A stretch of DNA of 59,012 nt from Bacteroidales bacterium. GTDB lineage: Bacteria; Bacteroidota; Bacteroidia; Bacteroidales; Muribaculaceae. Both the position numbers and the translations under genes were made by a program. This document shows, piece by piece, positions 1 through 59,012 of this stretch. Every line of letters begins with the position of its first letter. The stretch's first letter is position 1. The notes beneath the pieces are model-generated. The model saw nothing but the letters and a program-made list of their open reading frames with translations, was not told where the DNA came from and made no database searches. Location of the stretch: positions 13,989 to 73,000 of the forward strand of contig JAAVFP010000006.1 of the NCBI GenBank assembly GCA_014800735.1, read 5' to 3'.

Positions 1-333
1 GCAGGCAGGGAACTCCTGCCGCACCTGCTGCCCTATCTTCACTTTAAGCATGCCTATATAGCTGCCCAGGGCGCGCGGCAAATAGTCCTCGGCAAAGATT
101 GCGAAGTGGATATGGTCAGGCATGATGACATACTGGAGCACACGCAAATGGGGACACAAGGCACGGGTAGTGCGCAGGTGGCGCTCAATGATACGCCCCA
201 CGGGCAGCCGCTCAACCTCAACCGCTTCGGGAGGACCGACGAGCTTGGAAAAAACGGGCACTCCGGCGGCTTTGGTCATGGTGATATGATAAATGCAGCG
301 GGTGCGGTAGTCGTGGCGAGGGTCGCGAGGCAT
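1..333 (-). CDS. REP-associated (Y1-type) transposase, partial
   Basis: The reading frame is open from an ATG at 333 down to the window edge (111 codons), so the 3' end lies outside. The N-terminus begins MPRDPRHDYRT and carries HITMTKAAG. Near residue 73 is PDHIHF, the His-x-His pair of HUH single-strand transposases. This fits the small Y1/RAYT family, which nicks and rejoins hairpin-forming DNA with a catalytic tyrosine. The tyrosine region is mostly beyond the edge, so activity cannot be judged. Three short perfect hairpins lie just upstream (357-458), the arrangement expected for a REP-associated transposase beside its REP-like substrates. The family call is firm; intactness is unknown. 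Confidence 0.8.
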   Translation of the reverse strand, partial: MPRDPRHDYRTRCIYHITMTKAAGVPVFSKLVGPPEAVEVERLPVGRIIERHLRTTRALCPHLRVLQYVIMPDHIHFAIFAEDYLPRALGSYIGMLKVKIGQQVRQEFPAC

Positions 334-356
334 TTTTCTTTCCTTTCTTTTTTCAG

Positions 357-458
357 GGCTCGCAAGCGAGCCAACTTTGGACACATGGGTTTGTTGGTTG
401 GCGCTGCTTGCAGCGCCCGGAAGCGACACACCCGCAGGCCGGGGGGCCTGCGGGTGTG
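357..458. repeat. cluster of three hairpins beside the transposase (REP-like)
   Basis: Three perfect inverted repeats follow each other: 357-363/366-372 (7 bp, 2-nt loop), 401-407/410-416 (7 bp, 2-nt loop) and 427-440/445-458 (14 bp, G4 loop). A T-run follows the largest one on the plus strand (465-469). It could also work as a terminator for the minus-strand PpiD-like gene that ends at 487, although that direction has no T-run after the stem. The position beside a RAYT gene suggests REP-like DNA; this is inference. Confidence 0.5.
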
Positions 459-486
459 CGTGAGTTTTTGTTGTGCGGTTACCTGA

Positions 487-2586
487 TTATTCTACGGGCG
501 ACTGAACGAAGTTGAGCGAACGGTTGTCAACTTTGTCCTTGCCCAGAAGGAGGGGCAGGGGCGACTGACGACGGCTGAAGCCGAAGTTCTGCATGAAGCG
601 CTGGCCATATTCGGCAGCGTTGAAGGGACGGTTGTCGTTGTTGATGTCCTTTACTTCGAACACCAGGATGCCGCGGGTGCCTTCAACGGGACCTACGAGC
701 TGGCCCTTGTCGGCAGCTGCGATGGCGCCCTGAAGTGCGCTTTCGTTAACACCGAGGGTGAGGAGCGCGGGCGAAACGATGGTTACGTCGCCTTCCTGCA
801 CTTCGGTTTCCATGGCCTTGGCGTAGTCAGCCACACTGTTGCCCTTGCCGGCATATTCGGCGGCGAGCTTGGCGGCCTTCTTGGCGTTGAGGGCCTGGAG
901 GCGAATCTGGGGAGCGATGGCAGCCGAGGTGGCGGGCAGATAGTCGTTGTAGATGTCCTTCACGGCCACGGCGATGAGGTAGGTCTGCTTGTCGTCCTGC
1001 ATCATGGGCGATACCTGGCCTTTCTTGGCATCCATTGCCCACTTGACGAACTTGCGGCTTTCGGCAGCGTTGCCGATGCCAACGGAGGAGGCGCTAACCT
1101 GGTCGGTGAGCACGGAGTAGCCCTCGTCGGAGGCAGCGTCGGCGAAGTCAGCGGCCGAAGAGTGGTTGCTGACAAAAGTGCGGAGCTTGCCGGTGAGGTC
1201 GGTGAGGGTTTCGTTGGAGGGATCGACGGTGTACTCGATAGTGGCGATGTCGTAGTACTTAACCGGGGCGTGGCGGCGGTTCACCTTATATATAGTGGTG
1301 AGGGGCATGCCCTGGATGGTGTCGGTGAGAGCGAAAGCTGAGCCGATGGTGGCGTTCTCGAGGGCGGCCTTCACAGTGGGCTTGATGCCGTCGATTTCAA
1401 GAGCCGACCAGATGCTGTCCTGACCCTGGATGGTGACGCCGTTGGAAACGGAAGCGAAGCTTGCGCCGCCCTTGATCAGGTTGAGGATGCTGTCGGAGTT
1501 AACCTCGGGCATTGCCTGGAGCATGGACAGGTTGATGGAGTCGATGCCGGTGGTGATGTTGAGGATTTTAACGATGGTGTAGTCGTCGCCCTCGCGGGTG
1601 AGGAGCTCGGCATGGCCGGCCTCGTTCTCCTGGAGGATGGTGCGGAGCTGGGGATTGCGGAACTGAGCGGCAGTTGCCTTGGCGGGGGTCACGACGAAGC
1701 GGGTGTCGGTTGCCACGCCTTCGGTGCCGGGAGTTGCGTTGAGGGCCACGATGGCGTTCTCAACAGCCTGCTGACCGGCAACGCGGTCGGCCTGCGAGGG
1801 CTCGATGGGCACGAAGATGTACTGCACCTCGCGGGTTTCCTCGTCGATGCGGTAGTTCTGCTTGTGGTCGTTCCAGTAAGCCTTGATGTCGGCGTCGCTG
1901 AAGTCAACGGCGTCATCGGCCATACCGGCGATGCCCTTGGAGGCATAAGCGATGTGGCGGGTGGTGGCGTTGTCGTCGTAGAAAGCCTTGGCGTCAACGT
2001 TGCTGTAGGTAAACAGGCCAGTGATGAGGCTCATGAACTTCTGGTTCTTCATCTGCTCTTCGAGCTCTTTTTCCTGACCGGCCCAGATGCTGCGGAGCTG
2101 CTCGCCGGCTTCGGGACGGAGGCCATACTTGGCGGGGTTGTTCATAGCGTCGAACACGGCCGATGCGGAAGCCTCGGGGAGGCCGAGCTGCTGCGAGAGG
2201 TAAGCCACCATCTGAGCTGCTGCGGGCACCTGGTTGGCACCGGTCATAGCCTCGGTGAGTTCCTTATCGGTCACGGTGATGCCGAGACGCTCGTATTCGT
2301 TGTCAAGGAGGTTACGGGTGAGGAGGTCCTGGATTACACTCTGCGACAGGGCGTCGTTGCTGTACTCGCGGCCCTGGTTGCGGAGCTGCTCGCCGGCTTC
2401 GCTCATGCGGTTCTGGTAGTCCTGATATTCCACCTTCGCACCGGCGGCCTTGGCCACGGTGGTGGGCTGGCCGAAGTAGGTACGGCCGGAGGTCAGGAAG
2501 TCTCCGAGAATGAATGCAAGCAGAGCCACGATGATGATAATGAAGAGGAACTTCTGCCTGCTTCTGATTTTTTCTAAGGTTGCCAT
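487..2586 (-). CDS. ppiD: PpiD/SurA-type periplasmic peptidyl-prolyl isomerase chaperone
   Basis: The 699-aa product has the PpiD layout. A short cytoplasmic N-terminus (MATLEKIRSR) is followed by one strongly hydrophobic anchor at about residues 11-30, a SurA-like helical region to about residue 240, and parvulin-like segments. One of these, KWAMDAKKGQVSP near residues 530-545, matches the conserved W...G.VSP stretch of parvulin domains. PpiD proteins are anchored in the inner membrane and help newly exported outer-membrane and periplasmic proteins to fold. The start at 2586 is chosen because a TAnnTTTG promoter box lies at 2627-2634, inside the longer possible N-terminus. No partner gene adjoins it. 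Isomerase activity is not certain for either parvulin-like segment. Confidence 0.85.
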   Translation of the reverse strand: MATLEKIRSRQKFLFIIIIVALLAFILGDFLTSGRTYFGQPTTVAKAAGAKVEYQDYQNRMSEAGEQLRNQGREYSNDALSQSVIQDLLTRNLLDNEYERLGITVTDKELTEAMTGANQVPAAAQMVAYLSQQLGLPEASASAVFDAMNNPAKYGLRPEAGEQLRSIWAGQEKELEEQMKNQKFMSLITGLFTYSNVDAKAFYDDNATTRHIAYASKGIAGMADDAVDFSDADIKAYWNDHKQNYRIDEETREVQYIFVPIEPSQADRVAGQQAVENAIVALNATPGTEGVATDTRFVVTPAKATAAQFRNPQLRTILQENEAGHAELLTREGDDYTIVKILNITTGIDSINLSMLQAMPEVNSDSILNLIKGGASFASVSNGVTIQGQDSIWSALEIDGIKPTVKAALENATIGSAFALTDTIQGMPLTTIYKVNRRHAPVKYYDIATIEYTVDPSNETLTDLTGKLRTFVSNHSSAADFADAASDEGYSVLTDQVSASSVGIGNAAESRKFVKWAMDAKKGQVSPMMQDDKQTYLIAVAVKDIYNDYLPATSAAIAPQIRLQALNAKKAAKLAAEYAGKGNSVADYAKAMETEVQEGDVTIVSPALLTLGVNESALQGAIAAADKGQLVGPVEGTRGILVFEVKDINNDNRPFNAAEYGQRFMQNFGFSRRQSPLPLLLGKDKVDNRSLNFVQSPVE

Positions 2587-2626
2587 TGTATGATAAGTGG
2601 TTTTATTATTTCGGCTAAAAAACGCA

Positions 2627-2634
2627 CAAAGATA
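2627..2634 (-). promoter_or_regulatory. -7 promoter box of the ppiD-like gene
   Basis: On the minus strand this reads TATCTTTG, a full match to the Bacteroidota -7 consensus TAnnTTTG. It sits about 40 nt upstream of the ATG at 2586 and excludes the upstream in-frame start at 2649. Confidence 0.6.
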
Positions 2635-2730
2635 CGCTTTTTTTACCATATTTTCAAACCGTACCCTGAAAAATTCGGTCCACAGGCACCAAATGGGCTT
2701 ATTTACTGCAATTTTTGCGTGTAAAAATTA

Positions 2731-2769
2731 CAAAACCCGGCCTTTCCGCCGAAGTGGAAAGGCCGGGTT
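2731..2769 (-). terminator. rho-independent terminator of the 1,224-aa secreted protein gene
   Basis: A perfect 14-bp stem (2734-2747 with 2756-2769) closes an 8-nt loop. On the minus strand it is followed by TTTTG, 25 nt beyond the stop codon at 2794. Confidence 0.8.
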
Positions 2770-2793
2770 GAGAGTTGATTGATAGCGCGGCTA

Positions 2794-5700
2794 TCAGCGC
2801 ACGCTGAGCTTGTGGACTGTGCTGCCGGTGCGCACGATGTAGGCGCCCGGAGCCACGGCGATGGCATCGCGGCCGGTGCCGGTGCAGGCGCAGACGGTGC
2901 GTCCGTCGATGCCGTAGACTGCCACAGGCAGGCCCTCGGCGCCGATAATGTTGATGCAGCCTGCGGAGGCAAACACGCGCACTGCCGCGGCGGCCACGCC
3001 TTCAAGGCCGGTGAGCTCGGGAGTGGCGGCGTTGGAGAAGGCCGACTCGCCGCGGTTCACATAGAGGGCCGTGACGGTGTAGACGGGTTTGAGAGCCGTG
3101 TCGCACTCGTCGGCATAGGTGGTGGAGGCCACGGGAGCGTCGTTGATCTGCTTACCGTCGCGGTAGATGTTGTAGCCGCTCACGGCCAGGTCGTCCACCT
3201 GCTCGGCAGGAGTGAAGTTCACGTCGTCGATCATGGCCACGTACTCGTCGCGGCTGGTGTTGCGCAGGGCGAAGTAGCGGGCACCGGCGGGCAGCTCGGC
3301 ATAGTACTGGGTCCAGGTCCAGGGGATTTTCTCGAACTTGGCCACCGAGGTGAAGTCGGCCACATCCTTGCCGGTGGTCGAGTAGAGAACCTCAACGGTT
3401 TCGAAGCAGTCGGCCAGCATAGACTTGGCCCAGAAGGAGATGGTCTGTGCACCGCCGTAGAGCTCGGGCGAGATAGCCCAGTCGTCCACGCGCTGCTCGA
3501 TGTAGTCGGCAGTACCGTCGGTCACGGCCATGGAACCGATGTAGCGGTGGCCGGAGTGAGCCTCGTAGTAGTTGGGGTCGGAGAAATGCTCGGCCATGGG
3601 CGTCCAGGTGTCGTCCATCACGAACCACGACCACTGGGTGTTGGGCTGCGGGCCGGTGGCGGGAACGTTGAAGAAGTTGAAGCCGTAGATGTATTTCCGG
3701 TCGGCATCCACCATTGTCCAGCCTTCGACCTTCGAAGTCCACGAAGCGGCACCCTCGAAGCCCTCGGTGATGTCGTCAGCATAGTCGGCGGTGAGGTCGG
3801 GCTGGCTCCACTGCAGGGTGATGGCCTTGGTGTTGCCCTCGGCATAGGTGGCGGTGAGGTCGGTCACGGCGGGATAGTTGGGGAAGATGGTGATTACGGG
3901 CAGGATGGCCGACTCGTTGTTGGCCGGGTCGCCGTCGGCCTCGTAGGTGAGCACCACCTGGTAGTCCACACTCTCGGGCGAAGCCACGGAGTGCAGCTGG
4001 CTGAAGGTGTGGCTGAAGCGGAGGTCGGACTCTATGTTCTTGAACGTCTTGCTGTCAATCACCTCGGTGTCGCGCAGGAGTTCCAGGGTGAACTCGGGCA
4101 CATCGCCCAGGCCCAGGTTGGCCAGCTGCACGGCTACAGGGGCGGTGTTGCCGGCCTTGACACGTGCGGGCACGTTGACGGCAGTAATCGCAAGGTCCTT
4201 CTGCTTGCGGTCCATCACCTTGAAGTTGTCGATGTGCATCCACTGGAAGCGGTCGGTGGTGCCGATGAGGTTCACCTGAATCTGCTGGCCCAGATAGTCG
4301 GTGAGAGGCACTTCCACGCGGTGCCAGCCCTCGGTGCCGAAGTCGCTCAGGGTGACGGTCTTGACGGATTCAAAGCGGGCGTAGCGGCCAATCTGCACCT
4401 CGATGGTGTTGTGGTTGGCAATCTCGGGGGTGAAGTAGTTGTAGACGTAGAAGGTGAGCACGGGGTTGGTGGCATCGGCAAGGTCGATGATACCGGTGCG
4501 GAAGTAGGCCCAGCTGCCGATGTACTGCGAGAACATGGCCAGCAGGCCGTTGTCATCGTCCTGCGACTGCACTTCCTCGAAGGTGGTATCGGAAGCGTTG
4601 TCCCAGTAGGCAAAGGCATCGCTGCCGCCCATCATCGATAGGTAGTTCATCTTGAGGTCGGCGAAGGAATCCTCGTAGGGGAGCTCGTAGGCTTCGCCCA
4701 GACCCACGAATTCGGTGAGCACGCCCTTGGTGTTCTCGCCGCCGGCGGTTTCGGCCGTTACGCCGAACTGCATGAACATCTGGGGTTGCTCGTCGGTGGG
4801 ATACATAATCTGGAACTTGGCGCTTGTGCCGGTGAGGCCCTCCAGAATCTTCATGTCAGTGCCGGTTACGTTGGTGTAGATGCAGTAGGTCACGAGCGAT
4901 TCATCCATCGGAGTGCCATCGATAAATGTGGTGACGGGCTTCCACTCCACAATCACCTCGCCGGGCACGTCGGTGCTGTAGGCGTAGGCCTCGGTGACGG
5001 CGGCGGGCAGGTTGACACCTGCGAAGCCGGACGCCAGCGCATCCACGCCGCGACCGGTGGCGTTGGCGGCGCTGGCGGTGTAGGTGTGGCTACCCTCGCC
5101 CGCTTCCTCGTCGGTGAAGCTCACGGTCTGGCCGGGAGTGGGGTTGGGAGTGCTGTGAATCAGGGCGCCGTCGCGGTAAACGTCGAGCGAGGTCAGGGCC
5201 ACCAGGTCGTTGCCGGCAAGGTCCTTGAGCGGAGCGGTGAGGGTGATATCCACAGTGCGGGCACCATCAGCAGCTGACACTGCCGAGAAAGCCGTAGGAG
5301 CTGCGGGAGCGGTGGGCTCGTAGGCCGCGCTCACGCTCAGGTTGGTTGCGAACAGCCACCAGTTGCCGGCTTCGGTGATTGAGTGGATACCCAGATATTT
5401 GTTGCCCGAGCCCTGGGGAGCGGCCAGGCCGCGGAAGGTGGTCAGGGGTTCGGTGCGCACCTCGTTGGGAGCGATGATGCGGGTGGTCATGGCCTCAGGG
5501 GTGGGGGCGTCGCCCATCATCACCTCGAATTTGCCGGGATAGTCGGGGCTGTACACACGGCCGTCAATGGACACCATATAGAACTTGCCGGCCTCCATGG
5601 CCATGGCAGGCGACATGAGCCAGTCGTCGGCATCGCGGTCGTCGCTGGCCTGCGAGCGCACCTCGCCGTAGTAAAAGTCCCATGTGCAGCCGTCGTTGTT

Positions 5701-6468
5701 GCTGTCGATGATGGTGAAATAGTCCATGTCGGATTTCTCCTCGAAGGTCATCAGATAGGGCAACGAAGCTGCGCCGCTGACAATTGTGGCCGAGAGGCCT
5801 TCGGCCGAGGGGGTGTCGTTGCAGATGGCGGTCACGCCGTAGGAATAAGCGGCCAGGGCGGTGCCCAGTTCGGAGTCGGTGGCCGAGGTAGCGGCGGTGG
5901 CTTCCTCAATCACTTTGCCATCAGGGTAGCGCACCACGCGGTAGGTCACGGCATCCGCCAGCGCCTTGCCGCCGTCGGTGGTGGTGATGGCATCCCATGT
6001 AATTTCAGCGGATGTGCCTGCGAGCCTGGCTGTCACCTCGGGGGTGGCGGGAGCCGCATAGCCCACACCTTTGCGCACGGTCACAGAGGGACCGTTGCCG
6101 GCCTCGTTGCTGAGGGTCACGGTGAAGTCATAGAACCCGACGGCGCTCATGGTCACGTCCACCATCTTGTAGACACCGGTGTACACCTTACCGGAGTCCA
6201 GGGTCTTGCCGTCGGCTGCAATAATATAATTAATGTTGCCGCTGAGGTCGTCATCGCCATAAGTTTTATTGGGAGCGGTGAAGCAAATCTGACCGCTCAG
6301 GGAGCCGGGAGCAAATTCGGCTGTCACATCGCGGGCTGCAGCCGGCGCATCGGGGCTGACTGTCGCTCCGGCCTTGTGGATGCCCGAGGCCGGGAGGGCT
6401 GCACACTCAAATGCCGGCGCCAGAGCACACGCACAGCACAGGAGAGAGGCAAAAAATACTTTATTCAT
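2794..6468 (-). CDS. large secreted multidomain protein: choice-of-anchor J, FN3-like and C-terminal sorting-like tail
   Basis: The product has 1,224 aa, with a signal peptide of about 22 residues (MNKVFFASLLCCACAL). Three jelly-roll-like choice-of-anchor J (cleaved-adhesin type) modules lie at about 236-370, 593-755 and 898-1095, recognised by Y..FE..DMDYFTIID, DDWLMSP, DDWAISP and ISFWAKS. FN3-like stretches separate them, with a CARDB-like segment at about 754-850. The last 60 residues (VYGIDGRTV ... GAYIVRTGS ... KLSVR) resemble type IX secretion C-terminal domains. It is probably exported to the surface or released; the ligand or substrate is unknown. It is a paralogue of the 47852-52348 gene with the same module order. 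A promoter box lies at 6502-6509 and a strong terminator at 2731-2769, so it is probably monocistronic. Confidence 0.75.
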   Translation of the reverse strand: MNKVFFASLLCCACALAPAFECAALPASGIHKAGATVSPDAPAAARDVTAEFAPGSLSGQICFTAPNKTYGDDDLSGNINYIIAADGKTLDSGKVYTGVYKMVDVTMSAVGFYDFTVTLSNEAGNGPSVTVRKGVGYAAPATPEVTARLAGTSAEITWDAITTTDGGKALADAVTYRVVRYPDGKVIEEATAATSATDSELGTALAAYSYGVTAICNDTPSAEGLSATIVSGAASLPYLMTFEEKSDMDYFTIIDSNNDGCTWDFYYGEVRSQASDDRDADDWLMSPAMAMEAGKFYMVSIDGRVYSPDYPGKFEVMMGDAPTPEAMTTRIIAPNEVRTEPLTTFRGLAAPQGSGNKYLGIHSITEAGNWWLFATNLSVSAAYEPTAPAAPTAFSAVSAADGARTVDITLTAPLKDLAGNDLVALTSLDVYRDGALIHSTPNPTPGQTVSFTDEEAGEGSHTYTASAANATGRGVDALASGFAGVNLPAAVTEAYAYSTDVPGEVIVEWKPVTTFIDGTPMDESLVTYCIYTNVTGTDMKILEGLTGTSAKFQIMYPTDEQPQMFMQFGVTAETAGGENTKGVLTEFVGLGEAYELPYEDSFADLKMNYLSMMGGSDAFAYWDNASDTTFEEVQSQDDDNGLLAMFSQYIGSWAYFRTGIIDLADATNPVLTFYVYNYFTPEIANHNTIEVQIGRYARFESVKTVTLSDFGTEGWHRVEVPLTDYLGQQIQVNLIGTTDRFQWMHIDNFKVMDRKQKDLAITAVNVPARVKAGNTAPVAVQLANLGLGDVPEFTLELLRDTEVIDSKTFKNIESDLRFSHTFSQLHSVASPESVDYQVVLTYEADGDPANNESAILPVITIFPNYPAVTDLTATYAEGNTKAITLQWSQPDLTADYADDITEGFEGAASWTSKVEGWTMVDADRKYIYGFNFFNVPATGPQPNTQWSWFVMDDTWTPMAEHFSDPNYYEAHSGHRYIGSMAVTDGTADYIEQRVDDWAISPELYGGAQTISFWAKSMLADCFETVEVLYSTTGKDVADFTSVAKFEKIPWTWTQYYAELPAGARYFALRNTSRDEYVAMIDDVNFTPAEQVDDLAVSGYNIYRDGKQINDAPVASTTYADECDTALKPVYTVTALYVNRGESAFSNAATPELTGLEGVAAAAVRVFASAGCINIIGAEGLPVAVYGIDGRTVCACTGTGRDAIAVAPGAYIVRTGSTVHKLSVR

Positions 6469-6501
6469 GAAGTTGTGATAAGAAAAATTTTAATTCTGAC
6501 G

Positions 6502-6509
6502 CAAATATA
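6502..6509 (-). promoter_or_regulatory. -7 promoter box of the 1,224-aa secreted protein gene
   Basis: The minus strand reads TATATTTG (consensus TAnnTTTG), 33 nt upstream of the ATG at 6468. The gene therefore does not depend on the separate cassette at 6655-6759. Confidence 0.6.
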
Positions 6510-6654
6510 CACAATTTAGCTGAATTTTCAACCATCACAGCCAGTGTTTCTATTTTTATATCCTGGGCATCCCCGCGGTGTATTAGATTTTTGACAATAT
6601 GAAATAGAATCGGGGAATAATTGTAACGAAAACGAAACAAAAATCGCAAAAATT

Positions 6655-6685
6655 AAAAAAAGAGACGTTTCACAACGTCTCTTTT
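6655..6685. terminator. bidirectional rho-independent terminator
   Basis: A 9-bp perfect stem (6661-6669/6674-6682, loop TCAC) is flanked by six A residues on the left and TTTT on the right. It can therefore end transcription in both directions between two divergent gene groups. Confidence 0.75.
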
Positions 6686-6735
6686 CCTAAACCTTTATCT
6701 TTATCTAATACTATGAAAAACACTCTGCAAAGGTA
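6655..6735 (-). ncRNA. candidate small RNA: promoter-to-terminator cassette of about 65-70 nt
   Basis: On the minus strand a -7 box TACCTTTG (6735-6728), with CTTG 20 nt upstream (6759-6756), would start transcription near 6722. About 40 nt later comes a perfect 9-bp hairpin (6682-6674 with 6669-6661) followed by a run of T residues at 6660-6655. No ORF lies between. This is a complete unit for a short noncoding transcript. The downstream secreted-protein gene has its own promoter, so a terminated leader is less likely. It has not been matched to a named RNA family. Confidence 0.45.
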
Positions 6736-6805
6736 GGACAAATTTTTTCACAAATCAAGCCCTGAAGCCCTCCAGAGGCCGTTTTGAGTTACAAATTAAC
6801 ACGGT

Positions 6806-6841
6806 TTAACATAATATGGGGGGGGTACTAACGTATGTTAA
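6806..6841. other. inverted repeat enclosing a run of eight G residues
   Basis: TTAACAT (6806-6812) is repeated inverted as ATGTTAA (6835-6841). An uninterrupted G8 run (6818-6825) lies between the arms. It sits about 60-90 nt upstream of the mechanosensitive channel promoter. Such a run can slip in length or form unusual structure. No function can be read from it directly. Confidence 0.4.
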
Positions 6842-6897
6842 CTTTTGAAACTTCTCCAAAATTACAGCCAGCTCTCTTAGAAAAGCTAATTTTTTGC

Positions 6898-6905
6898 TAA
6901 TTTTG
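6898..6905 (+). promoter_or_regulatory. -7 promoter box of the MscS-type channel gene
   Basis: TAATTTTG matches TAnnTTTG and lies 18 nt before the chosen ATG at 6924. The in-frame TTG at 6894 would precede this box and is rejected as start. Confidence 0.55.
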
Positions 6906-6923
6906 CAGTATCATATTACTTCT

Positions 6924-8099
6924 ATGTTTACCACAATACGCGAATTTTTAATTGCAAATATCCACGGCGCCTATTCAGCCACGGTTATAACCGGCATAAT
7001 TCTTGCCGGCATCCTTATTTCGGCCATTGTAGTCTACTATGCTCTCAATTATTTGCTGCGCGGGCTCGAGGCGCTGGTGTTCCGCACGCCCACGGATTGG
7101 GACGACGACCTCATCAACTCGCGCTTCCTCAAGGCCGTGGCCCAGCTTGCACCGGCCATCTGCGTGCGCTGGATGCTCCTCGGGTTCTTCGGCGACAGTG
7201 CCGACTCCATCCGCTGGCTCAGCATAATCACATCTATATATATACTTGTGGCCGCGGTGCGGATTATCACCATCTTCATCGATAACCTCTACCAGTCCAT
7301 GGCGCGGCGCCCCAAGCTCAAGGCCTACGCTGTGAAGGGCATTTTCCAGATGCTCAAGCTGATAATGATAGCCTTAGGCGTGATTGTGTGCATCAGCGTG
7401 CTGATAGGCCGCTCGCCGGTGGCAATCCTCACGGCTCTGGGTGCATCGGCCGCGGTGCTGTCGTTGGTGTTCAAGGACACTATCCTGGGATTGGTGGCAT
7501 CCATTCAGCTGTCGGCCAACAAGATGCTGCAGCGCGGCGACTGGATTACGCTCGACAAGAGCGGTGTGAACGGCGAGGTTATCGACGTGACCCTGACCAC
7601 CGTGAAAGTTCGCAACTGGGACAACTCGGTGTCCACCATTCCGCCCTACTCGCTCATCACCGACTCCTTCCGCAACTTCCAGCCCATGAAGCAGGCCGAC
7701 GCTCGCCGGGTGTGCCGCGCGGTGTATATCGATGTCAACACCGTGCGCTACTGCACCGCCGAGGAGCTTGCCGACCTGCGTGAGCGCGGCTGGCTGGACG
7801 GCATCGAGGTGGCCGAAGCCGGCCGCATGGTCAATCTGCAGCTGTTCCGCCGCTATCTTGAGAACTACCTGGCCGCTCACCCGCACGTGCGCAAGGATTG
7901 TATGTACATGGTGCGCCAGCTTGAGCCCACTCCGTCGGGGCTGCCGGTGGAGCTATATTTCTTCAGCGCCATCACCGAGTGGAAAACCTTTGAGCACATC
8001 CAGGCCGAGGTGTTCGACCACGTGTATGCCATGGTGCAGCTGTTCGGGCTGCGCATATTCCAGACTCCCGCCGGTACCGACCTGGCCCGCGTGCGCTGA
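6924..8099 (+). CDS. MscS-family (YbdG-like) mechanosensitive ion channel
   Basis: The 391-aa product has an N-terminal membrane region of several hydrophobic helices (about residues 15-45, 75-115 and 135-165). The pore-lining segment GASAAVLSLVFKDTILG lies near residue 180. The MscS beta domain follows, with RGDWI, NGEVIDVTLTTVKVRNWDN and IPPYSLITDSFRNF. The last two fit the YbdG/MscM-like branch better than classical MscS. Such channels sit in the inner membrane and release solutes on hypo-osmotic shock. The cytoplasmic C-terminus is longer than in MscS, as in YbdG relatives. It ends 30 nt before the YfhO-type gene, which has its own promoter box. Confidence 0.88.
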   Translation: MFTTIREFLIANIHGAYSATVITGIILAGILISAIVVYYALNYLLRGLEALVFRTPTDWDDDLINSRFLKAVAQLAPAICVRWMLLGFFGDSADSIRWLSIITSIYILVAAVRIITIFIDNLYQSMARRPKLKAYAVKGIFQMLKLIMIALGVIVCISVLIGRSPVAILTALGASAAVLSLVFKDTILGLVASIQLSANKMLQRGDWITLDKSGVNGEVIDVTLTTVKVRNWDNSVSTIPPYSLITDSFRNFQPMKQADARRVCRAVYIDVNTVRYCTAEELADLRERGWLDGIEVAEAGRMVNLQLFRRYLENYLAAHPHVRKDCMYMVRQLEPTPSGLPVELYFFSAITEWKTFEHIQAEVFDHVYAMVQLFGLRIFQTPAGTDLARVR

Positions 8100-8116
8100 A
8101 TTTCAGAATTTTTAGC

Positions 8117-8124
8117 TAACTTTG
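8117..8124 (+). promoter_or_regulatory. -7 promoter box very close to the yfhO-type start
   Basis: TAACTTTG matches TAnnTTTG and ends only 5 nt before the ATG at 8130. Transcription would then begin at or next to the start codon, giving a leaderless or nearly leaderless mRNA. Confidence 0.5.
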
Positions 8125-8129
8125 TCCGC

Positions 8130-10766
8130 ATGGAACGAATAAAACAATATCTGAAGCGCCCGCAGGTGTGGGGCTTTTTTGTGGCGGTGGCTGTGATGGC
8201 CGTGCTGTCGCTGGCATTTTTCTATCCTGATAACTTCGAGGGCAACGTGCTGCGCCAGCCCGACATGCAGCAGGGCCTGGCCAACGGTCAGGAGGCCGCT
8301 GCCTACGAGGCTGCTACGGGCGAAAAGGCGCTGTGGACCAACTCGCTGTTCGGCGGCATGCCCACTTTCCAGATTTCGCCTTCCTACGCCTCCAACTCGC
8401 TCTTCAACTGGCTCAACACGGTCTACGGCCTGGGGCTGCCCACGCCGTCCAACCTGCTGTTCATGATGATGTTCGGCTTCCTCATCCTGCTCTACGCCCT
8501 GCGCATGCGCTGGTACTACGCGCTCATCGGGGCCGTGGCCTGGGGATTTTCGTCCTACTTCATTATTATTATAGGCGCGGGCCACATCTGGAAATTCCTG
8601 GCCCTCACCTATGTGCCGCCCACGCTGGCTGGGTTCATCCTGCTGTACCGCGGTCGCCGGCTCACCGGCGCGGCGCTCATGGCGCTCTTCGGCATGCTTC
8701 AGCTCAACGCCAACCACCCGCAGATTACCTACTATTTCGGCCTGCTGGGCGGAATCCTGGCAATCGCCTATCTGGTTGATGCACTGCGCAAAGGCATCCT
8801 GCGCAAGTGGCTTGCCGCAACCGGCATAGCCATCGCCGCCACAGCGCTGGCCGTGGGTGCCAACGCGCCTTCGCTCTACAACACCTACGAGTACGCCAAG
8901 GAAACCAAGCGCTCCCAGAGCGAGCTCACACCCCTTGCACCGTCCACACCCGACGCCTCAGCCGACCGCCCCACAGGCGGCCTGGCCAAATCCGAAATCC
9001 TGGGCTGGAGCTACGGCCGCTCGGAAATGTTCTCGCTGCTCATCCCCAACATCAAGGGCGGTGCCAGCGCGCGCCCCGAGGGCGGACGCATGGTGCCCAT
9101 GACCCTTGACCGCCTGGACGATGCCGCCGAGGTGATCAACCGCACCCCCATAGCGCAGTACCTCACGCAGTACTTCAACAACTCGGAGGGCACCAACGGC
9201 CCCGTCTACGTGGGCGTGATAGTGATGGCGCTGTTCATCCTGGGCTGCTGCATTGTGCGCGGTCCGCTCAAGTGGGGCCTGCTGGCCGGCACGGTGGTTT
9301 CCATCCTGCTGTCGCTGGGCTACAACTTTGAAACACTGTCGGATGCGATGATTTATCACTTCCCGATGTACAATAAATTCCGCGCGGTGGAGAGCATCCT
9401 GGTCATCGCCGAGTTCACCATCCCCCTGCTTGCCATCCTGGGCCTTGCGCGCCTGCTTGAGGACGGCAAGGAGCGCCTGGCGCACTACCGCAAGCCGCTG
9501 ATGTGGGCTGTGGGCGTGCCTGCCGTGATATGCGTGGTCGGAATTGTGTGGCCCGGTATTTTCGGCGACGCCATCACCGACACCGACCGCTACACCGCAC
9601 AGCAGATTCAGAACCAGGTGATTGCCATGTGCCGCCAGCAGGGTGCCTCCGAGGCCCAGACCCAGCAGATGACCTACGCCTACTCGCTGGCCAATCCGGC
9701 CAACGCCGAGGCTGTGGAGGCTCTGCGCATGGGCATGGTGCGGACCGATGCCCTGCGTTCGCTGCTGTTCCTGCTGCTGGCCTCGGGCTGCCTGTTCCTG
9801 TACCTGCGCGGCCGCCTCAGCTACGGCATTGCAGTGGGCGGCGTGGGCGTGCTTATCATGGCCGACCTCTACGGTGTGGACAAGCGCTATCTGAGCCACA
9901 CCTCATTCACGCCGGCCGAGGCCGCTCCGACCGCCGAGTTCATCCCGGACGATATTGACCGTGCCATCCTGGCCGAGGGCGATATGCACGCCCGCGTGAT
10001 GGATATTCCGGGCTTCAACTCGCCCAACCGTTCCTACTTCCACAAGATGATAGGTGGCTACCACGCTGCCAAGCTCAACCGCTACGAGGACCTGATCCAG
10101 CGCAAGCTGATGCCCGTGCTGCAATACGGCTACTTCCCGGACGACCCCGACCTGGACGACCCGGAGATTGCCGAAATCGCCGTGCCGCTGCGCAACGGCT
10201 ATGCCGTGCTGGACATGCTCAACGCCCGCTATGTGATTACGGGCGAGGACCAGGCTCCGGTGGTGCGCAACGAGCGCGCCCTGGGCAACGCATGGCTGGT
10301 GGACAGCATTGTGTGGGTGGATAACGCCGACCAGGAGATGGCCGCGCTCGACGTGCGCCGCCTGGACCTGAGCCATCAGGCCGTGGCCGACCGCCGCTTT
10401 GCATCGGCCCTGCCGGCGGCACCCGCGCCTGTGGACAGCACGGATTATATCCGGCTGACTGAGTACACCCCCAACCGTCTGACCTACGATGTGGATTCGC
10501 GCAGCGGTGGTGTGGCCGTGTTCTCGGAGGTCTACTTCCCCTGGGGCTGGCATGCCACCATCGACGGCACCGAGGCTCCGCTGGCACGCGTGAACTATGT
10601 GCTCCGCGCCCTGGCCGTACCGGCCGGCAAGCACACGGTGGTGATGAGCTTCGCGCCCGATTCCATCCGCACTTCAACAGCGATTGCCTATGCCTGCGTG
10701 ACACTGATTTACCTGCTGATGTGCGCGGCACTGTTCCTTGAATACACCCGATGCCGCCGACGCTAA
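8130..10766 (+). CDS. YfhO-family polytopic membrane protein
   Basis: The 878-aa product starts with a transmembrane segment at about residues 11-32 and has a dozen or so hydrophobic helices to about residue 580. A soluble extracytoplasmic domain follows, then a last membrane helix at about 848-870 (TAIAYACVTLIYLLMCAAL). The segment SYFIIIIGAGHIWKFLALTY and the C-terminal PWGWHATIDG with NYVLRALAVPAG are typical of the Bacteroidota YfhO family (PF09586). Members are thought to be GT-C-like, acting on surface glycopolymers, but the Bacteroidota members lack a defined reaction. The gene overlaps the next ORF by 16 nt. The family call is secure; the substrate is unknown. Confidence 0.85.
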   Translation: MERIKQYLKRPQVWGFFVAVAVMAVLSLAFFYPDNFEGNVLRQPDMQQGLANGQEAAAYEAATGEKALWTNSLFGGMPTFQISPSYASNSLFNWLNTVYGLGLPTPSNLLFMMMFGFLILLYALRMRWYYALIGAVAWGFSSYFIIIIGAGHIWKFLALTYVPPTLAGFILLYRGRRLTGAALMALFGMLQLNANHPQITYYFGLLGGILAIAYLVDALRKGILRKWLAATGIAIAATALAVGANAPSLYNTYEYAKETKRSQSELTPLAPSTPDASADRPTGGLAKSEILGWSYGRSEMFSLLIPNIKGGASARPEGGRMVPMTLDRLDDAAEVINRTPIAQYLTQYFNNSEGTNGPVYVGVIVMALFILGCCIVRGPLKWGLLAGTVVSILLSLGYNFETLSDAMIYHFPMYNKFRAVESILVIAEFTIPLLAILGLARLLEDGKERLAHYRKPLMWAVGVPAVICVVGIVWPGIFGDAITDTDRYTAQQIQNQVIAMCRQQGASEAQTQQMTYAYSLANPANAEAVEALRMGMVRTDALRSLLFLLLASGCLFLYLRGRLSYGIAVGGVGVLIMADLYGVDKRYLSHTSFTPAEAAPTAEFIPDDIDRAILAEGDMHARVMDIPGFNSPNRSYFHKMIGGYHAAKLNRYEDLIQRKLMPVLQYGYFPDDPDLDDPEIAEIAVPLRNGYAVLDMLNARYVITGEDQAPVVRNERALGNAWLVDSIVWVDNADQEMAALDVRRLDLSHQAVADRRFASALPAAPAPVDSTDYIRLTEYTPNRLTYDVDSRSGGVAVFSEVYFPWGWHATIDGTEAPLARVNYVLRALAVPAGKHTVVMSFAPDSIRTSTAIAYACVTLIYLLMCAALFLEYTRCRRR

Positions 10767-11251
10767 ATTTTTGGCGGAGTTTTCTGCGCTGGCGCAGCGG
10801 CCGCGGCTTCGGCATCCACTCGCCTTTTGCCTACCGCTTCGTCACCGAAGTGCTTCACCAGCCCTGCGCTTTCTATGCCTACAACCGCCTGGGCCCGCAA
10901 CCGCAAGTGCGCCTGATGGTGCGCCTGATGGCAGCTTTCCGGCCCCGGCGGGTAGCGCTCGTGGAGTGCGGCGGACTGCTTCGCCAGGCCGTGCGCATGG
11001 CCGACAGCCGTGTGCCTGTAAGCAATGTTCCGGAGGGGTCCGACCTGGTTGCCGTTGACTGCTCGCGCGTGAGCCCTGAAGCCGTCGAGGCCATGCTCTG
11101 CACCGAGCCGAGGCCCCATGCGCTGCTGCTGAACTGCCCTGCTCCACCTCAGCTCCAGGGCTACGGCATGACATTTGCCAACGCCCGCGGCACCGTGGTG
11201 GTGGCCAGCTACAAGCACCTTCCCCGCCAGGATTTTGAGGTGAGGTTTTAG
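10751..11251 (+). CDS. short hypothetical protein with methyltransferase-like N-terminus
   Basis: The 166-aa product carries RGFGIHSPFAYRFVTEVL at about residues 17-34. This resembles the G.HSPF..... opening of a family of Bacteroidota class I SAM-dependent methyltransferases. The end, QDFEVRF, resembles the tail of the same proteins. Those relatives are usually well over 200 aa, and the glycine-rich SAM loop is not evident here, so this looks like a shortened or degenerate member. The start overlaps the yfhO-type gene by 16 nt, suggesting coupled translation. An inverted-repeat array follows immediately. The methyltransferase link is inference from two short motifs. Confidence 0.6.
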   Translation: MPPTLNFWRSFLRWRSGRGFGIHSPFAYRFVTEVLHQPCAFYAYNRLGPQPQVRLMVRLMAAFRPRRVALVECGGLLRQAVRMADSRVPVSNVPEGSDLVAVDCSRVSPEAVEAMLCTEPRPHALLLNCPAPPQLQGYGMTFANARGTVVVASYKHLPRQDFEVRF

Positions 11252-11261
11252 TGAAGGGCTT

Positions 11262-11376
11262 GAGAGTTCTTAGGGTCATTAAGGTCCTTAGGGTGTTTAG
11301 GGTCCTTAAAGTCCTTAACGACCTTAATGACCCTAAACACCTTAAACACCCTAAACACCCTAAGTACCCTAAAGCC
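11262..11376. repeat. array of TTAGGGT-like units with two competing perfect stems
   Basis: This fills much of the 314-bp gap between 11251 and rsmH. The units TTAGGGTC, TTAAGGTCC and CCCTAAACAC recur in both orientations. Stem A pairs 11271-11285 with 11321-11335 (15 bp perfect). Stem B pairs 11287-11302 with 11349-11364 (16 bp perfect). One arm of B lies inside A and the other outside, so they exclude each other or form a pseudoknot. A related array occurs at 25842-25902. No coding potential is evident. Confidence 0.75.
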
Positions 11377-11509
11377 CCTCCCCACTATTTTCATTTGTAA
11401 ATTACTGCAAAGTGGTTTTGGTGTGGGTTTTAGAGCGGATGTTGATAACTTTTTGGGGAAAGTTGATATAAAGTGAAGTTTTGATATGTAAATTTCCGCC
11501 GAAAATAGC

Positions 11510-11517
11510 TAACTTTA
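11510..11517 (+). promoter_or_regulatory. -7-like promoter box of the dcw gene run
   Basis: TAACTTTA differs from TAnnTTTG only at the last base. It lies 48 nt before the rsmH start, after the repeat array, and is the only good candidate promoter ahead of the eight-gene cell-wall operon. Confidence 0.45.
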
Positions 11518-11565
11518 CAGCCTAAAACCTCGCGCGCACGCGCTGCGCGCCATTTCCTGCAGCAG

Positions 11566-12486
11566 ATGGAAGAAGAAGTTTATCACATCCCGGCGCTCCT
11601 GCCCGAGTGTATGGAGGCCCTTGACATAAGTGCGGACGGCATCTACGTGGACTGCACCCTGGGTGGCGGCGGCCACACACGCGCTATCCTGGACCGTCTG
11701 GGCCCGGACGGCCACCTCTATTCGCTTGACCGCGACATCGAGGCTATTGAGCGTGCCGAGCGCCTGATTGCCGACCCGCGGTTCACGGCCGTGCACGGCA
11801 ACTTCCGTTTCCTGGAGAATTACATGGACTTTTACAAGACCACCGGCCGCGTGGACGGCATCCTGGCCGACCTGGGCGTGTCGTTCCACCACTTCGACGC
11901 TGCCGAGCGCGGCTTCAGCTTCCGCGCCGACGGTCCCCTGGATATGCGCATGAACACCCTTGGCGGCCGCACGGCTGCCGATGTGCTTGCCGCTGCCGAC
12001 GAGGCCGAGCTGACCAACATCTTCAAGCTCTACGGCGAATTTGCCCAGGCCCGCAAGCTGGCCTCCAGCATTGTGAAGGCCCGCCAGAGCGGCCGCCCCG
12101 TGGCCACCACCGCGCAGCTTGCCGCCATTGCCGAGCCGCTCATCAGCCCGGCGCGCCGCAAGCAGGAGATGGCACAGATTTTCCAGGCCCTCCGCATTGT
12201 TGTGAACGGCGAACTGGAGGCCCTGGAGGCTTTCCTGCGCCAGAGCCTGGATGTGCTCGCTCCCGGGGGGCGCCTGGCCATCATCACCTACCACTCGCTT
12301 GAGGACCGCCTGGTGAAGAACTTCATCCGCTCCGGCCGCACGGACGGCAAGGTGGAAAAGGACATCTACGGCCGCAGCGAGGTGCCGCTGAAAGCTGTGG
12401 GCAAGCAGATTGTGCCCGGCGAGACCGAAATTCAGAATAATCCCCGCAGCCGCAGCGCCCGCCTGCGTGTTGCCGAAAAATTGTAA
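11566..12486 (+). CDS. rsmH: 16S rRNA (cytosine1402-N4)-methyltransferase
   Basis: RsmH (MraW) methylates N4 of C1402 in 16S rRNA using S-adenosylmethionine. The 306-aa length is normal. The start MEEEVYHIPALLPECMEAL matches the conserved H.PVLL.E opening. The SAM-binding loop CTLGGGGHTRAIL lies near residues 25-37. LADLGVSFHHFD, FSFRADGPLDMRMN and the C-terminal ITYHSLEDRLVK are signature stretches. It is the first gene of the cell-wall run here. The MraZ gene that often precedes it is absent, replaced by the repeat array and a promoter-like box. Confidence 0.97.
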   Translation: MEEEVYHIPALLPECMEALDISADGIYVDCTLGGGGHTRAILDRLGPDGHLYSLDRDIEAIERAERLIADPRFTAVHGNFRFLENYMDFYKTTGRVDGILADLGVSFHHFDAAERGFSFRADGPLDMRMNTLGGRTAADVLAAADEAELTNIFKLYGEFAQARKLASSIVKARQSGRPVATTAQLAAIAEPLISPARRKQEMAQIFQALRIVVNGELEALEAFLRQSLDVLAPGGRLAIITYHSLEDRLVKNFIRSGRTDGKVEKDIYGRSEVPLKAVGKQIVPGETEIQNNPRSRSARLRVAEKL

Positions 12487-12503
12487 TCCCGTTATTATCC
12501 CGT

Positions 12504-12860
12504 ATGTCACCCACTCTCCGCAGCAGCATACGCACAGTTCAGCACGGCTGGCTCCATGTGATTCAGGGCGATGCCGTATCGAGCAAGTTCTTCCTGCGCC
12601 ATTTCTTTGCCACCGCAGGCATTGTGATTGCCTGCGTGCTGGTGATTGCGCTCCGCTTTGAGTGCGCCACCAGCGAAACCACAATCGACGCGCTCAAGCG
12701 CCAGATCAACGTGGTGAACACCGCCAAGCAGAAGGAGCGCTCGCGCTACATGACACTCACCCGCGAATCGGCCATGGTGCACCTGGTGGACTCGCTCCGC
12801 CTGGGCCTCACCATCCCCGACCGCCGACCCGAAACCGTGATTGTGCTCAATGATAATTAA
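12504..12860 (+). CDS. ftsL: FtsL-like division protein
   Basis: The 118-aa product is a bitopic membrane protein. A cytoplasmic N-terminus of about 35 residues precedes one transmembrane helix at about 36-52 (TAGIVIACVLVIALRF). A heptad-like periplasmic helix follows (TIDALKRQINVVNTAKQKERSRYM), and the family's LRLGLTIPDRRPE end is visible. FtsL sequences diverge strongly, and position between rsmH and ftsI is the main support. In E. coli-type divisomes FtsL joins FtsB and FtsQ and activates the FtsW-FtsI synthase. It starts 17 nt after rsmH. Confidence 0.8.
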   Translation: MSPTLRSSIRTVQHGWLHVIQGDAVSSKFFLRHFFATAGIVIACVLVIALRFECATSETTIDALKRQINVVNTAKQKERSRYMTLTRESAMVHLVDSLRLGLTIPDRRPETVIVLNDN

Positions 12861-12895
12861 CCGAACCGAATAAAACCGATATATCCACAACAGCA

Positions 12896-15103
12896 ATGCC
12901 TCGCTCCTCGAAGAAAAACGACAAGAAGCAGAACGCCGGACGCCGACGCATCATCAGCCGCGCGCACGCCACGATGGTGTCGCGCTTCGGTCTGATTTTC
13001 GCGCTGTCGTCCATCATCGCTTTTGCTATTGCCTCCAAACTCATAGCCACCACCACAGTCCATGCCGACGCGTGGAACAGAATGGCGGCCTCCACCCTGC
13101 GCGATTCGGTGCTCATCACCCCGCAGCGCGGCGAAATCCTGGCTTCGGACGGCAGTATTCTGGCCACCAATCTGTGCTACTTCAACGTGCGCATGGACAT
13201 GCGCGCCACGAGCTTCGACATCATCACCCTGACGGACACCATCGACGCCCTGTGCGACTCGCTGGCGGCCGTGACTAAGCACAGCTCCAAATACTGGAAG
13301 GAGCGCTTTGCCAAGGCGCTGGAGCCGGACAAGGATCACCGCACGCGCAATTTTGTGATTGCCAATGCTGTGCCTGAGGAGACGGTGAAACGCATCAAGC
13401 AGTTTCCCTTCTTCAGCGCTCACAAGAGCAGCAACTACACCGGCCTGAAAGTGGAGGAAATCATCAAGCGTTCATATCCCTTCGGTCGCATGGCGCGCCT
13501 GAGCATCGGGCGTGTGGGCGCCCTGGCCGAGAACCCCGACGTACGCGGCCGCTCGGGCCTGGAGCGCGCGCTGGACACGCTCCTCTACGGTGTGCCCGGC
13601 CTTAAACGCAAAACTCTGTCCACCCGCGGCGTGCGCTACGCCGAGGAAATTCCGGCCCAGAACGGTTTCGACGTGACCACGACCATCGACATCACCATCC
13701 AGGACATCCTGGAGGACGAGCTGGGCCAGATGCTGATTGACGCGCACGCGGACTGGGGCACGGCCATGATTATGGAGGTTGCCACGGGCGATATCGTAGC
13801 AATCTCGAACCTGGAGCGCGACTCCACCTCGCGCACGCCCCGCTACGTGGAGGCTCTGAACCGTGTGGTGCAGGCCTACGAACCGGGCTCGGTGATGAAG
13901 GTGATGAGTATGGCCGTGGCGCTGGAAAAGGGCTATGCGCTGCCCGTGTCCAAGACCTATGCCATCGGTAGCTCCTACGCCTACGCCGGCGACCGCCGTA
14001 TTTCGGACACCCACTCGCCGGGCACACTGCCTGTGAGCCGCTTTCTGGAGTATTCGTCCAACATCGGCATGGTGAAGCTGATGATGCCGCACTACGAGTC
14101 GAACCCCAACCAGTTCAAGGCCGACCTGGCCGAGCTGGGCTTCTTTGACCGCTTCAACACGGGCATCGCCCGCGAGGTGCGTCCCATCTTCCACTCGCTC
14201 AAGCACAACAAGCAGGGCCGCGTGGCGCTGTCGCGCATGGTGTTCGGCTATGCCACTATGATTCCGCCGCTCTACACCTGCGCGTTCTACAACGCCGTGG
14301 CCAACGGAGGCAAGTTCGTGCGCCCGCGCCTGGTGAAGAGCCTGCGTTTCCCTGACGGACGCGACTCGATTATCCCGGTGTCGTACGTGCGCGAGCAGAT
14401 GATGAGCGAGCAGAACGCCGCCCTGCTGCGCAAGATGATGCGCGACGTGGTGTGGGAGCAGGGAGGCACGGCCAAGGCCCTCAAGAGCGACATTGTGGAC
14501 ATTGCCGGCAAGACGGGCACCTGCAAAATCGCCCTGGAGGACAAGCGACCCAAGTTCGACAAGGACGGCAACCCGATTAACCGCACACCCTTCAAGGGCG
14601 GCTATCTGGAGGGCCGCTACCGTGTGACCTTCTGCGGCTTCTTCCCCTACGAAAATCCCAAGTATACCTGCATAGTTGTTATCAACGACCCGAAAGTGCC
14701 CTACCGCGGTCCGGCGGTGAGCTCGGGCATAGTGCTCAAGAATGTGGCGCTGAAGCTGTTTGCCCGCGGCAAGCTTGAGTCCGACCCGGTGTTCGACGAA
14801 AAGCCTGTGAACGGCAAGGGCCCGACGGTCTATTCGTCGTTCAACACCCAGCGCAACAGCATCCTGCACAGCGACCTGCGCCTGTCGGGCGCCAAGGCCA
14901 TCCGCACTCCTGCCGGGGCCAAGGGCAGCGGCATAGTGCCCGATGTGCGCGGTGTGAGCATCCGCGAGGCCCTGGCCTGCCTGGAGGGTGCCGGTTATGC
15001 AGTGAACTTCACGGGTGTGGGATATGTGGAATCGCAGGTTCCTGCGCCGGGCACTGCGGCCTCGCCGGGAACAAAGGTACGCCTTACCCTGCGGCATGAC
15101 TGA
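12896..15103 (+). CDS. ftsI: division transpeptidase FtsI/PBP3 with C-terminal PASTA domain
   Basis: The 735-aa class B penicillin-binding protein has a basic N-terminus, an anchor helix at about residues 38-55, and a dimerisation or pedestal domain. The transpeptidase domain shows all three active-site motifs: SVMK (nucleophile Ser near 332), SSN near 387 and KTGT near 538. A PASTA domain occupies about 680-735 (IVPDVRGVSIREALACL). The protein cross-links septal peptidoglycan together with FtsW, encoded downstream in the same operon. The C-terminal PASTA domain is common in Bacteroidota FtsI, unlike the E. coli protein. It starts 35 nt after ftsL. Confidence 0.96.
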   Translation: MPRSSKKNDKKQNAGRRRIISRAHATMVSRFGLIFALSSIIAFAIASKLIATTTVHADAWNRMAASTLRDSVLITPQRGEILASDGSILATNLCYFNVRMDMRATSFDIITLTDTIDALCDSLAAVTKHSSKYWKERFAKALEPDKDHRTRNFVIANAVPEETVKRIKQFPFFSAHKSSNYTGLKVEEIIKRSYPFGRMARLSIGRVGALAENPDVRGRSGLERALDTLLYGVPGLKRKTLSTRGVRYAEEIPAQNGFDVTTTIDITIQDILEDELGQMLIDAHADWGTAMIMEVATGDIVAISNLERDSTSRTPRYVEALNRVVQAYEPGSVMKVMSMAVALEKGYALPVSKTYAIGSSYAYAGDRRISDTHSPGTLPVSRFLEYSSNIGMVKLMMPHYESNPNQFKADLAELGFFDRFNTGIAREVRPIFHSLKHNKQGRVALSRMVFGYATMIPPLYTCAFYNAVANGGKFVRPRLVKSLRFPDGRDSIIPVSYVREQMMSEQNAALLRKMMRDVVWEQGGTAKALKSDIVDIAGKTGTCKIALEDKRPKFDKDGNPINRTPFKGGYLEGRYRVTFCGFFPYENPKYTCIVVINDPKVPYRGPAVSSGIVLKNVALKLFARGKLESDPVFDEKPVNGKGPTVYSSFNTQRNSILHSDLRLSGAKAIRTPAGAKGSGIVPDVRGVSIREALACLEGAGYAVNFTGVGYVESQVPAPGTAASPGTKVRLTLRHD

Positions 15104-15129
15104 TTTGATAAAATGTAGAAAAAAACAAT

Positions 15130-16596
15130 ATGATTTCAGCTGAAACCCTGATTGATGCCGTAGTGGTGGACGAACTGCGCGGCAAGCCTGAAACGATAGC
15201 CGAGGTGGCCGGTATTACGGCGGATAGCCGTGAGGTGGTGCCCGGAGGCTGTTTTGTGGCCGTGCGCGGTGTGGCTGTTGACGGCCATCGCTTCATAGGC
15301 TCGGCCCTGGAGAAGGGTGCCGCCATCATCGTGGCCGAGGAACTACCCGCTGAGTTGCCCGCCGGAGTGGTGGGCGTGCGTGTGCCTGACAGCCGCGCGG
15401 CCCTGGGGCATCTGGCCTCGCGTTTCTACGGCGACCCTTCGGACGAGCTCACCCTGGTGGGTGTGACCGGCACCAACGGCAAGACCACCATAGCCACCCT
15501 GCTCTACGAGCTTGCGCGCATGCGCGGTCTGAAAGCCGGACTGCTCTCGACGGTTGAAAACAAGATTGACACCGAAGTGGTGGCCGCCGACCACACCACG
15601 CCCGACCCCGTGCAGCTGAATGCCCTGCTGCGCCGCATGGTGGATGCCGGCTGCACTTTCGCGGCCATGGAGGTGAGCAGCCATGCCGCCGACCAGCACC
15701 GCATTGCGGGCCTGACCTTTGCGGGCGGTATTTTCACCAACATCACCCGCGACCACCTGGACTACCACAAGACTTTCGATGCCTATCTGGCGGCCAAGAA
15801 GTCGTTCTTCGACATGCTGCCCGACCACGCTTTTGCACTCACCAACCTCGACGACCGCAACGGCATGGTGATGTTGCAGAACACCGAGGCCCGTCCGCGC
15901 GCCACATATTCGCTGCGCGATATGGCCGACTTCCGCGTGCGCATCGTGGAGGATCGCATCGACGGTATGCTGCTGGAATTTGACGGACAACAGGTGGAAA
16001 CCATGTTCGTGGGGCGCTTCAACGCCTCGAACCTGGCTGCGGTGTACGGCGCAGCGTGCCTGCTGGGTGTGCCCCGCCAGGAGGCCCTGGTGTGCATGAG
16101 CCGCCTGATGCCTGTGGCCGGACGCTTCCAACCCTTCCGCTCGGCCGACGGCGTGACGGCTATCGTTGACTACGCCCACACGCCTGACGCACTCATCAAC
16201 GTGCTGGACACTATAGCCGAAGTGGCCGCCGACGATGCACGGGTGATTACCGTGTGTGGCGCGGGCGGCGACCGCGACAAGGGCAAACGCCCCCTGATGG
16301 CACGCGCGGCGGCCGACCGCTCGGACCTGGTTATCCTGACTTCCGACAACCCCCGCACTGAGGACCCCGAGGCAATCCTGGCCGACATGAAGGCAGGGCT
16401 CACCGCCGGCGACGCCGACAAAGTAATCACCATCACCGACCGAGGCGAAGCCATCCGACGTGCGGCTGCCGAGGCGCGTCCGGGCGACATCATCCTGCTG
16501 GCCGGCAAGGGCCACGAGGACTATCAGGTGATAGGCACCGAAAAAATCCACTTTGACGACCGCGAGGAAATAAAAGCGGCATTAAAATCACGATAA
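15130..16596 (+). CDS. murE: UDP-MurNAc-L-Ala-D-Glu:meso-diaminopimelate ligase
   Basis: MurE adds the third residue of the peptidoglycan stem peptide with ATP in the cytoplasm. The 488-aa length is normal. Visible signatures are the ATP loop GVTGTNGKTT near residues 115-124, NITRDHLDYHKTFDAY, DYAHTPDAL, the nucleotide motif VCGAGGDRDKGKRP, and DNPR near residues 406-409. DNPR is the hallmark of the meso-diaminopimelate-specific enzyme, so the cell wall should be of the DAP type. It lies 26 nt after ftsI and 7 nt before mraY. Confidence 0.97.
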   Translation: MISAETLIDAVVVDELRGKPETIAEVAGITADSREVVPGGCFVAVRGVAVDGHRFIGSALEKGAAIIVAEELPAELPAGVVGVRVPDSRAALGHLASRFYGDPSDELTLVGVTGTNGKTTIATLLYELARMRGLKAGLLSTVENKIDTEVVAADHTTPDPVQLNALLRRMVDAGCTFAAMEVSSHAADQHRIAGLTFAGGIFTNITRDHLDYHKTFDAYLAAKKSFFDMLPDHAFALTNLDDRNGMVMLQNTEARPRATYSLRDMADFRVRIVEDRIDGMLLEFDGQQVETMFVGRFNASNLAAVYGAACLLGVPRQEALVCMSRLMPVAGRFQPFRSADGVTAIVDYAHTPDALINVLDTIAEVAADDARVITVCGAGGDRDKGKRPLMARAAADRSDLVILTSDNPRTEDPEAILADMKAGLTAGDADKVITITDRGEAIRRAAAEARPGDIILLAGKGHEDYQVIGTEKIHFDDREEIKAALKSR

Positions 16597-16603
16597 TCCA
16601 ATC

Positions 16604-17854
16604 ATGTTCTACTATTTATTTACACATCTTCAGGAATCGGGTTTTCCCGGGGTGCGCCTGATGGATTACATCACCTTCCGCTCCGGCGCGGCCTTTGTGC
16701 TTGCAATGCTTATTGCCGTGTTCGTGGGGCGCATCGTCATCGACCGTCTGCAGCGGATGCAGGTGGGCGAGCTTATCCGCAACCTTGACCTTGAAGGCCA
16801 GATGAAAAAAACGGGCACCCCGACCATGGGCGGTATCATCATCATCATCTCGATTGTGGTGCCGTGCCTTCTGGTGGGCAACCTGAGCAACATCTACATG
16901 CTGCTGATGCTGCTCACCACCGTGTGGCTGGGCCTGATTGGTTTTCTGGACGACTACAAGAAATTCAGCAAACGCAACAAGGACGGCATCGCCGGCAAGT
17001 ATAAAATAATCGGTCAGGTGGGTATTGCCGTGATAGTGGCCGTGACCATGTTCCTGAACCCCTCCATGACCATTGTGGAGAACCGCGAGGTGATGAACGA
17101 AACCACCCACGAGGTTGAGGAGGTAATCTACGAAGGGGCCGAGGTGAAGTCGCCCGCCACGACCATCCCCTTCGTGAAGAACCATAACCTGGACTACTCG
17201 GTGCTGACCGGCTGGATGGGCGACCATGCCGAAACCGGCGGCTGGATAGTGTTCTTCCTGGTGACAATTTTCATTGTTACCGCCACGAGCAACGGCGCCA
17301 ACCTGAACGACGGCCTGGACGGCCTGTGCTCGGGCCTGTCGGCAATATCGGGCGTGGCGCTGGCCGTGATGGCATATCTGGGTGGCAACATGATTTATTC
17401 GGCCTACCTTAATATAATGTATGTGCCCGGGAGCAGCGAGCTGGTGGTGTATATGTCCGCTTTCATCGGTGCCCTGGTGGGCTTCCTGTGGTACAATGCC
17501 TTCCCGGCGCAGGTGTTCATGGGCGACACCGGCAGCCTGACCCTGGGCGGCGTGCTGGCCGTGTTCGCCATCCTCATCCACAAGGAACTGCTGCTGCCCA
17601 TCCTGTGCCTGCTGTTCTACGTGGAGGACCTCTCGGTGGTGCTCCAGGTAGCCTACTTCAAGCGCACGGGCGGCAAGCGCATTTTCAAAATGACTCCCCT
17701 TCACCACCACTTCCAAAAGCCCGGCAACGCAGGCATCAACGCTCTGATCCAGCGTCCTCTGGCAGCTATCCCCGAGTCGAAAATCGTGGTACGCTTCTGG
17801 ATTATCGGCATCATTCTTGCCGCAATCACATTTGTAACTCTTAAAATCCGATAA
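16604..17854 (+). CDS. mraY: phospho-N-acetylmuramoyl-pentapeptide transferase
   Basis: MraY transfers phospho-MurNAc-pentapeptide to undecaprenyl phosphate, forming lipid I in the inner membrane. The 416-aa polytopic protein shows KKTGTPTMGGI near residue 67, DDYKK near residue 116, and NLNDGLDGLCSGL (usual form NLTDGLDGL). It also has FMGDTGSL and the HHH loop MTPLHHHF near residue 365. The segment between about 140 and 200 is longer than in E. coli, as is usual in Bacteroidota. The stop overlaps the murD start in TAATG, indicating translational coupling. Confidence 0.97.
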   Translation: MFYYLFTHLQESGFPGVRLMDYITFRSGAAFVLAMLIAVFVGRIVIDRLQRMQVGELIRNLDLEGQMKKTGTPTMGGIIIIISIVVPCLLVGNLSNIYMLLMLLTTVWLGLIGFLDDYKKFSKRNKDGIAGKYKIIGQVGIAVIVAVTMFLNPSMTIVENREVMNETTHEVEEVIYEGAEVKSPATTIPFVKNHNLDYSVLTGWMGDHAETGGWIVFFLVTIFIVTATSNGANLNDGLDGLCSGLSAISGVALAVMAYLGGNMIYSAYLNIMYVPGSSELVVYMSAFIGALVGFLWYNAFPAQVFMGDTGSLTLGGVLAVFAILIHKELLLPILCLLFYVEDLSVVLQVAYFKRTGGKRIFKMTPLHHHFQKPGNAGINALIQRPLAAIPESKIVVRFWIIGIILAAITFVTLKIR

Positions 17855-19212
17855 TGGAAACATCTACAATCACACGCATAGTAGTTCTCGGTGCCGGCGA
17901 AAGCGGCACCGGCGCAGCCATCCTTGCAAAGGACAAAGGTGCCGACGTGTTTCTGAGCGACGCCGGCACGATTGCGCCTAAATATCGTGAAATGCTTGAG
18001 CGCGAGGGTATAGCCTTCGAGGAAGGCGGCCACACGATGGACCGCATCCTGAGCGCCGACGAAATAGTGAAAAGCCCCGGTATTCCGCTGGACGCGCCCG
18101 TTGTGGTGGCAGCCCGCGAGAAGAATATCCCCATCATCAGCGAGATAGAATACGCCGGCCGCTATACCGACGCCAAAATGGTGTGCATCACCGGCTCCAA
18201 CGGCAAGACGACCACCACGATGCTCATCCACCACATCCTGACTCACGCCGGCATCGATGCGGGGCTGGCCGGCAACGTGGGACACAGCCTGGCCTACCAG
18301 GTGGCGCGCGACCCGCACCCGGTGTATGTGGTTGAACTGAGCTCGTTCCAGCTCGATAATATGTACGACTTCAAGGCCAACATCGCCGTGCTGCTCAACA
18401 TCACGCCCGATCACCTTGACCGCTACGACCACCTGATGCAGAACTACGTGAACGCCAAGTTCCGCATCCTCCAGAACATGACTCCAACCGATGCTTTCAT
18501 TTTCTGGAACGATGACCCCATCATCACTGAGCAACTGCGCCACATCACCACCGATGCCTCCAAGTTCCCCTTCTCGGAGCACAAGGAGGAAGGATCGGCG
18601 GCCTATATCGATGCAGAAAACGAGCTTATTTTCAACACTCCGCAGACTTCGATGAGTATGCCGCGCGCCGACCTTGCGCTCAACGGCCTGCACAACGTGT
18701 ATAATTCGATGGCTGCCGGCCTGTCGGCATGCCTGTGCGACATCAACAAGGATGCCATCCGCGAGGCGCTGGAGGATTTCAACGGTGTTGAGCACCGCCT
18801 GGAGTTCGTGGAGGACATCGACGGCGTGCGCTGGATAAATGATTCCAAGGCCACGAACGTGAACTCGTGCTGGTATGCCCTGGAGGCCATGACTCAGCCC
18901 ACCGTCCTGATTTTAGGCGGCAAGGACAAAGGCAACGACTACTCCGAAATCCTGCCTCTGGTGAAGCAGAAAGTCAAGGCTATCGTGGCCATGGGCCTTC
19001 ACAACGAGAAAATTGTGGAGTTCTTCACTGGTCAGGTACCCACGGTGGTTGACACGAACAACCTTGCCGACGCCGTGAAGGCCTGCCGCGAGCTTGCCCA
19101 GGCCGGCGACACGGTGCTGCTGTCGCCCTGCTGCGCCAGCTTTGACCTGTTCAAATCCTACGAGGACCGCGGCCGCCAGTTCAAGGCTGCCGTCCGTAAT
19201 CTGAAAAAATAA
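17854..19212 (+). CDS. murD: UDP-N-acetylmuramoyl-L-alanine:D-glutamate ligase
   Basis: MurD adds D-glutamate to UDP-MurNAc-L-Ala with ATP. The 452-aa product has a Rossmann-like N-terminus (VVLGAGESGTGAAILA), the ATP loop CITGSNGKTTTT near residues 111-122, NITPDHLDRY near residue 188, HRLEFV and the C-terminal LSPCCASFDLFKSYEDRG. The last is typical of MurD (LSPA.ASFD.F). It overlaps mraY by one base and ends 8 nt before ftsW. Confidence 0.97.
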   Translation: METSTITRIVVLGAGESGTGAAILAKDKGADVFLSDAGTIAPKYREMLEREGIAFEEGGHTMDRILSADEIVKSPGIPLDAPVVVAAREKNIPIISEIEYAGRYTDAKMVCITGSNGKTTTTMLIHHILTHAGIDAGLAGNVGHSLAYQVARDPHPVYVVELSSFQLDNMYDFKANIAVLLNITPDHLDRYDHLMQNYVNAKFRILQNMTPTDAFIFWNDDPIITEQLRHITTDASKFPFSEHKEEGSAAYIDAENELIFNTPQTSMSMPRADLALNGLHNVYNSMAAGLSACLCDINKDAIREALEDFNGVEHRLEFVEDIDGVRWINDSKATNVNSCWYALEAMTQPTVLILGGKDKGNDYSEILPLVKQKVKAIVAMGLHNEKIVEFFTGQVPTVVDTNNLADAVKACRELAQAGDTVLLSPCCASFDLFKSYEDRGRQFKAAVRNLKK

Positions 19213-19220
19213 CACCCCGA

Positions 19221-20603
19221 ATGGCACAGACACTCTCCCCTGATTTTGAAGATATGGCCGCCCAGCCGGCCCCCGCTGCCGCTGAAGCTCCGGCAGCCAC
19301 CAAGCGCCGCGTACGCACTGACCACCACCTGTGGGGCACATATATCCTGCTGGTCATCATCGCCGTCATCGAGCTGTTCTCGGCCTCCATCCAGGAGGTG
19401 GCCGACGGCGAAATTTTCCGTCCCATCATCCGCCACGGCATGTTCCTGCTGGCGGGCCTGGTGCTGATGATAATCATGCAGAAAATGCACTACCGGTGGA
19501 TTTACGCCATGATACCGCTCTATGTCGGCGCTTCGGTGGCCATGATGCTGTGGGTAATGGTTGGTGGCCGCGAAATCAACGGTGCCCAGCGCGCCATCGA
19601 GCTTGGCGGCATCCAGCTGCTGCCGGCCGAGTTTCTGAAACTTGCCGCGGCCCTTGGCATGGCCTGGATTATATCGCGCAACCGCGAGCCGGGCAAGCGC
19701 GACATCACACAGCGCGGCCTGGTGCTGACGCTGGGCTTCCTCTACCTGTGCTGCGGACTGCTGTTCACGCAGGGTCTGTCCAACACCATCGTGGTGGTTG
19801 CCATCTGCTTCTCGATGATGCTTGTGTGCGGTGTGAGCTGGCGCAAATTCATCATCGCCCTGGCCATAACCGGCTTTCTTGGAGCCACGGGTATCTATGT
19901 GAAAACCTCGCTGAAAAGCTCCAAACCGCTCACCGAACAGCAGATACGCCGCGCACAGCTCAACGGCCAGGCCATCAACTACGATGCCGACGGCAATGTG
20001 TATATCGTGGGTTCCGGCCGCGGTACCACCTGGAAGGAGCGCGTGAAGCGCCACTTCCGCCCGGACAAACACCTGGAAGCGTTCTCGGTTGATAACCAGC
20101 AGGAACAGCTCAGCTACATAGCGCAGGCCCACGGCGGCCTGCTGGGCGTGGGCATAGGCAAGTCGCGCGAGAACGCACGCCTGCCGCTGGCTTTCTCGGA
20201 CTACATCTTCGCTATTATCGTGGAGGAGCTCGGCCTGTTCATCGGGCTTGGCATCCTGCTGTGCTACATGTGGATTCTGGGACGCTCGGCCATGCTCACC
20301 ACGCAGTTCAGGCAGACTGTGCCCGGCATGATGGTGATGGGCTGCGCCTTTGTGATTGTTTTCCAGGCGCTGTTCCACATGGCAATCGTGTCGGGCGTGG
20401 TGCCTGTGAGCGGCCAGCCCCTGCCGTTGATTTCCAAGGGTGGTATCTCGGTGATAGCCACCTCGCTGGCATTCGGCGTGATGCTGAGCGTTGCGCGCCA
20501 CGCCGCCCGCATCACCGACGACAAGGACCGCCAAGAGGCAGAAACGGAACTTCTGCCCGAAAATGCTGTGAGCGAGAACCCTGCGATGGTGGAACACGTT
20601 TAA
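19221..20603 (+). CDS. ftsW: SEDS-family septal peptidoglycan glycosyltransferase FtsW
   Basis: The 460-aa product has an Ala/Pro-rich cytoplasmic N-terminus of about 35 residues, then about ten membrane helices. The large extracytoplasmic loop at about 225-310 is followed by AFSDYIFAIIVEELGL near 325 and SGVVPVSGQPLPLISKGG near 395. Both are SEDS hallmarks. FtsW polymerises lipid II at the septum in complex with FtsI, which is encoded upstream. Position between murD and murG supports FtsW over RodA. The acidic tail after the last helix is not conserved in the family. Confidence 0.95.
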   Translation: MAQTLSPDFEDMAAQPAPAAAEAPAATKRRVRTDHHLWGTYILLVIIAVIELFSASIQEVADGEIFRPIIRHGMFLLAGLVLMIIMQKMHYRWIYAMIPLYVGASVAMMLWVMVGGREINGAQRAIELGGIQLLPAEFLKLAAALGMAWIISRNREPGKRDITQRGLVLTLGFLYLCCGLLFTQGLSNTIVVVAICFSMMLVCGVSWRKFIIALAITGFLGATGIYVKTSLKSSKPLTEQQIRRAQLNGQAINYDADGNVYIVGSGRGTTWKERVKRHFRPDKHLEAFSVDNQQEQLSYIAQAHGGLLGVGIGKSRENARLPLAFSDYIFAIIVEELGLFIGLGILLCYMWILGRSAMLTTQFRQTVPGMMVMGCAFVIVFQALFHMAIVSGVVPVSGQPLPLISKGGISVIATSLAFGVMLSVARHAARITDDKDRQEAETELLPENAVSENPAMVEHV

Positions 20604-20631
20604 CTTGAATAACAACTAACAAAACACAACA

Positions 20632-21735
20632 ATGCTACGTATCCTGATAAGCGGCGGTGGCACCGGCGGCCACATTTTCCCCGCTCTTTCCATAGCCGAC
20701 TGTTTCCGTCGCCGTTTCCCCGACTGCGAAATTCTGTTTGTAGGCGCTGACAACCGCATGGAGATGGAGCGCGTGCCTGCCGCGGGCTACGACATTGTGG
20801 GGCTGCCCGTTGCGGGCTTTGACCGCAAACACCTGTGGCGCAATTTCTCGGTGCTGGTCAAGCTGTGGAAAAGCATGAGGATGGCACGCAAAATCGTGCG
20901 CGAATTTCGCCCTGACATCGCAATCGGCGTTGGCGGCTACGCCAGCGGCCCGACACTGAAGGCCGCCCAGCGCGCCGGAGTACCTACGCTGCTGCAGGAG
21001 CAGAACTCCTACCCGGGCGTTACCAACAAGATGCTTGCCGCAGGTGCCGGGGCTATCTGCGTGGCCTATCCGGGCCTGGAGCGCTTTTTCCCGGCCGATA
21101 AGATTGTTATGACGGGCAACCCGGTGCGCAAGTCGCTGTTCGACATCACCGAAACGCCTGCCGAGGCCAAGCGGGCCATGGGCTTCGATCCCGAAAAACC
21201 GCTTGTGCTGGTGGTTGGCGGCAGCCTTGGCGCACACACCCTCAACGAGGCCATGATTGAGGCCGTGCAAAGCGGCAAGGTGGTCAAAGCCGATTTCCAG
21301 CTTATGTGGCAGTGCGGCAAGCGCGAGGCCGCGATGTGCGAGGGCGTGGTGGACATCGCCAAGCCGAAAAACCTGAAGGTGAGCGCTTTTATTTCGGACA
21401 TGGCCCGGGCCTACCGTGCGGCCGACCTTGTGGTGGCGCGTGCCGGAGCCGGCACCATCAGCGAGCTTGAGCTGCTGGGCAAGCCTGTGATACTTGTGCC
21501 CTCGCCCAACGTTGCCGAGGATCATCAGCGCCATAACGCACTTGCGCTGACTGAGCGCGGCGCGGCCATCATGGTGCTCGACAAGGACGCCTCCAAGGAC
21601 CTTTGGGACCAGATTGAGATTGTGATTTCCAACCCCGAAACACTGCGCCTGCTGAGCGAGAATATCCTGAAGCTTGCCCTGCCTGACAGCGACGACAAGA
21701 TTGTGGACGCAGCCCTGCGGTTGATGGGCCGCTGA
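20632..21735 (+). CDS. murG: UDP-GlcNAc:lipid I N-acetylglucosaminyltransferase
   Basis: MurG adds GlcNAc to lipid I at the inner face of the membrane, giving lipid II. The 367-aa product has the N-terminal loop ISGGGTGGHIFPALS (residues 6-20), the second glycine-rich loop VGGYASGP, LLQEQNSYPGVTNK, and the C-terminal donor site RAGAGTISELELLGKPVILVPSP. It is the last gene of the dcw run here. The usual next genes (murC, ftsQ, ftsA, ftsZ) are missing; 20 nt after the stop a 36-bp repeat begins and an unrelated gene follows on the other strand. Confidence 0.97.
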   Translation: MLRILISGGGTGGHIFPALSIADCFRRRFPDCEILFVGADNRMEMERVPAAGYDIVGLPVAGFDRKHLWRNFSVLVKLWKSMRMARKIVREFRPDIAIGVGGYASGPTLKAAQRAGVPTLLQEQNSYPGVTNKMLAAGAGAICVAYPGLERFFPADKIVMTGNPVRKSLFDITETPAEAKRAMGFDPEKPLVLVVGGSLGAHTLNEAMIEAVQSGKVVKADFQLMWQCGKREAAMCEGVVDIAKPKNLKVSAFISDMARAYRAADLVVARAGAGTISELELLGKPVILVPSPNVAEDHQRHNALALTERGAAIMVLDKDASKDLWDQIEIVISNPETLRLLSENILKLALPDSDDKIVDAALRLMGR

Positions 21736-21755
21736 GCCGGGGCGCTGTCGCTATT

Positions 21756-21791
21756 TTATTCCTCGCTGCGCTCGGAACACGGTGCACACGC
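21756..21791. repeat. 36-bp direct repeat, left copy
   Basis: This matches 23888-23923 at 35 of 36 positions by eye; the shared core includes CTCGCTGCGCTCGGAACA. The two copies bracket the acyltransferase/AraC pair. This copy starts 21 nt after the murG stop. Confidence 0.8.
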
Positions 21792-21797
21792 CTCAAT

Positions 21798-22946
21798 TCA
21801 AGATTGGATGAGCCCTTTGACAAGCCGGCGGCGTACCGGCGCGTCGTAAAGCCTCTCCACCGCACATGCCACCAGGATGGCGAGAATGAAAATCACGACG
21901 CCGTTGTAGATGTGCACTTCGGCCGAGAGTGCGTCGTGTTTGTAGCGCCAGTCGAAAAGGAGGTAGATAAGCGGGTAGTGAGTGATGTAGAGCGGATATG
22001 ATATCCGCCCCAGCCACTTGCACAGTCTTGTGGTGCGCTCTCCCTGGGTCGCCGTGCCAGCGCCTATCATCAGAATCAGCGGGAACAACACCAGCACGCA
22101 CAGCGATTCGTAGAGGCCGTTGGTCCACCCGTAGGCTCCTATTCCAACCCGCGGCATCAGCAGCGCGGCCGCTATCATCACCGAGCACAGCGCGAAACTC
22201 GCTGCTCCGGCCCATATACGGGCACCGATGCGGTAGACAAGCAGACCGGCAAAGAAGGGATAGAGCAGACGTGTGAAACCGATATAGAGTTGTGTCGGCG
22301 CCAGCGACCATCCGCCGATCATCGTGTAGCGTTCGGCTTCGCGCCCCGCAAGCATACCGAAAATATCAAGATTGCACGACAGATCCACCGACAGCACCGC
22401 GGCAGCCACTACGAAAAGTCCTAAGAGCCACTTCGGGAAACGGCGGATTATCAGCGCATAGAGCAGATTGGCGATATATTCGAATGCAAGCGACCATTGC
22501 GGGCCGTCGAGCGAGTAGCCCTCGCCCCAGCCGCGGATGTCCAGCCCCGAGCTCGTCGGTATCAGCAGGCAGCTCAGCAGCCACACCAGCAGCAGGGTGC
22601 CTACGGTTGTGGTGTCGATATGCGCCAGACCGAAATAGTAGAGCATAGCGCCGAACGTCGCGCCTGCTATCACCATAGGCTGCAGGCGGATGAGGCGGCG
22701 GGCCACAAACTGCTTCAGATTCATATTCCGGCCCCACCGGTCGTCGTAGGCATAGCCCAGCACGAAGCCCGACAGCGCGAAGAAAAAGTCGACGGCAAGA
22801 TAGCCGTGATTGATTATCTGCAGTGCCGGACCCGGCGAATAAATTTCGAAAATATGGAAAGCCACCACGATGATAGCCGCCACACCGCGCAGACCGTCGA
22901 GGATTTCGAACCTCGGTTTAACTGATGTCACACTGTTGGATTGCAT
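21798..22946 (-). CDS. OafA-type membrane acyltransferase (acyltransferase family 3)
   Basis: The 382-aa product has about ten hydrophobic helices and the family 3 N-terminal signature FEILDGLRGVAAIIVVAFH (residues 13-31), including the conserved His after the first helix. The second conserved piece, VDFFFALSGFVLGYAY with RRLIRLQP, lies at about 53-90. Such enzymes move acetyl or other acyl groups to extracytoplasmic sugars. The acceptor cannot be read from sequence. It is divergent from an AraC-type regulator, with both promoters in a short shared gap, suggesting local control. The flanking 36-bp repeats suggest that the pair is a later arrival between murG and the phage-like genes. Confidence 0.88.
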   Translation of the reverse strand: MQSNSVTSVKPRFEILDGLRGVAAIIVVAFHIFEIYSPGPALQIINHGYLAVDFFFALSGFVLGYAYDDRWGRNMNLKQFVARRLIRLQPMVIAGATFGAMLYYFGLAHIDTTTVGTLLLVWLLSCLLIPTSSGLDIRGWGEGYSLDGPQWSLAFEYIANLLYALIIRRFPKWLLGLFVVAAAVLSVDLSCNLDIFGMLAGREAERYTMIGGWSLAPTQLYIGFTRLLYPFFAGLLVYRIGARIWAGAASFALCSVMIAAALLMPRVGIGAYGWTNGLYESLCVLVLFPLILMIGAGTATQGERTTRLCKWLGRISYPLYITHYPLIYLLFDWRYKHDALSAEVHIYNGVVIFILAILVACAVERLYDAPVRRRLVKGLIQS

Positions 22947-22968
22947 AAATGACCGGATTATTTGACTG

Positions 22969-22976
22969 CAAAGTTA
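22969..22976 (-). promoter_or_regulatory. -7 promoter box of the acyltransferase gene
   Basis: The minus strand reads TAACTTTG, 22 nt before the ATG at 22946. It lies 48 nt from the opposing regulator promoter box, so one bound protein could affect both. Confidence 0.55.
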
Positions 22977-23024
22977 CGGCCAAGGATTATCGGGATATTT
23001 GTCTATCGGATAAAAAACTTGTCG

Positions 23025-23032
23025 TATATTTG
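23025..23032 (+). promoter_or_regulatory. -7 promoter box of the AraC-type regulator gene
   Basis: TATATTTG matches TAnnTTTG and ends 4 nt before the ATG at 23037, predicting a leaderless transcript. It rules out the longer reading from 22962. Confidence 0.55.
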
Positions 23033-23036
23033 CGGT

Positions 23037-23864
23037 ATGAATATTGGCCAGTCGAATTTCCGCTTAGACTACGTGTGCCTGCCGCCTGAGCGGAAGATAG
23101 GCATGCACAGGCAGGACACGTGGGAGTTGGTGCTGAATATCCACGGCGCCGGGATGCGCACTATCGGTGCCACGACCTTGCCGATAGGGCCGGGTGAAGT
23201 TATCCTGGTGCCTCCGGGGATACAGCATTTCTGGGATTTCGATGCATCGGATACGGACGCGGACGGTAACATCCGGCACATTGCGCTGATGTTCGGCAGC
23301 GATGTGCTCAGGCAACTGGCATGCGTGTTTCCTGAAATGAGCGAGGTGGCTGAGTGCATCCTGGCAACGGCCGAAGCCGTCGAGGTGCAGGGGGCTGAAA
23401 AAGAGGCGCTGACACACTTGCTGATGGATATGCGCGGACGCTCGGCATTGGCGCGCCTGCCGCTGATAATTGAAGTTCTGACGGTGCTGGGGCGGGCAAA
23501 GAGCACGTTGACGGTTGGAGCGTACACCACGCTTTCGCGCGAGGAGGTTCTGATGGAGAGATTGCGCACCTACTGCGTATGCAACATGGCGCGCAATCTC
23601 AGCCTTGATGAGGTGGCCGCGTATACGGGCATGAGCAAATCAGCGTTCTGCTCGTTCATGCGCCGGACGGTGGGTATGTCGTTCACGGAATATGTGAACG
23701 GGATGCGGCTTGCCAAGGCCGCATTGCTGCTGTCGGACGGCAATGAGCGGATTTCGGATGTGGCCTATCTGGTGGGGTACACGGATGTGCCTTACTTCAA
23801 CCGGCGGTTCAAGGCGCGATATGGAGTGACGCCGACGGAGTTCCGGCACCGGAAGGGACGGTGA
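23037..23864 (+). CDS. AraC-family transcriptional regulator
   Basis: The 275-aa product has an N-terminal cupin-like sensor domain: DTWELVLNIHGAG, then PGEVILVPPGIQHFW near residues 50-66. The C-terminal AraC DNA-binding domain has two helix-turn-helix units: SLDEVAAYTGMSKSAFCSFMRRTVGMSFTEYVN and ISDVAYLVGYTDVPYFNRRFKARYGVTPTEFR. The second is the standard family signature. It probably controls the divergent acyltransferase and itself; this is inferred from position. The start at 23037 is set by the promoter box immediately before it. It ends 23 nt before the right 36-bp repeat copy. Confidence 0.9.
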   Translation: MNIGQSNFRLDYVCLPPERKIGMHRQDTWELVLNIHGAGMRTIGATTLPIGPGEVILVPPGIQHFWDFDASDTDADGNIRHIALMFGSDVLRQLACVFPEMSEVAECILATAEAVEVQGAEKEALTHLLMDMRGRSALARLPLIIEVLTVLGRAKSTLTVGAYTTLSREEVLMERLRTYCVCNMARNLSLDEVAAYTGMSKSAFCSFMRRTVGMSFTEYVNGMRLAKAALLLSDGNERISDVAYLVGYTDVPYFNRRFKARYGVTPTEFRHRKGR

Positions 23865-23887
23865 GGCTTTCCGCTATTATTCCTCTA

Positions 23888-23923
23888 TTATTCCTCGCTG
23901 CGCTCGGAACATGGTGCACACGC
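23888..23923. repeat. 36-bp direct repeat, right copy
   Basis: This is the partner of 21756-21791, with one mismatch (C to T). It lies between the AraC stop and the end of the phage portal gene. A shorter tandem piece (ctattattcct) precedes it at 23872. Confidence 0.8.
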
Positions 23924-23956
23924 TTTGTGGGCGCGCTTCGCTTGCCTTTCCACCAT

Positions 23957-25261
23957 TCAGGTGCGGGCGAGGCGGGCTTTTGTGTTGCGGTTTTCGGTGA
24001 AGGACAGGAAGGTTTCGAACGTGTCGGCCAGGGCCGCGGTGGCGTTGGCCACCTGGGTGTTGAGCATCTGTGCGCCTGTGGCGGAGGAGTCGGAGCGGCC
24101 CAGGAGTGCGTCGCCCACGCCCGATACGTCCTGGAAAAGTTTGAGCTGAAGTTGCAGGAGCTGGTCGGCACCGCTCTGGGCCGTGTTGGTGACAACCTGG
24201 TGGGGCATCACGGGGCCTCGACCGCTCACGGGGAGTACGCCGTCGGACTGAGCCCAGCGGCGGCCTACGTCCTCGAAGGTCATGCCCGGCGGGAGCTGGT
24301 CGGCGGGGAACAGGAGGACGCCTTTGGCCGAGATGGACAGCATGTGGTCAATGAGCGTGACCATGCGGTTGACGCAGCGCTGCTGTTCGATGACATCCTC
24401 GACGAACGGATGTACCTCGCCATCGGTCATGGGGTAGAATTTGACGGCAAAGGGGTGCTGGCGGTGGGGAAAGGGCGAGTCGTACTCGCGGAGCACTGTG
24501 CCATCCGGCGCAAACCATCGGCAGTGCCAAGCAAATTGCATGGTCAGAGGGGCTTCAGGGGCGCTTTCGGAGGCGTCGAAGCTCCACACCTCAACCACAC
24601 GGAAGCGGTCGGGCTGAGCGGTCGAGTAGAAATCCACGCAGCGGTCGGTATCGGCAAAGGTTCCTGTGCTTGCCATCCACTGTTCGGCGCCTTTTTCGAA
24701 TGCCAGGCGGATGTCGGCGGCACGACGGCGCGAGCCATCGGAAAAGCGGTTGACGATTTCTGCCCAGGTCATGTCGTGGAGCTGACCGATGAGTGTGATA
24801 TCGGACCCGCGGGGGTCGGTGAAGGGATTGACGAAAATTGTGGCGGGGTTGACGTTGTCGACCCACACGGCGGTGCCGTCGAAGCGGCGTTCGTGCGAAA
24901 TGCGCTGCACGGCGCAGCCTGAAATCAGAAATTCCTCCATCAGGCGGGCATCCAGCTCGGCCAGCGAGTTGCGTCGGGCAATCTCGCGGATGGCAGGGGC
25001 GGTGTAGAGCTGGCGCTCGGTGCTCATGGTTCGGTAGCGGCCTACCACCGTTTTCACAAGCTGACGGATGAGGTTGTTGGTGATTGGGTTGTGGCCGCGG
25101 CTGCGGGCGTAATCACCCTCGGGGAGGAGGCGACCATCGGTGTCGGGCACGAGGTCGGACCACTGTTTGCCGTAGGTATAGTTCTTGAAGCGTGTGCGAC
25201 GGGCACGGAAGTCGGCCGCAGCGCTCCAGTAGGCATAGGCGCGTTGAAGGAGTTCGTTCAT
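23957..25261 (-). CDS. phage-type portal protein
   Basis: The 434-aa product starts MNELLQRAYAYW. Near residues 60-80 it has NPITNNLIRQLVKTVVGRYR, and near 290-300 PFVEDVIEQQRCVNRM. Near 375-425 it has FQDVSGVGDALLGRS followed by SATGAQMLNTQ. Nucleation near disGi...G.....SG.a is the usual C-terminal portal pattern. Portals form the ring through which DNA enters a capsid. It is much shorter than P22-type portals (about 700 aa) but in the range of small portals. It is the last gene of the capsid-adaptor-portal operon, 4 nt after the adaptor-like gene. No terminase gene adjoins it. The family call rests on motif shape; the frame is intact. Confidence 0.72.
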   Translation of the reverse strand: MNELLQRAYAYWSAAADFRARRTRFKNYTYGKQWSDLVPDTDGRLLPEGDYARSRGHNPITNNLIRQLVKTVVGRYRTMSTERQLYTAPAIREIARRNSLAELDARLMEEFLISGCAVQRISHERRFDGTAVWVDNVNPATIFVNPFTDPRGSDITLIGQLHDMTWAEIVNRFSDGSRRRAADIRLAFEKGAEQWMASTGTFADTDRCVDFYSTAQPDRFRVVEVWSFDASESAPEAPLTMQFAWHCRWFAPDGTVLREYDSPFPHRQHPFAVKFYPMTDGEVHPFVEDVIEQQRCVNRMVTLIDHMLSISAKGVLLFPADQLPPGMTFEDVGRRWAQSDGVLPVSGRGPVMPHQVVTNTAQSGADQLLQLQLKLFQDVSGVGDALLGRSDSSATGAQMLNTQVANATAALADTFETFLSFTENRNTKARLART

Positions 25262-25265
25262 AGTA

Positions 25266-25823
25266 TTATATATCGATGAGGATGTTGGATTGCGGCATGG
25301 TGGCCAGGGCTGAGGGGTCGAGGATGTAGATGTGTTCGCCGCGGTCCACCACGGCACTGAGATGGGCGATACCACTGTCAGCGGGCCAGGCGTAGACGGC
25401 GGGCTGGTGCGTAGTGCCGATGTCCTGGGCCATAACGGCCACGGGTGCGACAGGAGTGGCGGCAGTGTAGGGGTTGCGCTGGCGGCGGAGCACGCCGGTA
25501 AATTCGGAGGCCGGCAGGATGGGCACGGAGTGGGCCCAGCCGCGCAGGCGCACGCTGAAGGCGCGGCGGCAGCGCTCGGGAAGCAATATGGTGGCGCCGT
25601 CTGTACCGGCTGTGAAGCTGACCTCGGAGGCGATGTTTTCGGGAGCCAGCAGGCGCGGGTCGGCATGGTCCAGAAGGTCGAGGTACCAGCGGCGCAGCTG
25701 CACCTGGAGGATGGCATCGATGCTCACGCCGTCGGTGCGCTCCACGGCAAGCGAGGTGTTGCGCGCTTCGAGGCCTCCAAGGGTGCGCCGCAGGGCAAGT
25801 ATTTCGGTGGCGGGGTAGGTCAT
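25266..25823 (-). CDS. hypothetical protein, possible phage head-tail adaptor
   Basis: The 185-aa product starts MTYPATEILALRR and has an alpha-helical N-terminal half (IDAILQVQLRRWYLDLLDHA). A beta-rich second half ends QSNILIDI. I do not recognise a named family. Position between capsid and portal genes and the size fit a head-completion or adaptor protein, but this is inference only. It ends 4 nt before the portal start, so the two are almost certainly co-translated. No signal peptide or membrane helix is visible. Confidence 0.65.
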   Translation of the reverse strand: MTYPATEILALRRTLGGLEARNTSLAVERTDGVSIDAILQVQLRRWYLDLLDHADPRLLAPENIASEVSFTAGTDGATILLPERCRRAFSVRLRGWAHSVPILPASEFTGVLRRQRNPYTAATPVAPVAVMAQDIGTTHQPAVYAWPADSGIAHLSAVVDRGEHIYILDPSALATMPQSNILIDI

Positions 25824-25841
25824 TTTTTTGTTTTTTTGGGG

Positions 25842-25902
25842 GTAGGGTCATTAGGGTCTTTAAGGTCCTTAAGGACTTTAACGTCCCTAAGGACCCTATG
25901 GA
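25842..25902. repeat. second TTAGGGTC/AAGGTCC inverted-repeat array
   Basis: It lies in the 103-bp gap between the capsid and adaptor-like genes. TAGGGTC occurs at 25843 and 25852 and inverted at 25892-25898. GTCCTTAAGGAC (25865-25876) is a perfect 12-bp palindrome in the centre. The units match those at 11262-11376. Within the operon it may fold in the mRNA and set the capsid:portal ratio; this is inference. Confidence 0.7.
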
Positions 25903-25926
25903 CTCTATATGGCCTGTTTTCGCTGG

Positions 25927-27159
25927 TTAGTTCTGGCTTTTCTTGCCGATGATGCGGCAGTGGGCGTTGGGATAGCGGAGCACCAGGCAGGATGCTTCGG
26001 TGAGCACCACGGCATCGGTGTTGCGCTGGCCCGAAGCGCGGAGGTCGAGGGTGTCGGCGCGGAAGGGGATGTGGACGTACTTGGTGATGTAGTCGGGGTC
26101 CAGCACGATGCCGTCGGCAGCATGGCCGCACTGGTCAAACACCTCGGAGTGCACAATGAAGATACTGCCGAAGTTGGTGACCACCTCGCGGAACTGGATG
26201 CCCCAGCGGGTGAAGCTCTCATCGCCGTTCACACAGCGCTTCACGGTGATTTTGTTGATTTCCTCGATGAGCTTGGTGCCGGCCACCATTATTTTGCGCT
26301 TGGAGCCTGCGCCGTTGGCGAATACGTGCGCGGCCATGGCGATGAGCTTGTTCTCGTTCATACCCGAGCCAAATTCAAGCTCGAATTCCTTGCCGGCCTG
26401 GCTCCATATGCCCTGAGTGAAGAACACGGGCTGCTTTTTCTCCGGGTCGGTAATCACGGCCTTCTGCCCGAACAGGAAGCTTTTCTCCATGCCAAGACGC
26501 ATGTCGATGACGGCTGCTTCCTCCTGGTCGGAGAACGACCAGCTCACTTCCTTGTTGGCCATCTTGGCCAGTGTGCTGGTTTCGACCTGCATTTTGAAAA
26601 TCTGGCAATTATTGCGCTCCTTGCGGGGCACGCAGGCAAACTGACCAGTCTGCACGTCGAGCTCGGCGGCGGCACGGCCCATGCGCTCAATCCGCGAGCC
26701 GACGGGGATGGCGGGGAAGAACAGAGGGTCGGGGCCCGAACCGTTGACGGTGACGCCGTTGACGGGGCTCATCACCACGCCGTTGTCGTTCACCTTGACC
26801 ACGTAGAGCATCAGGGGCTGGCCATTGCCACCCTTCACGTCGGGCACAAGGACGGTTTCGGAGGCATCGAAGATGCTGTTGTCGGCAGTCTGGATATTGA
26901 GGGTGTAGATTTCGCCGTTGCGCGTACCGGCGCCGTTGGCAACCGCCGCAGTGGTTACGGTGCCGGTGGGGCGGGTGTCCACCGAGTAGTAGTCCACGGT
27001 CATGGCCCCCGCATGGCGGGGCATAGCACAGCGGCTGAGCTGGTCGATGGGGGTAGAGGTGGGCATAATCTTGGTAATACGCTGGTCGATGGCGTTGCGG
27101 AGCAGCTCAGGCGACTCCTGAGCGATGGCAGTGGTGGTGGTAGGCTGGTTGTTAATCAT
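25927..27159 (-). CDS. phage-type major capsid protein (DUF5309/SU10-like)
   Basis: The 410-aa product resembles capsid proteins of the DUF5309/SU10 type, which have the HK97 fold. An N-terminal arm (to about residue 30) is followed by IDQLSRCAMPRHAGAMTVDYYSVDTRP. A long middle has VSWSFSDQEEAAVIDMRLGMEKSFLFGQ near 215-240, SGMNENKLIAMAAHVFANGAGSKRKIMVAGTKLIEEINK near 275-310, and LDPDYI with a C-terminal beta stretch. This is the usual pattern of a tag, a helical spine and a late P domain. The frame is complete. No protease or scaffold gene is evident beside it. It is read from a host-type promoter at 27434-27441. Encapsulin-like use instead of a phage head cannot be excluded. Confidence 0.7.
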   Translation of the reverse strand: MINNQPTTTTAIAQESPELLRNAIDQRITKIMPTSTPIDQLSRCAMPRHAGAMTVDYYSVDTRPTGTVTTAAVANGAGTRNGEIYTLNIQTADNSIFDASETVLVPDVKGGNGQPLMLYVVKVNDNGVVMSPVNGVTVNGSGPDPLFFPAIPVGSRIERMGRAAAELDVQTGQFACVPRKERNNCQIFKMQVETSTLAKMANKEVSWSFSDQEEAAVIDMRLGMEKSFLFGQKAVITDPEKKQPVFFTQGIWSQAGKEFELEFGSGMNENKLIAMAAHVFANGAGSKRKIMVAGTKLIEEINKITVKRCVNGDESFTRWGIQFREVVTNFGSIFIVHSEVFDQCGHAADGIVLDPDYITKYVHIPFRADTLDLRASGQRNTDAVVLTEASCLVLRYPNAHCRIIGKKSQN

Positions 27160-27180
27160 AATAGAGTAAGAATTAAAGGA

Positions 27181-27372
27181 TTAATAATTAGTTTTGTTGC
27201 AGAAGTCCCAGAACGAGGGGCGGATGCTGCGGAGAATAGGAGGATTGGTGAAATCGTCGTCGGCTGCGGCCGCGGCAGGGTCGGAGCCGGGAGTGCCGGG
27301 GCTTTGGAACAGTGGGATGTCAGGTGCGTCGGCTGTGGCGGGAGCCGCCTGAGGGGTGGTGTTTTCGCTCAT
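27181..27372 (-). CDS. small acidic Pro/Ala-rich protein leading the capsid operon
   Basis: The 63-aa product starts MSENTTPQAAPATADAPDIP and ends SIRPSFWDFCNKTNY. It is low-complexity in its first half (Pro, Ala, Asp) and has an aromatic tail. It is the first ORF after the operon promoter and lies 21 nt before the capsid gene. I do not recognise a family. A small capsid-associated or scaffold-like role is possible but unsupported beyond position. Confidence 0.5.
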   Translation of the reverse strand: MSENTTPQAAPATADAPDIPLFQSPGTPGSDPAAAAADDDFTNPPILRSIRPSFWDFCNKTNY

Positions 27373-27433
27373 AGTATCGAATAATTCTGAAAGATTTTTG
27401 GGAAAAGATTTCGTTGTGTCATTGTTGACGATG

Positions 27434-27441
27434 CAAAGTTA
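27434..27441 (-). promoter_or_regulatory. -7 promoter box of the capsid-portal operon
   Basis: The minus strand reads TAACTTTG, 61 nt before the ATG at 27372. It is a host-type promoter, so the phage-like module may be expressed by the vegetative sigma factor. Confidence 0.55.
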
Positions 27442-27621
27442 CGGCGCAAAACAAGGGGTGATGGTACATTTTTTGACTGACGGGAAAAAAGTGTATGTCC
27501 GGGAGTGCCACTTTAAGCGCTGCGCATGTGCCCTACCGCTCTACTCCTCAAGCAAATAAAAAAAGTTGAAAATTCGGATAAAAAAATCGCCCGAAAGCAT
27601 TGCAGGATGATGATTTTTTTA

Positions 27622-27629
27622 TAATTTTG
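27622..27629 (+). promoter_or_regulatory. -7 promoter box of ald
   Basis: TAATTTTG matches TAnnTTTG and gives a leader of about 60 nt before the ATG at 27697. Confidence 0.55.
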
Positions 27630-27696
27630 GCACAGACCTCCGCACAAGAGGAAAACAACTATCATAAAATACCATCACCTTAAAAACTAATAACAC

Positions 27697-28803
27697 ATGA
27701 TTATCGGTATTCCCAAGGAAATCAAAAACAACGAAAACCGCGTGGGCATGACCCCCGCGGGCGTGAAAGAACTTATAAGCCACGGACATACGGTGTATGT
27801 TCAGGCCACCGCCGGCGACGGCTCGGGCTTCCCCGACAGCGAATACGAAGCCGTTGGTGCCAAAATCCTGCCGACCATCGAGGACACCTACGCCATTGCC
27901 GAGATGATTATCAAGGTGAAAGAGCCCATCGAGCCCGAGTATAAGCTTGTGAAGCCCGGCCAGCTGCTGTTCACCTACTTCCATTTTGCCAGCGACCGCG
28001 AGCTCACCATGGCGATGCTCGAATCCGGCGCCACCTGCATTGCCTACGAAACCGTCGTAGGGCCGCAGGGCGGCCTGCCCCTGCTCATCCCCATGAGCGA
28101 AGTTGCCGGACGCATGTCCATCCAGGAGGGTGCACGCTTCCTTGAGAAGCCCCAAGGCGGCCGCGGCGTGCTGCTGGGCGGTGTGCCGGGTGTGAAGCCG
28201 GCCAAAGTGCTTGTGGTTGGCGGCGGCGTAGTTGGCCGCAACGCAGCCCTGATGGCTGCCGGCCTGGGTGCCGACGTGACCATCACCGATATCTCGCTGC
28301 CCACACTCCGCCATCTGGCCGATGTGATGCCGCGCAACGTGAAGACCCTCTACTCCTCGCGCCACAACATCGAGAGCGAGCTTCCTACCACCGACCTTCT
28401 CATCGGCTCCGTCCTCATCCCCGGTGCCAAGGCTCCCAAGCTCGTGACGGCCGACATGGTGCGCCTGATGCGCAAAGGCTCCGTGATGGTAGACGTTGCC
28501 ATCGACCAGGGCGGCTGCTTCGAAACCTCGCACGCCACAACCCACTCCGAACCCGTCTACGAGGTTGACGGCGTGGTACACTACGCCGTGGCCAATATTC
28601 CCGGCGCCGTGCCCTACACCTCCACCCTGGCCCTGACCAACGCCACTCTGCCCTACGCTCTGCGCCTGGCCGACATGGGCTGGAAGGCAGCCTGCAAGGC
28701 CGACAAGGGCCTGGCCGAGGGCGTGAACATTGTGGACGGCAAGGTGACCTTCCAGGCCGTAGCCACCGCCTGGGACCTCCCCTACACCCCGCTGAGCCTG
28801 TAA
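27697..28803 (+). CDS. ald: alanine dehydrogenase
   Basis: The enzyme interconverts L-alanine and pyruvate plus ammonium with NAD in the cytoplasm. The 368-aa length is normal. Visible signatures: [20 protein letters not shown] at the start, FTYFHFA near residue 93, the NAD fold [22 protein letters not shown] near 170-190, and [26 protein letters not shown] near 290. The last two are the two family patterns. It is a single-gene unit with its own promoter and terminator (28827-28854). Whether it mainly makes or degrades alanine is not visible. Confidence 0.97.
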
Positions 28804-28826
28804 TCAATCTCACTCACCAACACAAA

Positions 28827-28854
28827 CAAGCCCCCGGGACTCCCCGAGGGCTTG
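28827..28854. terminator. shared terminator between ald and the alkaline phosphatase gene
   Basis: The stem CAAGCCC-CCGGG pairs with CCCG-GGGCTTG (28827-28838 with 28843-28854) with one mismatch. It sits between two convergent genes and is followed by a T-rich stretch on the plus strand. Confidence 0.7.
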
Positions 28855-28885
28855 ATTTGTGTTTATACGTTTATGCGCGGGCGGT

Positions 28886-30286
28886 TCACTTGCAGCAATT
28901 GCCACAGCATGTTTCGCCCTTGGCGATGCTGAGGATGCGGCGGGGAAGATCGATGTTGTTGTTGAAGCCGCGGAACTGCTCGGCGCCTACGCCAACGGCG
29001 AACACGGGTGTGGGGTTGGCCGAGTGGCTGGTGGTGGTGAAGGCCATGCCGATGGCATCGTTGAAGATGCTGAATACTTCCACGGCAAAGGCGTTGAAGT
29101 TGGCGTAGAGTGTCTTCTGGTCGTCGGTGTTGCGGAGCTCGAAGGTGCGGTCAAACATCTCCTTGAGGCCGGCTTCCTGCTTGTCGGAGAGCTTGATGTG
29201 GGTGAAGAAACCGAGGTTGTCGGCCAGATATTCCTTCATGTCGTCCCAGGTGTAGATGTTGCGTGTGCGCAGCAGGCTCTTGCAGTATTCGCTGAACTGC
29301 TCCTTGCTCACGCGCTGGAAATCGACGTTGGCCAAGTTGGCACCGCGTTTGTTCACCAGCGCAGAGCCGCCGGTGTCGTGGTCGGCGGTAACCACGATGA
29401 GGGTTTCGTCAGGGTGGGCCAGGTAGAAGTTGTAGGCCATTTCAAGGGCTTGGTCGAAGTTGATGATTTCCTTGATAGCGGCGCCGCCGTCGTTGCCATG
29501 CAGGGCGTGGTCAATGTTTCCGCCCTCGATCATCATGAAGAACTTGTCGGGCGAGGTGCGCTCCAGCTGAGCCAGGCATGCCTCGGTGATTACGGGGAGT
29601 GTGAGCATGCCCTGGATGGAGTCCACAGTATAGCTGATGTTGTTATCCTCGAAGCCGGGAACGTTGAGCAGCAGCACTTTGTCGGAGTTGATTTCCTTCA
29701 CGCCCTCGGGGCCGTAGACAATCTGCACGCCGTTCTGGGCAAAGGTGTCCATCACGTCGTTGGGCTGGCCGTCGGTCTTGGTGCCGCGCAGACCGGCGCC
29801 TGCAAAGAACTGGTAGCCGCTGGTGGCCATCTGCTTGTCGATGGTGTAGAACTGGCTGCGGTTGGGCACATGGGCGTAGAATGCGCCGGGGGTGGCATCG
29901 TCAGGAGCAACGGAGGTGGCTATGCCTATGCCGTAGCCCATCTGCTGGAGTTCGGCGGCAATGGAGTTGACGGCAACGGTGTCCGGGTTCATGCCGAGCA
30001 TGCTGTTTTTGGTCTTATGTCCGGTGGCCAGGGCTGTGCCGGCAGCGGCTGAGTCGGTGATGGGGTGCGAGGCGGAGTAGGTCTGGCACCATCCCACGGT
30101 GGGGAACTGGAGCATAGTGAGCGGACGCTCGTTGTTGAGTACCATGCGGTTGTAGTATTCGGCAGCGTTCACCGGAGCCACGCCCATGCCGTCGCCTATA
30201 TAGTAGAATATGTACTTAGGCTGCTGTGCGGATGAGAGCAATGCAAGCGACAGTGCTGCACCCGTAAAGATTGATTTAAGATTCAT
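28886..30286 (-). CDS. secreted alkaline phosphatase (PhoA superfamily)
   Basis: The 466-aa product has a signal peptide (MNLKSIFTGAALSLALLSSAQQ). The first metal site is IGDGMG near residue 32. The catalytic serine lies in TDSAAAGTA near residue 77, and the histidine-aspartate ligands in VTADHDTGG near 310. It hydrolyses phosphomonoesters in the periplasm. The C-terminus ends CCGNCCK, four cysteines in seven residues, which is unusual and could bind metal or carry disulfides. The gene starts 18 nt after the GH3 ligase stop and has no clear promoter of its own, so the two are probably one transcript. Confidence 0.92.
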   Translation of the reverse strand: MNLKSIFTGAALSLALLSSAQQPKYIFYYIGDGMGVAPVNAAEYYNRMVLNNERPLTMLQFPTVGWCQTYSASHPITDSAAAGTALATGHKTKNSMLGMNPDTVAVNSIAAELQQMGYGIGIATSVAPDDATPGAFYAHVPNRSQFYTIDKQMATSGYQFFAGAGLRGTKTDGQPNDVMDTFAQNGVQIVYGPEGVKEINSDKVLLLNVPGFEDNNISYTVDSIQGMLTLPVITEACLAQLERTSPDKFFMMIEGGNIDHALHGNDGGAAIKEIINFDQALEMAYNFYLAHPDETLIVVTADHDTGGSALVNKRGANLANVDFQRVSKEQFSEYCKSLLRTRNIYTWDDMKEYLADNLGFFTHIKLSDKQEAGLKEMFDRTFELRNTDDQKTLYANFNAFAVEVFSIFNDAIGMAFTTTSHSANPTPVFAVGVGAEQFRGFNNNIDLPRRILSIAKGETCCGNCCK

Positions 30287-30304
30287 GTTATTAATGATAT
30301 TGAG

Positions 30305-31837
30305 TTATAATTCAGAATTTAAAGCCAGCATGCGGTCAATGATGCGGCGGTCGTTGGACAGGCGCGGAATTTTGCGCTGTCCGCCCAGCTTGCCTGTGGT
30401 TTCCAGCCAGTGGTCGAACAGGCCGGGGCGCGCTTCGGTAATCTGTAGCCGCGCCAGGAAGATGTTGCCGCTGCGCTTGGCTTGATAATCGGAGTTGACG
30501 CGCTGCAGCTCGGCGTCCAGGATGTCGGCGAACTGCTCAGTGCCGCAGGCGGGCGGGGTGCTCCACTCAATCAGCCATTGGTGGCGCCCCTTGGAATGGT
30601 CGGAGGTATATACGGGCGCGGCTGTGTAGTTGGCCACTTCGGCGCCGGTGCGGTGGCAGGCTTGGGCGATGGCATCGTCGGCGTTCCACACCATGAGTTC
30701 CTCGCCGAAAGCGTTGATGAAACTGTTGGTGCGTCCGGCGATGGAAATCCGCAGCGGTTCGACTGATTCGATACGCACGGTGTCGCCTATTACGTAGCGC
30801 CACAGGCCGTTGCAGGATGTCACCACCAGTGCGTAGGTGTGGCCCGGTTCCACGGCCCAGGCGGGCACTATGCCGCGCGGCGAGGGTTCGCCCACGTGGT
30901 CGAGAGGAATGAATTCGAAGAACACACCGCTGTCCAGCAGCAGACGCATGGCGCCGGGCTCGCGGCGGTCCTGCACGGCGAAGAAGCCCTCCGAGGCGTT
31001 GTAGGTTTCAAGATAGCGCATACGCTCGGGGTCGGTGATAGTGCGGTACTGCTCGCGATAGGGGCCGAAGGCAATGCCGCCGTGGAAAAACACCTCGAGG
31101 TTGGGCCACACGTCGTGGATGGTGCTTGCACCGGCGCGCTCAATCACGCCGCGGAGCACTGTGAGGAACCACGAGGGCACGCCGGATATGTTGGTGATGT
31201 TTCGGCCCACCGAGGCCTCGATAAGCCGCGGGAGCTTGGTGTGCCAGTCGGAAAGCAGGGCTATTTCCTTGCCGGGCACACGGAAGCAGTTGACAATAGG
31301 GTTGATGTCGGCGATAAGGTTGGCCGAGAGGTCGCCCACACGCACTCCGGGCGCAAGGCCCTGGATTTCGTTGGCGAAACTGCCGCCAAGAATGAAGGCT
31401 TTGCCGTCGAACAGGCGCGACCGGCGGTAGAGGTCCAGATAGAATGCCACCGCATAGGAACTGCCGCCGTAGTGATTGGTGCGGAGGCCCTCGGCGGTCA
31501 CGGGGATGTATTTGCTCTTGCCCCCCGAGGTGCCCGAGGACTGGGCGAAGCGGGTGCACCGCCCGGGCCACAGCACTGAGGGTTCGCCGCCCACCATGCG
31601 CATCACGTCGGCGCGGATATCCTCGTATTCTGCCACGGGGACCGTGGCGGCAAATTGCTCGTAGGTGCTGATGTCGGCAAACTTATATCGCTGGCCCACA
31701 GCCGTGTTGGCAGCCTTGTGCAGCAGGTGTGCAAGCACTTTGCGCTGAGCCTCTTCGGCCCCGCGGGGGTCGGCCCAACGGCCGGCGGCGCGCACCTGGC
31801 GCGCGAATATCGGGCGTGCTAACGACGTGAGATTCAT
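30305..31837 (-). CDS. GH3-type acyl-acid-amido synthetase-like protein
   Basis: The 510-aa product belongs to the GH3 branch of adenylate-forming enzymes, first known from plants and widespread in Bacteroidota. Visible motifs: AQSSGTSGGKSKYIPVT near residues 95-110 (phosphate loop), VPSWFLTVLRG near 220, YNASEGFFAVQD near 305 (the adenine motif), and GLWRYVIGDTV near 370. Plant homologues adenylate a carboxylic acid and join it to an amino acid. The bacterial substrate is not known. The start at 31837 is set by the promoter box at 31846-31853. It is followed 18 nt later by the phosphatase gene. Confidence 0.88.
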   Translation of the reverse strand: MNLTSLARPIFARQVRAAGRWADPRGAEEAQRKVLAHLLHKAANTAVGQRYKFADISTYEQFAATVPVAEYEDIRADVMRMVGGEPSVLWPGRCTRFAQSSGTSGGKSKYIPVTAEGLRTNHYGGSSYAVAFYLDLYRRSRLFDGKAFILGGSFANEIQGLAPGVRVGDLSANLIADINPIVNCFRVPGKEIALLSDWHTKLPRLIEASVGRNITNISGVPSWFLTVLRGVIERAGASTIHDVWPNLEVFFHGGIAFGPYREQYRTITDPERMRYLETYNASEGFFAVQDRREPGAMRLLLDSGVFFEFIPLDHVGEPSPRGIVPAWAVEPGHTYALVVTSCNGLWRYVIGDTVRIESVEPLRISIAGRTNSFINAFGEELMVWNADDAIAQACHRTGAEVANYTAAPVYTSDHSKGRHQWLIEWSTPPACGTEQFADILDAELQRVNSDYQAKRSGNIFLARLQITEARPGLFDHWLETTGKLGGQRKIPRLSNDRRIIDRMLALNSEL

Positions 31838-31845
31838 TTTCCTCG

Positions 31846-31853
31846 CAAAATTA
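31846..31853 (-). promoter_or_regulatory. -7 promoter box of the GH3-type gene
   Basis: The minus strand reads TAATTTTG, ending 8 nt before the ATG at 31837. It rules out the longer ORF that begins at 31951 and predicts a very short leader. Confidence 0.55.
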
Positions 31854-31872
31854 AGAAAATTCTGCGAAAAAA

Positions 31873-32070
31873 TTACCCCTGAGTGTCGGCTTCGAGCTGT
31901 TCGAGCACCTGGGCCAGTTCCTGCTCGGTGCGAGTCAGGCGCGCGCGACATTCGGTGAGCAGCGCTGCGGCACGCTTAGTCTGCTCGGCCAGGGTGTCGA
32001 CGTCGAAGGTGTCGGAACGGAGCGAGGCAAGGATTTTTTCGAGTTCGGCTTGTGCTTCGTTGTAGGTCAT
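31873..32070 (-). CDS. xseB: exodeoxyribonuclease VII small subunit
   Basis: The 65-aa product has the XseB pattern: YNEAQAELEKILASLRSDTFDVDTL, then KRAAALLTECRARL near residue 31. XseB binds XseA to form the multi-subunit exonuclease that degrades single-stranded DNA. Its start codon overlaps the xseA stop in ATGA, indicating coupled translation. Confidence 0.93.
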   Translation of the reverse strand: MTYNEAQAELEKILASLRSDTFDVDTLAEQTKRAAALLTECRARLTRTEQELAQVLEQLEADTQG

Positions 32071-33332
32071 ATCTTCTCCTTTATTTCTGATTTAATTTCG
32101 GGACCGGCGGCGAAAGTGGTGGTGAGTTCGGCACCCTCGGGCAATGTGGAGCTATCGGTCACGGCCCGGCCGGCGAAGCGGGTGATGGAGTAGCCGCGGC
32201 GCAGGGTTGCTTCCGGGGCAAGGGCCTCCAGAAGCTCGCCGAGCGACCCGAGGCGGTCACGTCGACGCGCAAGCTGATTGCGCACGGCGGCCACAAGGGC
32301 CTGGGCTGCCGCTGTACCCACCCGCTGGCGGGCGCGGTCAAGCACATTGCGGGCTAGGGCCGGCAGATTACCGTCCCAGTAGGCCAGCTGCTGGCGCTCG
32401 GCGGCGATACGCTCAGCCACGGTGCCCATGATGGCGCGGCCCAGACGGCGGAGGTTGTCGTAAGCCTCGGTCATGCGGGCAATAAGCACTTCGGCGGCGG
32501 CAGTAGGGGTTTTCACGCGCGTATTGGCAACGTAGTCAAGCACGGTCACATCGCGCTCGTGGCCAATGCCAACTATCACCGGAAGGGGGAACTGGGCCAC
32601 GTTGGCAGCCAGGTCATAGTCGTCGAACGACACGAGGTCGCTCACGGCACCGCCGCCACGGATAATCACCACGCAATCAAAGCTATCCAGATCGGCCATG
32701 ATGGCATCCAGCGCGGCGATGACGCTGGGCACAGTCTGGGCTCCCTGGAGCGCTGCGGGGAAAAGACGGGTTGTGAAGCGCAGCCGCGCGGGGTTGTGGT
32801 GCAGGTGCTTCACAAAGTCGCCGTAGCCGGCGGCTCCGGCAGCCGAAATCACGGCGATGCGGCATGGTGTGGCACACCAGGGCAGCGTGCGGTTCAGGTC
32901 GTACACGCCGTCCTCCTTGAGCCTGGCAATGATGCGGTTGCGGCGCCGGGCAAGGTCGCCCACGGTATAGTCGGGGTCAATGTCGGTGATTACCAGCGTA
33001 AAGCCATACACAGCGTGGAAGTTGACCGACACGCGCACCATGATTTTCATGTCCGAGGCCAGGCGCGAACCCGTGGCGGCATAGAACTTTGCGCCCAGGC
33101 GGGCGTAGGCCGAGGCCCAGATTACGGCACGCGACTTGGCCAGCATCCGTCCGCCATCGTCCTTCTGGAGCAATTCCATGTAGCAGTGGCCGGCGGAGCT
33201 GCGCAGGTCGGATGTTTCGGCCGTGACCCACACGTCGGAAAGACCGGGTGCCGCTGTCAGGGCCCCGGTTATCCGGCGGTTGAGTTGCAGTAGTGTTATC
33301 GGTTCGGTGCTCACTTGTCGATTATTTTCCAT
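32067..33332 (-). CDS. xseA: exodeoxyribonuclease VII large subunit
   Basis: The 421-aa product has an N-terminal OB-fold DNA-binding domain (LSDVWVTAETSDL...GHCYMELLQKDD). The catalytic domain shows CRIAVISAAGAAGYGDFVKHL near residue 150, VIIRGGGAVSDLVSFDDYDLA near 225, and VGIGHERDVTVLDYVANTRVKTPTAAAE near 255. The C-terminal helical region binds XseB subunits. It degrades single-stranded DNA in mismatch repair and damage response. It overlaps the upstream DUF3256 gene by 22 nt and the downstream xseB by 4 nt. Confidence 0.95.
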   Translation of the reverse strand: MENNRQVSTEPITLLQLNRRITGALTAAPGLSDVWVTAETSDLRSSAGHCYMELLQKDDGGRMLAKSRAVIWASAYARLGAKFYAATGSRLASDMKIMVRVSVNFHAVYGFTLVITDIDPDYTVGDLARRRNRIIARLKEDGVYDLNRTLPWCATPCRIAVISAAGAAGYGDFVKHLHHNPARLRFTTRLFPAALQGAQTVPSVIAALDAIMADLDSFDCVVIIRGGGAVSDLVSFDDYDLAANVAQFPLPVIVGIGHERDVTVLDYVANTRVKTPTAAAEVLIARMTEAYDNLRRLGRAIMGTVAERIAAERQQLAYWDGNLPALARNVLDRARQRVGTAAAQALVAAVRNQLARRRDRLGSLGELLEALAPEATLRRGYSITRFAGRAVTDSSTLPEGAELTTTFAAGPEIKSEIKEKI

Positions 33333-33928
33333 TTCTTGCCGTCGAAGCGCACACGGATGGCCGGCTTCATTGCCCGGAGGCCCGACGGGCGGTCCACTTT
33401 GGCATAGTACTTAGGTGTGGTATTGGCGGCCATAAATGTATTGTCGTCAGGCATGTAGGTGAGTGTATAGAAGGGAAACTCGGGCATCTCGGCCTCGGGG
33501 TCGGCCTTCAGGGCCGCGCGGTCCACAAAGTCGGCCACGGTGAGCTCGCCGGGCTGCTGCGCAAGCTCCTTCCAGTCGGTGCTGTAGAATGTCACGCGGC
33601 TGTCCGGCACAGGGGTGAGCACGGTTTCGATTACGGCAATCATGGTGTCGCGCCGGGCAGGCACCACAGCGACGGTAATCTGGGTTTTATCGGAAACGTC
33701 CACCGTGACATATTCCGGAGTGTTCACAGCCACCTTGCTGCTGCCTCCGAACACATTTTTCACCCTTGCCTCGGAGCCGCCCTTGAAGTATTCGAGCATT
33801 TCCAGGCGGGCACGCTCGGCAATTGCCGGCACACCGGAATATGGCGCCGACAGCAGGAAGTCGGCCGCCGTGCGTGCTCCGGCCGATAGGGCCGAGAGCA
33901 ATATTACCAGAGATAGCAGTTTTCGCAT
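33311..33928 (-). CDS. DUF3256-family secreted protein
   Basis: The 205-aa product begins with a signal peptide (MRKLLSLVILLSALSAGA). The remainder matches the DUF3256 family of Bacteroidota by pattern: APYSGVPAIAERARLEMLEYFKGG, FYSTDWKEL, and the end WKIIDK. No function is known. It lies between the helicase and xseA on the same strand, starting 19 nt after the helicase stop, and its end overlaps the xseA start by 22 nt. The longer frame to 34009 would overlap the helicase and lacks a signal peptide at its end. Confidence 0.8.
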   Translation of the reverse strand: MRKLLSLVILLSALSAGARTAADFLLSAPYSGVPAIAERARLEMLEYFKGGSEARVKNVFGGSSKVAVNTPEYVTVDVSDKTQITVAVVPARRDTMIAVIETVLTPVPDSRVTFYSTDWKELAQQPGELTVADFVDRAALKADPEAEMPEFPFYTLTYMPDDNTFMAANTTPKYYAKVDRPSGLRAMKPAIRVRFDGKKWKIIDK

Positions 33929-33947
33929 CAGTTGGGCGGAGGGGGGC

Positions 33948-35654
33948 TTATTTCTTGGATTTCTTCTTGGATTTGCGGTCGGAGCTGCTGGCGTAGTCCT
34001 TGTCGGCATCGGCGATTTCGCTGTACACGCGCTTGCCGTAGAACTCCAGACCCTTCAGACCGGCCACCACGCGCTTGGCGTCGGATTTCTTCACGTCGAA
34101 CAGCGAGTAGTTAGGCATCAGGTCGATACGGCCCACATCCACACGCTGGCCCTCGATGTTGTGGTTGAGCATGTCAATGAGGTTGCCGGCATAGAAACCG
34201 TCGGCCTTACCGAGGTTCACATACAGGCGTGCCATGCCGCGCTCGGCGGTGCGGCGGTCCTTGTCCTTTTCGGAGCGGGGCTCGCGGTCCTTGCGGTCTT
34301 TCTTGTCCTTCTTGGCCGGTTTCTCGTCGATGAAGTCGATTTTGGGTGCGTCCTTGTAGTAGTCCAGCAGGCGGTTGAATTCAAGCGAGAGCACGCGCTT
34401 GAGCAGGTCCTCGGTGGAGAGCCACGAAAGCTTGCGGAGCACACCGGGCAGATAGTGCATGATTTCCTCCTCGTTCACGGCCACACGCTCCAGGCGGTCG
34501 GCCAGATTGTAGAGCTGTTTTTCGATGATGTGCTCGGGGGTAGGCACTTCCTTGCGCTCGAACTTCTTGCCGATAATGCGCTCGATTTCACGCAGCTTAC
34601 CTTTCTCGCGCGAGTGGATGATGGCAACGGAAACACCGGTCTTGCCTGCACGGCCCGTACGGCCCGAGCGGTGGGTGTAGACTGCCGTATCATCGGGCAG
34701 GCCGAAGTTGATTACATGGGTCAGATCGTCCACATCCAGGCCGCGGGCGGCAACGTCGGTGGCCACGAGCATGGTGGTCACGCGGTCGCGGAATTTTTTC
34801 ATCACAAGGTCGCGCTGCTGCTGCGAGAGGTCGCCGTGGAGTGCATCGGCGTTGTAGCCGTCCTTAATCAGTTGGTCGGCAATCTCCTGGGTGTCGCGGC
34901 GAGTACGGCAGAAAATAATGGCGTAGATATTGGGGGTGTCGTCGGCAATACGTTTCAGGGCCAGATATTTATCGCGCGCGTTCACCATATAATAAATGTG
35001 GCGCACGTTCTTGGCGCCCTCGTTGCGGGTGCCAATCACGATTTCCTCGGGGTTCTTCATGAAACGTTTGGAAATCTTGGCAACCTCGGCAGGCATAGTG
35101 GCCGAGAACAGAAGCATCTTGCGGTCCTCGGGCACATGGCTCAGAATTTCGTTGATGGAATCCACGAAGCCCATGTTGAGCATCTCGTCGGCTTCGTCCA
35201 GAACCACGGTATGAACATCCTCAAGCTTCACGACGCCGCGGTTAATCAGGTCGATCAGTCGGCCCGGAGTAGCCACAATAATCTGCACGCCGCGTTTCAG
35301 CGCGCGAATCTGGCTTTCGATACTGCTACCACCGTACACGGGTAGAACTTCCAAATTCTCGGTATATTTTGAAAAGTCCGCAAGGTCGCCGGCAATCTGC
35401 AAGCACAACTCGCGGGTGGGAGCCAGCACAAGTGCCTGTGGAATTTTGCGCGACGTGTCCACACGTTGAATCACCGGCAGACCGAAAGCCGCCGTTTTGC
35501 CCGTACCGGTCTGAGCCAGAGCCACCAAATCATGGTCGCCGCCCAGCAGCGCGGGTATTACTTTTTCCTGAACAGGCATAGGGTTCTCAAAACCCATCTC
35601 GGCAATGCCGCGAAGCAAATCCTCGCGCACTCCCAAATCTTCGAATGAAGTCAT
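33948..35654 (-). CDS. DEAD-box ATP-dependent RNA helicase with DbpA-type C-terminus
   Basis: The 568-aa product shows every core motif: Q motif (NPMPVQEKVIP), AQTGTGKT near residue 47, PTRELCLQI, TPGRLID, DEADEML near 155, SATMP, then VATDVAARGLD and HRSGRTGRAGKTG near 325. A basic linker rich in Lys, Asp and Arg (about 430-460) is followed by a DbpA-type RNA-binding domain (RLYVNLGKADGF ... YGKRVYSEIA) and a Ser/Lys-rich tail. Such proteins remodel structured RNA, commonly in ribosome assembly or at low temperature. It heads an operon with DUF3256, xseA and xseB. A promoter box lies at 35678-35685. Confidence 0.95.
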   Translation of the reverse strand: MTSFEDLGVREDLLRGIAEMGFENPMPVQEKVIPALLGGDHDLVALAQTGTGKTAAFGLPVIQRVDTSRKIPQALVLAPTRELCLQIAGDLADFSKYTENLEVLPVYGGSSIESQIRALKRGVQIIVATPGRLIDLINRGVVKLEDVHTVVLDEADEMLNMGFVDSINEILSHVPEDRKMLLFSATMPAEVAKISKRFMKNPEEIVIGTRNEGAKNVRHIYYMVNARDKYLALKRIADDTPNIYAIIFCRTRRDTQEIADQLIKDGYNADALHGDLSQQQRDLVMKKFRDRVTTMLVATDVAARGLDVDDLTHVINFGLPDDTAVYTHRSGRTGRAGKTGVSVAIIHSREKGKLREIERIIGKKFERKEVPTPEHIIEKQLYNLADRLERVAVNEEEIMHYLPGVLRKLSWLSTEDLLKRVLSLEFNRLLDYYKDAPKIDFIDEKPAKKDKKDRKDREPRSEKDKDRRTAERGMARLYVNLGKADGFYAGNLIDMLNHNIEGQRVDVGRIDLMPNYSLFDVKKSDAKRVVAGLKGLEFYGKRVYSEIADADKDYASSSDRKSKKKSKK

Positions 35655-35677
35655 ATCTTTTTCTTATTAATCGTTTA

Positions 35678-35685
35678 CAAAGATA
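35678..35685 (-). promoter_or_regulatory. -7 promoter box of the helicase operon
   Basis: The minus strand reads TATCTTTG, 24 nt before the ATG at 35654. It is distinct from the stronger promoter further upstream (35881-35911). Confidence 0.55.
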
Positions 35686-35770
35686 CAACAATTTTTCAGC
35701 TATAACAGTTATCGCCAAATAAGTATTTAACCCTTATTACGGAATTACGCCTGACTGGAGTGGCAAACGG

Positions 35771-35888
35771 CGGCGCGTCCGTCGGCCCTTTGTCGGAACC
35801 GGCGGACGCGCCGTAGCAGTGTGTAAGTAGGTTTTATGTCAGAGTAATTGTAATAAGAAGCGCAGCAGGCGTTCCGGCTGCAAAGGTA
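35771..35888 (-). ncRNA. candidate small RNA or structured leader upstream of the helicase gene
   Basis: On the minus strand a near-ideal promoter (TTTG at 35911-35908, 19-nt spacer, TACCTTTG at 35888-35881) would start transcription near 35875. About 60 nt later comes a 15-bp GC-rich hairpin with one mismatch (35813-35799 with 35785-35771). No ORF is present. A second promoter box for the helicase lies further downstream, so this could be a separate RNA of about 105 nt or a long 5' leader. No T-run follows the hairpin, which weakens the terminator reading. Confidence 0.4.
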
Positions 35889-35949
35889 CACTCATTAATT
35901 TACCTCACAAAGAATTTAACATAATTTTTGTAAAATTCACCCGAAGTCC

Positions 35950-37398
35950 TTAGCGTATCACTACTTTACGGTGCACCCCCTTTATATTAATAATGTAAAT
36001 ACCCGGGGTGAGGGTGCGGAGCGTGTTGATATCAGCGCCGGAGTGCAAAAGGATGCCGTGAATGTCGTAGACGTCGGCCCTGCCGCCGCGAACCATCAGG
36101 GCGTCGATGCCGGTCAGACCGTCGACATGACATTCGGCCTTGACTCCGGAACCGTCGGTTGCAAGGGCACTTATCACCGCTGTACCGGCGCTGTGGATAG
36201 TCACCAGACCGCTTTGGTTCACATTGACCACGGACTCGTCGGAGGAGCTCCAGTCCAACAGCGTGTTGGTGGCATCGGCCGGCAGGACAGTCACTTCCAG
36301 CTGCACTTCGGCACCGGGGAGTGCCTCGATGGTAGCAGGGCTGATGATTATCTCCGTCACAAGAATAATATCAGGTTCTTTCTCCACCACTTTCACCGCG
36401 CACTCAGCTGTGAGGCCATTGACCGTTGCAGCCGTAATCACAGCCTCGCCCGCCTTAAGGGCACTCACAACACCATCCCTGACTGTGGCGACCGATGCAT
36501 CCGAAGTGCTCCAGGTAACGGTTTTATCCGTTGCCGCCGCGGGGGTTACGGTAGCCGTCAGTGTGAGCACATCGCCCTCAACGAGTTCAGCCTCGCTTAT
36601 ATCGAGAGTGATGTTTTTAGCCTGAGGCTTCTCAGGAGGCAGAGCGGTGAGCAGGAAGCGGAAGTGAGAGGAAGGGAAATCGATGATTTGCGTGGCATAG
36701 CGGGTTGCCCAATCAATCACAAACATCTCGCCAGCTGCGTCAGTGCCGGTTGGGTTCCAATAGTAGCAGTTTTCGGCAGCACTGTAAGTGAGAGCCGTGC
36801 CGACGGCGTCGGCCGCCACGGAATGGTCCGTATCCATCATCGCTTCCTGGCTACCGTCGGGGTTGACCTTCAGCAACGTACCCTTGCGGTTGATTCCCAC
36901 CAGGCAGTCATCGGCAGGATTATATGTCAAGCCCAGGCACATCTCGGTTATCGCGCCTGTGCTGACAACCGTGGTGGCAACGGGGTCGGCGGCGGTTGCC
37001 GTGAAAAAATAATATTCATTACCCTCGGCCCGATAGCCGTAGATGTTACCGTCATTTGCGTTAAAAGCGGCTATCACAGGGCAGTCAGCCACAGGCATAT
37101 CGACTGACGAGAGCACCTCGCCCGTGGACCAGTCGTACTCCACATAGCATGCTTGGGCGGCATCGGAGGCGTAACCACACAACTTGCCGTCAACGACCCA
37201 TCCGGCGGTCAGCGGCGAGGACTTGCGTGCGTCATATCCGCTGTCCTCCCACTGCAGCCGGGGGCCGTGGGTGTTGACAACATACATGCCCGCGGCGGGC
37301 GAAGTCAGATAGCCGTATATCGCGGTGTTTTCAGCGCCAACAGCATGACCGCACCAAAGCATTGCAGCAGCCAGCAGGGAAATTTTGGTTTTATTCAT
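35950..37398 (-). CDS. secreted Ig-like (BIG2) protein with C-terminal sorting-like tail
   Basis: The 482-aa product has a signal peptide (MNKTKISLLAAAMLWCGHAVG). An N-terminal region to about residue 255 looks like a repeat or propeller-type fold (YGYLTSPAAGMYVVN, LTYNPADDCLVGI). Two BIG2 Ig-like domains follow at about 262-345 (VTWSTSDASVATV) and 350-430 (LDWSSSDESVVNV). The last 45 residues (VYDIHGILL ... PGIYIINIKGVHRKVVIR) resemble type IX secretion C-terminal domains. It probably sits on the cell surface; the ligand is unknown. It shares the tail type with the proteins at 2794, 45894 and 47852. The start at 37398 is chosen for the signal peptide. Confidence 0.8.
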   Translation of the reverse strand: MNKTKISLLAAAMLWCGHAVGAENTAIYGYLTSPAAGMYVVNTHGPRLQWEDSGYDARKSSPLTAGWVVDGKLCGYASDAAQACYVEYDWSTGEVLSSVDMPVADCPVIAAFNANDGNIYGYRAEGNEYYFFTATAADPVATTVVSTGAITEMCLGLTYNPADDCLVGINRKGTLLKVNPDGSQEAMMDTDHSVAADAVGTALTYSAAENCYYWNPTGTDAAGEMFVIDWATRYATQIIDFPSSHFRFLLTALPPEKPQAKNITLDISEAELVEGDVLTLTATVTPAAATDKTVTWSTSDASVATVRDGVVSALKAGEAVITAATVNGLTAECAVKVVEKEPDIILVTEIIISPATIEALPGAEVQLEVTVLPADATNTLLDWSSSDESVVNVNQSGLVTIHSAGTAVISALATDGSGVKAECHVDGLTGIDALMVRGGRADVYDIHGILLHSGADINTLRTLTPGIYIINIKGVHRKVVIR

Positions 37399-37505
37399 AG
37401 AGCTTGATGGAAAAAACATAAGTGGCGTAAAAGTACAAATAATTTCAAACATACCCACCGAAAGCACAGAAAAAATATCCCCCAGAATACGACAAATTAA
37501 ATCAC

Positions 37506-37571
37506 TTACAGTTTGTGTAATAAAAAATAATTTCATAATTTTGCATATGAAATGATTTACAGCATGTGTGA
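37506..37571. promoter_or_regulatory. paired operator-like repeats at the higBA promoter
   Basis: TTACA-N5-TGTAA (37506-37520) and TTACA-N5-TGTGA (37557-37571) lie 51 bp apart, about five helical turns. The first covers the -33 element and the second lies just after the -7 box. This is the layout expected for autoregulation by the antitoxin; binding is inferred. Confidence 0.5.
37512..37543 (+). promoter_or_regulatory. promoter of the higBA locus
   Basis: TTTG at 37512-37515, a 20-nt spacer and TAATTTTG at 37536-37543 make a full match to the Bacteroidota -33/-7 consensus. The start codon of the toxin gene follows 46 nt later. Confidence 0.65.
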
Positions 37572-37589
37572 ATTAATTAAACAAGGAGC

Positions 37590-37927
37590 ATGAATATTTC
37601 GTTCCAAAATAAAAAACTCGAAAAATTGCTGGATAACCCTTCCAGATTGGCGAGAGAGCTTGGACCGTTAAGGACAAAGTTGTTCCTAACAAGATTAGGA
37701 GCTTTGATTAACGCTAGACTCTTGAAGATGTACGCAATCTACCCGGCAATTTTCACGAATTGAAAGCAGATAGGAAAGGCCAATGGGCATGCGACCTTGA
37801 CCAACCTTACCGCTTGATATTCGAGCCACACGAAGACCCTATACCGGCCGATGCCTCGGGGAGATATGTCTGGCTGGAAATCAAAGGCGTCGAAGTTATC
37901 GAAATTACAAACTATCATGGCAAATAA
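37590..37927 (+). pseudogene. higB: HigB/RelE-type toxin gene broken by a frameshift
   Basis: The ATG at 37590 opens a frame that reads MNISFQNKKLEKLL and stops at 37763 after 57 codons. One base is missing near 37717: the other frame continues from 37718 to a TAA at 37925 with TLEDVRNLPGNFHELKADR, QPYRLIFEP and VEVIEITNYHGK. Those stretches are typical of the HigB branch of RelE-fold mRNA interferases. Read across the frameshift, the product would be about 112 aa, the normal size. The end overlaps the higA start by 11 nt. A sequencing error is the main alternative to a real mutation. Confidence 0.8.
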
Positions 37928-38876
37928 AGATATGGCACAGACAAGACCATTTTTCGACCCTGCAAAGTTGCCGGTCGTCTATCATCCAGGCGAAACTCTT
38001 GATGAAAAATTGCAAGAGATGGGAATGGGAGTAAAGGAATTTGCCACGAGGGTTTCCAAACCCGAAAAGACGATTATAGCAGTCTTAAAAGGCAAGAGTT
38101 CCATAACCCCTGATATGGCAGTTGCATTTGAAATGGTAACCAAAATACCTGCACGCATGTGGCTCCGCCTTCAAAAGAGCTACGACGAGTTCATCGCCCG
38201 TAAAAAGAGAGAGAAATCGCTCAAAGAGGGTATGCGGTGGGCAAAGAAGTTTCCATACGACGAAATCTCAAGCCTCGGATGGTTTTCGGGTATAAATGAT
38301 GCTCATGGTGACGAGAAAAATATTGTCGACACCCTGTGCACATTCTTTGCAGTAAGCTCACCAAAGGGATGGGAAGATTTCTATCTCAACCAACGCCTTC
38401 GTGTTGCTTTCAGTATAACTCTTGCTGAAGCGTGTGACCCCTATGCTCTTTCCGCATGGTTACGACAGGGCGAGATACAGGCCGGAGAAATCTCGGTAGA
38501 GACAAAATTTACTTCAAAACTTCTCCGAGGTATAATGAATAAAATTTCTGAAATCAGAAAGTCCGGAACACCAAACTATGATGAATCGCTATCATCATTG
38601 CTCGGTAATGTCGGAATTAAACTTATCTTTACTGACACTCTTTCGTCCGCTCCAGTAAAAGGGTGTGCAAGATACATCTATGGTGTTCCTTGTATTCAAC
38701 TTGCAAAGAAGTTTGAAAGTGAGAATGATTTTTGGAATACACTCTTCCATGAGATAGGCCATATCTTGCTGCATGGCAAGAAGGACATCTTCATGGAGAA
38801 TGTTAATTACGGAAACAAAGACCCGGAAAAAGAAAAGGAGGCTGACGAATTTGCAGCTTTATGGATGAACACTTAG
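37917..38876 (+). CDS. higA: HigA-type antitoxin fused to an ImmA/IrrE metallopeptidase, shortened C-terminus
   Basis: The 319-aa product has an XRE helix-turn-helix in its first 85 residues (PGETLDEKLQEMGM ... FATRVSKPEKTI ... MWLRLQKSYDEF). The ImmA/IrrE zinc peptidase domain shows HEIGHILLHG at about residues 278-287 and a downstream acidic ligand region (EKEADEFAALW). Relatives usually continue for about 50 residues beyond this point, so the gene seems cut short at the TAG near 38876. It would neutralise HigB and repress its own promoter. The start at 37917 overlaps the toxin end. Base composition is AT-rich compared with the neighbours, suggesting acquisition. Confidence 0.82.
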   Translation: MANKDMAQTRPFFDPAKLPVVYHPGETLDEKLQEMGMGVKEFATRVSKPEKTIIAVLKGKSSITPDMAVAFEMVTKIPARMWLRLQKSYDEFIARKKREKSLKEGMRWAKKFPYDEISSLGWFSGINDAHGDEKNIVDTLCTFFAVSSPKGWEDFYLNQRLRVAFSITLAEACDPYALSAWLRQGEIQAGEISVETKFTSKLLRGIMNKISEIRKSGTPNYDESLSSLLGNVGIKLIFTDTLSSAPVKGCARYIYGVPCIQLAKKFESENDFWNTLFHEIGHILLHGKKDIFMENVNYGNKDPEKEKEADEFAALWMNT

Positions 38877-39133
38877 AGTGTGTTTGGATTTAAACCAAAT
38901 TTAATATAAGAGCGTGTATCTTATTTTTAATTCGGCGGATACACCAATATAGCCCTTACCCGGTCCTCTTTGGCAGATTCGACAGGCTCTTTGCTAAGGT
39001 CTTGAAATCTTTCTTAGTGCGACTGCCTCAGGTGTCTGCTGAATAGTTTCGGGCGTGATACATATTCGTAAAACTTTGTTAACCGGGCATCACTTTAGAG
39101 GGCTAAATTGTTAATTTTACGAACGAAAGGTGC

Positions 39134-39141
39134 TAACTTTG
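39134..39141 (+). promoter_or_regulatory. -7 promoter box of the acyl-CoA ligase gene
   Basis: TAACTTTG matches TAnnTTTG and gives a leader of about 24 nt before the ATG at 39170. Confidence 0.6.
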
Positions 39142-39169
39142 CAAAATTGTAAGACTTAACATTCAACTG

Positions 39170-40981
39170 ATGCCTAACATACTGACCCATCTCACAGGCC
39201 GCCAGACCAAAGCTTACCGCGCTGACCGAACGGCGTTTACCACCATCGACGTTGACGGCGGCAAGCTCATTCCTACCACGTGGGCCGACTTCGACCGCAC
39301 CGTGGCCGAGGCCGCCTGTGCGCTGGCCAAGCTCGGCATGAAGCCGCAGCAGATGGTTGCCATCTTCGCTCCCAACCTCGCCGAAACACTATACACCGAT
39401 TTTGCCTGCTACCGCAACCGCATAATCACCGTTTCAATCTACGCCACCAGCAGCCCCGAGCAGGTGCGCTACATCCTCAACGACTCGGGAGCACGCATTA
39501 TTATGGTGGGCGACAAGGGCCAGTATGCCACCGTGCGTTCCATAATGGCCGAGTGCCCGGCTCTTGAACATATTATTGCCGTGGACCCTGACATAGTGTT
39601 CGATGCCGATGACAGCAGCTCGCTGTCGTATGCCGACTTCCTGCGCCTTGGGGCCGAGGCCGGTGCCGAAGCGCGTGCTGAGGTCGAACTGCGCTCGGCC
39701 GAGGCTACCCCCGACGACATCGCCACACTTATCTACACCTCCGGCACCACCGGCGAGCCCAAAGGCGCCGTGCTGATGCACTCGTGCTTCGACGCCGCGC
39801 TGGATTTCCACCGTGCCCGCCTCACCAACCTGTCGGATGCCGACACATCGGTGTCCTTCCTGCCGTTCAGCCATATTTTTGAGAAGGCCTGGACCTATTT
39901 TTGCCTTATGATGGGCATCACGGTGCACATCAACCGCAACACCAAGGAAATTCAGCGGGCAATCCGCCTGGCGCGCCCCACGTGCATGTGCTCGGTGCCC
40001 CGCTTCTGGGAGAAAGTCTACTCAGCCGTGCAGGAGCAGTTCGATGCCACCAAGGGTGTGAAGAAACTGCTCATAGAGCGTGCGCTGGAGGCCGGACAGA
40101 AACGCAACCTGGAGTATCGCCGTCTGGGCATCCGTGTGCCTTTCTGGCTTGAAAAGAAGTATCAGTTCTACGACAAGATGGTGCTGTCCAAGGTGCGCGC
40201 AGCCATCGGAATCGAGCACGGCAACATGTTCCCCACAGCCGGCGCGCCAATCAGCAACACGATTGTGGAATTCCTCCAGGCCATCGGCGTGAACATCGTG
40301 GTGGGCTACGGCCTGAGCGAAACCACGGCCACAGTGAGCTTCTATCCCGCCGTGGGCTACGAAATAGGCACCATCGGCACCGTGCTCGACGGCGTGACCG
40401 TGCGCATCGGCAACAACAACGAAATCCTGGTGAAAGGTCCGACGGTGATGAAAGGCTACTACAACAAGCCCGAGGAGAACAAGAAAGCCTTCACCGACGA
40501 TGGCTTCTTCCGCACGGGCGATGCAGGCATGTTCGACCAGAACGGCTGCCTCATCCTCACCGAGCGCATCAAGGACCTGTTCAAGACATCCAACGGAAAA
40601 TACATCGCCCCGCAGGCCATCGAAAGCCGCCTGGGCGAGGACAAGTACATCGAGCAGGTGGCCGTCATCGGCGATAAGCGCAAGTATGTGACAGCCATCA
40701 TAATCCCGGCCTTCGATGCCATCAAGGAATACGCCAACAAGCACAACATCAAGTTCAACTCCATCGAGGAGCTTGTGGAGAATAGCGACATCCGCGACTT
40801 CATTGCCGAACGTATCGACAAATTGCAGAACGGCCTGGCGGGCTTCGAGAAAATCAAGCGCTTCACCCTGTTGCCGCGTGAATTTTCCATCGAAACCGGT
40901 GAGCTGACCAACACGCTGAAAATCCGCCGCCCGGTAATCAACTCGATGTATGCGGACGAAATAGAAGCAATGTACTGCTAA
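39170..40981 (+). CDS. long-chain fatty acid:CoA ligase-like AMP-binding enzyme
   Basis: The 603-aa adenylate-forming enzyme shows the phosphate loop LIYTSGTTGEPKGAVL near residues 187-202, GYGLSETTATVSF near 380, RTGDAGMFDQNGCLILTERIKDLFKTSNGKYIAP near 445-480, and the late lysine region ETGELTNTLKIRR near 580. The large size and SVPRFWEKVYSAV match the FAA1-like group of long-chain acyl-CoA synthetases. It activates fatty acids with ATP and CoA on the cytoplasmic side of the membrane. It is followed 33 nt later by hflX on the same strand; no functional link is evident. Confidence 0.9.
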   Translation: MPNILTHLTGRQTKAYRADRTAFTTIDVDGGKLIPTTWADFDRTVAEAACALAKLGMKPQQMVAIFAPNLAETLYTDFACYRNRIITVSIYATSSPEQVRYILNDSGARIIMVGDKGQYATVRSIMAECPALEHIIAVDPDIVFDADDSSSLSYADFLRLGAEAGAEARAEVELRSAEATPDDIATLIYTSGTTGEPKGAVLMHSCFDAALDFHRARLTNLSDADTSVSFLPFSHIFEKAWTYFCLMMGITVHINRNTKEIQRAIRLARPTCMCSVPRFWEKVYSAVQEQFDATKGVKKLLIERALEAGQKRNLEYRRLGIRVPFWLEKKYQFYDKMVLSKVRAAIGIEHGNMFPTAGAPISNTIVEFLQAIGVNIVVGYGLSETTATVSFYPAVGYEIGTIGTVLDGVTVRIGNNNEILVKGPTVMKGYYNKPEENKKAFTDDGFFRTGDAGMFDQNGCLILTERIKDLFKTSNGKYIAPQAIESRLGEDKYIEQVAVIGDKRKYVTAIIIPAFDAIKEYANKHNIKFNSIEELVENSDIRDFIAERIDKLQNGLAGFEKIKRFTLLPREFSIETGELTNTLKIRRPVINSMYADEIEAMYC

Positions 40982-41014
40982 CAACAACGAACGAAAAACT
41001 ACTACTGACCACCT

Positions 41015-42238
41015 ATGGCAAAAGATAAATTATACGAAACCACGGACGACTCCAAGGAGCGCGCCATCCTCATCGGCCTCATCACCCCGCAGCAGGACGA
41101 GGCCAAATCCACCGAATACCTTGCCGAACTGGCCTTCCTGGCCGATACGGCCGGCGCTGAAGCCGTGCACTTCTTCACCCAGAAACTCGACTACCCCAAT
41201 CCGCGCACTTTCGTTGGCAAGGGTAAGCTGGAGGAAATCAAACAGTTCATCGAGGACGACGGCAATATTTCGATGGCAATCTTCGACGATGACCTATCCA
41301 CCAAGCAGGTGCTCAACATCGAGCGCGAACTGGGTGTGAAAATCCTGGACCGCACCAACCTGATTCTGGACATCTTTGCCAAACGCGCGCAGACCGCCAG
41401 CGCCAAAACCCAGGTGGAACTGGCCCAATATCAGTACCTGCTGCCGCGACTCACCCGCATGTGGACTCACCTGGAGCGCCAGCGCGGCGGTATCGGCATG
41501 CGTGGCCCGGGTGAAACCCAGATTGAAACGGACCGCCGAATAATCCTCAACAAAATATCACTGCTCAAGGAGGAGCTCGCCGCCATCGACCGCCAAAAGG
41601 CTGTGCAACGCAAAAACCGCGGCAAGCTCACCCGTGTGGCACTGGTGGGATATACCAACGTGGGCAAGTCGACCCTGATGAACCTGCTGAGCAAGAGCGA
41701 TGTATTTGCCGAGAACAAACTATTCGCCACCCTTGATACCACCGTGCGCAAGGTGGTGATTGACAACCTGCCCTTCCTGCTGAGCGACACCGTGGGCTTC
41801 ATCCGCAAGCTGCCCACGCACCTGGTGGATTCCTTCAAATCCACCCTCGATGAGGTGCGCGAGGCCGACATTCTGGTGCACGTGGTGGATATTTCCCATC
41901 CCAATTTCGAGGAGCAGATTGAAGTGGTGGACAAAACACTCCGCGAGGTGTGCGGCGGTGCCGAGAAACCGATGCTGCTGGTGTTCAACAAAATCGATGC
42001 TTTCACCTGCAAGCCCAAGGATGAGGACGACCTGACACCGCGCGAAGCCTGCAACCGCACCCTGGATGAACTCAAGGCCACATGGATGGCCAAGATGAAC
42101 GACAACTGTGTGTTCGTTTCGGCCCGCAAAGGCACCAACATCGACGAGCTCAAGGACCGCCTCTACACTATGGCCCGCGAAATACACCTGGCGCGGTTCC
42201 CTTACAATGACCTGCTATACCAGACCTACGAGGAATAA
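41015..42238 (+). CDS. hflX: ribosome-associated GTPase HflX
   Basis: The 407-aa product has the HflX N-terminal domain (YLAELAFLADTAGAE, FVGKGKLEEI, DRTNLILDIFAKRA), a glycine-rich linker (RGGIGMRGPGETQIETDRR) and a Ras-like G domain. G1 is GYTNVGKST near residue 213, G3 is DTVGF near 258, and G4 is NKID near 326. HflX binds 50S subunits and splits stalled ribosomes under stress. It follows the acyl-CoA ligase by 33 nt. No signal or membrane segment is present. Confidence 0.96.
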   Translation: MAKDKLYETTDDSKERAILIGLITPQQDEAKSTEYLAELAFLADTAGAEAVHFFTQKLDYPNPRTFVGKGKLEEIKQFIEDDGNISMAIFDDDLSTKQVLNIERELGVKILDRTNLILDIFAKRAQTASAKTQVELAQYQYLLPRLTRMWTHLERQRGGIGMRGPGETQIETDRRIILNKISLLKEELAAIDRQKAVQRKNRGKLTRVALVGYTNVGKSTLMNLLSKSDVFAENKLFATLDTTVRKVVIDNLPFLLSDTVGFIRKLPTHLVDSFKSTLDEVREADILVHVVDISHPNFEEQIEVVDKTLREVCGGAEKPMLLVFNKIDAFTCKPKDEDDLTPREACNRTLDELKATWMAKMNDNCVFVSARKGTNIDELKDRLYTMAREIHLARFPYNDLLYQTYEE

Positions 42239-42284
42239 ATCACACTCTACTGCGAAAAAATTTGTTGTAATGGAAGATTTGTTG

Positions 42285-42292
42285 TAATTTCG
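42285..42292 (+). promoter_or_regulatory. possible -7 box of tkt
   Basis: TAATTTCG is one base off TAnnTTTG and lies 57 nt before the tkt start. It is a weak match, listed because it is the best candidate in the 111-bp gap. Confidence 0.3.
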
Positions 42293-42349
42293 TGGAAAAT
42301 TTGAGTTGCTCTAATTTTTCACTACCGCAACTCGCTGAAATTACGAAAC

Positions 42350-44386
42350 ATGGACAAACAACTGATGAACCGTGCGGCCGACAACATCCGCATCCTGGCT
42401 GCTTCGATGGTGGAAAAAGCTAAATCCGGACACCCCGGCGGTGCGATGGGTGGTGCCGACTTCATCAACGTTCTTTATTCGCAATTCCTTGTAACTGACC
42501 CGGACGACCCCACCTGGTTTGCCCGCGACCGCTTTTTCCTGGACCCCGGCCACATGTCGCCGATGCTCTACTCGGTGCTCGCCCTGTGCGGCAACTACAC
42601 CATCGACGAGCTCAAGCAGTTCCGCCAATGGGGTTCGGTGACCCCCGGTCACCCCGAGTGGAACCCCTCGCGTGGCATCGAGAATACCTCAGGCCCTCTG
42701 GGTCAGGGCCATGCCATGGCTGTGGGCTGCGCCATTGCCGAACGCTTCCTGCAGGCACGCTTCGGCGACGTGGTTGCTCATAAAACCTACGCTTTCATTT
42801 CCGACGGCGGCATCCAGGAAGAAATTTCGCAGGGTGCCGGTCGCATCGCCGGCTATCTGGGCCTGTCGAACCTCATCATGTTCTACGATTGCAACGGCGT
42901 GCAGCTGTCCACCATGGTTGATGATGTTGACAATGAGGACTACGCCGCCAAATACCGCGCATGGCATTGGAACACCATCGAAATCGACGGCAACGACCCC
43001 GAGGCTGTGGCCGAAGCCCTCAAGGCTGCCCAGCAGGAAACCAAGCGTCCCACTATTATTATAGGTAAGACCGTCATGGGCAAAGGCTGCGTGACCCCCG
43101 AAGGCGAGAACTTCGAAGGCCAGTGCTCCACCCACGGTCAGCCCCTGAGCAAATCGGGCGCCTGCGTTGCTTCCACCATCCGCAATCTGGGCGGCGACCC
43201 GGAGAACTCCTTCGTGGTGTTCGACGAGGTTGAGGCTCTCTACGAGAACCGCCGCAAGGAGCTCCGTGCCATCGTGGCCGAGCGCCGCAAGCAGTTCGAC
43301 CAGTGGGCCGCCGAGAACCCCGACAAGGCTATCACGCTCAAAAACTATATTGACGGCGTTGTGCCCGAAATCGACTACAGCGCAATCACTCATAAAGCAA
43401 ATATCTCCACCCGTCAGGCTTCGTCCGACGTACTGGCAGTGCTCTCCGAGAAAGTGGGCAACATGATTGTATCGTCGGCCGACCTTGCCAACTCCGACAA
43501 GACCGACGGCTTCCTGAAGCACACCCACGCGCTTGTACCCGGCGACTTCACCGGAGCCTTCCTGCACGCCGGTGTGAGCGAGCTTACTATGGCTGTGATT
43601 ATGAACGGCATCGTGCTCCACGGCGGCATGTTCGCTGCCTGCGGCACCTTCTTCGTGTTCTCCGACTACGAGAAGCCAGCCATGCGTATGTCGGCCCTGA
43701 TGGAGCTGCCTGTGAAATACATCTGGTCGCACGACGCCTTCCGCGTGGGCGAGGACGGCCCCACCCACGAGCCTGTGGAGCAGGAAGCCCAGCTGCGCCT
43801 GCTTGAGCAGATCCGCAACTTCAGCGGCCGCCCCTCCATGCTTGTGCTCCGCCCTGCCGACGCTGCAGAAACCACCGTGTGCTACAAGATGGCAATGGAG
43901 AACGTGTACACCCCCACCGGCATGATTTTCTCGCGCCAGGACCTCAAGGACCTTCCCGCCCCCGAGGGCAAAACCCGCTACGAGGCCGCCCAGGGTGCCC
44001 TGCGCGGCGGCTACATTGCCTGGGGTGCTGAAACCAACCCCGACGTTGTGCTTGTGGCCAACGGCTCGGAAGTGTCGCTTGCCTGCGACGTTGCCGTGCT
44101 CCTCGAGGCCGACGGCATCCGCGCATCCGTAGTATCGGTTCCCTCCGTTGGTCTGTTCAACGACCAGGATGAGGCTTACCGCCGCAGCGTGCTGCCCACC
44201 GGCGTTCCCCAGTTCGGCCTGAGCGCCGGCCTGCCCGTGAGCATCCGCATGATTCGCGACTTCAACGGCGAGGTATTCGGTCTTGAACGCTTCGGCGCTT
44301 CGGCTCCCTTCAAGGTGCTCGACGAAAAATTCGGTTTCACTCCGGAGGCCGTTTACAAGCGCGTGAGCGACTTCCTGAAGCGCTAA
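42350..44386 (+). CDS. tkt: transketolase
   Basis: The 678-aa length is normal for a complete transketolase. It moves two-carbon ketol units in the non-oxidative pentose phosphate pathway, using thiamine diphosphate. Visible signatures: KSGHPGGAMGGADFI near residues 25-40, DRFFLDPGHMSPMLY near 62, GPLGQGHAMAVG near 115, and SDGGIQEEISQGA near 150 (cofactor-binding GDG-like). The C-terminal domain shows VGEDGPTHEPVEQ near 465. It is a single gene between hflX and the OmpA-like gene, with only a weak promoter-like box seen. Confidence 0.97.
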   Translation: MDKQLMNRAADNIRILAASMVEKAKSGHPGGAMGGADFINVLYSQFLVTDPDDPTWFARDRFFLDPGHMSPMLYSVLALCGNYTIDELKQFRQWGSVTPGHPEWNPSRGIENTSGPLGQGHAMAVGCAIAERFLQARFGDVVAHKTYAFISDGGIQEEISQGAGRIAGYLGLSNLIMFYDCNGVQLSTMVDDVDNEDYAAKYRAWHWNTIEIDGNDPEAVAEALKAAQQETKRPTIIIGKTVMGKGCVTPEGENFEGQCSTHGQPLSKSGACVASTIRNLGGDPENSFVVFDEVEALYENRRKELRAIVAERRKQFDQWAAENPDKAITLKNYIDGVVPEIDYSAITHKANISTRQASSDVLAVLSEKVGNMIVSSADLANSDKTDGFLKHTHALVPGDFTGAFLHAGVSELTMAVIMNGIVLHGGMFAACGTFFVFSDYEKPAMRMSALMELPVKYIWSHDAFRVGEDGPTHEPVEQEAQLRLLEQIRNFSGRPSMLVLRPADAAETTVCYKMAMENVYTPTGMIFSRQDLKDLPAPEGKTRYEAAQGALRGGYIAWGAETNPDVVLVANGSEVSLACDVAVLLEADGIRASVVSVPSVGLFNDQDEAYRRSVLPTGVPQFGLSAGLPVSIRMIRDFNGEVFGLERFGASAPFKVLDEKFGFTPEAVYKRVSDFLKR

Positions 44387-44538
44387 AACACGGTTTTTAC
44401 ACCCCGAAATGTTAAAATCCGACGTTTTTCTGAACATTTTTTTCACCTTTTAGTTATAAATTCAAAAATAAATCGTAATTTAGCGCTCTCAAACCAAACT
44501 GAGATACAAAACATTCAACTAAAAATAAGCTCAACTCT

Positions 44539-45720
44539 ATGAAAAAAGCTACTCTTCTTGGCCTCGCTTGCGCACTTTTCTGCGGCGCACAGCTCGCTTC
44601 CGCACAGGAAGTTCAGGAAGTTACCTTCGTAACTGACCCTGGCCAGGGTGTCCTCATCAACCGCATGCAGGACAACTGGTTCATCACCGGTGAAATTGGT
44701 GGTGACGTTTACGCATCCAAGTACTGGAGCGCACGCAAGTTCTCTGACCGCTTCATGCCCGCAGCCGGCATCTATGTTGGTAAGTGGTTCTCGCCCGTAT
44801 TCGGTGCTCGTGTAGGTCTTAACTACCTCACTCTGAAAGGCATGTCGAATGGTGTTTACACCGGTAGCCGTCCCTGGGACCACCGTACCGATGGTTACAT
44901 CAAGACCAAATATTATGAACTCGGCCCGCAGGCTGACCTCATGGTTAACCTCACCAACTGGTGGTGTGGCTACAACCCCAACCGCGTTTACAATGCAATT
45001 GTTTACGGTGGTGCCGGTACCTACGCTACCTTCCTGAGCAAGGACTTCAAGCGTGGCGACAACTGGATCTTCGACCTCCGTGCAGGCCTCTTGAACCAGT
45101 TCCGTGTAAGCAAGCACTTCCAGCTCGGTCTTGACCTCCGTGTAACCGCTGTTGCCGGTCTGCGCAACAACGCATCGACCAACCCCAAATACTACGCTGG
45201 TCAGGCTTACCTTACCCTTACCTACAACTTCAACAACACCACCTGGAACGCTCCCGTTGTTCCCGTATATCCCGAACCCGAGAACTGCGATGCTCTCCGT
45301 GCACGCCTTGCTGCTGCCGACGCTCGCATCACCGACCTGGAGCGTCAGCTCAAGGAATGCCTCTCGCGTCCTGTTGAAACCGTTGAAGTTCTCAAGGCTC
45401 CCCTTGCTACCGTTTACTATCCCATCGGTGTTTCTCGCCTGAGCCGCGAAAACCAGCGCGTTGTTAAGGCTATCGCCTACGTAATGCAGCAGAACCCCGA
45501 CAAGAAGTACCTCCTCACCGGCTGGGCCGACAACTACACCGGCACCGACGCTATCAACATCCGTCTGCGTCAGAACCGTGTTGACGGCGTGAAGAACCTC
45601 CTCGTGAAGAGCGGTGTTAACGCTAGCCAGCTCGAAGCTACCACCAACAACGGTAACCTCTCCGACCTCGGCATCAAGGCAGTTGCTCTCGACCGTGCCG
45701 TGACCATCGAAGAAAAATAA
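44539..45720 (+). CDS. OmpA-family outer membrane protein
   Basis: The 393-aa product has a signal peptide (MKKATLLGLACALFCGAQLASAQ). An N-terminal beta-barrel follows to about residue 240, with alternating strands such as YLTLTYNFNN. A short helical linker lies at about 250-285, then an OmpA-type peptidoglycan-binding domain. That domain shows YYPIGVSRLSRENQRVVKAIAYVM and GWADNYTGTDAINIRLRQNRVDGVKNLLV. The barrel sits in the outer membrane and the C-terminal domain contacts the cell wall. Codon use is strongly biased, as in abundant proteins. A terminator follows at 45744-45774. Confidence 0.93.
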   Translation: MKKATLLGLACALFCGAQLASAQEVQEVTFVTDPGQGVLINRMQDNWFITGEIGGDVYASKYWSARKFSDRFMPAAGIYVGKWFSPVFGARVGLNYLTLKGMSNGVYTGSRPWDHRTDGYIKTKYYELGPQADLMVNLTNWWCGYNPNRVYNAIVYGGAGTYATFLSKDFKRGDNWIFDLRAGLLNQFRVSKHFQLGLDLRVTAVAGLRNNASTNPKYYAGQAYLTLTYNFNNTTWNAPVVPVYPEPENCDALRARLAAADARITDLERQLKECLSRPVETVEVLKAPLATVYYPIGVSRLSRENQRVVKAIAYVMQQNPDKKYLLTGWADNYTGTDAINIRLRQNRVDGVKNLLVKSGVNASQLEATTNNGNLSDLGIKAVALDRAVTIEEK

Positions 45721-45743
45721 TCAACTACAACATTGATAACACT

Positions 45744-45774
45744 AAGGGCGAAGCCATCAGGCTCCGCCCTTTTT
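45744..45774 (+). terminator. terminator of the OmpA-family gene
   Basis: A 12-bp stem with one mismatch (45744-45755 with 45760-45771) and a 4-nt loop is followed by T residues, 24 nt after the stop codon. Confidence 0.8.
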
Positions 45775-45844
45775 CGTGTCGTAAATTCCACACTTATTGA
45801 TGCAAAAAAATTTATAATATAATGGATATTTAAAACTTTTTGCA

Positions 45845-45852
45845 TAACTTTG
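45845..45852 (+). promoter_or_regulatory. -7 promoter box of the 580-aa secreted protein gene
   Basis: TAACTTTG matches TAnnTTTG, 41 nt before the chosen ATG at 45894. Confidence 0.55.
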
Positions 45853-45893
45853 CCCCATAATCGTTTCGTTTAATCCAATCATCAATAGTGCTT

Positions 45894-47636
45894 ATGAACA
45901 AAATTTACTCTTTTCTGCTTATCGGCGCACTTGGTGCTTCCGCTGCCTCGGCTGCTGTTCCTGCGGCCAACCGCGTTCTGGCGCCCCGCCACTCAATCAA
46001 TGCCCTGTTCGGTGCTGAATCCGGCAGTGCGAAAACCGACCGCACCAAAAGCCTGGGCAAGCTCTCGGCCCGCGCTCAGGAAGCCCTTCGCCCCACCGCG
46101 GCTCCCGAAGGCTTCGAAGTAATCACCGAGGCTCCCGAAGGAACCAACATCACTATGACCGGCGAGTCGACCAGTTTCTATGTGGACTGGGGCGAGGTGA
46201 ACATGGACGAGTGGGCCGGCTTGGCCTACGATGCCGTGCAGACCGCCGACGGCGACTTCTACCTCAAAAATCCCATCAGCTTTGCCGGCACCAACACCTA
46301 TATTAAAGGTCACGTCACTGAGGAAGGTCTCAGTTTCGATTTCCCCCAGCCCCTGGTGGCCCAGAACAACTACGGCGAGTGGTACTACTTCTACGCCGAC
46401 ATCCTGGAGTATGCCGAGGTTGAGGAGGACGACGATTACGTTGTAACCTACGTTCCCGCCGAGAAGCGTACTCTCACCTTTGCCCGTAATGACGACGGCA
46501 GCTATACCATGGAGGAGGACTACATGCTCGGCCTCACCTGCAACGACATCTGGGAGGGCTTCGGCGAAATGAATCTTCACCTCACCGAATTCAACGCCGA
46601 GATAACGGAAGTGCCTGCCGGCCTGACCGCCGACTATTCCTATGTGCTTCTTGACATGCTCACCGGCTACGATGACGAGCCCATGTACCGCCCGCTCAGT
46701 GTGGCTCGCGACGGCCAGGACGTGTACATCCGCGGTCTCTACCTGGTGCTTCCGGAAGCTGCCGTAAAAGGCACCGTGGATGAAGCAACCGGCAACATCA
46801 CCATCCCCTCCAACCAGCTGCTGGGCCGCTACTACAACTACTACCTGTTCAGCATGACCGGCGACGGCGAAATCTATTACGACGATGACTGGGGATGCAA
46901 CATGGTGTCGATAGAAGTGACCGAGGACGACCTCGTGCTGGCTTATGACGCCGCCAAAAAAGTCTACACTCCCGTGAAGGAAGAAGGCCGCGACGCCTAC
47001 TTCATCGCCAACTTCGGCAACACCTACACCTGCCCCTGCAATTACTACGGGGTGACCCGAATTTTCAACCAGGGCGAAATCACCGACTTCGCACCCATAG
47101 CTCCCGAAATCGAGAGCTGGGAATATGTCGGCGAGTACGACCCCATGTACTCCTACATGATTGAGTTCTTCATCTACGGCGACAACAACGAGGGCCAGAT
47201 GCTGATGGACCGCAACATCTACTATAACCTCTACATCAACGACGAGCTCTATCCCATCACCATCGACGAGTTCCCGCTGATGGAGTTCTACACCGAGGAG
47301 GAATCCATCACCAACATCCCGGTTGACTACAGCGACGACGACGACATCTACGCCTGGGGCGCATATCACGGTATCGTGTTCCGCAACAAGGACATCCGCA
47401 AAATCGGCATCCAGGCCATCTACATCCTCGACGGCGAAGTTGTGGGCCGAAGCGAAATCACATCGGTTGAAACCGCATCGCTCTCCGACGCTATTGCCGG
47501 AGCCGAGGTGGTGGCCACCGAAATCTTCGACCTCACCGGCCGCCGCGTGGAAACTCCCGCTGCCGGTCAGCTCATCATCAAGCGCCAGGTGCGCGCCGAC
47601 GGCTCCGTGACCGTCAGCAAAGCAATTGCGCAATAA
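45894..47636 (+). CDS. secreted hypothetical protein with C-terminal sorting-like tail
   Basis: The 580-aa product starts MNKIYSFLLIGALGASAASA, a signal peptide. The body is acidic and rich in Tyr, Asp and Gly with no domain I can name. Repeated beta-type stretches such as YYNYYLFSMTGDGEIYYDD and MYSYMIEFFIYGDN suggest a beta-rich fold. The end (EIFDLTGRRVETPAAGQLII ... VSKAI) matches the I.D..GR.V...G...I pattern of type IX secretion tails. It is probably exposed on the cell surface. The GTG at 45888 is rejected in favour of the ATG that directly starts the signal peptide. It has its own promoter and terminator. Confidence 0.8.
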   Translation: MNKIYSFLLIGALGASAASAAVPAANRVLAPRHSINALFGAESGSAKTDRTKSLGKLSARAQEALRPTAAPEGFEVITEAPEGTNITMTGESTSFYVDWGEVNMDEWAGLAYDAVQTADGDFYLKNPISFAGTNTYIKGHVTEEGLSFDFPQPLVAQNNYGEWYYFYADILEYAEVEEDDDYVVTYVPAEKRTLTFARNDDGSYTMEEDYMLGLTCNDIWEGFGEMNLHLTEFNAEITEVPAGLTADYSYVLLDMLTGYDDEPMYRPLSVARDGQDVYIRGLYLVLPEAAVKGTVDEATGNITIPSNQLLGRYYNYYLFSMTGDGEIYYDDDWGCNMVSIEVTEDDLVLAYDAAKKVYTPVKEEGRDAYFIANFGNTYTCPCNYYGVTRIFNQGEITDFAPIAPEIESWEYVGEYDPMYSYMIEFFIYGDNNEGQMLMDRNIYYNLYINDELYPITIDEFPLMEFYTEEESITNIPVDYSDDDDIYAWGAYHGIVFRNKDIRKIGIQAIYILDGEVVGRSEITSVETASLSDAIAGAEVVATEIFDLTGRRVETPAAGQLIIKRQVRADGSVTVSKAIAQ

Positions 47637-47661
47637 GATAGCATTTACCTGACAACGCAAG

Positions 47662-47708
47662 GCTGTGTAAAGCCCGATGATAATTCGGCTTTACACAGCT
47701 TGTTTTTT
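47662..47708 (+). terminator. terminator of the 580-aa secreted protein gene
   Basis: A perfect 13-bp stem (47662-47674 with 47687-47699) closes a 12-nt loop and is followed by TTGTTTTTT. Confidence 0.85.
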
Positions 47709-47775
47709 ACACTTGCCGTTATTTAAGTTTATAAATCGTCACAAAGCTTAGTTTGAAATATTATTTATAACTACA

Positions 47776-47807
47776 TTTGCATATATTGACACAATTGCAT
47801 ATCTTTG
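47776..47807 (+). promoter_or_regulatory. promoter of the 1,498-aa secreted protein gene
   Basis: TTTG at 47776-47779, a 20-nt spacer and TATCTTTG at 47800-47807 match the Bacteroidota -33/-7 consensus fully. The leader would be about 40 nt. Confidence 0.7.
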
Positions 47808-47851
47808 TGGTAGAATAATAATTAAAAAATTGGCATTAAAAATCAATCTAA

Positions 47852-50800
47852 ATGAAAAGTAAACTATTCAAGTGTCTTGCTGCATTTGTCGCTACTCCGG
47901 CTATATTATTGGCTGCCAATACAGTAGTGACAAACTGGGACGGCCGCGGCGACGCACTGAAAGCACTCGGTGCAGCCTCGGGCACTCCGGTTCAGCAAAC
48001 ATCCACAAGCCTGACCCCGGCAAAAGCGCCCGTGGCCTCCACTCCTGCCAAGGCGCGCCGAAACGCTCCTGTTCAGCAGTCACCCTTCACCGTGGTGGGC
48101 GTGATGATGAGCAACGACGATTATGAGTCGCCCCGCATCGCATCCTTCGGTGTTGGCGGCGATTTCAACTTCGAGGCTCTGCTCACCACCGGCGTCAGCG
48201 ACCTGACCCGCGGCGGCTTCTATACCCCCGATGGTTTCTACTACGGCTTTTCGGCCAAGCGTATAGCAAAATTCGACACCTCCGACTGGGCTGCCGGCGA
48301 GGTTTCGTTCACCGATTTCAAGCTCGGTTCCCTGGGCTATCCCAAGCAGGCTACCTACGATGCCAGCACGGGCACCGTGTATGCCTGCTTCGAGCGCGAA
48401 TTCCAGGCATGGTTCCAGTCCTACTGCCTCTGCACCGTGGACCTTGAAAGCGGCAAAGTCACCAAGCTGATGGACCTTCCCGGCGATGAAAACGGTGTGG
48501 CCTACGGCATGGCCGTCAACGCTCACGGCGAGCTATACATCATCCTCAAGCACGACAGCACCAACGCCTATGCCTACTACCCCGCGCTCTACAAGGTGGA
48601 CCTCGAAGGCAAGAAACTGGAGTACATCGGCAATACCAACGTCAACGTGAGGGGAGACTACACCGGTGCTGCCTTCGACCTTGATAGCGGTAGCCTCTAC
48701 TTTATGTCCGACGCCATGTTCAAGGCCGCTCTCAACGAGATTGACCTCACCACCGGCGCAGGCACCCAGGTGCTGAAGATGCCCAACAACGAGCAATTCT
48801 GCGGCATCTACATTCCCTACACCCTCACCGACGCCAGCGCTCCTGCACGCCTCACCGACCTGGCACTGAGCTTCAGCGACGCGGCCGGCAAGGGCACGCT
48901 CAGCTTCACCATGCCCACACTCACCTACGGTGGCGCAGTCCTGAGCGGTAACGTGGACTATACCGCAACCGCCAACGGCACCACCTTGGCAAGCGGCACC
49001 GCCAAGGCCGGCGAGAAAGTTTCGGCCGAGGTGACTGTGCCCGGCCAGGGCTCGGTGAACATCGAGGTGATTCTCACCGGAGGCGCGCAGAACAAACCCT
49101 GCGTGAACAACTTCGCCGTCTGGGTAGGCAACGACGCACCCATGGCCCCCGAGGCCGTTGTGGCTGCGGCCAAGGGCAACGAGCTCACCGTGAGCTGGCA
49201 GGCCCCCACAGTCGGCGAGCATGGAGGCTTCGTGGATGTCGATGCCCTCACCTACACCGTAGTGCTCCAGCCCTCGGGCGAAACAATCGCTACCGGCGTA
49301 AAGACCACGTCCGTCAGCAAAACCCTCAGCCTGACCACCTCCGAAAGCGTATACGCCGAGGTAACCGCTGAGTGCGCAGGCATGAAAAGCGCCGCGGCAC
49401 GCTCCAACGCCACCATCGCCGGTCCGTCGGTAGCGCTGCCCTACACCGAGGATTTTGACTCCGCCGACTCCATGGCGCTGTTCACAATCATCGACGTGGA
49501 CGATGACGAAGCCACCTGGCGACTCTACAGCAGCTACGACGAAGGCTATGCCATGTGCGACTACTCCATGGACAACGCCAAGAACGACTGGCTCATCACC
49601 CCGGCGCTCCATCTGGAAACCGGCACACAATACACCCTCACGTTCAACGCCTCCAGCCTCATGGCCAATACCCACGAGGAAATTCTGGAAGTGATGATGG
49701 GCAAGGAAGCCACCGTGCAGGGGATGACCATCACCGTGATGCCCGCCGAAAAAATCAAGAACAAGATTTCGTGGACCTGGTTCACCTACTCCTTCATCCT
49801 CAGCGTGGACGAAACCGCCGACTACCACATCGGTTTCCACGCCCTGAGCGCGGCCGACCAGTTCCGCCTGGCTATTGACGATATCCGCCTGGAGGGCTCG
49901 CCCTTCGAGGCTCCTGCCGCTGTGACCGAATATAGCTTCCAACCGGCTGCCGACGGTTCCCACAGCGCAACGCTCACCTTCACCACACCTGCCGTTGACA
50001 ACAACGGCACCGCCCTCACCGCCCTCACTGCTGCCGAGGTCTACGTGAACAACCTCCTGGCCGCTACGGTTGAGAACCCCGAGCCCGGCAAGGAATATAC
50101 CGTGACCTTCGAAACTGCCGAGGGTGCCAACACCGTGAACATCTTCACTGCCAATGCAGCCGGCCGCAGTATCGCGTGCCAGGCTTCCGTATTCACCGGC
50201 ATGGACTCGCCCGCAGCCCCGGGCAACATCCGCGCCAAAGTGACCCCCGAAGGCATCGTGCTGACCTGGGATACCCCCAAGGGCGCCCACGGCGGCACTG
50301 TGGTTGCCGAGGAGCTATCCTATGCCATCGGCCGTTATATCAACGGCGAGGTTGATATTGTGGCTCTGGATTTGCAGAATACCAATACCTTCACCGATGA
50401 TTATACCGCCGAATATCAGACCGTAGTCACCTACGGCGTAGCCGCTGCCAACGACCTCGGCAACGGCCCCACCGGCACCTCCAACAGCATCATCGTGGGC
50501 GGCGAAATCGCTCCGTTGCCTTTCGCCGAGTCGTTTGCCAACGGCTTCGCAAGCTATCTGTGGCAGAACCAGGTGGTTGACGTCAGCGGCAAGGCACAGT
50601 GGCGACTCTACAACCAGGATTACGACGGCACGATGGCTACCGCCGACAACGACAACGGCTGCATCGTGTTCCATCCCAACGACGAGGGCGACAAGACCCG
50701 CATCTTCTCCGGCCTGATGGCCCTGGCGCCCGCCCAGCACCCCGTACTCGAGTTCTGGTACAAGGGCAATAAGTCCGCCGGCCAGACCCTCAAGATCGAG

Positions 50801-52348
50801 GGCAATGTGGACATGCTGGAATGGGAAACCATCGCCACAATCGAGCTCGACGGCACCGAAAATGAGTGGCAGCAGGTGAAACTGCCCCTGGATGCCTACA
50901 AGAGTGCCGACTGCTTCCAGATTGCCTTCCAGGGTGTGGCCGCCAACAAGGCCTACATCTACGTTGACCGCATCAGCGTGCGCGATGTCAAGGAGCACGA
51001 TCTGGCCGTGAGTCTGGCTACCCGCAAAAACTTCTACCACGGCACTCCCGAGAATGTGACCGCCACCGTGACCAACGTGGGCGAGAAAGCCTCAGGTGCC
51101 TACACAGTTGAGTTCTATGCCGACGGCGCTCTCATCGCTTCGGTCAATAAGACCGGTCTTGAGCCCGACGCGGTTGAAACCGTTACGGTTGAGCACAGCC
51201 TGACGCTGGGCGATGAGGATGCCTCCGAAATTATCGCCAAGGTGGTTTACGCTGCCGACCTGGACCAGAGCAACAACACGGCTTCGGCCTACACCCGCAA
51301 TCACCTGCCCCTCTACCCCGCTCCGCGCAACCTCACAGCCGAGAGCGCCGACAGCTTCAGCTGGACCGAGCCCGAGGAGTGGGTTGAACCCGAAGCCAAG
51401 GCAGTGACCGACACCTTCGACGACTACGACCCCTTCATCATCGACGAAATCGGCGACTGGACCGTGGTTGACGAGGACGGCGCCGACGGCACCTTCCCCA
51501 TCCTGGGCCTGAACTATCCCCACCTGGGCGCCGCCAAATCCTGGCAGGTGTTCAACATCCGCGCCCTCGGGGTGACTCCGGACGAGGAGGAAACCTCGTG
51601 GAACGGCCACTCCGGCAATCAGTTCCTGGTGGCCTTCGCCGACCTCGACCGCAAGAACGACGACTGGCTCATATCGCCCGTGCTCACCGGCGAGGCTCAG
51701 GAGATTTCGTTCTGGGCCAAGAGCATCAACACCTTCTGGTACGGCAACGAGGAATACGAAGTGCTCGCTTCCTCCACAGGCAAGAACCTCACCGATTTCA
51801 AGGCCCTGAAAGCCGGCGACGTGAGTGCTGAATGGACCAAGGTGACTGTAGCCCTGCCCGCCGGAACAATGTACTTCGCTATCAAATGCACTTCGGTCGA
51901 CCGCTACATCATGGCGCTTGACGACATCACCTACACTCCCGGCAGCGGCATGCCCGCCGACTTCAAGCTTGAAGGCTACAACTTCTACAAGAACGGCGTG
52001 AAGGTGAACGACGCCACCATCGCCGACAAGGCCTACAGCTGCTCGGCAGCCGAGGGCGACAGCTTCGCCGTGACGGCAGTCTACACCACCGGCGAGTCGC
52101 GCTTCTCCAACGTGCTCGAACCCACCGGCGTCAGCGCCGTGGGTGCCGGAAGCCACGGTGCTACCGTGAGCGTTGAAGGCTCCGACATCGTTGTCCGCGG
52201 TGCCGAAGGCATGGAAGTGAGCATCGTTGCCGTTGACGGCCGCGTGCTCTACGCCGCCCGTCCGGCAACGGATGTAGTATTCCCCGCCTCGGCCGGCATC
52301 TACATTGTGCGCACCGGCTCAACCGCCACCAAGGTAGTTGTGCGTTAA
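47852..52348 (+). CDS. giant secreted multidomain protein: choice-of-anchor J, FN3-like, CARDB-like and sorting-like tail
   Basis: The 1,498-aa product has a signal peptide (MKSKLFKCLAAFVATPAILLAA), then a Pro/Ala-rich stretch. A propeller-like region follows at about 75-330 (GFYTPDGFYYGF, YGMAVNAHGELYI). FN3-like domains lie near 335-525. Choice-of-anchor J modules lie at about 528-690 (ALPYTEDFDSADSM, KNDWLITPAL), 888-1050 (LPFAESFANGF) and 1183-1370 (KNDDWLISPVL, ISFWAKS). A CARDB-like segment lies near 1050-1150. The last 60 residues (VSIVAVDGRVLY ... AGIYIVRTGST ... VVVR) resemble type IX secretion tails. It is a paralogue of the 1,224-aa protein at 2794-6468, with an extra N-terminal region. 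Ligand and role are unknown. It has a strong promoter and terminator of its own. Confidence 0.78.
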   Translation: MKSKLFKCLAAFVATPAILLAANTVVTNWDGRGDALKALGAASGTPVQQTSTSLTPAKAPVASTPAKARRNAPVQQSPFTVVGVMMSNDDYESPRIASFGVGGDFNFEALLTTGVSDLTRGGFYTPDGFYYGFSAKRIAKFDTSDWAAGEVSFTDFKLGSLGYPKQATYDASTGTVYACFEREFQAWFQSYCLCTVDLESGKVTKLMDLPGDENGVAYGMAVNAHGELYIILKHDSTNAYAYYPALYKVDLEGKKLEYIGNTNVNVRGDYTGAAFDLDSGSLYFMSDAMFKAALNEIDLTTGAGTQVLKMPNNEQFCGIYIPYTLTDASAPARLTDLALSFSDAAGKGTLSFTMPTLTYGGAVLSGNVDYTATANGTTLASGTAKAGEKVSAEVTVPGQGSVNIEVILTGGAQNKPCVNNFAVWVGNDAPMAPEAVVAAAKGNELTVSWQAPTVGEHGGFVDVDALTYTVVLQPSGETIATGVKTTSVSKTLSLTTSESVYAEVTAECAGMKSAAARSNATIAGPSVALPYTEDFDSADSMALFTIIDVDDDEATWRLYSSYDEGYAMCDYSMDNAKNDWLITPALHLETGTQYTLTFNASSLMANTHEEILEVMMGKEATVQGMTITVMPAEKIKNKISWTWFTYSFILSVDETADYHIGFHALSAADQFRLAIDDIRLEGSPFEAPAAVTEYSFQPAADGSHSATLTFTTPAVDNNGTALTALTAAEVYVNNLLAATVENPEPGKEYTVTFETAEGANTVNIFTANAAGRSIACQASVFTGMDSPAAPGNIRAKVTPEGIVLTWDTPKGAHGGTVVAEELSYAIGRYINGEVDIVALDLQNTNTFTDDYTAEYQTVVTYGVAAANDLGNGPTGTSNSIIVGGEIAPLPFAESFANGFASYLWQNQVVDVSGKAQWRLYNQDYDGTMATADNDNGCIVFHPNDEGDKTRIFSGLMALAPAQHPVLEFWYKGNKSAGQTLKIEGNVDMLEWETIATIELDGTENEWQQVKLPLDAYKSADCFQIAFQGVAANKAYIYVDRISVRDVKEHDLAVSLATRKNFYHGTPENVTATVTNVGEKASGAYTVEFYADGALIASVNKTGLEPDAVETVTVEHSLTLGDEDASEIIAKVVYAADLDQSNNTASAYTRNHLPLYPAPRNLTAESADSFSWTEPEEWVEPEAKAVTDTFDDYDPFIIDEIGDWTVVDEDGADGTFPILGLNYPHLGAAKSWQVFNIRALGVTPDEEETSWNGHSGNQFLVAFADLDRKNDDWLISPVLTGEAQEISFWAKSINTFWYGNEEYEVLASSTGKNLTDFKALKAGDVSAEWTKVTVALPAGTMYFAIKCTSVDRYIMALDDITYTPGSGMPADFKLEGYNFYKNGVKVNDATIADKAYSCSAAEGDSFAVTAVYTTGESRFSNVLEPTGVSAVGAGSHGATVSVEGSDIVVRGAEGMEVSIVAVDGRVLYAARPATDVVFPASAGIYIVRTGSTATKVVVR

Positions 52349-52376
52349 TCCGCAAGAACACACTTCCCCCCTTTAC

Positions 52377-52412
52377 AAAACAGGCTGTGCAGCTGCGCAC
52401 GGCCTGTTTTTT
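52377..52412 (+). terminator. terminator of the 1,498-aa secreted protein gene
   Basis: A 14-bp stem with one G:U pair (52377-52390 with 52397-52410) closes a 6-nt loop and runs into TTTTTT, 29 nt after the stop. Confidence 0.85.
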
Positions 52413-52466
52413 ATTGCTCACTGCGTTCGCAACACGCTGCGGCCTTGCAATCCGGGCTTTTTTTCG

Positions 52467-52474
52467 TAACTTTG
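52467..52474 (+). promoter_or_regulatory. -7 promoter box of the DUF4491 gene
   Basis: TAACTTTG matches TAnnTTTG, 29 nt before the ATG at 52504; it excludes the longer reading from 52387. Confidence 0.6.
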
Positions 52475-52503
52475 TCTTACAACATCCAAAACAAACGTAC
52501 ACA

Positions 52504-52848
52504 ATGGAAACTATCACAAATATTATCGCACAGTATCACCTCGAAGGGCTCCTTGTGGGAGCTGCCACATTCCTTATTATCGGACTATTTCACCCACTGG
52601 TAATTAAAGGCGAATACTACTTCGGCACCGGCTGCCGCTGGGCCTTCGCAGTGCTGGGCGTGCTGATGTGCGGCGTGTCGCTGGTGGTGGAATCAACCAC
52701 GTGGTCCATCCTGGCCGGAGTGGTGGCTTTCTCGTCGTTCTGGTCCATCAAGGAAATCAGCGAGCAGCGCGAGCGTGTGCTCAAAGGCTGGTTCCCGCGC
52801 AACCCAAAGCGAAAAGGTGACTACGGCGACGAACCTGCGGGCCACTAA
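52504..52848 (+). CDS. DUF4491-family small membrane protein
   Basis: The 114-aa product has three hydrophobic segments at about residues 16-36, 48-66 and 68-86. The conserved piece LIIGLFHPLVIKGEYYFGT lies near residues 23-41, and SIKEISEQRERVLKGWFPRNPKR forms the basic C-terminus. This is the DUF4491 pattern found across Bacteroidota. Function is unknown. It sits upstream of groES on the same strand with a 141-nt gap and is probably not co-regulated with it. Confidence 0.85.
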   Translation: METITNIIAQYHLEGLLVGAATFLIIGLFHPLVIKGEYYFGTGCRWAFAVLGVLMCGVSLVVESTTWSILAGVVAFSSFWSIKEISEQRERVLKGWFPRNPKRKGDYGDEPAGH

Positions 52849-52869
52849 TTGCGTTATCACTACCGAAAG

Positions 52870-52882
52870 TGCCAAAATGGCA
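52870..52882. promoter_or_regulatory. inverted repeat upstream of groES, possible heat-shock operator
   Basis: TGCCA-AAA-TGGCA is a perfect 5-bp inverted repeat with a 3-nt spacer. It ends 18 nt before a -7-like word (GATATTTG, 52901-52908) and about 108 nt before the groES start. The classical CIRCE element is absent. A regulatory role is inference. Confidence 0.3.
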
Positions 52883-52989
52883 GAGGCAACAATTTGGCGC
52901 GATATTTGCATTAACTTAAAACGACGGCTCGCTCCGCCAATGGAGTGTGTCCGGTAGAAATACAGAAACTAATTAAACACAAACTATAT

Positions 52990-53265
52990 ATGAAACTCAA
53001 ACCCCTTGCCGACCGCGTACTCATCCAGCCTACCGCGGCCGAGGAAGTAACCAGCTCAGGCATCATTATCCCTGACTCAGCAAAAGAAAAACCCCTTCGT
53101 GGCACCGTAGTAGCTGTAGGCAACGGCACCAAGGACGAAGAGATGGTTGTGAAAGAAGGCGACGAAGTGCTCTACGGCAAATATGCCGGCACCGAAATCG
53201 AATTCGCAGGCGATAAGGTGCTGATTATGCGCCAGAACGAAATTCTCGCCGTTATCGAGAAATAA
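52990..53265 (+). CDS. groES: co-chaperonin GroES
   Basis: The 91-aa length is normal. The start [14 protein letters not shown] and the body ([24 protein letters not shown] ... [32 protein letters not shown]) match GroES throughout, including the mobile loop. It forms the seven-membered lid of GroEL. The groEL gene follows after 48 nt. The start at 52990 fits the family; the upstream GTG at 52945 does not. Confidence 0.98.
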
Positions 53266-53277
53266 GCGCACGCCTGA

Positions 53278-54948
<1,671 letters not shown>

Positions 54949-54973
54949 TCCCCCACTTCCCGAATAAAAACAC

Positions 54974-55008
54974 AACTCCCGACCTTCACGCCGAAGGCCG
55001 GGAGTTTT
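54974..55008. terminator. shared terminator of groEL and the TonB-receptor-like gene
   Basis: A 14-bp stem with one mismatch (54974-54987 with 54993-55006) sits between convergent genes. T residues follow on the plus strand and A/T-rich sequence on the minus. Confidence 0.8.
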
Positions 55009-55037
55009 CAATTATAAGCGTGTTTCAAAGCTCTTAG

Positions 55038-57671
55038 TTATAAGACGTTGAATCGAACTTTAACCATAACGTTACGGGGACGCAAATCATATACGCTTCT
55101 GTAAATATTCATCCCGTCATAGCTGACTCTCGAGAACTGTTTTCGGTTGAAGATATTGTTAAATTCGAGTTCAACATCACACCTCATAAATTTATAGGTG
55201 AGTTTGACGTCACAGAAAAGAGAATTTCGCCCTTCGTCTGTCATATTGGTATAGTTGTTTTCCGCAGCAAAGTTCGCTACCATTCGCTGTACGGGAAAGA
55301 AATTCAAATCCAGGCGACCGGTATATTGCCTGACAGCCGGTGCCTTGGTTTTATTAATTTCAGTAAAGCTCTTGCTCTCGCCGTAGGCCAAGCCAAGAGC
55401 CGCGCCCATCCATCTTGCAGGAGTTGTGGCAAACATCAGATTGGTGCTCCAATATTGCGCTTTATAGTCAACCGGCTCACTATTGATAATCTGCCGACTG
55501 ACATTGAGGCTATAGTTACCGTTGAGTTTTACGGTCGATTCCCAGAATCCCAAGCCCTTATTGATGTTGGCAGAAAGTGTGAATCTATCCGACACATACG
55601 GAAGTTCATATACAGTTCTGATTGTAGCCAAGCCATCATACTCATAGCCTGTCATAGTATTATGCCAGCTCCTCCACCAGCTTCCGGATGCATTGCCGAA
55701 TAGTTGAGCAATAGCATTCTTGTAGTGATAACCAAAAGTTGAGTACCAGATTTTGTCGCTCAATGTTTTTTCAATAAGATACTGCCGGAATGAGAGATAA
55801 TCAGTCATCACGATTCCCGACGCTGCTCTGCCGGAATTATCGCGCATCTGATAGAACGACGAATTGAGTTCCCACCAGCTTTTACCCAATCTGTAAGTCA
55901 ATCGGCATGAGGGCATTATATTTAGATAACTCCACGTTCTATCACGAGTAGTATCCAGTTTGTCGTTCAGCCATTGGAGGTCATAGCTTATCGGGAGCAT
56001 CAGTTCAACGTAGAAGTCATTATTGACATAATACGAAATACGTGGCTCAATACCCACCTGACCTTTTCCAAAAGTGTATTTATTATCCGTCAGAGCGGGA
56101 GCCTCAAAGCTCAATCCCTCCATTAAAGAAGCTACAGACTCTATATCGACATTGCCGAAGGCAAGCAAGTTCAAATAGAACTTTTCAAACCGATAGCCAG
56201 CCCCGGTCGATGCTTTTACCCGAAAATCGTCGGTAGTATAATCTTGTTTCACATCCTCAGTATCATCCTGCCCGAAAATAGATGCAGGAGCGACGGTGAG
56301 TGTCTGAGGTCGATGATTCCAGCCGACGGCAAAATCAAGTTGCCAGGATCTCGAACCCGAGTTTGAAATCAAGGAAATCCTATCATCTATCATAAACGAC
56401 GGATTCCGGAGTATCTGTCCCACGCTCTCTGAACCGGTCATAAAGCTCGATGATGTCATGGCCTCTCCTTTATCTTTATTCCAGCCTGCATTGACATTGA
56501 GAGTGTTTGCAATATACAGATTGGGCGCATTCTTTTTAAAGGTATTTGATGCGCGGAGAGTGTGCACATAGTTCTTTACTGATATCTTCTGAGAAATCCA
56601 ACGGTAGTCGCCCGTGGGGAGATATTGCTCTGTGGTTGATTCGCCGATGTTCTGCAATATATCGGCGATATACCCCAAACTTAGATTTACGGTTGTAATG
56701 GAGTCAATTTTTAAGATATTGTTGGTGGTAATAGTATTGGAACGGTTATTCAGATATCGTTTTGACGCTACCCCCGGAACTCCCGGAGATACGACAGATA
56801 GGGGTGCCTTGTTGAGGAACTGTATAGACTCGTCTCCGGTTAGCGACTTCTGCTCGGCGGTAATATTATCACCGCTATTGTTTCCCTTATATGTGGTGAT
56901 GGTCTGAGCCTTCTTTCCGAAATACATTGCAACGGCCTCGGCGGCCCACATCATGGGCTTGTAGCCCGCGCCAACCATACCATTCAGTGAAAAAGTGCCA
57001 CGCGCCGAAGATTTAAGGGTGAGATTCAAAGTCACGTCGTCGGTCGGCACCCTATCCTGCAAAGCCCTTATGGGCTGATGGTTCTGATATACCTGAACTG
57101 AAGCAACATCGTTTGCTGAAATATTATTGGTCGCAATTCCATATCGTCCTTCAAGCAAATCCATATTCTCCACATAGAAATTCTTGACGGTCTTGCCATT
57201 AAATGTAATGCGGCCGGATTCGGACACCTCAAGTCCGGGCATTTTCTTAATAACATCACCGATAACGCGGTCCGACTCACTTTTGAACGCTGCAACATTA
57301 TAACTAATGGTATCGCCACGCTCTTTGATCTTATCAGCCACAACAACTACATCTTTCAATACATTCCCACTCTGAAGAGTAAAATCAACCCGACTTGATG
57401 AGGCGACGATATCTTTCTTAAGAGCGTTATAGCCCAACATTGAAGCCTTTACAGTTATGCTATCGGACTTTGCTAAAAATTCAAGTTCGTATTCTCCGGT
57501 CTCATCAGCCATTGTATGCGCCACCAGTCGGCCGGCATCCATAACTGTAATCATAGCCTCAAGTGGTTCGCCGGAACTATCAGATACACTGCCATACAAT
57601 TTGATTTGAGCACATATCGCCTGTGCGCAAATCAATATCATGAAAGAAGTTATGACGAAAATTCGTTTCAT
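55038..57671 (-). CDS. TonB-dependent-receptor-like outer membrane beta-barrel protein
   Basis: The 877-aa product has a signal peptide (MKRIFVITSFMILICAQAICAQ). A carboxypeptidase-regulatory-like domain follows at about 23-105 (LYGSVSDSSGEPLEAMITV). A plug-like region at about 110-215 shows KERGDTISYNVAAF, VIGDVIKKMPGLEV and VQVYQNHQPIRAL. A barrel occupies about 225-877, ending in RNVMVKVRFNVL, an outer-membrane C-terminus with a final hydrophobic strand. This is the PF14905-type barrel family often paired with GLPGLI proteins. No TonB box is clear. It is the last gene of a lower-GC operon, 12 nt after the GLPGLI gene. The cargo is unknown. Confidence 0.85.
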   Translation of the reverse strand: MKRIFVITSFMILICAQAICAQIKLYGSVSDSSGEPLEAMITVMDAGRLVAHTMADETGEYELEFLAKSDSITVKASMLGYNALKKDIVASSSRVDFTLQSGNVLKDVVVVADKIKERGDTISYNVAAFKSESDRVIGDVIKKMPGLEVSESGRITFNGKTVKNFYVENMDLLEGRYGIATNNISANDVASVQVYQNHQPIRALQDRVPTDDVTLNLTLKSSARGTFSLNGMVGAGYKPMMWAAEAVAMYFGKKAQTITTYKGNNSGDNITAEQKSLTGDESIQFLNKAPLSVVSPGVPGVASKRYLNNRSNTITTNNILKIDSITTVNLSLGYIADILQNIGESTTEQYLPTGDYRWISQKISVKNYVHTLRASNTFKKNAPNLYIANTLNVNAGWNKDKGEAMTSSSFMTGSESVGQILRNPSFMIDDRISLISNSGSRSWQLDFAVGWNHRPQTLTVAPASIFGQDDTEDVKQDYTTDDFRVKASTGAGYRFEKFYLNLLAFGNVDIESVASLMEGLSFEAPALTDNKYTFGKGQVGIEPRISYYVNNDFYVELMLPISYDLQWLNDKLDTTRDRTWSYLNIMPSCRLTYRLGKSWWELNSSFYQMRDNSGRAASGIVMTDYLSFRQYLIEKTLSDKIWYSTFGYHYKNAIAQLFGNASGSWWRSWHNTMTGYEYDGLATIRTVYELPYVSDRFTLSANINKGLGFWESTVKLNGNYSLNVSRQIINSEPVDYKAQYWSTNLMFATTPARWMGAALGLAYGESKSFTEINKTKAPAVRQYTGRLDLNFFPVQRMVANFAAENNYTNMTDEGRNSLFCDVKLTYKFMRCDVELEFNNIFNRKQFSRVSYDGMNIYRSVYDLRPRNVMVKVRFNVL

Positions 57672-57683
57672 AGAATGATGGTG

Positions 57684-58577
57684 TTACTCTAACTCAAGCT
57701 GTGTGTATGGGTGACGACGAGAAGTAATTTCTTTAGTAAAGGTCATATCAGTAAAAACAGAGTGACCGGTTGTCTTTAAATAATCCTCATTCAGGGCACG
57801 CTGGAGTTTCCACACTTTATCGCGGGTAGATAGTTTATACTTGTTGCCTCGGGGTGCAAAGATTGGGAAACTACCATTCTCTACGGCAACAGCTTCAAAG
57901 GTATAAATTCCTTCGTCATCGGCCACCTTCATAATCAAGCCAGGTAAACCGCCGAATTTCCAAGGGCCATATTCAACGGGAATGTCAGGAGTAAACCATG
58001 CCGTGAAATCACGCCCACGCCAATGGCAGGTGGCCTTGAGACACTCATATCCGCAAACTTCAGCCACTTCGTCTTCGATTTGCCAGTCAAAAAGCGGAAG
58101 ATTCTCGGTATAATATAGGTTTTCCGAATCAAGTTCTCTCGGCATGGTTGCCCATTCGGTCAGGACGCCATCTTTAGTCGTTATCTGGGAATACTGATAT
58201 TCAATCCATTTACTACGATTATAGCCTCCAAGCCAACGCGCGGGAGGATAAGCAACATTCCGACCGTGGGTATTGAACCAGTTTGCAAGGCTATCTTCAT
58301 TAACTTCAATAAAATAGCTGCTGTAATCAGTCATATCAGGAGCGATCTTCAGTTGTCCCTCATCGATCCATGTTGACTTGTCTGCCATATCTTCAGCATT
58401 GAAAGCGTATCTGATGCGGATATTTGCATCAGACACCTTTTCTCGGCCCTCCGTAGCAGATTTCACATTATTAGCTATGGAAATCTTAGCATCTGTATCT
58501 TTTCGTTGGGCGTTAAGCGATGTATGTGAAATGCCTACAAGTAGTACAGCTATAAGTAACTCTATTTTGATTTGCAT
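57684..58577 (-). CDS. GLPGLI family protein
   Basis: The 297-aa product has a signal peptide (MQIKIELLIAVLLVGISHTSLNA) and the family name motif in WKFGGLPGLIMKVADDEG near residues 205-222. It also has EVCGYECLKATCHWRGR and FTAWFTPDIPVEYGPWK. The function of GLPGLI proteins is unknown; they are secreted and often encoded beside TonB-receptor-like barrels, as here. It ends 12 nt before the barrel gene and starts 42 nt after a partial paralogue. A 312-bp stretch is about 94% identical by eye to that paralogue. Confidence 0.9.
   Translation of the reverse strand: MQIKIELLIAVLLVGISHTSLNAQRKDTDAKISIANNVKSATEGREKVSDANIRIRYAFNAEDMADKSTWIDEGQLKIAPDMTDYSSYFIEVNEDSLANWFNTHGRNVAYPPARWLGGYNRSKWIEYQYSQITTKDGVLTEWATMPRELDSENLYYTENLPLFDWQIEDEVAEVCGYECLKATCHWRGRDFTAWFTPDIPVEYGPWKFGGLPGLIMKVADDEGIYTFEAVAVENGSFPIFAPRGNKYKLSTRDKVWKLQRALNEDYLKTTGHSVFTDMTFTKEITSRRHPYTQLELE
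57768..58079. repeat. 312-bp near-identical segment, first copy (GLPGLI paralogues)
   Basis: This copy aligns without gaps to 58701-59012 (offset 933) with about 19 mismatches counted by eye. It includes an unbroken identical block of about 100 bp (roughly 57817-57920) and an identical final block of about 50 bp. The uneven spread of mismatches suggests gene conversion. Confidence 0.85.
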
Positions 58578-58619
58578 AATGATTATTTTTACTTCTAAAA
58601 GTTTCAGGATGTTATGTAG

Positions 58620-59012
58620 TCACTCTAACTCAAGCTGTTGATAAGGATGTTTTCGAGAATAAATTACTTCCCCGGTTTTATACTTTATAACGCTAAAATC
58701 GGTTGTCTTGAAATAATCCTCATTAAGAGCATGCTGGAGTTTCCACACCTTATCGCGGGTAGATAGTTTATACTTGTTGCCTCGGGGTGCAAAGATTGGG
58801 AAACTACCATTCTCTACGGCAACAGCTTCAAAGGTATAAATTCCTTCGTCATCAGCCACTTTCATAATCAAGCCCGGCAGCCCACCGAACTTCCAGGGTC
58901 CATATTCAACCGGAATGTCAGGCGTAAACCAAGCCGTGAAATCACGTCCACGCCAATGGCAGGTGGCCTTGAGACACTCATATCCGCAAACTTCAGCCAC
59001 TTCGTCTTCGAT
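58620..59012 (-). CDS. GLPGLI family protein, partial (5' end beyond window)
   Basis: The frame is open from the right edge (reading IEDEVAEVCGYECLK) to a TGA at 58620, giving 130 residues of the C-terminal half. WKFGGLPGLIMKVADDEG is present and identical to the downstream paralogue, while the C-terminal tail differs (KYKTGEVIYSRKHPY against FTKEITSRRHPY). It precedes the full-length paralogue by 42 nt and the barrel gene, forming one operon. The N-terminus and any signal peptide lie outside the window. Confidence 0.88.
   Translation of the reverse strand: MEDEVAEVCGYECLKATCHWRGRDFTAWFTPDIPVEYGPWKFGGLPGLIMKVADDEGIYTFEAVAVENGSFPIFAPRGNKYKLSTRDKVWKLQHALNEDYFKTTDFSVIKYKTGEVIYSRKHPYQQLELE
58701..59012. 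repeat. 312-bp near-identical segment, second copy (reaches window edge)
   Basis: This is the partner of 57768-58079. It is cut by the window edge, so the full repeat may be longer. Confidence 0.85.

Follow-up and report, generated by a model that had tools for sequence, protein, structure and literature searches.

A head-gene module in a Muribaculaceae genome, probably part of an inherited gene-transfer-agent-like system of Bacteroidales

RcGTA and its relatives in Alphaproteobacteria keep virion genes by vertical descent, with a conserved terminase and extra loci outside the main cluster. RcGTA is siphovirus-like, in contrast to the Bacteroidales system described here, which has a P22-type portal, a SU10-type capsid and a nozzle. 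The gene transfer agent (GTA) of Faecalibacterium, FpGTA, is described by Borodovich et al. 2026 as a small inherited operon encoding podovirus-type terminase, portal, scaffold and capsid, together with a second, unlinked operon of structural and lysis genes; it is reported to be near-ubiquitous in the genus, and its particles and packaged DNA were shown by experiment (PMC12946183). As far as that text describes it, FpGTA is like the Bacteroidales system in having podovirus-type head genes that are inherited and placed at more than one locus. FpGTA belongs to another phylum and to one genus, whereas the Bacteroidales genes often lie over several loci and occur in one family and six more; FpGTA has experimental particles, whereas those of the Bacteroidales system are predicted from genes. 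PBSX of Bacillus subtilis, likened here by description, is likewise domesticated and packages host DNA (PMC12946183). Lateral transduction is reported for Bacteroides, and the term 'Muribacul' was not found in the text of the same paper (PMC12946183). Titles, abstracts and that text place GTAs in Alphaproteobacteria, Brachyspira and Faecalibacterium; none with gene clusters in Bacteroidales was found there.

We analysed a 59,012-nt stretch of a Muribaculaceae contig, hereinafter the window. It contains a module of four intact minus-strand ORFs, each running from ATG to stop and spaced by 21, 103 and 4 nt:

27434-27441, minus strand: promoter-like box TAACTTTG, upstream of the module (motif count in the window)
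27372-27181, minus strand: ORF of 63 aa, probably a head scaffold in miniature (position just before the capsid gene; C-terminal motif)
27159-25927, minus strand: major capsid protein of SU10_MCP type, 410 aa (Pfam, 9in6)
25824-25926, no strand: 103-nt gap with a palindromic repeat (repeat search)
25823-25266, minus strand: adaptor/ring (head-to-tail) protein, 185 aa (25-sequence family, AlphaFold2)
25261-23957, minus strand: P22-type portal, 434 aa, about 190 C-terminal residues short relative to phage relatives (Pfam, predicted fold)

The first-pass annotation had described tightly spaced, intact same-strand ORFs behind a promoter box, a repeat filling the 103-nt gap, host-like composition, AraC and ald genes as flanks, and no terminase or tail genes beside the module. 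All of this holds. Specifically, the box is present on the minus strand, and six such boxes are observed in the window against 0.8 expected by chance, which suggests a promoter element of general use in the host. The palindrome GGTCCTTAAGGACTTTAACGTCC occupies 25864-25886, and a related copy is found at 11301. GC3 of the module (0.67-0.83) overlaps that of six host genes from the window (0.72-0.81). Pfam confirms the flanks as an AraC-type regulator and alanine dehydrogenase, and model searches of the window give no match for terminase or nozzle.

The capsid and portal identities are confirmed. The capsid matches SU10_MCP (Pfam, E 6e-47) and, by sequence, the solved phage capsid 9in6 (E 1.5e-8). 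The portal matches P22_portal (Pfam, E 1.4e-20) and phrog_156 (E 4e-36), and a structure search with its predicted fold (pLDDT 81) returns podovirus portals, with a best E of 2e-16. The 185-aa protein, earlier called a possible adaptor, is read here as adaptor- or ring-like: it belongs to a 25-sequence family, and the best PDB matches of its AlphaFold2 model (pLDDT 91.5) are phicrAss001 tail-barrel chains (E 6e-4 and 8e-4), but with TM-scores of just 0.44 and 0.42. Its best viral model (E 6e-6) is that of an uncharacterised protein from Podoviridae. A head scaffold in reduced form is the probable identity of the 63-aa ORF. This ORF shows 32% to a small ORF of locus L010 (E 7e-5) and ends in RPSFWDFCNKTNY; its C-terminal motif around S-x-W-D recurs in the scaffolds of sister families and in a set of 15 small ORFs from the window family, and the profile of the family small ORFs matches the sister-family scaffold profile (hhalign prob 95). 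The small scaffolds of the family span 63-141 aa (15 aligned examples). NCBIfam returned nothing for seven proteins. The four module proteins have no PADLOC match, and a role in defence by known families was set aside on that result.

Homologues are near-universal among the sampled genomes of the family. Matches occur in 226 (capsid), 231 (portal), 227 (large terminase) and 217 (nozzle) of 247 family genomes, mostly one each, and in 211 genomes for capsid, portal and terminase together, counts that include resident prophages and weak hits and pool phage-type and host-type copies. Each of the four is found in 29 of 30 genera. In genus g203 and in a handful of genomes of g1 the capsid and nozzle matches are weak (near 1e-7 to 1e-13); 21 of the 247 genomes have no capsid match, the 21st taken as G525 by elimination. 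Terminase catalytic residues are invariant over 23 rows: Walker A as K-A-R-Q-W-G-x-S-T, the glutamate of Walker B, EST, and D/GG, E-x-N and HDD of the nuclease. Two genomes of genus g3, G386 and G131, carry a single cluster of about 10 kb that unites the capsid, portal, adaptor, terminase and nozzle genes with a pair of neck-like genes, and in G386 a small ORF is called between terminase and capsid; in other family genomes the particle genes are far apart. All 31 intact portals from the window family lack the ~190 C-terminal residues of phage portals, a count that admits a frame if it is complete and its match begins no later than model position 30, and that takes GTDB loci L001-L037 as family members.

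The earlier proposal of a domesticated element is strongly supported. In terminase and portal trees, obtained by quick searches without bootstrap, the window family forms one clade (SH-aLRT 100) and the others one clade (98), and family labels need six changes, the minimum. Two details of the trees count against the GTA-like reading: the branch that parts the terminases from those of phages has support 70, and sorting GTA-type from phage rows takes two changes, not one, in the portal tree. Among the 25 genomes for which all three sequences were available (G000 was dropped, its terminase being a prophage's), capsid, portal and terminase distances correlate at 0.89, 0.89 and 0.95 (p 0.0001), and the nearest neighbour lies within the same family in 23, 25 and 25 of 25 cases for capsid, portal and terminase, respectively. 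Purifying selection is indicated by median dN/dS of 0.08-0.18 per gene set (81 of 140 pairs usable), values that are rough because dS of window-family capsid pairs runs from 0.65 up; the pairs used also share sequences.

Synteny in related genomes reveals conserved host neighbours. Six further Bacteroidales families have homologues at chromosomal sites that are conserved, and in five of them the neighbour is fumarase. Specifically, scaffold-capsid clusters on a fumarase contig comprise 12 loci of five families, of which 11 adjoin fumarase and one (L078) is two genes off, Pfam having been run for this neighbour on two of the 12; the four clusters of f19 adjoin another conserved gene. A candidate terminase in these loci, k7, is fumarase itself. 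Loci L076-L095 were also considered as prophages, a label dropped given the fumarase neighbour and the gene content among the genes listed. Terminase is present in 18 of 18 sister-family genomes and a full-length portal in 17 of 18; the sister-family portals compared for length include some second copies from G127 and G220 that look like prophage genes; capsid is present in 9/9 for family f102. Scaffold, fibre-like and endolysin genes are present among the genes listed. Capsid, terminase and portal are separated by 31-277 kb in the single-contig genome G272 and by 12-46 kb in G240.

A scan of viral contigs with a single capsid sequence found no relative, and one with alignments found 139 portal and 103 capsid relatives; the 80 best were retained from each set. 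The temperate Bacteroides phage BKO1-TP3 (PQ571269) and a prophage on contig C18 of the window genome have homologous capsids (37% and 28%), portals (34% and 33%) and terminases. Their portals are about 640 aa long, compared with 434 aa in the module. The BKO1-TP3 scaffold is homologous to that of the sister-family clusters (profile match to gp48, prob 100), and profile c6 matches gp49 (prob 96). Matches were not significant for the adaptor family with gp45 (prob 14), c7 with gp35-37 (prob 16) and the small ORFs with gp48 (prob 8); six unrelated control pairs gave prob ≤ 0.2. The 65-kb genome of BKO1-TP3 is annotated with both integrase and replication genes, a further point in which it differs from the module. 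In an insensitive test, two mutually non-matching phage integrases were used as queries: neither the window nor any of 30 sister-family loci was matched, and a single weak match of 62 aa turned up among 61 window-family loci.

We conclude, with a probability of roughly 0.7, that the module encodes the head of a GTA-like DNA-packaging system which is of podovirus origin, ancient, passed on by vertical descent and scattered, and which is reduced in this family. Of the three readings offered by the first-pass annotation, the GTA-like one fits best, and the satellite and the compartment are disfavoured. The domestication of a relative of podoviruses such as BKO1-TP3 would predate the split of several families, with the particle genes retained and dispersed over several chromosomal sites; the Muribaculaceae set would have been reduced further, to a small scaffold and a portal without the C-terminal region. 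With the small scaffold as support, capsid subunits would build up around the portal ring, a large terminase encoded elsewhere would cut chromosomal DNA and pump it into the head, and adaptor and nozzle would close the vertex. Lysis would release the particles, which may deliver DNA. Particle formation, packaging of host DNA and delivery are here inferred. Judged as a GTA, the system has virus-derived particle genes whose vertical inheritance is indicated by the counts, the terminase and portal trees and the conserved flanks. The packaging machine of capsid, portal and terminase with catalytic residues exists at family level and was not found in the window's assembly. As for packaging of its own genes, the loci are dispersed in G272 and G240 and contiguous over about 10 kb in the two g3 genomes. 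Carbon content per residue, in which other GTAs carry a known cost signature, followed GC for the most part and showed no such signature here.

Searched with models of the capsid, portal, terminase and phage nozzle, the whole assembly of the window genome yields matches at the module and on contig C18 only, apart from one additional weak nozzle match, location not given. The search for unlinked terminase and tail genes thus yields prophage-type terminase and nozzle only, and so the description of the module as an orphan stands for its own assembly; at family level it does not, relatives encoding large terminase and nozzle elsewhere. It is possible, if doubtful, that the system of this genome is decaying, with terminase and nozzle lost and the head genes an intact remnant. 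The missing host-type genes suggest it, as does coordinated loss in genome G341, where the portal is frameshifted in two (L003/L102) and terminase has no match. However, the assembly is just 86% complete, all four frames are intact, and nozzle adjoins terminase in 13 of 20 fetched loci (a 14th has one small gene between; five have no nozzle called nearby), so a single assembly gap could hide both. Decay in this genome is compatible with the main family-level reading.

Less probable is a PBSX-like particle that packages host DNA and kills or lyses relatives with no gene delivery. Identical gene content would be expected of it, and the fibre-like and endolysin genes listed in other families speak for it, but no killing module was recognised. 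The gene data here do not separate such a killer from a GTA. More improbable still, capsid, adaptor and short portal could co-assemble with subunits of an infecting TP3-related phage and poison its heads. The conserved portal truncation, the related prophage in the same genome, and genomes G293 and G393 (99% complete), which keep capsid and portal and have no terminase or nozzle match, agree with such a decoy; it leaves unexplained the conserved catalytic terminase and nozzle in ~90% of sampled genomes and the sister-family endolysin and fibre-like genes, and PADLOC recognised none of the four proteins. G293 and G393 also weigh against the GTA-like reading.

We regard a protein compartment with a portal as very improbable. 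Nine loci (L023-L026, L028, L030, L031, L034, L037) do have a capsid gene with no adjoining adaptor or portal match, but L023-L025, whose capsid is the same as in G331, G351 and G311, have the portal on another contig, and the terminase is conserved in its ATPase and nuclease motifs, which disfavours this reading; an encapsulin nanocompartment, an HK97-type shell without packaging proteins, was rejected given co-conserved portal, adaptor and terminase. Equally remote is an ordinary prophage fragment or phage satellite, which has clear homology to temperate phages in its favour, but a prophage would have linked integrase, replication, lysis and tail genes and a satellite would be contiguous, mobile and sporadic, whereas the genes are near-universal, family-congruent in trees, set between conserved host flanks (AraC and alanine dehydrogenase in the window), often tens to hundreds of kb apart, and nearly free of integrase matches in the insensitive test above.

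Returning to the GTA-like reading, we lean slightly towards a Bacteroidota GTA that would predate several families and be split into separate loci whose parts remain under selection, with a mini-scaffold and a short portal in Muribaculaceae, possibly among the most widespread GTAs of animal guts. Fuller sets in sister families, the compact g3 pair and the reduced window family would offer a comparative case for virion domestication. Because the Muribaculaceae portal has no C-terminal region, packaging there may dispense with a region that phages keep, and this portal would be a natural test of the region's role. Muribaculaceae are among the dominant mouse-gut bacteria, and a family-wide packaging system, if true, would be a route of gene exchange beside plasmids and conjugation.

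The first-pass annotation had described the module as four intact, tightly spaced same-strand open reading frames (ORFs) of host-like composition behind a promoter box. This description holds: the ORFs lie intact on the minus strand, encode proteins of 63, 410, 185 and 434 aa, are separated by intergenic gaps of 21, 103 and 4 nt, and are host-like in composition when compared with the host genes of the window. The box is present upstream, and the flanking genes, as proposed, encode an AraC-type regulator and alanine dehydrogenase (ald).

27434-27441: promoter-like box TAACTTTG
27372-23957, minus strand: small ORF, capsid, putative adaptor or ring, portal
25864-25895: palindromic intergenic repeat GGTCCTTAAGGACTTTAACGTCC
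11301-11323: related copy of this repeat, none being expected by chance
23809-24195 and 21569-21865: short similar stretches

The similar stretches, located close to the 3' ends of the portal gene and the acyltransferase gene, translate as HHVPSAARN and HRVPSAARN in minus-strand frames and are perhaps a small dispersed repeat.

Sequence comparison establishes the proposed capsid and portal identities with certainty (SU10_MCP, E 6e-47; P22_portal, E 1.4e-20), and the predicted structure of the portal (pLDDT 81) resembles podovirus portals (best E 2e-16). The family search gave no significant match for the 185-aa protein. Because the model of its fold (pLDDT 91.5) comes nearest to the tail-barrel assembly chains of phicrAss001 (E 6e-4 and 8e-4; TM-score 0.44 and 0.42) and also resembles an uncharacterised Podoviridae protein (E 6e-6), the protein is, judging from the model, most likely an adaptor or ring.

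The module had been taken for an orphan, a reading that fails at family level; nor is the module confined to this genome, with homologues widespread in GTDB contigs and in genomes of the family. One scan of GTDB contigs returned 37 loci with capsids 43-59% identical; the record titles are of Bacteroidales type throughout, apart from a single 'Staphylococcus' MAG. Downstream of the capsid, the adaptor is found in 25/37 loci and the portal in 26/37, followed in some loci by up to two small genes (c6, c7). Nine of the 37 have neither an adaptor nor a portal match beside the capsid, and two further loci stop at a contig edge; in three of the nine (L023-L025, with capsids identical to those of genomes G331, G351 and G311) the portal is on a separate contig. 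The sequence of the locus recorded as Staphylococcus sp. (L034) is Bacteroidales-type, with neighbours common to L028, L030, L031 and L037, and is probably from a mislabelled or mixed MAG.

A gene for an ion-channel-like membrane protein (PF07885 slightly below cut-off; phrog_7872, E 5e-18) adjoins the module in nine loci of the window's family (L002, L007, L008, L015, L019, L020, L027, L036 and L312, of which L015 and L312 are from the same genome). It also occurs at a sister-family head cluster with fumarase (L086), and a functional or positional link is possible.

In an even draw of 247 Muribaculaceae genomes, models matched the capsid in 226, the portal in 231, the large terminase in 227 and the tail nozzle in 217, each in 29/30 genera; these counts are generous because some matches are weak or are resident prophages, as on contig C18 of the window's genome. 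This contig carries, at ~50-94 kb, a prophage like the temperate phage BKO1-TP3 (TP3) that encodes a terminase, a scaffold, a nozzle, a protein of 6337 aa and a portal of full length. Capsid, portal and terminase occur jointly in 211/247 genomes and are all absent from six, five of them <90% complete, versus 0.1 expected under independent loss. Because the terminase and nozzle matches in the window's assembly (86% complete) are prophage-type only, and two 99% complete genomes (G293, G393) keep capsid and portal with no terminase or nozzle match, the claim of a complete machine would, on sequence grounds, hold at the level of the family, not for the window's genome.

The genes are variously arranged. 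Among 20 fetched terminase loci, not drawn at random, 13 have the nozzle immediately next to the terminase, one has a single gene in between and one has the nozzle farther off; in the other five no nozzle was called in the vicinity. Two genomes of genus g3 (G386, locus L320, and G131) have a single ~10-kb cluster of nozzle, terminase, capsid, adaptor, portal and two neck-like genes, and in L319 the portal is followed by the terminase with one opposite-strand ORF in between. The portal is ~100 kb from the capsid on the same contig in G419, and on a separate contig in G404, G297 and G351. An alignment of 23 terminases, 21 of them chromosomal and one each from a prophage and a phage, shows no variation in the residues of the Walker A, Walker B (the glutamate), EST and nuclease (the acidic residues) motifs.

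An order-wide sample gave a capsid match in 25/294 genomes, five of them from the window's family; family f102 has the capsid in 9/9. Loci of six sister families (f19, f25, f57, f64, f83, f102) contain a scaffold (~255 aa) and the capsid, most also a gp46-like protein and the adaptor, and several a fibre-like protein (~1100-1260 aa), a phrog_15037 protein and an endolysin (phrog_894; an M15 peptidase by Pfam in L093). A fumarase gene, confirmed in both loci on which Pfam was run, is present on 12 loci from five families and adjoins the scaffold directly in 11. The 18 sister-family genomes with these loci have a terminase in 18/18 and a full-length portal in 17/18 (frames 622-724). In single-contig genomes, capsid, terminase and portal are separated by 31-277 kb (G272) and 12-46 kb (G240), among ordinary host genes in the stretches fetched. 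Portal and nozzle are back to back in four genomes (L379, L380, L382, L386), and gp57-like genes (L378, L380, L383) and a gp55-like gene (L378) lie close to the terminase. The capsid N-terminus has a hydrophobic stretch in sister-family loci L076-L083, L085, L086 and L092-L094 (19-residue mean hydropathy 1.9-3.1) and in some other loci (L097, L099); that of the window has none (0.16).

In the terminase and portal trees, the window's family forms a single clade (SH-aLRT 100) and the remaining families another (98), with six changes of family label, the minimum. Separation from phages has a support of 70 in the terminase tree and requires two changes in the portal tree. The capsid tree, a quick search with many long branches, the window's among them, places module-type rows and three viral-collection contigs in one clade (support 91), with the sister-family rows and a single viral contig beside it and TP3-like phages outside. 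Pairwise distances of capsid, portal and terminase correlate at 0.89-0.95 (25 genomes, p 0.0001). Median dN/dS in the window's family and in other families is 0.18 (81/140 pairs usable) and 0.11 (28/97) for the capsid, 0.15 (4/5) and 0.08 (9/21) for the portal, and 0.15 and 0.10 (three and two pairs) for the adaptor; for the terminase it is 0.09 (one pair) and 0.10 (15/24). In the literature searched on gene transfer agents in Bacteroidota, Bacteroidales and Muribaculaceae and on Muribaculaceae prophages and capsids, with bioRxiv outside the scope, no listed title or abstract describes this system.

Portals of the window's family are 424-487 aa long in 31 of 32 distinct, complete sequences, the exception (296 aa) being part of a gene broken by a frameshift (L003, in genome G341, which also has no terminase match). 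Sister-family portals are 578-662 aa (n=19), and those of viral contigs and TP3 are 580-678 aa in 66/71. The remaining five are 448-478 aa, and the short-portal contigs (L138, L140, L215, L218, L219) probably represent chromosomal loci that the viral collection wrongly includes. An alignment of 15 small ORFs upstream of the capsid (63-141 aa) shows that an S-x-W-D-type motif is retained at the C-terminus; this motif also terminates most sister-family scaffolds. The 63-aa protein of the window, which ends in RPSFWDFCNKTNY, is probably a scaffold, as judged from where it lies, from this motif and from a weak match. As read from the sequences, the head-gene set is reduced in Muribaculaceae, with the portal and the upstream small ORF both shorter than their sister-family counterparts.
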